Positions 1 through 41,480 of a stretch of 41,480 nucleotides of DNA are shown piece by piece. The translations under genes and the position numbers were made by a program. Source of the stretch: an uncultured Nocardioidaceae bacterium (GTDB lineage Bacteria; Actinomycetota; Actinomycetes; Propionibacteriales; Nocardioidaceae); NCBI GenBank assembly GCA_902805845.1, contig CADCUI010000029.1, positions 1-41,480 on the forward strand, written 5' to 3'. The first letter of the stretch is position 1, and every line of letters starts with the position of its first letter. The notes under the pieces are model-generated. The model was not told the DNA's origin and ran no database searches. It was given only the letters and a program-made list of their open reading frames with translations.

Positions 1-3113
<3,113 letters not shown>

Positions 3114-3114
<1 letters not shown>

Positions 3115-4322
3115 CAGTCGTCGCTCCCCTTCTGGGCATCCGTCATCAGGTCGCAGAAGCGGTCGAAGAGGTACGCCGCGTCGTGGGGCCCCGCTGCTGC
3201 CTCCGGGTGGTACTGCACCGAGAAGGCGCGAAGCTGCCCCTCCCCGTCACGCAGCTCCAGACCCTCCACGACGTTGTCGTTGAGACAAATATGACTCGCC
3301 TCGACCTCGCCGTACGGCGTGGGTGCCGCCCGGTCCAGCGGCACGCCGTCCGGCCACTGCACCGCGAAGCCGTGGTTGTGCGCGGTGATCTCGACCTTGC
3401 CCGTGGTGCGGTCCATCACCGGCTGGTTGAGGCCGCGGTGGCCGTACTTCAGCTTGTAGGTGCCCAGCCCGAGCGCCCGGCCGAAGAGCTGGTTGCCGAA
3501 GCAGATCCCGAAGTAGGGCAGCCCCCGGTCGAGCGACTGCTGCAGCAGCTCGACCTGGTGCGTCGTCGCGGCGGGGTCACCGGGCCCGTTGGAGAAGAAC
3601 AGGCCGTCGGGGTCGACCGCCAGCACGTCGTCGACGGAGGCGGTCGCGGGCAGCACGTGCACCTCGACCCCGCGCTCGGCCAGCATCCGGGGCGTGTTCG
3701 CCTTGATGCCGAGGTCGACCGCGGCGACCCGGTGGCGCCGCTCGCCCACCGCCGGCACGACGTAGGGCTCCGCGGTCGTCACCTCGTCGGCCAGCTCCAG
3801 CCCCGTCATCTCCGCGGACTCCCGGATCCGGGAGAGCAGGGCCTCGGGGTCGGTCTCGGTGGTGGAGATGCCCACCCGCATCGCGCCGCGCTCGCGCAGG
3901 TGCCGGGTGAGCGCCCGGGTGTCGACCCCGGCGATCCCGACGACGCCCTGCTCGCGCAGCGCGTCGTCCAGCGACCGCTGGGCCCGCCAGCTGCTCGGCA
4001 CCCGGGCCGGGTCGCGGACCACATAGCCGGCCACCCAGATCCGTCGCGACTCGGGGTCCTCGTCGTTCATCCCGGTGTTGCCGACATGAGGGCTGGTCAT
4101 GACCACGACCTGGCGGTGGTACGACGGGTCGGTCAGCGTCTCCTGGTAGCCGGACATCCCGGTGGAGAACACCGCCTCCCCGAACGTCTCCCCCTCCGCG
4201 CCGAAGGACTCGCCTCGGAAGGCCCGGCCGTCCTCCAGGACCAGCAGCGCCCCGCCTCGTCCGATCGGGCGCGCGCCATGCGCCGCGCCCGATCGGACGC
4301 CGCGGGGGTCGGCGCCGGTCAC
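3114..4322 (-). CDS. carA: Carbamoyl-phosphate synthase small (glutaminase) subunit
   Basis: Hydrolyses glutamine and channels ammonia to CarB. 402 residues, normal length. The small-chain domain (about 25-165, with [17 protein letters not shown]) is followed by a class I glutamine amidotransferase domain; the catalytic triad is Cys274 (GICFGNQ), His372 and Glu374 (QYHPEA). The start is GTG at 4322, overlapping the pyrC stop by four bases (GTGA); the stop overlaps the carB ATG by one base. Both point to translational coupling inside the pyr operon. Residues about 6-24, before the first conserved block ALLVLEDG, come from the palindromic element shared with carB, so a strong hairpin begins about 16 bases after the start codon. 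The CarA N-terminus is variable in the family, which may be why it tolerates the insert. Confidence 0.97.
4253..4306. repeat. 54-bp palindromic element, copy 2, in frame at the carA N-terminus
   Basis: The same 16-base arms as copy 1 (4258-4273 and 4284-4299, perfect inverted repeat) around a 10-base centre. Read on the minus strand, the 54 bp match the plus strand of copy 1 with only three to four substitutions, including the outer flank ending GAGGCG, so the homology goes beyond the arms and the copies lie in opposite orientation. It encodes CarA residues about 6-24 (ending ARPIGRG) without breaking the frame. Although the two copies are read on opposite strands of the element, both peptides contain RPIGR because the element is palindromic. 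Confidence 0.85.
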
Positions 4323-5611
4323 GCCGGCTTCCCCTCGTGGACGGTGGGAGTGCCACGCAGGAACGTGTGCACGACCCGTCCGGGCAGCTCGAGGCCGGTG
4401 TACGGGTTGTTGCGCGACAGGCTGGCGGACTCACCGGGCTCGACGACCCGGCTGGCCGACGGGTCGTAGAGCACGAGGTTCGCCGGCTCCCCCGCCGCGA
4501 TCGGCCGACCGTGCTCGGAGACCCGGCCGATGCGCGCCGGCGTGCGCGACATCCGGTCCGCGACGTCGGCCCAGGTGAGCAGCCCCGCGTCCACCATGGT
4601 GTGCTGCACCACCGACAGGGCGGTCTCGAGCCCGAGCATGCCGAAGGCCGCGGCCGCCCACTCGCAGTCCTTGTCCTCGTGGGGGTGCGGCGCGTGGTCG
4701 GTGGCCACGACGTCGATCGTGCCGTCGGCGAGCCCGGCGCGGACCGCCTCCACGTCGGCGTGCGTGCGCAGAGGCGGGTTGACCTTGTAGAGCGGGTCGT
4801 AGGTCGCGGCCAGGTCGTCGGTGAGCAGCAGGTGGTGCGGCGTCACCTCGGCGGTGACGTTCCAGCCCTTGCTCTTGGCCCAGCGGATGATCTCGACCGA
4901 CCCCGCGGTCGAGACGTGGCAGACGTGCAGGCGACTGCCCACGTGCGCGGTCAGCAGGCAGTCGCGGGCGATGATCGCCTCCTCGGCCACCGCCGGCCAG
5001 CCCCGCAGCCCGAGCCGCCCGGACAGCTCGCCCTCGTTCATCTGCGCGCCCTCGGTGAGCCGTGGCTCCTGGGCATGCTGCGCGACGACGCCGTCGAACG
5101 CCTTGACGTACTCCAGCGCCCGGCGCATCAGCACCGCGTCGGAGACGCACCTGCCGTCGTCGGAGAACACCCTCACCGCGGCCGCGGAGTCCGCCATGGC
5201 GCCGAGCTCGGCCAGCTGCTGGCCGGCCAGCCCGATGGTGACCGCCCCCACCGGCCGTACGTCGCAGTGGCCGGCCGACTGACCGAGCCGCCAGACCTGC
5301 TCCACCACGCCGGCGGTGTCGGCGACCGGGTCGGTGTTGGCCATCGCGTGGACGGCGGTGAAGCCCCCCAGGGCGGCGGCGCGGGTCCCGGTCTCGACGG
5401 TCTCGGCGTCCTCGCGTCCGGGTTCGCGCAGGTGGGTGTGCAGGTCCACCAGTCCGGGCAGCAGCACCAGGCCGTCCGCGTCGACGACCGTGGCGCCTTC
5501 CGCGTCGAGCCCCGCCCTGACCTCTGCGATCACGCCCCCGCGCAGGAGGACGTCGGCGGCATCGCCGCCCAGCGGCCGGGCCCCCCGGATCAGCGTCCTG
5601 TCCGTGCTCAC
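4319..5611 (-). CDS. pyrC: Dihydroorotase, class I
   Basis: Zinc amidohydrolase that cyclises carbamoyl aspartate to dihydroorotate, step 3 of UMP synthesis. 430 residues. Metal ligands and catalytic residues are visible: His58 and His60 ([10 protein letters not shown]), Asp151/152 (FSDDG), His179, His232 (VCHVST) and Asp305 (TDHAPH). The HTHLREPG motif and length fit the bacterial class I enzyme, which in some bacteria forms a complex with aspartate carbamoyltransferase. The start is GTG at 5611, overlapping the pyrB stop by four bases (GTGA); the stop overlaps the carA GTG in the same way. No catalytic residue is missing. Confidence 0.96.
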
Positions 5612-6558
5612 GCCGCGTCCCTCTCCGTCGTACCGGCCGGTTCGCTGCCCCCGAGCAGCAGGTAGAGCACCGCCATCCGCACCGCCACCCCGTTGGTGAC
5701 CTGCTCGACGATCACCGAGCGGCTCGAGTCGGCGACGTCGGCGGTGATCTCCATGCCCCGGACCATCGGCCCGGGGTGCATCACGATCGTGTGGTCCTGC
5801 AGCTGCGCCATCCTGCGGGCGTCGAGCCCGTAGCGCCGGGAGTACTCCCGCACGGTGGGGAAGTACGACGCGTTCATCCGCTCCCCCTGCACCCGCAGCA
5901 TCATCACCACGTCGGCCTTGGGCAGCACGGAGTCGACGTCGTAGGAGGTCTCGACGTTCCACCCGTCGACTCCGACAGGCAGCAGGGTCGGCGGGGCGAC
6001 GAGGGTCACCTCCGCGCCGAGCGTGCGCAGCAGCAGCGCGTTGGACCGGGCGACCCGGCTGTGGAGGACGTCGCCCACGATCGCCACCCGGCGGCCGTCG
6101 AGGGCGCCGAGGTGGCGCCACATCGTGAATGCGTCGAGCAGCGCCTGCGTCGGGTGCTCGTGGGTGCCGTCACCGGCGTTGATGACGCTGGAACCGGTCC
6201 AGCCGGCGGTGGCGAGCCGGTGCGGCGCGCCGCTGGCTGCGTGACGGACGACGATGGCGTCCGCGCCCATCGCCTCGAGGGTGAGGGCGGTGTCCTTCAG
6301 GCTCTCGCCCTTGCTGAGGCTCGAGCCCTTGGCGGCGAAGTTGATGACGTCGGCCGAGAGCCGCTTCGCGGCGGCCTCGAAGGAGATCCGCGTCCGGGTG
6401 CTGTCCTCGAAGAACAGGTTGACCACCGTGCGGCCGCGCAGCGCCGGCAGCTTCTTGATCGGCCGGTCGGCCAGGCTGCGCAGCTCCTCGGCGGTCCGCA
6501 GGACGAGCTCGGCGTCGTCGCGGCTCAGGTCGGCTGCGCTGAGCAGGTGGCGCTTCAT
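5608..6558 (-). CDS. pyrB: Aspartate carbamoyltransferase catalytic chain
   Basis: Joins carbamoyl phosphate and aspartate to N-carbamoyl aspartate. 316 residues. Carbamoyl-phosphate site STRTR at 53-57, the mobile-loop Lys83 (SLSKGES), Arg105, and HPTQ at 135-138 are all present; MHPGPMVRG near residue 275 is the conserved C-terminal loop. No pyrI regulatory chain lies next to it, as expected in actinobacteria. The ATG overlaps the pyrR stop (ATGA) and its own stop overlaps the pyrC GTG, so it sits mid-operon and should follow PyrR control of the leading gene. Confidence 0.97.
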
Positions 6559-7211
6559 CGGCCCTCCCCTGGGTGGTCGGTGACTGTGTCGGTGCCGGCG
6601 GTGGTGCCGCCGGAGATGGTGTCGGCGGCGATGGTGACCCCGTCCGCGCCGTCGATCTCCTGGAGGCGTACGACGACGGTCTCGGCCAGCGAGGTGGGCA
6701 GGTTCTTGCCCACGAAGTCGGCTCGGATCGGCAGGTCCCGGTGGCCCCGGTCGACGAGGACCGCCAGCCGCACCGTCCGCGGCCGACCCACGTCGTTCAT
6801 CGCGTCGAGCGCCGCGCGGATCGTGCGGCCCGAGTAGAGGACGTCGTCGACGAGCACGACGACCTTGTCGTCGATGCCGTCGGGCGGGATGTCGGTGGGC
6901 AGCAGGGCCCGCGCCGGCCGCATCCGGAGGTCGTCGCGGTACATCGTCACGTCGAGGGAGCCGACCGGCACCTCGACGCCCTCGACGGCGGAGATGCGCT
7001 CGGCCACCCGGCGGGCGAGCGGCACCCCGCCGGTCGGGATGCCGAGCAGCACCAGGTCGGTGGCGCCCTTGTTGCGCTCGAGGATCTCGTGGGAGATGCG
7101 CGTCAGGGCCCGGGAGATGTCCCGCGGGTCCAGCACGGTCCTGCCCTGCGGAGCCGGGATACGGCGGTCGGGCGGTGCGGTGGCGTCAGGTGGGGCAGGC
7201 TGGGTAGGCAT
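6555..7211 (-). CDS. pyrR: PyrR, pyrimidine operon RNA-binding regulator / uracil phosphoribosyltransferase homologue
   Basis: In known systems PyrR binds pyr mRNA when UMP is high and lowers expression; many homologues also have uracil phosphoribosyltransferase activity. 218 residues; the PRPP-binding motif [14 protein letters not shown] lies at 117-130. The N-terminal ~20 residues are proline-rich and not conserved. It leads the operon: the ATG at 7211 follows an AAGGAGGT Shine-Dalgarno (7222-7229) at a 10-base gap, with a PyrR-type RNA hairpin just before that. The C-terminal tail ([21 protein letters not shown] region) is extended beyond the core fold. The stop overlaps the pyrB ATG by four bases. 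Confidence 0.96.
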
Positions 7212-7221
7212 CAGCGCCCGG

Positions 7222-7250
7222 ACCTCCTTCTCCGCCTCACGGGACGGCTC
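7222..7250 (-). promoter_or_regulatory. Probable PyrR-binding RNA hairpin plus pyrR Shine-Dalgarno
   Basis: Read on the minus strand, 7250-7232 is GAGCCGUCCCGUGAGGCGG. It contains UCCCGUGAGGC, fitting the PyrR-binding loop consensus UCCNGNGAGGY known from Bacillus, and GCC/GGC can close the stem. Only two bases separate it from the AAGGAGGU Shine-Dalgarno (7229-7222). There is no terminator/antiterminator pair, so the arrangement suggests that PyrR blocks ribosome entry, as described for Mycobacterium smegmatis. The hairpin is seen in sequence; the mechanism is inferred. Confidence 0.75.
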
Positions 7251-7274
7251 GTTAAAGGATGTCGATCGCGCGTC

Positions 7275-7280
7275 ACACTA
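7275..7280 (-). promoter_or_regulatory. Possible -10 box of the pyr operon
   Basis: TAGTGT on the minus strand, which would give a leader of roughly 55-60 bases carrying the PyrR hairpin. No convincing -35 box is visible. Confidence 0.3.
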
Positions 7281-7359
7281 GCAGCCGCTGACCCCCGGCT
7301 CGCGACCCCCTGCCGGGCCGGTCGAGAGCGGTCGGACCGGGCTCCCTCACAATGGGCCG

Positions 7360-8658
7360 GTGACAGGCCTCGGGGGGAGCACGGGCAGACCCGTCGTCTA
7401 CCTGCACATCGGCGGCATGAAGACCGGCACGACGTACCTGCAGCAGCTGATGTACGCGAACCGCGCCCGGCTGCGGGACGCCGGCCTGGTGCTCCCGGGC
7501 GACTCGTGGAGCCGGCAGGTGCGCGGCGTCCAGGACGTCATGCGACTCGGTCGCCGTGACCCGCACATCCGCCGACAGGCCCGAGGGGTGTGGTCGGAGC
7601 TGTTGACCGAGGCGCTGGCCGACCCCGCCTCGGTCTCGTTGATCTCCGTGGAGTTCCTCAGCTTCGCCGGTCGGCGGGCCGTCTCCCGGGTGATGGAGAC
7701 GCTGGCAGGGGCCGACGTACGGCTCGTGCTCACGGTCCGCGACATGAGCGCGACCCTGTCGTCGCAGTGGCAGACCGTCGTGCACAACGGCGGCAAGTTC
7801 TCCTGGGAGGACTACCTCGACGACATCCCGCGGCCACAGGCCCAGCCGCTCCGGCTCCCGCGTCTCACCCGGCGGCCGCGTCACGAGTTCCACCGGACGC
7901 TCAACGTCCCCCGGATGCTCACCGTGTGGCAGCAGGTGGTGCCCGCGGGCTCGCTCCACGTGGTCACCGTGCCGCGGGCGCGGACCGAGCCCGGGGAGCT
8001 GTGGCGCCGGTTCGCCGGCGTCGTCGGCGTCGACCCGGCTGCCGCCACTCGGCCGCCGCGCGACACCAACCCGTCGCTGGGCTACGCCTCCACCGAGCTG
8101 GTACGTCAGGTCAACAGAAGGATCGGGCGGCTCCCCCAGAGCGAGTACAACTGGACGGTCAAGGAGATCGTCGCGCTCGACGTGCTCGTCACCCGGGCGG
8201 CCCAGGAGGGCCGAGCGCCGATGAGCCGCCCGGCCCACCAGCGGGCGATGGCCTGGAACCGGCTCACCCGCGAGACGATCTCGGCGTCCGGGGCGGTCCT
8301 GACCGGTGACCTGGAGGACCTGCCCGTCGACGCCGACCCCGAGGTCCTCGCCGGGATGCCGCAGCGGCCACCGGCACCAGGGTCCGAGGAGATGCTCGAG
8401 GCCGCCGAGCTGGCGGCAGAGGCGCTCCGCGCGCTCATCGACCGCCGGGTGGACAAGCTTGGCCGGGCCGGTGTGGAGGTCGAGCGCCCCACGTTCCGGA
8501 CCCCGGACGCGCTCGCCGCCGACTGGGCGTCGGCCGCTGACCCGGTCGCCACGGCGGCCGGCGACCTCGCGGCTACCGCCCGGCAGGCCGCGGTGCTGCT
8601 GCGCCGGCTCCGGGCCGAGCGCCGCAAACGGCCCGACGGGCTCAGCCGAGGTCGGTGA
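7360..8658 (+). CDS. Sulfotransferase-like protein
   Basis: 432 residues. The N-terminus has the PAPS 5'-phosphosulfate loop YLHIGGMKTGTTYLQ (14-28, Lys21), and Arg127/Ser135 in VRDMSATLSSQWQ fit the 3'-phosphate site, so a PAPS-dependent transferase is likely. The acceptor cannot be read from sequence. The C-terminal ~100 residues are Ala/Arg-rich and helical and outside the core domain. The start is GTG at 7360; CACAAT lies six bases before it and no Shine-Dalgarno is seen, so the mRNA may be leaderless. It stands alone on the plus strand, divergent from pyrR, and its last 17 bases overlap the end of the oppositely oriented reductase gene. No PAPS-synthesis gene is nearby. Confidence 0.8.
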   Translation: MTGLGGSTGRPVVYLHIGGMKTGTTYLQQLMYANRARLRDAGLVLPGDSWSRQVRGVQDVMRLGRRDPHIRRQARGVWSELLTEALADPASVSLISVEFLSFAGRRAVSRVMETLAGADVRLVLTVRDMSATLSSQWQTVVHNGGKFSWEDYLDDIPRPQAQPLRLPRLTRRPRHEFHRTLNVPRMLTVWQQVVPAGSLHVVTVPRARTEPGELWRRFAGVVGVDPAAATRPPRDTNPSLGYASTELVRQVNRRIGRLPQSEYNWTVKEIVALDVLVTRAAQEGRAPMSRPAHQRAMAWNRLTRETISASGAVLTGDLEDLPVDADPEVLAGMPQRPPAPGSEEMLEAAELAAEALRALIDRRVDKLGRAGVEVERPTFRTPDALAADWASAADPVATAAGDLAATARQAAVLLRRLRAERRKRPDGLSRGR

Positions 8659-10021
8659 GCGCGTCCCGGACCGCCCCGTGGAAGGTCGGGTAGGCGTAGA
8701 TCATCGTCTCCAGAGTCGTCACCGGCACCCGCGCGTGTATCGCCAGGGTCAGCATCGACAGCACCTCGCCGCCGGTCGGGCCGACCGAGGTGGCCCCGAG
8801 GAGGTGGTCACCGGCGACCACGAGCTTGATGAAGCCCTCGTTGCCGGACTTGTGGATCCAGCCGCGTGAAGACGCGGGCAGCTCGGCGAAGCCGATACGC
8901 ACGTCGTGGCCGTCCTCCCGCGCCTGCTCCTCGGTGAGCCCGACGAAGCCGACCTCGGGGTCGGTGAAGGTGACCCGTGGCGTTGCTCGGAAGTCCAGCT
9001 CCTGGGGGTCCTGGCCCAGGAGGTCCCGGAGGACGGCTGCCCCCTCGTACATCGACATGTGGGTGTAGGCGCCACGACCGGTGATGTCCCCGACGGCGTA
9101 CAGCCCCTCCACCGGGCTGTCACCGTCGAGGACCCGCATCCGGTCGTCGGTCACCAGCGACTTCGCGGTCGGGTCGAGCCCGACGGCCTCGAGCCCCAGC
9201 TCGCCGATCTGCGGGGTCCTGCCCGCAGCGACCAGCAGCCTGTCGACGGTGACCGTCTCGCTGCCCAGGTCCAGGGCGAAGCCGTCCTCGCCATGAGTCA
9301 CCGACTCGATCCGGGCCCCCACCACGACGCGCACGCCGTCGCCGGACAGCGCCGCCTCCACCACCTTGCTGGCCTCCGGCTCCTCGTGCGCCAGGATGCG
9401 GTCGGCCACGTCGAGGAGCGTCACCTCGGCCCCGAACCGGGCGATCGCCTGCGCCACCTCGCACCCGGTGGCGCCTCCGCCGATGACAGCCAACGAGGTG
9501 GGGAGGTCGGTCATCTTCACGACGTCGCGGTTGGTCCAGTACGGCGTGTCCGCCAGCCCGTCCACCGGAGGCGCGGCCGGCGCGGTGCCGGTGTTGAGCA
9601 CCACCCCGCGAGCGGCGCGGAACCGCTGCCCGTCGACCTCCACAGTCCCGGGCGCCACCAGGCGGGCGTGCCCGTGGACCACCGTGGCCCCGGCGTCGGC
9701 CAGCCTCTTCACCGCCGCGGTGTCGTCCCAGTCGGCGGTGGCCTCGTCCCGGATGCGACGGGCCACCGGCGCCCAGTCGGGCTCGGCCCTGCTGTCGCCG
9801 GCCAGCTCGGGCACCCGCCGCGACTCGGCGAGCACGGCCGCCGAGCGGATCATCATCTTCGTCGGCACGCAGCCGTAGTAGGGGCACTCACCCCCCACCA
9901 GGTGCCGGTCGACGGCCACCACCCGTAGCCCCTCCGCGGCGGCCGTGGTGGCCACCGCCTCGCCCCCCGGCCCCAGGCCGACCACCACCACGTCAACGTC
10001 CTGCGCGTCTGCACCTGTCAT
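8642..10021 (-). CDS. FAD-dependent pyridine nucleotide-disulfide oxidoreductase homologue
   Basis: 459 residues from the ATG at 10021 (an upstream in-frame extension lacks family similarity). FAD Rossmann motif GLGPGG at 15-20; redox-active disulfide Cys46/Cys51 in GGECPYYGCVPTK; second nucleotide site near GGGATGCEVAQA; a C-terminal dimerisation domain. In lipoamide dehydrogenase and relatives the end carries HPTxxE with a catalytic His-Glu pair; here the matching stretch is YAYPTFHGA, so His is Tyr and Glu is Gly. This argues against lipoamide dehydrogenase and for a quinone- or other small-molecule reductase, as reported for mycobacterial LpdA. The substrate is unknown. No 2-oxoacid dehydrogenase genes are adjacent. 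Confidence 0.88.
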   Translation of the reverse strand: MTGADAQDVDVVVVGLGPGGEAVATTAAAEGLRVVAVDRHLVGGECPYYGCVPTKMMIRSAAVLAESRRVPELAGDSRAEPDWAPVARRIRDEATADWDDTAAVKRLADAGATVVHGHARLVAPGTVEVDGQRFRAARGVVLNTGTAPAAPPVDGLADTPYWTNRDVVKMTDLPTSLAVIGGGATGCEVAQAIARFGAEVTLLDVADRILAHEEPEASKVVEAALSGDGVRVVVGARIESVTHGEDGFALDLGSETVTVDRLLVAAGRTPQIGELGLEAVGLDPTAKSLVTDDRMRVLDGDSPVEGLYAVGDITGRGAYTHMSMYEGAAVLRDLLGQDPQELDFRATPRVTFTDPEVGFVGLTEEQAREDGHDVRIGFAELPASSRGWIHKSGNEGFIKLVVAGDHLLGATSVGPTGGEVLSMLTLAIHARVPVTTLETMIYAYPTFHGAVRDALTDLG

Positions 10022-10068
10022 GCCGCCAGCCTGCCAGCCGGCCGGGTGCGGCTGCGACACCGGAGCCT

Positions 10069-10089
10069 TTCCGGCCGGTGCGGCCGGAA
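10069..10089 (-). terminator. Hairpin after efp-nusB (possible terminator)
   Basis: A 9-bp perfect stem (TTCCGGCCG and its complement) with a 3-base loop, about 50 bases after the nusB stop and before the reductase start. There is no U tract on either strand, so it would be an atypical terminator or an mRNA 3' stabiliser. Confidence 0.4.
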
Positions 10090-10138
10090 GATCTCCACTG
10101 TCGGCCGCCACCACAGGTTGTCGGGCGCGTCGGCGCTG

Positions 10139-10564
10139 CTAGGACTGGACCGGTGGTGGCCGGAGGTCGGCCTTGTTGCGCAGAATGCTGCTCAGGACCC
10201 CGTTGACGAACGCCGGCGACTCGTCGGTGGAGAGCTCGCGGACCAGGGTGACCGCCTCGCTGACCGCGACGGCGTCGGGGACGTCGTCGACGTGGAGCAG
10301 CTCGTAGACGCCGATCCGCAAGGCGTTGCGGTCCACCCCGGCCATCCGGTCGAGGCTCCAGCCCTCGGCGTACGACGCGATCAGTCCGTCGATCGACTCC
10401 CGCTCGTCGACGATCCCGCGCACCAGCCGCACGGTGTAGTCGCTGACCGGCGGCTCCCCCGCGTCGAGTCGCTGCTGCAGGGTGCCGTCGAGCTCCAACC
10501 CCCGAAGCTCGCTCTCGAAGAGGACGTCCAGGGCCCGCTTGCGCGACTTGCCGCGCGCCGACAC
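10139..10564 (-). CDS. nusB: Transcription antitermination factor NusB
   Basis: 141 residues, normal length and all-helical. The conserved opening RGKSRKRALDVLFESEL and the C-terminal AVSEAVTLVREL ... FVNGVLSSI blocks identify it. NusB with NusE (S10) loads on boxA of rRNA transcripts. The start is GTG at 10564, 10 bases after the efp stop and preceded by a GAGG-rich ribosome site. efp-nusB is a common actinobacterial pair. It is probably co-transcribed with efp. Confidence 0.95.
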   Translation of the reverse strand: MSARGKSRKRALDVLFESELRGLELDGTLQQRLDAGEPPVSDYTVRLVRGIVDERESIDGLIASYAEGWSLDRMAGVDRNALRIGVYELLHVDDVPDAVAVSEAVTLVRELSTDESPAFVNGVLSSILRNKADLRPPPVQS

Positions 10565-10574
10565 GGTCCTCGCC

Positions 10575-11138
10575 TCAGCTGGTGACGCGGCCGAGGTAGC
10601 TGCTGTCGCGGGTGTCGACCTTGACCTTCTCGCCGTTGGTGATGAACAGCGGCACGTTGATCTCGTGGCCGGTCTCGAGCCGGGCCGGCTTCGTGCCGCC
10701 CGTGGAGCGGTCGCCCTGGAGGCCCGGCTCGGTGTACTCGACCAGGAGCTCTACCGACGCCGGCAGCTCGATGTAGAGGACCCGCCCCTCGTTGGTCGCC
10801 ACGATCGCCTCCTGCTGCTCCAGCAGGAAGTTCTGTGCGTCCCCGACGATCTCGGGCGTGATCTCGAGCTGGTCGTAGGTGCCGAGGTCCATGAAGACGT
10901 AGCTCGTGCCGTCGTTGTAGAGGTACTGCATCGTCCGCTTGTCGACGTTGGCCACGTCGACCTTGACGTCGGCGTTGAAGGTCTTGTCGACGGTCTTGCC
11001 CGACTCGACGTTCTTGAGCTTGGTGCGCACCACGGCGCCACCCTTGCCCGGCTTGTGGTGCTGGAACCAGATGACCTGCCACAGCTGGCCGTCCAGGTTG
11101 AGGACCATGCCGTTCTTCAGGTCGTTCGTCGTGGCCAT
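10575..11138 (-). CDS. efp: Translation elongation factor P
   Basis: Relieves ribosome stalling at polyproline. 187 residues in three beta-barrel domains; the loop that reaches the peptidyl-transferase centre is KPGKGGA with Lys32 at its tip. No epmA/epmB or earP modification gene is in the window, in line with reports that several actinobacterial EF-Ps work with an unmodified lysine; the modification state here is not shown by sequence. The C-terminal block [21 protein letters not shown] is standard. It lies divergently from argS across a 103-base gap. Confidence 0.97.
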
Positions 11139-11228
11139 GCGCTGAGCAACCTCGTTCGTCGGGGAGGGGGCGGGGGGCGGCCCAGCTCGGTGACGGTGGG
11201 CCGGCGTCGGAGTCTACCGCCACCGGCC

Positions 11229-11234
11229 TAGCCT
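11229..11234 (+). promoter_or_regulatory. -10 box for leaderless argS
   Basis: TAGCCT ends seven bases before the argS ATG and no Shine-Dalgarno lies between, so transcription would start at or next to the ATG. Confidence 0.45.
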
Positions 11235-11241
11235 TTCTCCC

Positions 11242-12969
11242 ATGAGCAGCCCACCCCAGGTCCTCGCCGAACGCTTCCGGGTGGCCCTGGGGAACGCCTT
11301 CGGGCCGGAGCTCGCCGACGTGGACCCGGTGATCCGGCCGTCGCAGTTCGCCGACTTCCAGGCCAACGTGGCGCTGCCGCTCGCCAAGCGCCTGGGGTCC
11401 AAGCCCCGCGACGTCGCAGCTCGCCTGGTGGAGTCGCTGGGGCTGTCCGACATCACCCAGCCGCCGGAGATCAGCGGCCCCGGGTTCATCAACCTGACGC
11501 TGCGCCCGGAGTGGCTCGCCGACCAGGTCCGGACGCTCGCGCGTGACCCGCGGCTCGGCGTACCGACGGAGCCGTCGCAGGTGGTGCCGATCGACTACTC
11601 GGCGCCCAACGTCGCCAAGGAGATGCACGTCGGACACCTCCGGACGACGGTGGTCGGTGACGCGCTGGCCCGCACGCTGGAGCACCTGGGCCACCGGGTG
11701 GTCCGGCAGAACCACGTCGGGGACTGGGGCACGCCGTTCGGCATGCTCGTCGAGCACCTTCTCGACGTCGGCGAGCACTCGGAGGAGGCCGAGCTGCTCG
11801 TCACGAGCCCGAACGACTTCTACCAGGCCGGGCGCGCCAAGTTCGACGGCGACGAGGAGTTCGCCGCCCGTGCCCGCCGTCGGGTCGTCGCCCTGCAGGC
11901 GCACGAGCCGGAGACGATGCGGGTCTGGCGGGAGCTCCTCGAGCTGTCGAAGAGCTACTTTCACTCGATCTACACGTTGCTCGACGTGACGCTCACCGAC
12001 GCGGACCTCGCCGGCGAGAGCAGCTACAACGACGAGCTCGCCCAGATCTGCGACGAGCTGGAGGCCGCGGGGATCGCGACGGTCAGCGAGGGAGCACTGT
12101 GTGTCTTCCTCGACGGGTTCACCGGACGTGAGGGCAAGCCGGTCCCGCTCATCATCCGCAAGAGCGACGGCGGCTACGGGTACGGCACGACCGACCTCGC
12201 CACCATCCGGCACCGGGTCCGAGACCTGCGGGCGGACCGGGTCCTCTACGTGATCGGGGCCCCGCAGTCGCTCCACCTGCAGATGGTGTGGGCCACGGCC
12301 CGCAAGGCGGGGTGGCTCGACGACGACGTCGAGGTCGTGCACGTCCAGATCGGCAACGTGCTGGGGGCCGACGGCAAGATCCTGCGCACCCGCAGCGGTG
12401 GTCCCATCAAGCTGCGGTCGCTCCTCGAGGAAGGGGTGGACAAGGCAGGGCAGGTGCTCGCGCAGTCGCGCCCCGAGCTGTCGCCGCAGGACCGCGAGGC
12501 GATCGCCCTCCACGTCGGGATCGGTGCGATCAAGTACGCCGACCTCTCGGTGTCGCACGACAGCGAGTACACCTTCGACTTCGAGCGGATGCTGTCGCTG
12601 ACCGGCAACACCGGCCCCTACCTGCAGTACGCCGCGGCGCGGATCAGGTCGATCCTGCGGAAGGCGGGCTCACCGGTCGGTGACGCCGACGTCGTGCTGA
12701 CCGAGGAGGCCGAGCGGCTGCTGGCCCGCACCCTGCTGGGCTTCGGCGACGTGGTGACCCAGGTGGGGGTGACATTGGAGCCGCACCGGCTGTGCGGCTA
12801 CCTCTTCGAGCTGGCGCAGGCGTTCACGACGTTCTACGAGAGCTGCCCGGTGCTGAAGGCCGACGACGACAGCACCCGCGCCTCGCGGCTGGTGCTGTGC
12901 TCGGTCACCCTCGACGTGCTCGTCGTGGGGCTGGGGCTGCTCGGCATCACCGCCCCGGAACAGATGTAG
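11242..12969 (+). CDS. argS: Arginyl-tRNA synthetase
   Basis: Class I synthetase charging tRNA-Arg. 575 residues. The N-terminal additional domain (1-~110) is followed by the catalytic core with the HIGH motif as HVGH (129-132, in APNVAKEMHVGHLRTT); the KMSKS region is degenerate (GADGKILRTRSGG), normal for many ArgRS. The helical DALR anticodon domain ends in GITAPEQM, the typical ArgRS C-terminus. The last 23 bases overlap the end of the convergent pepN gene, so each 3' end is antisense to the other. Confidence 0.97.
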   Translation: MSSPPQVLAERFRVALGNAFGPELADVDPVIRPSQFADFQANVALPLAKRLGSKPRDVAARLVESLGLSDITQPPEISGPGFINLTLRPEWLADQVRTLARDPRLGVPTEPSQVVPIDYSAPNVAKEMHVGHLRTTVVGDALARTLEHLGHRVVRQNHVGDWGTPFGMLVEHLLDVGEHSEEAELLVTSPNDFYQAGRAKFDGDEEFAARARRRVVALQAHEPETMRVWRELLELSKSYFHSIYTLLDVTLTDADLAGESSYNDELAQICDELEAAGIATVSEGALCVFLDGFTGREGKPVPLIIRKSDGGYGYGTTDLATIRHRVRDLRADRVLYVIGAPQSLHLQMVWATARKAGWLDDDVEVVHVQIGNVLGADGKILRTRSGGPIKLRSLLEEGVDKAGQVLAQSRPELSPQDREAIALHVGIGAIKYADLSVSHDSEYTFDFERMLSLTGNTGPYLQYAAARIRSILRKAGSPVGDADVVLTEEAERLLARTLLGFGDVVTQVGVTLEPHRLCGYLFELAQAFTTFYESCPVLKADDDSTRASRLVLCSVTLDVLVVGLGLLGITAPEQM

Positions 12970-15406
12970 CCGCCCCCCGGGCGGCCAGCATCCGACGCAC
13001 CTCGTCGACCCGCTCCACGACCGCCTTGCCCACCACCGGTGCCACCTGACCGGCGACCTCCTCGGCGTGCTGCAGGAACTCCTCGTCCACAGCGACGACA
13101 GGGAACAGCGAGAACGAGTAGGACATCGCGGGGATCATGCCGCTCTCGTGCAGCGACGGAAGCGCCTCGAGGTAGCGATCCCCGTAGGGGCGCAGCACCT
13201 CGTCCTGGCCGGGCCGCCAGAACGCCTGGGAGATCAGGCTGATCGAGGACACCGGCACCTTCCGGTCCGCCACGACGGTCCGCCACACCTCCGCCTTGTC
13301 CGCCTCCGCCGGCGACGCGGCGCGCACGGTGACGGCCCGCACCCAGGCGTCGGGGTCCGGGTCACGGTCGAGGAGCTCGTCGATCTCGTCCTGCGACACC
13401 GGGCCCAGCTCCGCCTGACGCACGAGAGCCCGCCAGTGGAGGTCCACGTCGTCCCCTGCGGCGCTTCGCAGGGCCTCGAAGTCGCCCTCGTCGACGGCCG
13501 TGCGCGCCAGGCCGCGGAGCGCCACCTGGCGCCGGGCCGGGTCCTCGGCCATGACCCGGCAGGTGGCCGCCACCGTGCGGCACAGCTCCTTGCTCTCGGC
13601 CTCGGGTGCCCACAGCAGGGCGGCCTCCCAGGCGAGCCGAAGGAACGGCTCCACCACGGCCTCCGCGGTCTCGCTGCCGAGCACCGAGGTGAGGCATCCC
13701 ACGGTCTGGGCGGCGCTCGCCTCGCCGTTCTGCAGCATGTCCCACACCGTCGCGACGCTGACGGCACGGGAGATCGCGGCGGGCAGTCCCGCGGTGTGCT
13801 CCAGCAGGACCGGCAGCGACGCGGCGTCGGGACGCATCGTCGCGAAGGTCAGGTAGTCGTCGTTGACGAGGTGGAAGTCGGCCTCCGGCAAGGTCACCGG
13901 CGTCCTCCTCCCGGCCACCTCCACGCGGGTGTGCCCGACGGGCTCCAGCCCGCTGGGACCGGTCCGGTAGGACCCGATCGCCAGCACATGGGGCCGCGGC
14001 TGACCGGTCGGCGGTTCGGCCACCAGCGCGTGGCCGCCCTCGCCCTCGTGCTCCAGGGTCAGCCGGTCGGTGCCCGCGGTCTCGAGCCAGGCGGTGCTCC
14101 AGCGGCCGAGGTCTCGGCCGCTGGCGGCCTCGAGCGCGGCCATGAGGTCGTGACGAGTCGTGTTGCCCCAAGCATGCTCGGCGAAGTACGCCGCCATACC
14201 CGCCTGGAAGGGCCCCTCCCCCACGTAGGTCATGAGCTGGTGCAGCGCCGTGGCGCCCTTCGGGTAGGTGATCGCGTCGAAGATCGAGGTGGCCTGCGCC
14301 ACGTCGCGGATCGGCTGGTGGATCGGGTGGGAGGTGGGTCCCTGGTCGGCCAGGTACGCCTCGAGCGCCTCGCCGGCGAGCTGGCTGGCCCAGGCGTCGC
14401 CGTACCGGGTTGCTCGCACGGCGGCCCAGTGGCAGGCGAACTCGGCGAACGCCTCGTTGAGCCACAGCCCGTCCCACCAGCGCATCGTGACGATGTTGCC
14501 GAACCACATGTGCGCCATCTCGTGCAGCAGCACCTTGGCGAACAGCTCGTTCTCCGCGGGGGTGGGGCTCGCCCGGCGGAGGAAGGCGTCGGACCAGGTG
14601 ACGCAGCCGTAGTTCTCCATCGCCCCGCCGAACTCGGGCAGGAAGACCTGGTCGTACTTCTGCTGCGGGAACGGCATGGCGAAGACCCGACCGAAGAACT
14701 CCAGCCCCTGCCCGGTGACGGTGAAGATCTCGTCCGCGTCCCGTTCCAGGATGCGCCGCAGCGACTGCCGCGAGAAGATCCCGAGGTCGTGGCCGGCACC
14801 CTCGCGGCGGAGCTCGTAGAAGGGCCCGCCGGCCACCACCGGGTTGTACGTCGACAGCGGCGGAGTGTCGGGGAAGCTCCAGCGACGCACGCCGTCCTCC
14901 ACGGCCTCGATCCGCGGGTCGCCGGTGTTGCTCACCACCGTCCAGGCGGCCGGGGCGGTCACCGTGAACGCGTGGGGCGCCTTGAGGTCCGGCTGGTCGA
15001 AGCACGCCCACACGAAGCGCGCCTGGTCCGGCTCGAACGACGTCCACAGGTAGACCTCGCCGTCGGCCGGGTCGACGGCCCGGTGGACCCCCTCGCCGGT
15101 GGTGGTGTCGTCCTGCACCGTCTCCACCACGAGGGTGTTCCGCTCGGCCAGTCCCTCCAGTGGCAGCCGCCCTCGTGCTGCTTGACCCAGCGGCCGGCCG
15201 TTGAGCGTCGCCGAGACGACGTGCGCGGCGCAGTCGACGAACGACGAGGCCCCCGGTTCGCTGCAGGTGAAGGCGATCGTCGAGACGCAGCGGACCTCGG
15301 GGCCTTCGGGCAGTCCGGTGAGGTCGACGTCGATGTCGTACCGCTGGACTGCGAGCAGCGCCGCTCGCTCCTCCGCCTCGGCCTGAGTCAGGCTGAGCAC
15401 GTCCAT
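12947..15406 (-). CDS. pepN: Aminopeptidase N (M1 family zinc peptidase)
   Basis: Removes N-terminal residues from peptides, cytosolic (no signal peptide). 819 residues from the ATG at 15406, chosen because AAGGAGG lies a few bases upstream. Substrate motif GAMEN at 261-265, zinc motif HEMAH at 295-299 and the third ligand Glu318 (NEAF) are intact. The N-terminal beta domain (1-~195) and the C-terminal ERAP1-like helical domain (~510-800) match actinobacterial PepN. It stands alone between argS (convergent, 23-base overlap) and a divergent hydrolase gene. Confidence 0.96.
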   Translation of the reverse strand: MDVLSLTQAEAEERAALLAVQRYDIDVDLTGLPEGPEVRCVSTIAFTCSEPGASSFVDCAAHVVSATLNGRPLGQAARGRLPLEGLAERNTLVVETVQDDTTTGEGVHRAVDPADGEVYLWTSFEPDQARFVWACFDQPDLKAPHAFTVTAPAAWTVVSNTGDPRIEAVEDGVRRWSFPDTPPLSTYNPVVAGGPFYELRREGAGHDLGIFSRQSLRRILERDADEIFTVTGQGLEFFGRVFAMPFPQQKYDQVFLPEFGGAMENYGCVTWSDAFLRRASPTPAENELFAKVLLHEMAHMWFGNIVTMRWWDGLWLNEAFAEFACHWAAVRATRYGDAWASQLAGEALEAYLADQGPTSHPIHQPIRDVAQATSIFDAITYPKGATALHQLMTYVGEGPFQAGMAAYFAEHAWGNTTRHDLMAALEAASGRDLGRWSTAWLETAGTDRLTLEHEGEGGHALVAEPPTGQPRPHVLAIGSYRTGPSGLEPVGHTRVEVAGRRTPVTLPEADFHLVNDDYLTFATMRPDAASLPVLLEHTAGLPAAISRAVSVATVWDMLQNGEASAAQTVGCLTSVLGSETAEAVVEPFLRLAWEAALLWAPEAESKELCRTVAATCRVMAEDPARRQVALRGLARTAVDEGDFEALRSAAGDDVDLHWRALVRQAELGPVSQDEIDELLDRDPDPDAWVRAVTVRAASPAEADKAEVWRTVVADRKVPVSSISLISQAFWRPGQDEVLRPYGDRYLEALPSLHESGMIPAMSYSFSLFPVVAVDEEFLQHAEEVAGQVAPVVGKAVVERVDEVRRMLAARGAATSVPGR

Positions 15407-15513
15407 GGGGCCTCCTTCGCTCCGGCTGCTCACCCTAGGCGGTGGGAGCGGCCAATTCTGCAAGGCGGCTCGCGCCCGTGACCGACCCTGACTACGGCGG
15501 CTGAGCCGCCGCC

Positions 15514-15519
15514 TAGCAT
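15514..15519 (+). promoter_or_regulatory. -10 box for the alpha/beta hydrolase gene
   Basis: TAGCAT lies five bases before the ATG with no Shine-Dalgarno, suggesting a leaderless mRNA. A 6-bp inverted repeat GGCGGC-TGA-GCCGCC (15496-15510) sits in the -10/-35 spacer and could be an operator; this is speculative. Confidence 0.4.
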
Positions 15520-15524
15520 GCAGC

Positions 15525-16367
15525 ATGGGTACGCCCGGTCGGCTCCGCCGTGGAGCCGTCCGGGCCCTGCTGGTGACGACGCTGGTCCTGGGGGCGCTGA
15601 TGGGGTTGCTGTGGGCGTTCCAGCGGCAGCTCGTCTACCAGCCGGACCCCTCAGCCGTCCCGGCGGCCGCCGACGTGATCGCCGGCGCCCGCGACGTCAC
15701 GCTGCACACCGGCGACGGGCTCGAGCTCGGAGCATGGTTCGTCCCTGCTCCCGCGTCCGCGCCCGACGATCATCTGGCGGTGCTCGTCGCGGCCGGCAAC
15801 GGTGGCAACCGGCTGAGCCGCGCCGCCTTCGCGGTCGAGCTGAGGCGACGCGGGCTCGCGGTGCTGCTCCTCGACTACCGCGGCTACGGAGGCAACCCGG
15901 GCAGCCCCACCGAGGACGGGGTCACCACCGACGCGCTCGCCGCCCTGGCCGCCCTGCGCGGCCTGGGCTACCCGCCTGGACGCACGATCTACTTCGGGGA
16001 GTCCCTCGGCGGTGGGGTCGTCACGGCGTTGGCGCAGCAACGACCACCGGCAGGGGTGGTGCTGCGGTCCCCGTTCACCGAGCTCGCCGACGTCGGCGCG
16101 CACCACTACCCGTGGCTCCCGGTGCGGTTGCTGCTCCGGGACCGGTTCCCCGTCCTCGACCTGGTGCGGAGCAGCGACGTCCCCTTGACGGTGGTGTACG
16201 GCGACCGCGACTCCGTCGTACCGACCCGGCTGAGCGCTCGGGTTGCCCGGGCAGCGCCTTCGCTCGTCGAGGAGGTCGTCCTCGAGGGCGCCGACCACAA
16301 CGACGCCGTGATGTTCGGCCCCCAGGTCGCCGACGCCGTGTCGCGGCTGGCCGACGAGGTCCGCTGA
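15525..16367 (+). CDS. Membrane-anchored alpha/beta hydrolase (BEM46/ABHD13-like)
   Basis: 280 residues. A basic N-terminus is followed by one membrane helix (about 13-32), then an alpha/beta-hydrolase fold. The catalytic triad reads Ser160 (FGESLGG), Asp229 (YGDRDSVVP) and His258 (GADHND). This layout (N-terminal anchor, DYRGYGGNPGSP block before the nucleophile) resembles the BEM46/ABHD13 group of serine hydrolases, whose bacterial substrates are mostly unknown. It converges on the GAF-ANTAR gene across 44 bases. Confidence 0.85.
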   Translation: MGTPGRLRRGAVRALLVTTLVLGALMGLLWAFQRQLVYQPDPSAVPAAADVIAGARDVTLHTGDGLELGAWFVPAPASAPDDHLAVLVAAGNGGNRLSRAAFAVELRRRGLAVLLLDYRGYGGNPGSPTEDGVTTDALAALAALRGLGYPPGRTIYFGESLGGGVVTALAQQRPPAGVVLRSPFTELADVGAHHYPWLPVRLLLRDRFPVLDLVRSSDVPLTVVYGDRDSVVPTRLSARVARAAPSLVEEVVLEGADHNDAVMFGPQVADAVSRLADEVR

Positions 16368-16411
16368 GACATCGAGCACGCCGGCACGAGGAAGCCCGAG
16401 CGTTGCCGTGC

Positions 16412-17107
16412 CTACTCGGCGCGGACCCGGCGGAACACCTCGGCCGCCTGGGACTCCGTGATGTTCGCGCGGGCCGCTGCTTGTCGCAGGCGCTCACGCG
16501 CCAGCGCGATGTCGACCTTCTGGCTCTCGGCGATGATGCCCACGGCGATGTCGATACCGGCCTGGTCCCGGACCCGGTCAGGCGCCTGCTGCGCCTGCTG
16601 GAGAGTCCTGAAGGAGAGGTCGGCGTTGGCGACCGCCTGCTCCGCGGTGGAGCCCACTGCCTCGGCGACCGACTGGTGCCGGCCGTCGAAGGCACCAGGG
16701 TCCGACGCGTAGAGGTTCACGCTACCCATGACCCGACCCTGGTGCATGACGGGAAGGGACAGGCTGCTGGCCACGCCCATCTCAGCGCTGGCGCGGGCGT
16801 ACAGCTGCCACCGGTCCTCGTCGAACAGGCCCGCGCCGGCGACGTCGACGGTGTCGGCCGTGTCCACCGCCTCCAGGCACGGCCCTCCGTCGACGTACTG
16901 CACCGCGTCGAGCCCGGCGACGGCCTCCGTGCTCGCGACCAGGGTGAGCGTCACCCGGTCCTCGACCATGCCGAGGCTCAGCCCCACCAGCTCCGGCACC
17001 AGCGCGCGGACGCGGGTGGCCATGGCGAACAGCTCGATCCCGAGGTCCGCCTCGCCACGGATCGCCAGCTCACGCAGGGCTTCCACCGTCTCCGGGAGTG
17101 GCTTCAC
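16412..17107 (-). CDS. GAF-ANTAR domain RNA-binding regulator
   Basis: 231 residues. A GAF-type sensory domain occupies about 20-160 (GGPCLEAVDTADTVDV, SSLSLPVMHQGRVMGSVNLY). A C-terminal ANTAR domain, about 170-228, has GIDIAVGIIAESQKVDIALA followed by the helical AAARANITESQAAEVF. ANTAR proteins act as antiterminators by binding paired RNA hairpins; GAF-ANTAR proteins are common in actinobacteria, and their ligands are mostly unknown. The start is GTG at 17107 with TAGGGT seven bases upstream, so the message is probably leaderless. It is divergent from a small membrane protein; I cannot identify a dual-hairpin target nearby. Confidence 0.9.
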   Translation of the reverse strand: MKPLPETVEALRELAIRGEADLGIELFAMATRVRALVPELVGLSLGMVEDRVTLTLVASTEAVAGLDAVQYVDGGPCLEAVDTADTVDVAGAGLFDEDRWQLYARASAEMGVASSLSLPVMHQGRVMGSVNLYASDPGAFDGRHQSVAEAVGSTAEQAVANADLSFRTLQQAQQAPDRVRDQAGIDIAVGIIAESQKVDIALARERLRQAAARANITESQAAEVFRRVRAE

Positions 17108-17114
17108 GCACCTG

Positions 17115-17120
17115 ACCCTA
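17115..17120 (-). promoter_or_regulatory. -10 box for the GAF-ANTAR gene
   Basis: TAGGGT on the minus strand ends seven bases before the GTG start; the same hexamer and spacing precede rarA. Confidence 0.45.
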
Positions 17121-17198
17121 CGCGCCGCTCACCATCGTTTGACCGCCCCCGTCGCGGGTAGGTCACCTTCACCCTGACTGTGCCCACAAGGAGATCTC

Positions 17199-17747
17199 AT
17201 GACCCGCAACACCCTGTCCCGATCGATCCACGACCTCGGCCTGGCGACCTGGTTCGGCGGCACGCTGGCCAACGCGGTCGCGCTCAACCCCGCAGCCGGC
17301 GAGGCCGGCCTGTCCAGCCGGACGGGTGCCGTGGCCAACGTCGGGTGGGACCGGTGGACGCCGGTCAATGCGGCTGCCATCGGACTGCACCTGGCCGGCA
17401 GCCTCGGGCAGCTCCGCGGGAACAGGAGCCGGATCAAGGGGCAGGAGGGCGTCGCCTCGATGGCGCTCACCAAGACCGTGCTCACAGCCGCCGCTCTCGG
17501 CGTGACCGGCTACAGCCGGGTGCTGGGCAAGAAGGTGTCCAAGCACACCGACGTCCCGGCCTCCTCCGGCACCGAGCCGGCTCCGTCCACTCCGCCGGAG
17601 GTGGCGAACGCCCAGCGCCAGCTGGCGCTCCTCCAGTGGGCGGTGCCCGCGCTCACGGGCGCGCTCGTGGTCGTGAGCGCCGTCGCCGGTGAGCAGCAGC
17701 GCCCCTCGGAGGTCAAGAAGGGCGTCGTCAGCCGTCTCGTGCCCTGA
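17199..17747 (+). CDS. Hypothetical small integral membrane protein
   Basis: 182 residues, family not recognised. Four hydrophobic stretches are visible (about 10-30, 54-72, 88-110 and 143-166), so it is probably an inner-membrane protein; a Ser/Pro-rich loop (about 117-136) separates the last two. An AAGGAG Shine-Dalgarno (17188-17193) lies five bases before the ATG. It is divergent from the GAF-ANTAR gene and 14 bases ahead of the HSL-type hydrolase, with which it may be co-transcribed. No function can be assigned. Confidence 0.8.
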   Translation: MTRNTLSRSIHDLGLATWFGGTLANAVALNPAAGEAGLSSRTGAVANVGWDRWTPVNAAAIGLHLAGSLGQLRGNRSRIKGQEGVASMALTKTVLTAAALGVTGYSRVLGKKVSKHTDVPASSGTEPAPSTPPEVANAQRQLALLQWAVPALTGALVVVSAVAGEQQRPSEVKKGVVSRLVP

Positions 17748-17761
17748 GGCACCGTCGGAGC

Positions 17762-18700
17762 GTGCCCAGCCGACGCCACGACCTGCTCGCCTGGGCGGTC
17801 CCTCGACTGCGCAGGTCACGCGAGCTGGAGTCCGAGGCGGCCGAGCGCGAGCGGCTGGAGCGCTCGCACGCCGTGCTGGGACGCACCTTCCCGACCCGGC
17901 TGGTGCCCCGCTTCTCCCGCCGGTTCGTCCTGGACGTCGAGCAGCTCGACGGCCCCGCGGGCGCTTTTGCCTCCTACACGGTCACGCCCAGACACGTGGC
18001 GCCGCGGCGCACCATCGTCTACCTCCACGGCGGCGGTTTCGTCGGCCCCCTCGACCCCTTCCACGTCAGGTACGTCGCTCGGCTGGCATCGGGGCTCCGG
18101 GCGAGGGTCGTGGTACCCGACTACCCGCTGGCGCCCGAGCACAGCTGGCGCGACTCGCACGCCGCCCTCGCCGACCTCGTCGAGAGGCTCGCGACGGCGT
18201 CGCCCGACGGCGTGGTGCTCGCCGGCGACTCGGCCGGCGGCGGCTACGCGCTGGCGTTGGCGCTGACGCTGCGGGACCGAGGCGGCCCCCAGCCGGAGGG
18301 ACTGCTGCTGCACTCGCCGTGGGTCGACCTCACGACCAGCACCCCGGACACCGACGCGTTCACCGAGCGCGACACCTGGCTGTTCCTCGGCAAGATCCGG
18401 GCCTACGCCGCGTGGTGGGCCGGTGGGGAGGAGAACCTGTCGCGGGCGGAGGTGTCGCCGGCCCTCGCGCCGCTCCACGACCTGCCGCCGGCGCTGATGT
18501 TCTGCGGGACCCGCGACACCCTCGCGCCCGGCTGCCGGCTGCTCGCCGCCCGCGCCGAGGAGGCGGGCTGGGCGCTGGAGTACGTCGAGCGTCCCGACCT
18601 CATCCACGTCTTTCCTCTGCTGCCGCTGATCCCCGAGGCCCGGGATGCGTGGCGACACACGGCGGAGTTCCTCCGTCAGCCGCCTGCGACCGTGGCGTAG
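17762..18700 (+). CDS. Alpha/beta hydrolase of the hormone-sensitive lipase family
   Basis: 312 residues. Oxyanion-hole motif HGGGF at 89-93, nucleophile Ser157 in GDSAGG, Asp252 (GTRDTL) and His282 (IHVFP) form a full triad. This is the bacterial HSL (family IV) signature of esterases and lipases acting on short acyl or aryl esters. It has no signal peptide; a charged helical stretch (15-35) precedes the fold. GTG start 14 bases after the membrane-protein gene. The final 25 bases overlap the end of aroB on the other strand. The natural substrate is unknown. Confidence 0.9.
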   Translation: MPSRRHDLLAWAVPRLRRSRELESEAAERERLERSHAVLGRTFPTRLVPRFSRRFVLDVEQLDGPAGAFASYTVTPRHVAPRRTIVYLHGGGFVGPLDPFHVRYVARLASGLRARVVVPDYPLAPEHSWRDSHAALADLVERLATASPDGVVLAGDSAGGGYALALALTLRDRGGPQPEGLLLHSPWVDLTTSTPDTDAFTERDTWLFLGKIRAYAAWWAGGEENLSRAEVSPALAPLHDLPPALMFCGTRDTLAPGCRLLAARAEEAGWALEYVERPDLIHVFPLLPLIPEARDAWRHTAEFLRQPPATVA

Positions 18701-19833
18701 GCCTCCTCGAGCAACGCCACGTCCGGCCCCTCGAGCAGCACCGGCTTCCCGATCCCCTCGAGGACCACGAACCGCATGAGGTCGCCCCTCGCCTTCTTGT
18801 CGATCCGCATGGTCCCCAGGAGGTCCTCCCACGAGACTCCGTCGTACGACGTGGGCAGCCCCACGGACCGCAGCACCGACCGGTGGCGGTCGGCCGTCGC
18901 CTCGTCCAGAAGGCCCGCCAGCCTGGCCAGCTCCGCGACGAACACCATGCCGATCGCGACGGCATCACCGTGCCGGAAGCGGTAGTGCTCGGCACGCTCG
19001 ATGGCATGCGCCAGCGTGTGGCCGTAGTTCAGCGCCTCCCGGCCAGGGTGGCCGCCCACGCCGCCGGTCTCCCGGAAGTCCCCGGCGACGACGTCGATCT
19101 TCACCTGGATCGCCCGTTCCACGAGCTCCCGGAGCTCGGGTGACCCCACCGTCATCGCCGTGCTCGGCGAACGCTCCACGAGGTCGAGGATGGCGGGGTC
19201 GGCGATGAAGCCGCACTTCACGACCTCTGCCATCCCGCTGACCAGCTCGGGGCGCGGGAGGCCGGCGAGGGTACGGAGGTCACAGAGGACCCCGCTGGGC
19301 TCGTGGAACGCTCCTACGAGGTTCTTGCCCTCGCCGGTGTTGAGGCCGGTCTTGCCCCCGACTGCTGCGTCGACCATGGCCAGGAGCGTCGTCGGCACGT
19401 GCACGACCCGCACCCCGCGCAGCCAGGTGGCCGCGACGAAGCCGCCCATGTCGGTGGTGGCCCCGCCGCCGACGGTCACCACGGCGTCGGAGCGGGTGAA
19501 GCCGGCCCTTCCCAGCGCCTGCCAGCAGTCCGCGGCGACAGCGACGTCCTTGGCGGCCTCACCGTCGGGCAGGGGGAGGTCGAGCACGACGCACCCCGCC
19601 TCCCGCAGCACGGCGAGCACCCGGTCGCCGAGGTCGGCGAGGGACGCGGCGCGGGCGACGGCGACGCGACCACCACCGCCGCCGAGCATGCCGGGCAACC
19701 GGTCGAGCAGGTCATGCCCGACCACGACGTCATAGGGACCCGCCGCCACCCCCGGGCCCCCGAGGTGCAGCGTCGTGGCGGGCCCAGCACCGGGCGCGGC
19801 ACCGGTTGCGGCACCGGTCACGCCGTCAGCCAC
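18676..19833 (-). CDS. aroB: 3-Dehydroquinate synthase
   Basis: Converts DAHP to 3-dehydroquinate, step 2 of the shikimate pathway, using NAD and zinc. 385 residues. The NAD/substrate core GGGATTDMGGFVAATW followed by VPTTLLAMVDAAVGGKTGLN is intact; zinc ligands are the Glu in MAEVVKCGF and the His residues in NYGHTLAHAIE and RHGDAVAIGM. The GTG at 19833 is chosen because GGAGGG lies five bases upstream; it overlaps the end of aroK by eight bases. An in-frame GTG at 19821 is the alternative. The first ~20 residues are Gly/Ala-rich and not conserved. Confidence 0.96.
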   Translation of the reverse strand: MADGVTGAATGAAPGAGPATTLHLGGPGVAAGPYDVVVGHDLLDRLPGMLGGGGGRVAVARAASLADLGDRVLAVLREAGCVVLDLPLPDGEAAKDVAVAADCWQALGRAGFTRSDAVVTVGGGATTDMGGFVAATWLRGVRVVHVPTTLLAMVDAAVGGKTGLNTGEGKNLVGAFHEPSGVLCDLRTLAGLPRPELVSGMAEVVKCGFIADPAILDLVERSPSTAMTVGSPELRELVERAIQVKIDVVAGDFRETGGVGGHPGREALNYGHTLAHAIERAEHYRFRHGDAVAIGMVFVAELARLAGLLDEATADRHRSVLRSVGLPTSYDGVSWEDLLGTMRIDKKARGDLMRFVVLEGIGKPVLLEGPDVALLEEAYATVAGG

Positions 19834-20377
19834 CGCTGCCCTCCACCGCCGGGCCGGTCCGGTACGCCGAGACCGCGCGGCGCACCTCGGCGGCCACCTG
19901 CTCGGGGTCCTTGCCGTCCGTGGCCACGACGACGTCGGCGGCCTCGAGGTAGACCGGCAGACGCTCGTCGAGAAGCGTCTTGATCCGTGAGCGCACGTTG
20001 CCCAGCAGCAGGGGACGTCCTTGGCCCAGTCCCACGCGCTTGGCAGCGTCCGCGAGCCCGACCCGCAGGAACACCACCAGATGGTCCTCGAGGGCGGCGC
20101 GGGTCCGGGGGTCGAGGACCGCTCCGCCGCCCAGCGCGAGCACGCCGTCGTGCGATCCCAGCGCGGCCAGCACGGTCTCGTGCTCGCGAGCCCGGAAGTA
20201 CTCCTCGCCGGAGTCGACGAAGATGTCCGACACGCTGCGCCCCTCGGCGTCCTCGAGGTCGTGGTCGGTGTCGCGCAGCGCCACGCCCCAGCCGTCGGCA
20301 AGCAGCCGGCCGACCGTCGTCTTGCCTGCTCCCATCGGCCCGACCAGCACCACCCGAGGGCCCGGTGCAGCCGTCAC
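19826..20377 (-). CDS. aroK: Shikimate kinase
   Basis: Phosphorylates shikimate at the 3-hydroxyl with ATP. 183 residues. The P-loop GPMGAGKT is at 13-20; shikimate-binding DTDHDLE and the GGGAVLD block are present, as is the lid arginine region [13 protein letters not shown] start at 20377 overlaps the aroC stop by four bases (GTGA). It is followed by aroB with an eight-base overlap, so aroC-aroK-aroB should be translated as a coupled block. Confidence 0.96.
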
Positions 20378-21552
20378 CGGAACCTCAACGAGTCGAGGTA
20401 GCCCGCCACGTTGCGCCGGGTCTCCCGCACCGAGTCGCCGCCGAACTTCTCGAGCACCGCCTCGGCCAGGACCAGCGCGACCATGGCCTCGGCGACGATG
20501 CCCGCCGCCGGGACCGCGCACACGTCGGAGCGCTGGTGGTGGGCCACGGTCGCCTCCCCGGTCGCGACGTCGACGGTGCGCAGCGCCCGCGGCACCGTCG
20601 CGATGGGCTTCATCGCGGCGCGGACCCGCAGCACCTCCCCCGTGGACATGCCGCCCTCGGTGCCTCCCGAACGGCCGGACGCACGCCGGATGCCGTCCTC
20701 GGTCGACACGATCTCGTCGTGGGCGCGGGACCCGGGGGTGGCGGCCAGCTCGAAGCCGTCGCCGACCTCGACGCCCTTGATCGCCTGGATGCCCATGAGC
20801 GCGGCTGCCAGCCGCGAGTCCAGCCGCCGGTCCCAGTGGGCGTGGGAACCCAGCCCCGGCGGCAGCCCGTGCGCGACCACCTCGACGACCCCACCGAGGG
20901 TGTCACCGTCCTTGTGGGCCTGGTCGATCTCCGCGACCATCGCCTTGGCGGCGTCCGGGTCCAGGCACCGGACGGGGTCAGCGTCGAGGGAGGCCACGTC
21001 CGCGGCTGTCGGCACCGAGCCGGCCGGCGCGACCGCGCCACCGATCCTCACCACGTGCGAGACGATCTCCGCTCCCGCCGCCTGCCGCACGAAGGCGGCG
21101 GCCACCGCGCCGAGCGCCACCCGCGCCGCGGTCTCCCGAGCCGAGGCCCGCTCCAGGATCGGGCGTGCCTCGTCGAAGCCGTACTTCTGCATCCCCGACA
21201 GGTCGGCATGGCCGGGCCGGGGCCGGGTGAGTGCGGCGTTGCGGGCCATGCCCTCGAGCTCGACCGGGTCGACAGGGTCGGCGCTCATGACCTTCTCCCA
21301 CTTCGGCCACTCGCTGTTGCCGATGCGCAGCGCCACCGGCCCGCCCTGCGTCAGGCCGTGCCGGATCCCGCCGACGATCTCGAGCTGGTCCTGCTCGAAC
21401 GACATCCGGGCACCACGCCCGTAGCCGAGACGGCGCCGTGCCAGGGCGCCGGAGATGTCACCCGAGGTCACCTCGACGTGAGCCGGCAGCCCCTCCATGA
21501 TCGCGACGAGGGCGGGGCCGTGGGACTCCCCGGCGGTGAGCCAGCGCAGCAT
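20374..21552 (-). CDS. aroC: Chorismate synthase
   Basis: Forms chorismate from EPSP using reduced FMN, the last shikimate step. 392 residues. Signatures [14 protein letters not shown] at the N-terminus, [12 protein letters not shown] in the middle and [15 protein letters not shown] near 280-295 are clear. No good Shine-Dalgarno precedes the ATG; CAGACT lies six bases upstream, so a weak leaderless promoter is possible. A 22-bp tandem repeat lies between it and the prepilin peptidase gene. Confidence 0.97.
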
Positions 21553-21596
21553 GGGCGCAGTCTGTCACGCGCCGGGCAGCCGCCCGCCGCCTGCAC

Positions 21597-21655
21597 CGAG
21601 GGCGGCTCGACCAGACATCGAGGGCGGCTCGACCAGACGTCGAGGGCGGCTCGAC
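21597..21655. repeat. 22-bp tandem repeat, 2.7 copies
   Basis: The unit is CGAGGGCGGCTCGACCAGAC plus two bases (AT, then GT): 21597-21618, 21619-21640 and partial 21641-21655. Only one base differs between the two full copies. Each unit carries the short inverted repeat CGAG...CTCG. It fills most of the 111-base gap between the prepilin peptidase stop and the aroC start. Confidence 0.8.
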
Positions 21656-21663
21656 ACAGGGGG

Positions 21664-22446
21664 TCAGGTCGTGTAGAGCCCGGCGAACCACCCTCCGGTC
21701 ACGACGCCGACGAGGGCTCCGAGGAGCATGAACGGTCCGAACGGGTACGCCCGCCGGTCCACGAGCCGCAGCACCGACAGCAGGGTGCCGCCGATCCCCC
21801 CGAGCAGGAACCCGGCGTAGACCCCGACCAGCAGCTCACCCCAGCCCAGGTAGCCGAGCGCGATCCCCAGCACCCCCGACAGCCGGACGTCGCCGTACCC
21901 CATGCCCTGGGGGTAGACAAGCCAGAGCAGCAGGAAGGTGCCGCCGGCCACCACCCAGCCCCAGCCGGCTCGCTCGAGGTCCGACCGCTCCCCGGACAGG
22001 AGGGCTGCGACCAGCGCCGCCACCACGACGACCCCGTAGAGCGGCGCGATGACCTTCGTCGGAAGCAGCCGGGTGCGCCAGTCGACGACGGCCAGCGCCA
22101 CGCCCACCGGCACCAGCGGCAGCAACGGCATCAACGCCCAGTCCCACCCGACCTCGGCTCCCACCAGTGCCGCGGCCACGGCCGAGACCAGCGCCGCCTT
22201 TCCCGCCAGCCCGGGACGAGCCGCCACCGAGACGTACCGCTCCTTCGGCTCCTCGGCCACGGTGTCGGGCGGGAGCGGCGGGGCGAGCCCCTCGGCGAGG
22301 TCCTCCGGCGCGGTGGTGTCCGCCTCGTCGACCTCCTCCACCTCCGACACCGGCTCCGGGATCCGCCGGATCAGCGCGGGCACCCCGAACCCGCCGACGA
22401 GCCCGATCACCGCGGTCACGGCGGCGGTGCCGAGGGACCACGTCAT
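21664..22446 (-). CDS. A24-family prepilin peptidase, single-domain type
   Basis: 260 residues, polytopic membrane protein. The two catalytic aspartates of A24 peptidases are visible: Asp122 (AVVDWRTRLLP) and Asp186 in GMGYGDVRLSG. The N-terminal zinc/methyltransferase domain of full PilD enzymes is absent; instead the first helix (about 5-25) is followed by an acidic Pro/Glu-rich cytoplasmic linker (30-70). It may process type IV-like or Tad/Flp prepilins, but no pilus gene is in the window. TAGGCT eight bases before the ATG suggests its own leaderless promoter. It sits between aroE and aroC. Confidence 0.88.
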   Translation of the reverse strand: MTWSLGTAAVTAVIGLVGGFGVPALIRRIPEPVSEVEEVDEADTTAPEDLAEGLAPPLPPDTVAEEPKERYVSVAARPGLAGKAALVSAVAAALVGAEVGWDWALMPLLPLVPVGVALAVVDWRTRLLPTKVIAPLYGVVVVAALVAALLSGERSDLERAGWGWVVAGGTFLLLWLVYPQGMGYGDVRLSGVLGIALGYLGWGELLVGVYAGFLLGGIGGTLLSVLRLVDRRAYPFGPFMLLGALVGVVTGGWFAGLYTT

Positions 22447-22454
22447 GGTCCGCG

Positions 22455-22460
22455 AGCCTA
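22455..22460 (-). promoter_or_regulatory. -10 box for the prepilin peptidase gene
   Basis: TAGGCT on the minus strand lies eight bases before the ATG, inside the 55-base gap after aroE; no Shine-Dalgarno is seen. Confidence 0.4.
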
Positions 22461-22501
22461 GAGGAACGGACCTTCGTCGCCGGTCCGTCGTCCCCAGCAG
22501 G

Positions 22502-23344
22502 TCACGTGCCGCGTGCCGCGAGGGCCGCCTCGCCCGCGTCTCGCATTCCCGGCACGGGGGCCGGGCTGACCCCGGTCATGAGCTCGAACTGCAGGGCTGC
22601 CTGGTGCACGAGCAGATCCATCCCGCTCACCAGCACCTGGCCGGCCTCGAGGGCGGCGCGGGCGAGCGGTGTGGGCCAGGGGTCGTAGACGACGTCGAAC
22701 ACCACGGAGGCTGCGGCTGCGATCGCCAGCACCGGAGCGTCCTGCGCGGTCGCCGGGATCGTGGACACCGCCACGTCCGGAGCCGCCGGCGCTCCGCCCT
22801 GCGCGCCGGGCAGGGTCACCACCTCGATGGACGGTGGCCTCGGGTGCCGCGCGACGGCCGCCAGTGTCTCGGTCACCCGCCCGGGGTCGCGCACCACGAG
22901 CCTTGCCCGGCGACACCCCAGGTCGGCCAGCGCGAGGAGCATCGAGGCCGCGGTCGCGCCGCCTCCCAGCACCACCGCGGAGCCGAGCGGGCCGGACCAG
23001 CGCTCGGTGAGTGCGGTGACGGCGCCGGGGATGTCGGTGTTGTGGCCCTGGCGTCGACCGCCCTCGAGGACCACCGTGTTGGCGGCACCGGCCCGGGCTG
23101 CCTCGTCGTCCACCGAGTCCAGGAGCGGCATGACGGCTCGTTTCAGCGGCATGGTCAGTGACAGGCCTCGCCAGGAGCCGTCGAGCTCCTCGAGGAACGC
23201 GCTCAGGGCGTGCTCGGTCACGTCGACCGCGTCGTAGGACCACCCCAGGCCGGTCTCGTCGTACGCCGCGCGGTGCAGCACCGGGGAGAGCGAGTGCGCG
23301 ATCGGGTGCCCGAGCACGGCGCAGCGGCGCGCTTGCGGGCTCAT
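22502..23344 (-). CDS. aroE: Shikimate dehydrogenase
   Basis: NADPH-linked reduction of 3-dehydroshikimate to shikimate. 280 residues. Shikimate-binding Ser18/Ser20 (HSLSPVLH), catalytic Lys68 (LTMPLK) and Asp104 (HNTDI), Asn89 (GAANT) and the NADP loop VLGGGATAAS (about 124-133) are present. The ATG at 23344 follows GGAGAGG and lies 22 bases after the mltG stop, so it is probably co-transcribed with alaS-ruvX-mltG. Confidence 0.95.
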   Translation of the reverse strand: MSPQARRCAVLGHPIAHSLSPVLHRAAYDETGLGWSYDAVDVTEHALSAFLEELDGSWRGLSLTMPLKRAVMPLLDSVDDEAARAGAANTVVLEGGRRQGHNTDIPGAVTALTERWSGPLGSAVVLGGGATAASMLLALADLGCRRARLVVRDPGRVTETLAAVARHPRPPSIEVVTLPGAQGGAPAAPDVAVSTIPATAQDAPVLAIAAAASVVFDVVYDPWPTPLARAALEAGQVLVSGMDLLVHQAALQFELMTGVSPAPVPGMRDAGEAALAARGT

Positions 23345-23366
23345 CTGCCTCTCCGCGGGCGACGGG

Positions 23367-24599
23367 TCAGCAGCGATCGGACCCGGTGCACCACTGCTCG
23401 AGCTCGCGCTTGTAGGTGAGGAAGTCGTCGTAGTCGCGCGCGAACTTGGTCTCACCGCTGTCGAGGTCGACGGTGACGTAGTAGACCCAGTCGCCGGGCG
23501 TGGGGTTCGCCGCCGCCTGGATCGCCTCGGCGCCGGGCGACTCGATCGGCCCCGGCGGGAGCCCGGGGTACTTGCGGGTGTTGTACGGCGAGTCGACCTC
23601 GAGGTCCTCGGTGGTCAGGCCGAGACCGAGGTCGCGGCCGAGGGCGTAGTTGACGGTGGCATCGATCTGCAGCAGCCCGTTGGTCGCGTCGGTCTCCAGC
23701 CGGTTGTAGATCACCCGCGCGACCTTGCCGCGGTCCTGCTGCCGGTTGACCTCGGCCTCCACCAGGCTGGCCACGATCATCACCTCCTCCGGGGAGTAGC
23801 CGAGCTCCTGCGCGCGCCGGCCCAGGCCGGCCTCCTCCGCGGCCTGCTGCCAACGGTCCACCATCGCCGAGAGCACCTCGACGGCGGTGGTCCCCGGCGG
23901 GAAGGTGTAGGTCGCCGGATACAGGTAGCCCTCCGCGTTGCCCTGGGCATATCCGGGCAGCCCGAGGTCGTCGGGCCTGTCGAGGGCTGCTTCGAACCTG
24001 CCCACCGGGATGTCGGTCCTCTTCGCCAGCAGCGCCACGGTGTCCTCGACACGCAGCCCTTCGGGCACGGTCACGCTGCTCTGGACGAGGTTCTCCGGGT
24101 CGACCAGGATCTCGAGCGCGGACTCCGAGGACATCTTCTTGCGGAGGTCGTAGAACCCCACCTGGATGCCGCGCGAGTCGGGATTCTCGGCGGCTGCCTC
24201 GGTGAAGGCGTCGACGCTCGCGACCACCCCGGCACGCTTGAGCTTGCGGCCGATGACAGCAGAGGTGTCCCCCTTCGTGACCTCGACGAGGACCGAGCCG
24301 GTGCCCGCGCCCTCGTAGTCCTCGGCGCCCTGGAACTGGTCGCGGAGCCGCTCAGCGCCGTTGAAGAGGAGCACCACGCCGCCGGCCACGAGCCCGCCGA
24401 CCACGACGAGCACCACCAGGCAGCTCGCCAGCTTGCTGAGTCGGCGCCGCGGGAGCGGGGAGGCGGCCGGCGCCGGGGCGTCGGGCTCGTCGGGCTCGTC
24501 GACGAAGACCGGGAGGGAGGTCTCGGTGGGCTCCTGGGCGGCGCGCTCGTCGCCGAAGGGCGACGGCCGGTCCGACCACTCGTCACGTTCGTCGCTCAC
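23367..24599 (-). CDS. mltG: Endolytic murein transglycosylase MltG
   Basis: Cleaves nascent peptidoglycan glycan strands at the membrane. 410 residues: a cytosolic acidic N-terminal tail (1-50), one membrane helix (about 57-79), then the extracytoplasmic YceG domain with EGYLYPATY (223-231) and the catalytic Glu281 in ASLVEAE. The GTG start at 24599 overlaps the ruvX stop by four bases. alaS-ruvX-mltG-aroE is a widely kept actinobacterial order. Confidence 0.95.
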   Translation of the reverse strand: MSDERDEWSDRPSPFGDERAAQEPTETSLPVFVDEPDEPDAPAPAASPLPRRRLSKLASCLVVLVVVGGLVAGGVVLLFNGAERLRDQFQGAEDYEGAGTGSVLVEVTKGDTSAVIGRKLKRAGVVASVDAFTEAAAENPDSRGIQVGFYDLRKKMSSESALEILVDPENLVQSSVTVPEGLRVEDTVALLAKRTDIPVGRFEAALDRPDDLGLPGYAQGNAEGYLYPATYTFPPGTTAVEVLSAMVDRWQQAAEEAGLGRRAQELGYSPEEVMIVASLVEAEVNRQQDRGKVARVIYNRLETDATNGLLQIDATVNYALGRDLGLGLTTEDLEVDSPYNTRKYPGLPPGPIESPGAEAIQAAANPTPGDWVYYVTVDLDSGETKFARDYDDFLTYKRELEQWCTGSDRC

Positions 24600-25081
24600 G
24601 GCTCTCCCTGGTCGTCGGGGCCCGGCGATGCCACCGGCTCTCCTGCCGGACGCCCCGTGCTGCGCTCGGTGTCCAGTGCATTCTGCAGGATCACCACGGC
24701 CGCAACCTGGTCCACGACGGCGCGGCGGCGGGCGCCCTTGCGCCCCTGGCCCCGCAGCGCGGCCTCCGCCGACACCGTGCTGAGTCGCTCGTCACACAGC
24801 CGGACGGGGATCCCGTCGCGGTGCAGCACTCCTGCCAGCTCGTCGGCGAAGGACCTGGCCTTGGCCGCCGCCGGCCCCTCCTGGCCGGACAGCGAGCGCG
24901 GCAGCCCGACGACCGCCTCGACTGCAGCATGCTCACGGGCCAGCTGCCGGAGCCGTGCCAGGTCGCCTCGTCCACGCGTGACTGTCTCCACCGGCGTCGC
25001 GAGGAGCCCGTCGGGGTCGCTGCGAGCCACTCCGATCCGGACGTCACCGACATCGACCCCCAGCCGCACGCCCCTCCTCAT
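24596..25081 (-). CDS. ruvX: YqgF/RuvX-family RNase H-fold nuclease
   Basis: 161 residues. The RNase H-like core begins RLGVDVGDVRIGVA with catalytic Asp10; DERLSTVSAEAAL is the second conserved block and VVDQVAAVVILQ the third. E. coli YqgF acts in 16S rRNA 5' processing, and a Holliday-junction resolvase role has also been proposed. The ATG at 25081 was chosen because it opens the conserved fold and lies ten bases after the alaS stop. The C-terminal 25 residues are a disordered Gly/Pro tail running into the GTGA overlap with mltG. Confidence 0.93.
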   Translation of the reverse strand: MRRGVRLGVDVGDVRIGVARSDPDGLLATPVETVTRGRGDLARLRQLAREHAAVEAVVGLPRSLSGQEGPAAAKARSFADELAGVLHRDGIPVRLCDERLSTVSAEAALRGQGRKGARRRAVVDQVAAVVILQNALDTERSTGRPAGEPVASPGPDDQGEP

Positions 25082-25091
25082 GGCCGCGGCC

Positions 25092-27761
25092 TCACTGGAC
25101 CGTGCTCGCCACCGCCGCCCGCACGTCGGCGAGCGCCTGCTCGACGCGCCCGACCTCGGTGCCGCCGCCCTGGGCGACGTCGTCCTTGCCGCCGCCCCGG
25201 CCCCCGAGTGCCGTGGCTGCCGCGCGGACGAGCGCGTTGGCGGACAGGCCGCGGCTGCGTGCCCGCTCGTCGACGGCAACCACCACCGACGCGCGTCCGT
25301 CGACGGTCCCCACGACGGCGACGACCCCGGGACGATCGCCCGCGAGCCGCCCCCGGACGTCGAGCGCGAGGGTCCGCACGTCCGCGGGACCCGCGCCCTC
25401 CGCCCGGTGCCCGACGAACGCCACGCCGGAGACGTCCTCGGCCGTGGTCGCCAGCTCGCCGGCGGCGGCCAGCAGCCGGTCGACCCTCGCGCGCTCGATC
25501 TCCTTCTCGGCGTTCCGCAGCCGCTCCACGAGGTCGGCGACGCGGTCGGGCAGCTCCTCGGGCCGCGCCTTGAGTGCCTCGCTCAGCTGCGCGACGAGGA
25601 CGTGCTCACGGGCGAGAAAGCGGTAGGCGTCCGCGCCGACGAGCGCCTCGACCCGGCGTACCCCGGAGCCGATCGAGGACTCACCCAGCAGCTTCACCAC
25701 CCCCAGCTGGGCGGAGCGGCCGGTGTGCGTGCCGCCGCAGAGCTCACGGGCCCACTCGCCGACGGAGACCACCCGGACCTGGTCGCCGTACTTCTCGCCG
25801 AACAGCGCCATGGCGCCGGACCGGACCGCCTCGGACTGGGTCATGATCTCGGCGTGCACGGGCAGGTCCGCCAGCACCAGGTCGTTGACCCGCGCCTCGA
25901 CGTCCGCCAGCACCGACGGCGGGACCGGACCGGTCGCCGAGAAGTCGAACCGGAAGCGGCCCGGGGCGTTCTCCGACCCCGCCTGGGTGGCGGTGTCCCC
26001 CAGCGCCTCCCGGAACCCCTTGTGCACCATGTGGGTCGCGGTGTGGGCGCGGCTGATCGAGCGGCGGCGCTCCACGTCGACGAGCGCGTGGGCGGCCTCG
26101 CCCGGCGTCACCTCACCGTCGAGCACCCGGACCCGGTGCACGATGAGCCCGGTGATCGGCGACTGCACGTCGAGCACCTCGACGCGGGCACCGTTGCCGA
26201 GCTCGATCACCCCGTGGTCGGCCAGCTGTCCGCCACCCTCGGCGTAGAAGGGGGTCCTGTCGAGGACGAGCTCGACCTCCTCGCCCTGACGGGCCGCGTC
26301 GGCGGTGCCGACGCCCGACAGGATGCCCCGCACCGTGGCCTCGCTGACCACCTCGTCGTAGCCGGTGAAGTCGACCGGCCGCTCGAGGCTGTCGGCGAGG
26401 GCGCGGTAGTGCTGGGTGTCGCCGTGGGTCGCCTTCCTCGCCCTGGCGTCGGCCTTGGCCCGCTCACGCTGCTGGGCCATCAGCCCACGGAACCCCTCCT
26501 CGTCGACCGACAGGCCCTGCTCGGAGGCCATCTCCAGGGTGAGGTCGATGGGGAACCCGTAGGTGTCGTGCAAGGAGAAGGCTTGTGCTCCGGTGAGCAA
26601 CGCCGTGCTCGCGCTGCGTGCTTCCCGCACCGCCATGTCGAAGATCTGGGTGCCCGCCCGCAGCGTCGAGCGGAAGGCCTCCTCCTCGGCGTAGCCGACC
26701 GTGGAGATCCGCTCCCACTGCAGCTCCAGCTCCGGGTACGACGCCTTCATCCGGTCGCGGCTCACCGGCAGCAGCTCGGGCAGCACCGGGTCCTCCACGC
26801 CCAGCAGCCGCATCGACCTGACAGCCCGGCGGAGCAGTCGGCGCAGCACGTAGCCACGGCCCTCGTTGCCGGGGGTGACGCCGTCGCTGATGAGCATCAT
26901 CGCGCTGCGGACGTGGTCGCAGACGACCCGGAAGCGGACGTCGTCCTCGTCGACAGCCCCGTAGCGGCGGCCGCTGAGCTCCGAGGCCCTCTCGATGACC
27001 GGGAACATCTCGTCGGTCTCGTACATGTTGCTCTTGTCCTGGAGCAGGTAGGCCACCCGCTCCAGCCCCATGCCGGTGTCGATGTTCTTCTTCGGCAGCG
27101 GTCCCCGGACGTCGAAGTCCTCCTTCGACCGGAACGCGGACAGCTCCTCCTGCATGAAGACCAGGTTCCAGAACTCCATGTACCGGTCACCGGCCTCCCA
27201 GTCCCGGTCCTTGCCGAACGCGGAGCCCCGGTCGATGAGGATCTCCGAGCTCGGACCGGCCGGCCCCGGCACGCCCATCGACCAGTAGTTGTCCTTCTTG
27301 CCGAGCCGCACGACGCGGTCCTCGGGGAGCCCCGCGATCCGCTTCCACAGCGCGACTGCCTCGTCGTCGTCCTGGTAGACGCTCGCGTACAGCTTGTCCT
27401 CGGGCAGGCCGTAGCCGCCGTCGGCCTGCGACTTGGTCACCAGCTCCCAGGCGAGCTCGATCGCGCCTTCCTTGAAGTAGTCGCCGAACGAGAAGTTGCC
27501 GTTCATCTGGAAGAACGTGCCGTGCCGCGTGGTCTTGCCGACCTCCTCGATGTCCAGGGTGCGCACGCACTTCTGCACGCTCACCGCGCGGGGGTACGGC
27601 GGAGTCTCCTGGCCGAGGAAGTAGGGCTTGAAGGGCACCATGCCGGCATTGACGAACAGCAGGTTCGGGTCGTCGAGGAGCAGCGAGGCCGAGGGGACGT
27701 GCCGGTGCCCGTGGCTCTCGAAGTGTGCGATGAACCGTCGCCGGATCTCCGCGGTCTCCAT
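25092..27761 (-). CDS. alaS: Alanyl-tRNA synthetase
   Basis: Class II synthetase, 889 residues. The start [19 protein letters not shown] is typical. The catalytic core includes [20 protein letters not shown]; the editing domain carries the zinc motif His573/His577 (HTATH) and Cys675/His679 (CGGTH), so mischarged Ser and Gly should be cleared. The DHHA1 C-terminal domain ends normally ([14 protein letters not shown] then a final helix). The ATG overlaps the upstream small-protein stop by one base (TGATG), and GGAAGGGA upstream is its ribosome site. Confidence 0.97.
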
Positions 27762-28072
27762 CAGTCGTGGTCCCTTCCCGGTGCGGCGGCGCTGGCGGTC
27801 CCGCCGGTCAGCTCTGTCGTGTCTCTGGCCCGACCGCTGGTCAGCTGCCGGACGTTGTCCCCATGAGGCCCTACCGCCAACCGTGTGCGCAACTCGCTTT
27901 CCTTCTCCGCCATCCCCACCCGCAGCTCCTCCCGGAGCACCCGGGCGCCGGCGAACCAGCCCGTCAGCCGGTCGTGGATGCCGTCGACGGTGAGCGCCTC
28001 GGCGGCGCGCCGCGCCTTGGCGGTGGCATAGACGCCGGCCGCCGCCCCCGCGGCGAACCACAGCGGCCTCAT
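27761..28072 (-). CDS. Small membrane-anchored protein (DUF6167-like)
   Basis: 103 residues: an N-terminal membrane helix (about 3-20, [20 protein letters not shown]), then a charged helix and a disordered tail. Position directly before alaS, size and layout match the DUF6167 family of actinobacteria; the family call rests on context and memory, not a search. The ATG at 28072 overlaps the preceding stop by four bases (ATGA), and the stop overlaps the alaS ATG by one, so it is coupled on both sides. Function unknown. Confidence 0.8.
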
Positions 28073-28674
28073 GCCACGTCCTGGACCTTCACGGTGCCCT
28101 CGCGGAGGAGCCGCCGGGCGTCACGCAGCTCCTTGCGCCGGTCGCGCCGGGAGCGGCGGCGGGCCACGTGCGACTCGGCTGCGGCCCGGTCGAGGACCTC
28201 CGGAGCCAGCGCCCGGCGCACGCCGTGGCCGACCGCGAGCGTCCGCACGAACAGGTCGGCCACCCGTCCGGAGGCGGAGGAGCCGGAGCGGGCCAGGCCG
28301 TCGACGAGGCGGCCCTCGATCACCCGACCGCGCGAGGGTCGGTGCGCAGACAGCAGCCGGGCCTCGAGGACCCCGCTGCCCGGCTGCTCGGCTGCTCCTG
28401 ACCCCGCCGGATCGCGGCCGCCGAGCCCCGAGCCGGCGAGCGAGGTGATGACGTGCTCGTGGTCGGCCGCGGCGGCCCGGCGGGTCTCCTCCAGCTCCTC
28501 GGCCAGCACCGCGACCCGCCCGCCGAGCGCCTCCACGTCGGCCCGCGCCCTCGCCAGCTCGGCAGCGAGCTCCTCGCGGCGGGCGCGCGCCGCCCGGGCC
28601 GTCAGCACGGTCACGAGCAGCAGGGCCGCGACGGCGCCCGTCGCGACCACGGCGACCTGCGCAGCGGGACCCAT
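28069..28674 (-). CDS. Membrane-anchored coiled-coil protein, function unknown
   Basis: 201 residues. One N-terminal membrane helix (about 5-26), then a coiled coil rich in Ala/Arg/Glu (about 27-70, [20 protein letters not shown]), a Gly/Pro hinge near 85-100 and a basic C-terminal region with [16 protein letters not shown]. Other actinobacteria often have a DUF948-type anchored protein here; this one is not a clear DUF948 match. TAGTGT eight bases before the ATG (28683-28688) may be an internal leaderless promoter overlapping the end of rarA. Confidence 0.75.
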
Positions 28675-28685
28675 GGCAGACGACA

Positions 28686-30164
28686 CTACCGTCCGGCGCC
28701 GGGCGTGCTCCCGCTCGCCGGGTCGTCGGCGGACGCCTCGGCGGCCGGCTCCCCGCGCACGATCCGACGCAGCCGCTCCCACCGCTCCTTGACCGCGGCC
28801 TCGGCGCCGAGGCCGGCCGGACGGTAGTACTCCGCGGCGAGGGCCACATCGGGCGCGTACTGCTGCTCGACGACCCCGAACGGCGCGTCGTGGGCGTACC
28901 GGTACGCCGAGCCGTGCCCGACCTTCTTCGCGCCGGGGTAGTGCGCGTCCCGCAGGTGTGCGGGCACCGACCCGACCTTGCCCGCCCGTACGTCGGCGCT
29001 GGCCGCGTCCATCGCCCGGATGACCGCGTTGGACTTGGGTGCGACCGAGAGCGCGATGACGGCTTGGGCGAGCGTCAGCCGCCCCTCGGGCATGCCGAGG
29101 AGCTGGACTGCCTGCGCGGCGGCGACCGCGGTGGTCAGGGCCGTGGGGTCGGCAAGCCCGATGTCCTCGCTGGCGAGGATGACCAGGCGCCGGGCGATGA
29201 AGCGGGGGTCCTCCCCTGCCTCGATCATCCGGGCCAGGTAGTGCAGCGCCGCGTCGACGTCGGAGCCGCGGACCGACTTGATGAAGGCGCTGATGACGTC
29301 GTAGTGCTGGTCGCCCTGGCGGTCGTAGCGCACCGCTGCCCGGTCGACCGCCGTCTCCGCGGTGGCGAGGTCGATGGCCACCGGCGCCTCACCCTGTCGC
29401 TCGCCGGTCTCGGGGCCCGCCGCCGGGTCACGAGGGTCCTGCCGGGACCCGGCCGCCCCTGCCGCCGCCTCCAGGTAGGTCAGCGCCCGTCGCGCGTCGC
29501 CACCTGCCAGCCGGACCAGGTGCTCGAGCGCCTCCGGTGCGAGCTCGACGGTGCCGCCGAGGCCACGCTCCTCACGCACCGCGGTCGTCACCACGTCGCG
29601 GACGTCGTCGTCGGTCAGCGGCTCCAGGGTGAGCAGCAGCGACCGCGAGAGCAGCGGGGAGATCACGCTGAAGAAGGGGTTCTCGGTGGTCGCCGCGACG
29701 AGGGTCACCCAACGGTTCTCGACGCCGGGGAGCAGGGCGTCCTGCTGGGCCTTGGTGAAGCGGTGCACCTCGTCGACGAACAGCACCGTCTCGCGCCCCT
29801 CGCGGGTCAGCCGGAGCTTCGCCCCGTCGATGGCGGCACGGACCTCCTTGACGCCCGCGGACACCGCCGACACCTCCACGAAGTGGCGGTCGGTCTGCCG
29901 GCTGAGGATCGAGGCGATCGTGGTCTTGCCGGTCCCGGGTGGCCCCCACAGGATGAGCGACATCGGCTGGTCGCCCTCGACGAGGCGGCGCAGCGGTGAC
30001 CCGGCCGCGAGCAGCTGCCGCTGTCCGGCCAGCTCCTCGAGGGTGCGGGGACGCATCCGGACGGCAAGGGGGGCCGAGGGATGGTCGTTGCCGGCCAACG
30101 TGCCGCCGCCAGGACCGGTCCGGGGCTCGCCGTCGACACCGGCGTAGTCGAACAGGCCCTCCAC
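28686..30164 (-). CDS. rarA: Replication-associated recombination protein A (RarA/MgsA AAA+ ATPase)
   Basis: 492 residues. AAA+ core with Walker A GPPGTGKT (74-81), Walker B VLFVDE (127-132) and sensor region TTENPFFSV; the C-terminal MgsA/WRNIP1 tetramerisation domain begins near [13 protein letters not shown]. RarA acts at stalled forks with SSB. An Ala/Gly/Arg-rich insertion (about 225-265, [20 protein letters not shown]) separates the AAA+ lid from the C-terminal domain. GTG at 30164 with TAGGGT seven bases before it and no Shine-Dalgarno. It starts the run that continues through alaS. Confidence 0.95.
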
Positions 30165-30171
30165 GGTGACG

Positions 30172-30177
30172 ACCCTA
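30172..30177 (-). promoter_or_regulatory. -10 box for rarA
   Basis: TAGGGT on the minus strand ends seven bases before the GTG start, identical in sequence and spacing to the GAF-ANTAR promoter. Confidence 0.45.
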
Positions 30178-30213
30178 GCCGGGCGCCGGCCCGCCGGAGA
30201 CCGTCGGAGACGC

Positions 30214-30915
30214 TCAGGTTGTGGCCAGCTCCTCGAGGATCCCCTCGCACGCCTCGACCAGCGGGCCCTGCAGGTCCGTTCCCTTGGGGCTGACGTTGAG
30301 GATGGCCGAGCAGTAGAACTTCGCGTCGCCGACCATGCCGGTGGTCACCGCGACGAGCCGGCTTGAGCCCATGGTGCCGCGGCAGGCCGCCACCGCTCCC
30401 GGCGTACCGAACTCGGGGGCGTCCTTGACCTGGCAGACCTGGCCGTAGCCCTCCTTCATGGCTGTCAGGTCGTCGATCGTCTTCTGCACCCGGCCCCGGC
30501 TGCTGACCGGCTGGACCGTCACGGTGAACTGCTTCGTGGCCGACCCGAGGATGCACATGTTGACGTCGGAGATCTGCAGCCCCTCCTCCTCGACCGGGCC
30601 CTCGTACTTGTCGCCGATCGTCTGGTCGGTGGTGACCCGGACCTTGTCGGGGGCCATGCCCAGGACCGCGCCCACCTGGGCGGTGTCGACGCGGTCGCAG
30701 AAGGGCTGGTCGGTCAGGGTCGCCTCGGTGACGTCGAAGGGGCCCGCCGGCGGGTCCGTCGACGGGTCCTGCGACGGGTCCTGCGACGGCGACCCGGACG
30801 ACGACCCGGACGACGACGAGGAGGAAGGCGACGAGGCCTCGGTCTCGGTCCCGCAGCCGGCGAGCACCGTCACGAGCAGGGCCGCTGCCGCCATGGCCTT
30901 GACCGGTCGTCTCAT
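30214..30915 (-). CDS. Secreted lipoprotein (DUF3558-like, tentative)
   Basis: 233 residues from the ATG at 30915, preceded by GAGGGGG. The signal peptide ends in a lipobox, LVTVLAGC, with lipidated Cys21. A Ser/Asp/Gly/Pro linker (about 27-60) leads into a globular domain with five further cysteines (QPFCDRV, NMCILG, QVCQV, AACRG, FYCSA) and one more in VEACEGI, which may form disulfides outside the cell. The pattern resembles actinobacterial DUF3558 lipoproteins, but I cannot confirm the family. It follows the ABC importer across an 89-base gap on the same strand and could be its last gene or independent. Confidence 0.82.
30761..30814. repeat. 12-bp repeats encoding the lipoprotein linker
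   Basis: GACGGGTCCTGC occurs twice in tandem (30761-30784), then GACCCGGACGAC twice (30791-30814). They encode the D-P-S-Q and S-S-S-G repeats of the flexible linker behind the lipid anchor. Confidence 0.7.
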
Positions 30916-31004
30916 CAGTGGCCCCCTCGGGTCCGCCGCGGCCGGTGGACCGGCCGTCGCCCTCATTGTCCCCCCGGGAGGCTCCATTGTCGCCCCGTGA
31001 GGGG

Positions 31005-32216
31005 TCAGCGGTCAGCCAGCTCCGCCGACTTCCGGCGATGCGTCTCCAGGTCGTCGAAGTCCGGTGAGTAGCCGGGCGTCTCCAGGTCGGCCGCCCGGGT
31101 CGCCCCGGGCACCGGGTCACCGTGGGAGTTGCAGCCCAGGACGTCGAGGGTGACCGGCACCGCGCCGGTGGAGCCGCGCTCCCCGGCGAAGTGGCAGGCC
31201 ACCTTGTGCCGGGGACCGATCTGCAGCAGCGGCGGGACCTGCTTGGCGCAGATGTCCTGCGCCATCCAGCACCGGGTGCGGAAGCGGCAGCCCGACGGCG
31301 GGTTGACCGGGCTCGGCACGTCGCCCTCGAGCGGGATCCGCTCGCGGCGCCCACCGATCGCGGCCTGCTTGACGTCGGGTACGGCGGACAGCAGGGCCTG
31401 GGTGTAGGGGTGGTGGGGCCGGGAGTAGAGCGTCTCGCGGTCGGCGATCTCGACGATCTTGCCGAGGTACATCACCGCCACCTCGGGGCAGAAGTGCCGC
31501 ACCACCGCGAGGTCGTGGGCGATGAAGAGGAACGCGATGTTGAACTCGCGCTGCACGTCCTGGAGCAGGTTGACGACCTGTGCCTGGATCGAGACGTCGA
31601 GCGCCGACACGGGCTCGTCGGCCACGAGCAGCTTCGGCTGCAGCGCGAGGGCCCTGGCGATGCCGATGCGCTGGCGCTGACCGCCGGAGAACTCGTTGGG
31701 GTAGCGGTTGTAGTGCTCGGGGTTGAGCCCGACCACCTCGAGCAGCTCGCGGACCCGGTCGAGCACCTTGTCGTCGGGCACCACCTTGTGCACGCGCAGC
31801 GGGGTGCCGACGATGGTGCCGACCGTGTGCCGGGGGTTCAGCGAGCTGTAGGGGTCCTGGAAGATCATCTGGATCTCGCTGCGCAGCGGCAGCATCTGTC
31901 GCCGCGAGAGCGCCGCGATGTCCTGGCCCTCGAACATCATCCTGCCCGCGGTCGGGTCGTAGAGCCGGGTGATGAGTCGACCCGTCGTCGACTTGCCGCA
32001 GCCCGACTCGCCCACCAGCCCGAGGGAGCCACCGCGGGGCACGGCGAACGACACGCCGTCGACGGCCTGGACGTGCGCCACGGTGCGCCGGATGATCCCC
32101 GAGGACTTGACCGGGAAGTGCTTCTTCAGGTCGATGACCTCGAGAAGGGTGTCCCCCTTGTTGTCGGCGCCGGTCCCGCGCAGGTTGGTGTGCGGCTGGG
32201 CCTGGGTCTCCGTCAC
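31005..32216 (-). CDS. Peptide/nickel-type ABC importer ATP-binding protein (DppF-like)
   Basis: 403 residues from the GTG at 32216. Walker [10 protein letters not shown] at 69-77, signature [15 protein letters not shown], Walker [13 protein letters not shown], and the C-terminal oligopeptide/dipeptide domain with [15 protein letters not shown] cysteines (possible Fe-S cluster, as in other DppD/F-type proteins). It overlaps the stop of the DppD-like gene by four bases (GTGA). With its partner it forms the heterodimeric motor for the two permeases. Last gene of the five-gene cassette. Confidence 0.93.
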
Positions 32217-33382
32217 GGTCCCACCTTCTCCTGCCCCGCCAGCTCCTGCCCTGCCAGCTCTTGCCCTGCCAGCTCCGGCGCGATCTCCGGCAGCACCTCC
32301 AGGCGGTAGGTCTCGTGCGGATCCGGCAGGTGGCACCGTCGCCGGTGGTCGCGTCCCACCTTCGCCGGGAGCAGCTCGGGCAGCGTGGTGACGCACAGCT
32401 CGCCGGGCACCTTCGGCTTGTAGACGCACCGAGGGTTGAAGGGGCAGCCCGAGGGCGGGTTGAGAAGGCTCGGGGGGTTGCCGGGGATGGGGATCAGCCG
32501 GGCGTCGGTGTCGGCGGCGACGTCGGGGACGCTGGACAGCAGGCCCCAGGTGTAGGGCATCTCCGGCGCGGTGAGCAGCAGCTTCGTCGGACCGGTCTCC
32601 ACCGCCCGGCCGGCGTACATGACCAGGACGTCGTCGGCCATCTCGGCGATGACGCCGAGGTCGTGGGTGATGATGATGATCGCGGAGTTGAACTCCCGCT
32701 GCAGGTCCTGAAGCAGGTCGAGGATCTGCGCCTGGACCGTGACGTCGAGCGCCGTGGTCGGTTCGTCGGCGATGAGCAGCTTGGGGTCGTTGACCAGCGA
32801 CATCGCGATCATCGCGCGCTGCCGCATCCCGCCTGAGAACTGGTGCGGGTAGTCGTCGACGCGGCTCCGCGCCTGCGGGATGCCCACCCGGTCGAGCATC
32901 TCGATCGCCCGCTTCTTCGCGGTGGACTTCGAGACGTCGGCATGGATGCGGTACGCCTCCGTGATCTGCTGGCCGACGGTGTAGAACGGGTGGAGGGCGG
33001 TCAACGGGTCCTGGAAGATCATCGCGACCTCCTTGCCCCGCAGCTTGCGCATCGTCGCGTCGTCGGCGCCGACGACCTCCTGGCCGCCGACGGTGATCGA
33101 TCCCTCCAGCCTCGTCGACTTGGGGTTGTGGAGGCTGAGCACCGCCATCGAGGAGACGCTCTTGCCGGACCCGGACTCGCCCACGATGCCGAGCGTCTGC
33201 CCACGTCGCACGGTGTAGGAGAGGTCGCTGACCGCCTGGACGAGCCCGTCGTGGGTCGGGAACCGCACCGACAGGTGGTCGACGACCAGGAAGGGGTCCT
33301 CGGCGGTCGGCACCGCACCTGGACCCGCCTGCTGCGGCGCCGGGTGGCTCCCGGACGTCCCCAGGAAGGATTCGGAGGTCAT
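32213..33382 (-). CDS. Peptide/nickel-type ABC importer ATP-binding protein (DppD-like)
   Basis: 389 residues. Walker A GESGSGKS at 68-75, signature [15 protein letters not shown], Walker [13 protein letters not shown]; the C-terminal oligo_HPY domain carries GCPFNPRC. After the domain a tail of three ELAGQ repeats ends the protein. The ATG overlaps the permease stop (ATGA) and the stop overlaps the next GTG. Everything needed for ATP hydrolysis is intact; the tail is unusual for the family. Confidence 0.93.
32229..32276. repeat. 15-bp in-frame tandem repeat at the DppD-like C-terminus
   Basis: Two near-identical units, GCCAGCTCCTGCCCT (32238-32252) and GCCAGCTCTTGCCCT (32253-32267), plus partial units either side. 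Read on the minus strand they encode ELAGQ three times, right before the stop codon that overlaps the next gene's start. Confidence 0.8.
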
Positions 33383-34374
33383 GTGAGCCGGACTCTCGGG
33401 TCGATGACGCTGTAGAGGATGTCGACGAGGAGGTTCGCGATCACGATGATGATCGCACCCACCAGCACGGTCGCGGCCACCACGGGGAAGTCGACCGGGG
33501 CGCGCAGCGCCCGGATGCCCCAGCGGCCGATCCCGTCGATGTCGAAGATCTGCTCGGTGAAGACGGTCCCGACCAGGAGGTAGGCGAAGTCCAGGCCGAA
33601 GATCGTGATCACCGGCACGATCGCGGCGCGCAGCCCGTGCTTGAAGATCACGCGGTTGTTCTTGAGCCCCTTGGCGGTCGCGGTCCTGATGTAGTCCTCA
33701 CCGAGGGTCTCCACCATCTGCCCGCGCGAGAATCGGGCGTACGACGTGGAGTTGGTCAGCCCCAGCACCAGCCAGGGCAGCAGCAGCCCATAGGCCCAGG
33801 GGCCGATGCCGTCGGTCAACGCGTGGTAGCTGGTGTCGGGGAATATGCCCCATTCGAGGGACAGGTAGATCCACGCGAGCAGCGCGACCACGTAGTAGGG
33901 GATCGACGAGATCACCAGGCTCACCGTGACGAGGCCGCGGTCCGCGAGGGTTCCGCGCACCTTGGCGGCCAGGGTCCCGAGCGTCACGCCGATGACGAGG
34001 TAGAGGATCGCGCCGCCGATGGCCAGCGAGATCGTCGCGGGGTACTTGTCCTTCAGCTCGGTGCTCACCTCCTCCCGCGATCCGTAGGAGATGCCGAGAC
34101 AAGGGGCGTCACAGTCGTACTTCGCCCCCATGTCGACGGTGCGGTCCGAGACCAGCCCCTTGGCCCAGATGGCGTACTGCTCGGTCACCGGTTCGTCGAA
34201 GCCCATCGCCTCCGTGAGCACGGCGAGGCGCTCGGGGGTGCACCGGCCGTTCAGGTCACAGAGCGGGCGGGCGGGGTCGCTGGGGCCGAGGAAGAAGAGC
34301 GCGAAGACGAACATCGACGTCAGGACGACGACGAGGGCCGACGACATCAGCCGCCGCACGATGAAGCCGATCAT
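33379..34374 (-). CDS. Peptide/nickel-type ABC permease (DppB-like)
   Basis: 331 residues, six predicted membrane helices; the first (about 8-30) is followed by a ~90-residue periplasmic loop containing four cysteines (LCDLNGRC and DCDAPC). The cytoplasmic EAA loop reads [20 protein letters not shown], which contacts the ATPases. The ATG lies 149 bases after the binding-protein stop; that gap holds two strong hairpins. The stop overlaps the DppD-like ATG by four bases. Confidence 0.93.
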
Positions 34375-34408
34375 GTCCGCCTCGCGTGGTTCGTGATGGG
34401 CCCAGCGT

Positions 34409-34435
34409 GGGGTGGCCCCGTTCTGGGGCCACCCC
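34409..34435 (-). terminator. Hairpin upstream of the DppB-like gene
   Basis: A perfect 11-bp stem, GGGGTGGCCCC and its complement, with a 5-base loop, extendable by a G-U and a G-C pair. There is no U tract. It is probably an attenuator or mRNA processing/stability element between the binding-protein gene and the rest of the operon. Confidence 0.5.
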
Positions 34436-34481
34436 GCACCGGTGCATGCCTGATGGTACGACCTGCTCCGGGTTGCGGCGA

Positions 34482-34512
34482 GGGGCCGGCCGGCTGGCTG
34501 CCGGCCGGCCCC
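34482..34512 (-). terminator. Hairpin just after the binding-protein gene
   Basis: A perfect 13-bp stem, GGGGCCGGCCGGC and its complement, with a 5-base loop, starting 11 bases after the stop codon. No U tract follows. Such a stable stem may protect the 3' end of the upstream message or cause partial termination. Confidence 0.55.
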
Positions 34513-34523
34513 TGCCTACGAGG

Positions 34524-36311
34524 TCACTGCGAGATCCAGAAGTTCCTCAGGGTCGGGAATCCCAGGGTCGTGTCGATGAAGTGACCCTGGATCTTCGAAC
34601 CGTGCAGCTGCGCCACACCCGTGTAGTACCGGGGGATCACCGGCAGGTACTCGGTCATGATCTCCTTGTCGAGCTCGGCCCAGAGCTTCGGCTGGTCCTC
34701 GACCGAGGCACGCATCGCCTCCTTGATCTTCGCGTCGATCTCCGGCTCGCTGAACGCGCCGTAGTTCGTCCCGAGACCGACACCCTCGATGTCCGTGGAG
34801 CCGAACAGCGGCGGGATCCAGGTCGCGCCCGACGGCCAGTCCGAGCACCAGCCCGCGGAGCGCAGGTTGACCGGGTTCTTGGCGTCGTCGCGGTCCGCAG
34901 CGAGGTTCGCCAGGGTCGTCGGCACCGGGGTCGCCTTGAAGCCGGCTGCCTCGAGTCCCTTGATCAGCACGTCCTTGGTCTTGGTGCTGATCTCGTCGTC
35001 CGTGGCCCAGAGGAACTTGATCTCGAAGCCCTCGTTCCCGCTGTCCTGCAGGATCTTCTTGGCCTTCTCGGCGTCGGTCACGAACGGCTCGTGGCCCTCG
35101 ACCGGGTTGAACGACTCGCGGCCCGGGATGCCCGGAGGCATGATGCTCGTCGCCGGGATCGCCGTGACGTCGGGGATCAGCCCCGCAGCCAGGAGCTGGT
35201 CCTTGTACGGCAGCCCCCACACGAGCGCCTCGCGGACCGCCATGTCGGTGATCTTCCGGTAGTCAGCCGCGTAGTAGTACGTGCACGGCGAGCCGCCGGT
35301 CACCAGGCGGTCCGGGGCCTGCTGCTGGAACTTCCGGTAGTTCTGGGCCTGGACGTCGTCGTAGGTCATGGTCGTCTGACCCTCGCCCTGGTCGGCCAGC
35401 AGGATCTGGTCGATCTGGGTTGCCTGCACGCCGGCCTTGAAGTTGTAGCCGTCCGGGTAGGCGGTGCGGCCCGGGTCGGTGGCCGGGTCCCACTCGGGGT
35501 TCCGCTCCAGGACCAGCGACTTCGAGCGGGTGTAGTCCTTGATCTTGTAGGGACCGGTGGACAGCGGACCCTGCGCGTACTTGCCCGGGTCACCTACGGC
35601 ACCCGCAGGACGCGGGCCCATCGCAGGGAACGTGCCGTAGTAGGGGAAGTCCGGGAACGGCTGGGACATCTTCACGATGACCTTGTTGCCGTCGACCGAG
35701 ACCGCCTGCTGCTTGGTGCCCTCGGGGTCGTTGCCGGAGTACATGCCCTTGTACTTGTCGCCCCCGAGGAAGTACGGGTTGCTGTAGTAGAGACCGGGGC
35801 CGTTGGGGAACGCCTTCTGGTCCATCGACGCGATGATGCCGCGGGCGACGTCCTCGGCCGTGAGGGGGTCACCGTTCTCCCACTTGACTCCCTCGCGGAT
35901 CTCGAAGGTCCACTCGGTGAAGTCGTCGTTGGGCTGCCCCAGGTCGGTGGCGAGGTCCGGGATGAGCGTCATCTCGCCGGACTCCTCGTCGTAGGCGAAC
36001 TGCGTCAGCTGACGCGTCACCAGCGCGGTCATGATGCCGTTGGAGTCGACGTAGTAGAGGTCCTGCGGGTCCAGGCTGGTCGTGAGGCCGGTGTTGGTCA
36101 GCACCGTCACGGTGCCGCCCTCCTGGGCGCCCTCGATCTCGACGGGTCCCTCGCGCTCGGGGTCCTGCGCCTCGCCGGTCTGGCCCAGCTTCTCCTGGTC
36201 GACGTTGTTGTCGCCGCTGGCCCTGTCGCCTTCGTCGCCGCCGCCGCCGCAGGCGCTGAGGGCGAGGAGGCCAGTCGTTGCCAGGGCAACAATCGGTTTC
36301 CTGAACCGCAT
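34524..36311 (-). CDS. ABC importer substrate-binding lipoprotein (SBP_bac_5, peptide/nickel class)
   Basis: 595 residues from the ATG at 36311, chosen because the signal peptide starts there and GGAAAGGA lies upstream. The lipobox LALSAC gives lipidated Cys21, then a Gly/Asp/Glu-rich linker (22-60). The mature part has the class features GGTVTVLTNTGLTTSLDP, EIREGVKWENGDPLTAEDV and STGPYKIKDY. The ligand cannot be told from sequence: most relatives bind short peptides, some bind nickel, sugars or antibiotics. It sits between the two permease genes, with strong hairpins after it. Confidence 0.94.
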   Translation of the reverse strand: MRFRKPIVALATTGLLALSACGGGGDEGDRASGDNNVDQEKLGQTGEAQDPEREGPVEIEGAQEGGTVTVLTNTGLTTSLDPQDLYYVDSNGIMTALVTRQLTQFAYDEESGEMTLIPDLATDLGQPNDDFTEWTFEIREGVKWENGDPLTAEDVARGIIASMDQKAFPNGPGLYYSNPYFLGGDKYKGMYSGNDPEGTKQQAVSVDGNKVIVKMSQPFPDFPYYGTFPAMGPRPAGAVGDPGKYAQGPLSTGPYKIKDYTRSKSLVLERNPEWDPATDPGRTAYPDGYNFKAGVQATQIDQILLADQGEGQTTMTYDDVQAQNYRKFQQQAPDRLVTGGSPCTYYYAADYRKITDMAVREALVWGLPYKDQLLAAGLIPDVTAIPATSIMPPGIPGRESFNPVEGHEPFVTDAEKAKKILQDSGNEGFEIKFLWATDDEISTKTKDVLIKGLEAAGFKATPVPTTLANLAADRDDAKNPVNLRSAGWCSDWPSGATWIPPLFGSTDIEGVGLGTNYGAFSEPEIDAKIKEAMRASVEDQPKLWAELDKEIMTEYLPVIPRYYTGVAQLHGSKIQGHFIDTTLGFPTLRNFWISQ

Positions 36312-36358
36312 GGATGGTCCTTTCCGTAATGTGGTGCTGCTCCCACCGAGGACGGTCG

Positions 36359-37366
36359 TCATCGGCGAGTCTTGGGGTCGAAGGCGTCTCGGACCGAGTC
36401 GCCCAGGAGGTTGAGCGCCATGGTGAGCATCAAGAAGATGAGCACCGGAGCCCAGAGGTAGAGGCCGTAGTCGGCGTAGTAGGGAGTCGCGTCGGCCACC
36501 ATCTTGCCGAGCGAGGGGATGCTGGTGAGCCCCAGCCCGAGGAAGGACAGGCCGGCCTCGAGGGCCACGAACTGGGGAAGCGCCAGCGAGGTGGCCACCA
36601 CCATCGGCGCGACCATGTTCGGCAGCAGCTCCTTGAAGAGGATCTGGCGTGTCGGCACCCCGATGACCTCGGCCGCCTGGATGAACTCCCGCTCACGGAG
36701 CGAGAGCACCTGGCCCCGGATGAGGCGGGCGAGGAACATCCACCCGAAGAGGATGAGCACGCCGATGAGCGTGAAGAACTGTGCCCTGGCCAGCTCGTCG
36801 AGGTTGCCGGAGAAGTTCGAGACGACGATCGGGGCCAGCGCCAGCATCCCCAGCAGCGCCGGGAACGACAGGAACAGGTCGATGACGAAGGAGAGCACCC
36901 GGTCCAGCCAGCCACGCGAGAAGCCGGCGAGCAGGCCGATGACCACGCCGACGAAGGTGGAGAACACCGTCGCTGCCAGCGCGACGACCAGCGACGTCCG
37001 CAGGCCGTAGAGCAGGTAGGCGAGGTTGTCGGAGCCGGTGCCCGGCGCGATCCCCAGCGGGTGGTCCCAGGTGAAGTCCTGGAAGGGGGGTCCTATCAGC
37101 GGGAAGCCGTCGAAGTCGATGACCTCGCTCGGGGTCGGAGCCCTGGGGTCGGTGACGTCCCAGTAGATGCCCATCGCCTTGGTGATGAGGGGGGCAAACA
37201 CCGCGAGGAGGACCAGGGTGACGAGCACCGCCACGCACACCAGCGCGACCTTGTCCTTGCGGAGCCGCTCGAGCGCGATCTGGGTCGGGGACTTCCCGGC
37301 TACCGGCGCGGTGCCGACGACATCATCGACGAGCAACTCGTCGGCAGTGACAGGACTGAGACCCAT
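36359..37366 (-). CDS. Peptide/nickel-type ABC permease (DppC-like)
   Basis: 335 residues. A cytoplasmic N-terminal tail (1-38) is followed by six predicted helices; the EAA loop is EREFIQAAEVIGVPTRQILF, and the PSLGKMVAD region is typical of DppC. First gene of the importer cassette, 47 bases before the binding protein. The order DppC-SBP-DppB-DppD-DppF is less common than SBP-B-C-D-F. A promoter probably lies in the 88-base gap after aspS. Confidence 0.93.
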   Translation of the reverse strand: MGLSPVTADELLVDDVVGTAPVAGKSPTQIALERLRKDKVALVCVAVLVTLVLLAVFAPLITKAMGIYWDVTDPRAPTPSEVIDFDGFPLIGPPFQDFTWDHPLGIAPGTGSDNLAYLLYGLRTSLVVALAATVFSTFVGVVIGLLAGFSRGWLDRVLSFVIDLFLSFPALLGMLALAPIVVSNFSGNLDELARAQFFTLIGVLILFGWMFLARLIRGQVLSLREREFIQAAEVIGVPTRQILFKELLPNMVAPMVVATSLALPQFVALEAGLSFLGLGLTSIPSLGKMVADATPYYADYGLYLWAPVLIFLMLTMALNLLGDSVRDAFDPKTRR

Positions 37367-37401
37367 GCCGCCTCTCCGGGTCGAAAGCAGTTGACCGGGT
37401 G

Positions 37402-37429
37402 ACTCTAGTCCCGGGACGGACTCGGTTCA
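37402..37429 (-). promoter_or_regulatory. Possible promoter of the ABC importer operon
   Basis: Minus strand: -35 TGAACC (37429-37424), 16-base spacer, -10 TAGAGT (37407-37402). Both boxes are moderate matches. Confidence 0.35.
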
Positions 37430-37454
37430 GGAGCGGCGAGGTAACGATCTGGTC

Positions 37455-39233
37455 TCATGAGGTGGACTGCTTGGGGGCGCTGTCGACACCCGCCTCCCGC
37501 CGCTGGGCCGCCGTGATGGGCGCCGGGGCGCCGGTGAGCGGGTCGTAGCCGTTCCCGGTCTTGGGGAAGGCGATCACGTCCCGGATCGAGTCGGTCCCGC
37601 TCAGCAGGGCGCACACGCGGTCCCACCCGAAGGCGATCCCGCCGTGCGGCGGCGCGCCGTACTTGAAGGCGCGGAGCAGGAAGCCGAACTTCTCCTCCGC
37701 CTCCGCCTCGCTCAGGCCCATCACCTGGAACACCCGCTTCTGCACGTCCTCGCGGTGGATACGGATCGACCCGCCCCCGATCTCGTTGCCGTTGCACACG
37801 ATGTCGTAGGCGTAGGCGAGCGCAGTGCCGGGCTCGGTGTCGAAGGTGTCCACGCTCTCGGGCTTGGGCGAGGTGAAGGCGTGGTGCACGGCCGTCCAGG
37901 CGCCCGCCCCCACGGCCACGTCTCCGGCGGCCGTGGCCTCTGCCGCCGGCTCGAAGAGCGGCGCGTCGACGACCCACAGGAAGCGCCAGGCGGACTCGTC
38001 GATGAGCCCGCACCTGCGCCCCACCTCGAGCCGGGCGGCGCCGAGCAGCGCCCGCGAGGACTTCTGGGCGCCGGCGGAGAAGAACACGCAGTCGCCGGGC
38101 CCCGCGCCGACGTGTGCGGCCAGCCCGGCCCGCTCCTCCTCGGAGAGGTTCTTCGCGACCGGACCGCCGAGCTCGCCGTCCTCGCCGACCAGCACGTAGG
38201 CCAGGCCACGGGCGCCGCGCTGCTTGGCCCAGTCCTGCCAGGCGTCGAGCTGCTTGCGCGGCTGGCTGGCGCCGCCCGGCATCACGACCGCGCCGACGTA
38301 CGACGCGGACTGGGGACTGAAGACCCGGAACGGGGTGTCCTTGAAGTAGTCCGTGCACTCGACCAGCTCGAGGTCCAGGCGCAGGTCGGGCTTGTCGGTG
38401 CCGTAGCGCTCCATCGCCTCGGCGTAGGTCATCCGCGGGATCGGCGTCGCCAGGTCGTGGCCGACCAGTGCCCACAGCTCCCGCAGGATCTCCTCGGAGA
38501 GCGTGATGACGTCGTCCTGCTCCGCGAAGGACATCTCGATGTCCAGCTGGGTGAACTCCGGCTGCCGGTCGGCGCGGAAGTCCTCGTCGCGGTAGCAGCG
38601 GGCGATCTGGAAGTACCGCTCCATGCCGCCGACCATGAGCAGCTGCTTGAACAGCTGGGGGCTCTGCGGAAGCGCGTACCAGCTGCCCGGCTGCAGCCGG
38701 GCCGGCACCAGGAAGTCGCGCGCGCCCTCGGGGGTGGAACGGGTGAGGGTCGGCGTCTCGATCTCGGCGAAGCCACGCTCGTGGAGGACGCTGCGCGCGG
38801 CGTGGTTGACCTCGCTGCGGAGCCGGAGCGCCGCCGCGGGGCCCGACCGCCGCAGGTCGAGGTAGCGGTAGGCCAGGCGGACCTCCTCCCCCACCTCGAC
38901 GTGGTCGTCGACCGGGAACGGGAGCGCCGCCGCGGCGCTCAGGACCTCGACGTCGGCGGCGATGACCTCCACCTCGCCCGTCGGCAGGCTCGGGTTCTCA
39001 TTGCCCTCGGGGCGGCCCGCCACCTCGCCGGTCACCCGCACGCAGTACTCCGCCCGCAGCTGGGAGGCCACCTCCTCGTCCCGCACGACGACCTGCACGA
39101 CGCCGCTGGACTCCCGCAGGTCGAGGAACGCCACGCCGCCGTGGTCGCGACGGCGCGCCACCCAGCCGGCAAGGGTCACGGTGCTGCCGATGTCGGCGGC
39201 TCGCAGCGTGCCGGCGTCATGCGTGCGGATCAA
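37455..39233 (-). CDS. aspS: Aspartyl-tRNA synthetase
   Basis: Class IIb synthetase, 592 residues. The N-terminal OB anticodon domain (about 1-110) precedes the core with motif 2 [22 protein letters not shown] and motif 3 GIAFGWDR, plus the bacterial GAD insertion. The start is TTG at 39233: GAAGGAG lies seven bases upstream, [12 protein letters not shown] is the usual N-terminus, and the hisS stop overlaps it as TTGA. No in-frame ATG or GTG fits better. Confidence 0.95.
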
Positions 39234-40696
39234 CGGGGTGCTCCTTCGTCGGTGGTGCCTTCGGTGGTGGCATCGGTGGTGGCGCCGGTCGGGCCCGTCG
39301 GGACCACGATCCGCGGCAGCAGGTCCTCGGTGGGGGGTCGCCAGCTGCCCGGGTCCGCGCCCGTCTGCTCGCCGCTGCGGATGTCCTTGACCTGGTGCCC
39401 GGCCGGCTGATCGGCGTCGGACCCGTCTGCTGCCGACGCCGGGAACCAGACGAAGGGGATGCCGCGGCGCTCGGCGTACCGGATCTGCTTGCCGTACTTC
39501 TGCGGGGTCGGTGCCACCTCGGTGGCCACCCCGCGCGACCGGAGCCCCTGGGCGATCGCGTCGCACTCGGCGCGCGACGCCTCGTCGGGAAGGGCCACCA
39601 GCACCGCGCTGGGCACGGACCGGTCGCCGGACAGCAGCCCGCGCTGGAAGAGCGGCACGAGGAGGCGGCTGACGCCCAGTGAGATGCCGACTCCGGGGTA
39701 CGTCGTCCGGCCGTCGCTGGCGAGCGAGTCGTACCGCCCTCCGGAGCAGATCGAGCCGAGCCCCTCGAAGCCGTCCAGCCGGGTCTCGAACACGGTGCCG
39801 GTGTAGTAGTCGAGCCCGCGGGCGATGCGGAGGTCCGCGACCACCTCGACCCCGGGGCCGGTCAGGTCGGCGCACCGCTCGACCACCTCGGCGAGCTCGG
39901 TGAGCCCCTCCTCGAGGAGGTCGTGGCGTACGCCGAGGGCCCGCACCCGGTCGACGAACGAGGTGTCCGGGCTGCTGACCTGCGCGAGCGCCAGGCACTG
40001 CCCGGCCTGCTCCTGCGACAGTCCGGCGTCCTCGACAAGCAGACCCCGCACGGTCTCGGCGGGCAGCTTGTCGAGCTTGTCGACCAGGCGCATGACCTCG
40101 TCGAGGTCCGCGATGCCCAGCCCGGTGTAGAAGCCTTGGATCAGCTTGCGGTTGTTGACCTGCAGCCGGAAGCGGGGAAGGAACGGGAGCCGCGTCAGCG
40201 CGTCGACCATGACGCGGGCGATCTCGACGTCGTGGTGGAACGGCAGCTGGTCGCGGCCGACGATGTCGATGTCGGCCTGGGTGAACTCCCGGAAGCGTCC
40301 CTCCTGCGGCCGCTCGCCGCGCCAGACCTTCTGGATCTGGTAGCGGCGGAACGGGAACTCCAGGCGGCCCGCGTTCTCGAGCACGTAGCGGGCGAACGGG
40401 ATCGTGAGGTCGAAGTGCAGCCCGAGCCCGGGGCCTGCCTCACCGTCGTCCTCGGCCGTATCGTCGGCCGCCTGCAACCGTTGCAGGACGTAGACCTCCT
40501 TGGAGGTGTCTCCCTTGCGCAGCAGCTGGTCCAGCGGCTCGACCGCTCGTGTCTCGAGCGGGGCGAAGCCGTGCAGCCCGAACGTGGTGGCGAGCGTGGC
40601 CAGCACCTGCTGCTCGACGAGACGCTGGGCGGGGAGGAGCTCGGGGAAGCCGCTGACGGGGGTCGGTCGGCTCCGTGGACGCGCGGGCCCGCTCAC
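39230..40696 (-). CDS. hisS: Histidyl-tRNA synthetase
   Basis: Class II synthetase, 488 residues, longer than the usual ~420-430. Motif 2 region [20 protein letters not shown] and the HisA motif [13 protein letters not shown] are intact. The extra length is an acidic insertion (about 72-85, [14 protein letters not shown]) and a Pro/Thr/Gly-rich C-terminal tail of about 35 residues built from a 12-bp DNA repeat. GTG at 40696 overlaps the preceding stop (GTGA). Its stop overlaps the aspS TTG. Confidence 0.95.
39249..39284. repeat. 12-bp tandem repeat at the hisS 3' end
   Basis: TCGGTGGTGCCT, TCGGTGGTGGCA and TCGGTGGTGGCG in tandem; on the coding strand they give the Thr/Gly/Ala-rich tail near [15 protein letters not shown]. 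Confidence 0.7.
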
Positions 40697-41469
40697 AGAC
40701 CGCGCCCGCTGGTCCGGCCGGCTCCACCGCCCACGCCGCCCACGCCGCTGTCCACGCCGCTGTCCATGCCCCTGTCGGCGGCGACCTCGAGCAGGAAGGG
40801 GTTGGTGGCCCGCTCCTGGCCGATGCTGGTCTGACCGCCGTGGCCGGGGAGGACCACGATGTCGTCGGGCAGCGGCAGGACCTTCTCGGCCAGGGTGCGC
40901 ATCATCGTCGCGTGGTCGCCGCCCGGCAGGTCCGTGCGGCCGATCGAGCCGGCGAACAGCAGGTCTCCGGAGAACATCACCTCGCTGATGCCCGCGCCGG
41001 CGCCGGGCGCGGTCGCGTCGTACGGCGCGCGGAAGGTGATCGAGCCGGGCGTGTGGCCGGGGGTGTGGTCGACCACGAACCGAAGGCCGGCCACCTCGAC
41101 CGTGGCGCCGTCGCCGACCTCCGCCACCTCGTCGGGCTCGGCGAACTCGTACCGCCCGCCGAGCAGCATCCCGGCGGTCTCCGACGAGATGCCGGCCATC
41201 GGGTCGGTGAGCAGATGACGGTCCGCAGGGTGCACGTAGGCGGTGGCCCCGTAGCTGCCGGCGACGGGCGCCACGCACCACATGTGGTCGATGTGGCCGT
41301 GCGACACCAGGACCGCCACCGGCTTGAGCCGGTGCTCACGGACCACCTCCGCGACACCCGGGGCGGCGTCCTTGCCGGGGTCGATGACGACGCACTCGGA
41401 CCCGGCGCCGGTGGCGACCACGTAGCAGTTGGCCGCCCACGGGCCGGCGGGGAACCCCGCGATGAGCAC
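40693..41469 (-). CDS. Metallo-beta-lactamase-fold hydrolase (glyoxalase II-like)
   Basis: 258 residues. The zinc motif HGHIDH is at 57-62, with further ligands in DHTPGHTPGS (about 133-142), FSGDLLF and LPGHGGQTS. Closest in type to hydroxyacylglutathione hydrolase-like proteins; since actinobacteria use mycothiol, the true substrate may be a mycothiol thioester or another thioester. GTG at 41469 with GGAGA upstream at the window edge. The C-terminal ~25 residues are a Gly/Val/Asp/Ser tail encoded by short DNA repeats. The stop overlaps the hisS start. Confidence 0.9.
   Translation of the reverse strand: MLIAGFPAGPWAANCYVVATGAGSECVVIDPGKDAAPGVAEVVREHRLKPVAVLVSHGHIDHMWCVAPVAGSYGATAYVHPADRHLLTDPMAGISSETAGMLLGGRYEFAEPDEVAEVGDGATVEVAGLRFVVDHTPGHTPGSITFRAPYDATAPGAGAGISEVMFSGDLLFAGSIGRTDLPGGDHATMMRTLAEKVLPLPDDIVVLPGHGGQTSIGQERATNPFLLEVAADRGMDSGVDSGVGGVGGGAGRTSGRGL
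40729..40770. repeat. Short tandem repeats at the 3' end of the MBL-fold gene
   Basis: Nine-base units (CCCACGCCG twice) followed by twelve-base units (CTGTCCACGCCG, then a variant) encode the MDSGVDSGVGGVGGG tail. Confidence 0.65.
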
Positions 41470-41480
41470 GACGCGTCTCC

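Follow-up and report, generated by a model that had tools for sequence, protein, structure and literature searches.

The pyrimidine operon at the beginning of this stretch of DNA, the 41,480 nucleotides from an uncultured Nocardioidaceae bacterium that we call the window, raises a simple question: does the PyrR-type hairpin in front of pyrR act on transcription, or on the translation of the whole operon? The original prediction favoured translation, on the grounds that the minus strand fits the PyrR loop consensus, that the hairpin lies two bases from the pyrR Shine-Dalgarno sequence (SD) with no terminator visible, and that the genes are coupled by overlaps, an arrangement likened to that of Mycobacterium smegmatis and placed here in another actinobacterial lineage. 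The genes concerned are as follows.

6555-7211, minus strand: pyrR, 218 amino acids, of which residues 1-23 precede the conserved domain (NF003547, 290.6 bits against a cut-off of 230; PyrR chains in PDB)
5608-6558, minus strand: pyrB, joined to pyrR by an ATGA overlap (from the sequence)
4319-5611, minus strand: pyrC, with its GTG start over the pyrB stop (GTGA; from the sequence)
3114-4322, minus strand: carA, with its GTG start over the pyrC stop (GTGA; from the sequence)
1-3114, minus strand: carB, with its ATG at 3114-3112 over the carA stop (TGATG) and no stop before the window ends; named from its place and sequence only

The pyrR gene is intact and linked to the operon (pyrRBC-carAB), all four junctions overlap just as had been claimed, and these overlaps fit a ribosome coupling that would run from pyrR to carB. 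In the protein, T18, H22, R27 and the R/K residues around RGHR..PIR..GK, which we take to be the RNA contacts of Bacillus subtilis PyrR, all have identical counterparts in the window's PyrR when it is aligned to PyrR chains from PDB. As a separate observation on these genes, the genome contains 17 copies of a 42-bp palindromic repeat (CGTCCGATCGGGCGCG-N4-ATG-N3-CGCGCCCGATCGGACG, with at most 3 mismatches) and none of a reversed control pattern. Of the two copies in the window, one falls in carB (1825-1866, about residues 414-433, in a frame without a stop) and the other in carA as listed, towards its N-terminus (4258-4299), and the repeat thus lies within coding sequence.

Upstream of pyrR, the leader reads on the minus strand, from 7270 to 7209, CGCGATCGACATCCTTTAACGAGCCGTCCCGTGAGGCGGAGAAGGAGGTCCGGGCGCTGATG, and can be divided, together with the sequence just before it, into the following elements.

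7275-7283, minus strand: extended -10-like box TGC TAGTGT, 16 nt from the element, read from the sequence
7261-7263, minus strand: GAC, 5' arm of the outer helix, pairing with GUC at 7223-7221 (minimum free energy (MFE) fold; 78.2% of alignment cells paired; both-side changes in 3 of 3 pairs)
7255-7259, minus strand: UCCUU, 5' arm of the lower stem and complement of the SD (MFE fold; a 6-pair helix, 95.9% of whose cells are paired across 81 sequences; lower stem of RF00515)
7248-7254, minus strand: UAACGAG, 5' side of the internal loop, its AA invariant in the 81-row alignment
7232-7247, minus strand: PyrR-recognition stem-loop CCG-U-CC [CGUGA] GG-CGG, in which U 7244 is bulged and 7241-7237 form the loop (upper-stem covariation; RF00515 alignment)
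7223-7229, minus strand: SD AAGGAGG, with AAGGA as 3' arm of the lower stem (sequence, fold, probability of being unpaired, alignment)

The loop motif TCCCGTGAGGC at 7244-7234 is an exact match to the consensus UCCNGNGAGGY put forward in the original prediction, and only 22 nt separate it from the pyrR ATG (7211). In the MFE fold, UCCUU at 7259-7255 pairs with AAGGA at 7229-7225 to form the lower stem, and the outer GAC at 7263-7261 pairs with GUC at 7223-7221; the pyrR SD is therefore an arm of the hairpin rather than its neighbour. The claim that the hairpin stops two bases short of the SD holds for the upper stem, whose last pair is at 7232; it fails for the hairpin as a whole, of which the SD-bearing lower stem and the outer helix are parts. 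The computed fold leaves AAGGA largely paired even without protein, with a probability of being unpaired of 0.02-0.16. Both the RF00515 alignment and our alignment A1 contain the lower stem CCUUU/AAGG and the internal AA bulge. In the upper stem, the MFE fold adopts the register GCC/GGC, and covariation instead backs CCG.U.CC/GG.CGG.

How much of this could arise by chance? The window holds 3 exact copies of the loop motif where shuffles predict 2.35, so that we rejected the motif alone as evidence, and the same fate befell fold energy, which is ordinary against shuffles (z = +0.76, with 155 of 200 shuffled leaders at least as stable). What lifts the finding above chance is position and conservation. 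Nor does Rfam help: the gathering score of RF00515, the PyrR element, is reached nowhere in the window or in its own genome. At a relaxed threshold, model positions 1-115 align with 24.8 bits against a cut-off of 54, with the second half mostly omitted. The likeness to this Bacillus-type attenuator extends to the lower stem CCUU/AAGG, the AA bulge, the upper stem and the NGNGA loop, whereas the terminator half is absent from the window. When RF00515 was run on 20 relatives, it cleared its cut-off in 5 of the 10 leaders of attenuator type, which have the same hairpin, and in 0 of the 10 near-relative leaders, likely because the model also contains the attenuator half; this exposes a blind spot of RF00515, which scores that half too.

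Conservation was assessed in 106 near-relative loci, the own one included: 26 from genomes of the window's class, and 80 named PyrR relatives, the best 80 of 575 confirmed, for which class was taken from record titles and whose species may overlap with other sampled genomes. The element stands upstream of pyrR in all 80 of these best-ranked named relatives, in 76 as an exact TCCNGNGAGGY and in the other four (L031, L060, L071 and L073) as a variant in the same place. The loop residues, on whose conservation the original prediction had staked itself, are thus kept among relatives. An in-frame pyrR start lies 5-17 nt past AAGG in 106/106 loci by a frame-based count; an over-strict sequence filter, since replaced, had given 62/106, and another rule gives 77/80 for the named loci. 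The closest named PyrR relatives, again within the best 80 of 575, are from Nocardioides, and this, with a PyrR tree, bears out the placement outside the mycobacteria.

A covariance model of the element, R1, made from the named relatives, finds one strong site in the window's own genome, at 67.7 bits; the runner-up (C6:31836, 17.3 bits, E 0.0125) is a GTGAGGCGCA stretch in which no CCUUU arm is apparent, and was treated as chance. Across 296 genomes drawn from the phylum, R1 matches at E <= 0.01 in at least 221, a lower bound since the model misses divergent elements (a pattern search recovers 5 of 6 loci that lack a listed match), and PyrR is found in 277. Both are present in all 26 genomes of the window's class within that draw.

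Covariation in relatives' leaders, the check proposed with the original prediction, is seen in the pairs of the upper stem. Run unguided on the MAFFT alignment A1 (81 rows), RNAalifold returns the lower and upper stems, 3 of their 9 pairs showing compensatory changes, and pairs U 7244, elsewhere drawn as bulged; a second alignment, A2, was left unused, its CCTTTA block being out of register. The structure as drawn has 90.0% of its cells paired against 86.1% in shuffled alignments, and 29 cells changed on both sides against 14.9, with 0 of 500 shuffles as high in either measure; the count of further pair types does not exceed shuffles (228/500). When the partner is slid by +3 as a control, 30 cells are changed on both sides, yet only 55.6% of cells are paired. 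In a wider set of 106 near-relative and 136 other leaders, 230 of 242 were parsed by a pattern that itself requires the NGNGA loop; here upper-stem pairs 1, 2 and 3 are standard in 230, 228 and 225 of the 230, pair 4 in only 141. Pairs 2 and 3 show several pair types, pair 2 being C-G, G-C, A-U, U-A or G-U in 228/230. The lower stem is nearly invariant and so gives no support from covariation; SD function and PyrR recognition would each produce such conservation.

No intrinsic terminator was found at 6900-7400, nor within 130 nt in any of the 106 near-relative loci (2/530 in shuffled sequence), in keeping with the earlier remark that none was visible. On the promoter side, a consensus sigma-70 scan of 6900-7400 returned no promoter; a TANNNT ending 12-23 nt before the element is present in 88/105 near-relative loci against 5.3 in shuffles, most commonly (49) at 15-16 nt, the distance at which the window's -10-like box stands. 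From this box, the message probably starts at about 7266-7268, a few bases before the hairpin. Beside the pyr promoter lies a divergent gene (7360-8658, plus strand) that matches nothing in NCBIfam or Pfam at E 0.001; GGMKTGTT near the N-terminus of its product looks like what we take to be a sulfotransferase P-loop.

Taken comparatively, with the SD inside the hairpin serving pyrR in 106/106 loci, a terminator in 0/106 and a -10-like box just upstream, these observations support the earlier preference for translational over transcriptional control, and make it very probable that PyrR-UMP represses translation initiation by hiding the pyrR SD within the hairpin. The pyrRBC-carAB message would open with this hairpin, whose lower stem holds the ribosome-binding site of pyrR. 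With UMP in good supply, PyrR-UMP would bind the upper stem and the NGNGA loop and lock the whole hairpin, the 30S subunit would be barred from AAGGAGG, and pyrR would go untranslated; as each downstream gene overlaps its predecessor, translation would drop along the operon as well. When UMP is low, PyrR would depart and the tail of 16S rRNA would compete with the CCUUU arm for the SD. Given that AAGGA is computed to be mostly paired even without PyrR, the protein may further reduce an initiation that is weak from the outset, instead of serving as an on/off clamp. PyrR-dependent translational repression at the pyr leader of M. smegmatis was reportedly described by Fields and Switzer in 2007, where a PyrR-binding sequence is said to cover the first pyr ribosome-binding site without an antiterminator or terminator. 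The same holds in the window, where the hairpin overlaps the first pyr ribosome-binding site and no terminator follows; the differences are that the window's lineage is Nocardioides-like by its PyrR, and that regulation here is predicted from sequence. The element would then be another case of a known type of PyrR switch.

Which other explanations deserve consideration? The one that survives best is a variant of this reading and does not exclude it: PyrR would block translation of pyrR, and the effect on pyrB-carAB would come mainly from Rho-dependent polarity rather than from coupling. Polarity through Rho on untranslated messages is general, and the four overlapping junctions fit it as well as they fit coupling; against it, a transcriptional fusion to the M. 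smegmatis leader was reportedly unregulated, and we regard Rho as the main route with some doubt, as a minority possibility. A translational damper independent of PyrR, in which the self-complementary SD alone keeps initiation low, would account for the predicted pairing of AAGGA without protein; it is nonetheless very unlikely, since it leaves unexplained the exact PyrR loop motif in 76/80 named relatives, the covariation of the upper stem, and the presence of the same hairpin before pyrR genes with very different downstream layouts. Transcription attenuation of the Bacillus type, with the hairpin as an anti-antiterminator ahead of an intrinsic terminator, is how the hairpin could well be used in other classes of the phylum, where it does precede terminators (77 of 112 loci, below) and RF00515 passes in 5/10 attenuator-type loci searched, but for the window we rejected it as highly improbable and largely refuted by the sequence, there being no terminator at 6900-7400 or in the 106 near-relative loci and a mere 22 nt from loop motif to start codon.

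The layout behind our preferred reading for the window, with the pyrR SD inside the hairpin, is one of several arrangements found when the phylum is sampled more widely. From outside the class we hand-picked 141 pyrR loci: 55 by element match, spread over families; 6 (L172-L177) without a listed element; and 80 in approximate order of E-value among the PyrR matches listed, skipping loci already in the set, those near contig ends and some others. The element is recovered by pattern in 136 of the 141 and missing in L155, L172, L226, L255 and L256; in L172 a divergent element is visible by eye. By rule, the 136 comprise 18 direct loci like the window, 112 distal ones, in which 23-288 nt separate AAGG from a start that was itself set by rule, and 6 without an assignable ATG, GTG or TTG start (L122, L135, L151, L159, L250 and L253); this division errs in places, as L147 is counted distal yet has an in-frame ATG 8 nt past AAGG. 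A terminator follows within 130 nt in 77/112 distal loci (shuffled 15/560), and in 1/18 direct ones (shuffled 0/90). Three further loci hold no pyrR (L145, L163 and L169). Two of these, L145 and L163 of family f40, have their strongest PyrR element at the 5' end of a carA-like gene, with pyrR on another contig, and the element may therefore regulate carAB separately there; two other f40 genomes (L212, L213) have loose pattern matches near pyrR that were not parsed as a PyrR loop.

What does the AAGG arm serve when pyrR begins so far away? In 84/112 distal loci a start codon lies 4-16 nt past AAGG, in frame +1 relative to pyrR in 55, frame 0 in 16 and frame +2 in 13, against 856, 750 and 902 (+1, 0, +2) for pseudo-anchors farther down the same leaders. 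In 41 of the 112, the first stop of this leader ORF overlaps the pyrR start (+1 or -2; ATGA, GTGA or TGATG type), where the pseudo-anchor control, run on the 107 usable loci, which include all 41, averages 6.4 (sd 2.0; no more than 14 in any of 5000 draws); such overlapping ORFs occur in at least one locus of 14/35 families. The frame bias is weaker when one locus is taken per family (median 16/30, p = 0.019). Past AAGG, the frequency of ATG per position is 5.1% for offsets 8-11 and 4.0% for 12-15, compared with 0.7-1.6% over 16-47; its frequency of 4.7% at offsets 0-3 is unexplained by a leader-ORF model. The openness of the leader frames shows no clear bias (frames 0, 1 and 2 open in 55, 61 and 48 of 112 distal loci), which argues against a simple coding-sequence case, and the claim of a leader ORF is therefore built on where the start lies, which frame it opens and where the stop falls, together with the pseudo-anchor control. 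By the finder used, 19 of the 41 overlapping leaders have a terminator and 22 have none; in 17 of the 19, the ORF is already under way ahead of the terminator hairpin and continues past its base. The leader ORFs of family f16 (L113, L114 and L121) begin alike, with VRSLS, and it is possible that the leader peptide itself is conserved there. In the window, the conserved domain of PyrR is preceded by 23 proline-rich residues (7143-7211); as speculation, this N-terminus could be the remnant of a fused leader ORF.

We lean towards the view, drawn from these sequence patterns, that the AAGG arm of the PyrR hairpin is a ribosome site with three uses in one phylum: within terminator-bearing attenuators; as the SD of a short leader ORF that ends over the start of pyrR, accompanied in some loci by a terminator that a ribosome on the leader would keep from closing; and, in the window's own case, as the SD of pyrR. 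Where the second use comes without a terminator, in 22 loci, it would be a PyrR switch by reinitiation, and could plausibly be an intermediate that links attenuation to direct occlusion. A comparable arrangement is said to exist in the pyr leader of Thermus ZO5, for which Van de Casteele in 1997 reportedly proposed a model in which PyrR controls a leader ORF whose translation stops a terminator from closing; this resembles the leader-ORF type of the other classes, whereas the window has neither leader ORF nor terminator. In the accessible parts of the literature, mostly outside subscription journals (PMC3766115, PMC2965389, PMC4347634, PMC4342826, PMC9140532, PMC10986495, PMC12369341, PMC13328217, PMC10672894), we found no description of a PyrR-controlled leader ORF in Actinomycetota, of its breadth, or of its terminator-free coupled form. 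One of these sources counts 211 pyrR sites and covers two actinobacterial groups (PMC3766115), and some actinobacterial sites may have been annotated earlier.

Has the direct form a single origin? In a quick tree of 103 PyrR proteins, with L121 set as coupled by hand, the 46 near-relative proteins included (of 106 loci) are all direct and are set apart from the rest by a supported branch (SH-aLRT 100); the tree has long branches at L156 and L148. Direct against not direct requires 8 changes on this tree, of which at least 3 are forced by starred branches, so that the direct form has probably changed hands more than once; the tree is unrooted and therefore gives no direction to these changes.

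To conclude, the comparison would extend direct occlusion of the pyrR ribosome-binding site, a mechanism known to us from a single species, M. smegmatis, to all 106 near-relative loci examined. The PyrR recognition stem already ends in an SD, and with the leader-ORF forms of the sister classes at hand, the change from attenuator to translational switch, or the reverse, becomes one that can be put to the test.
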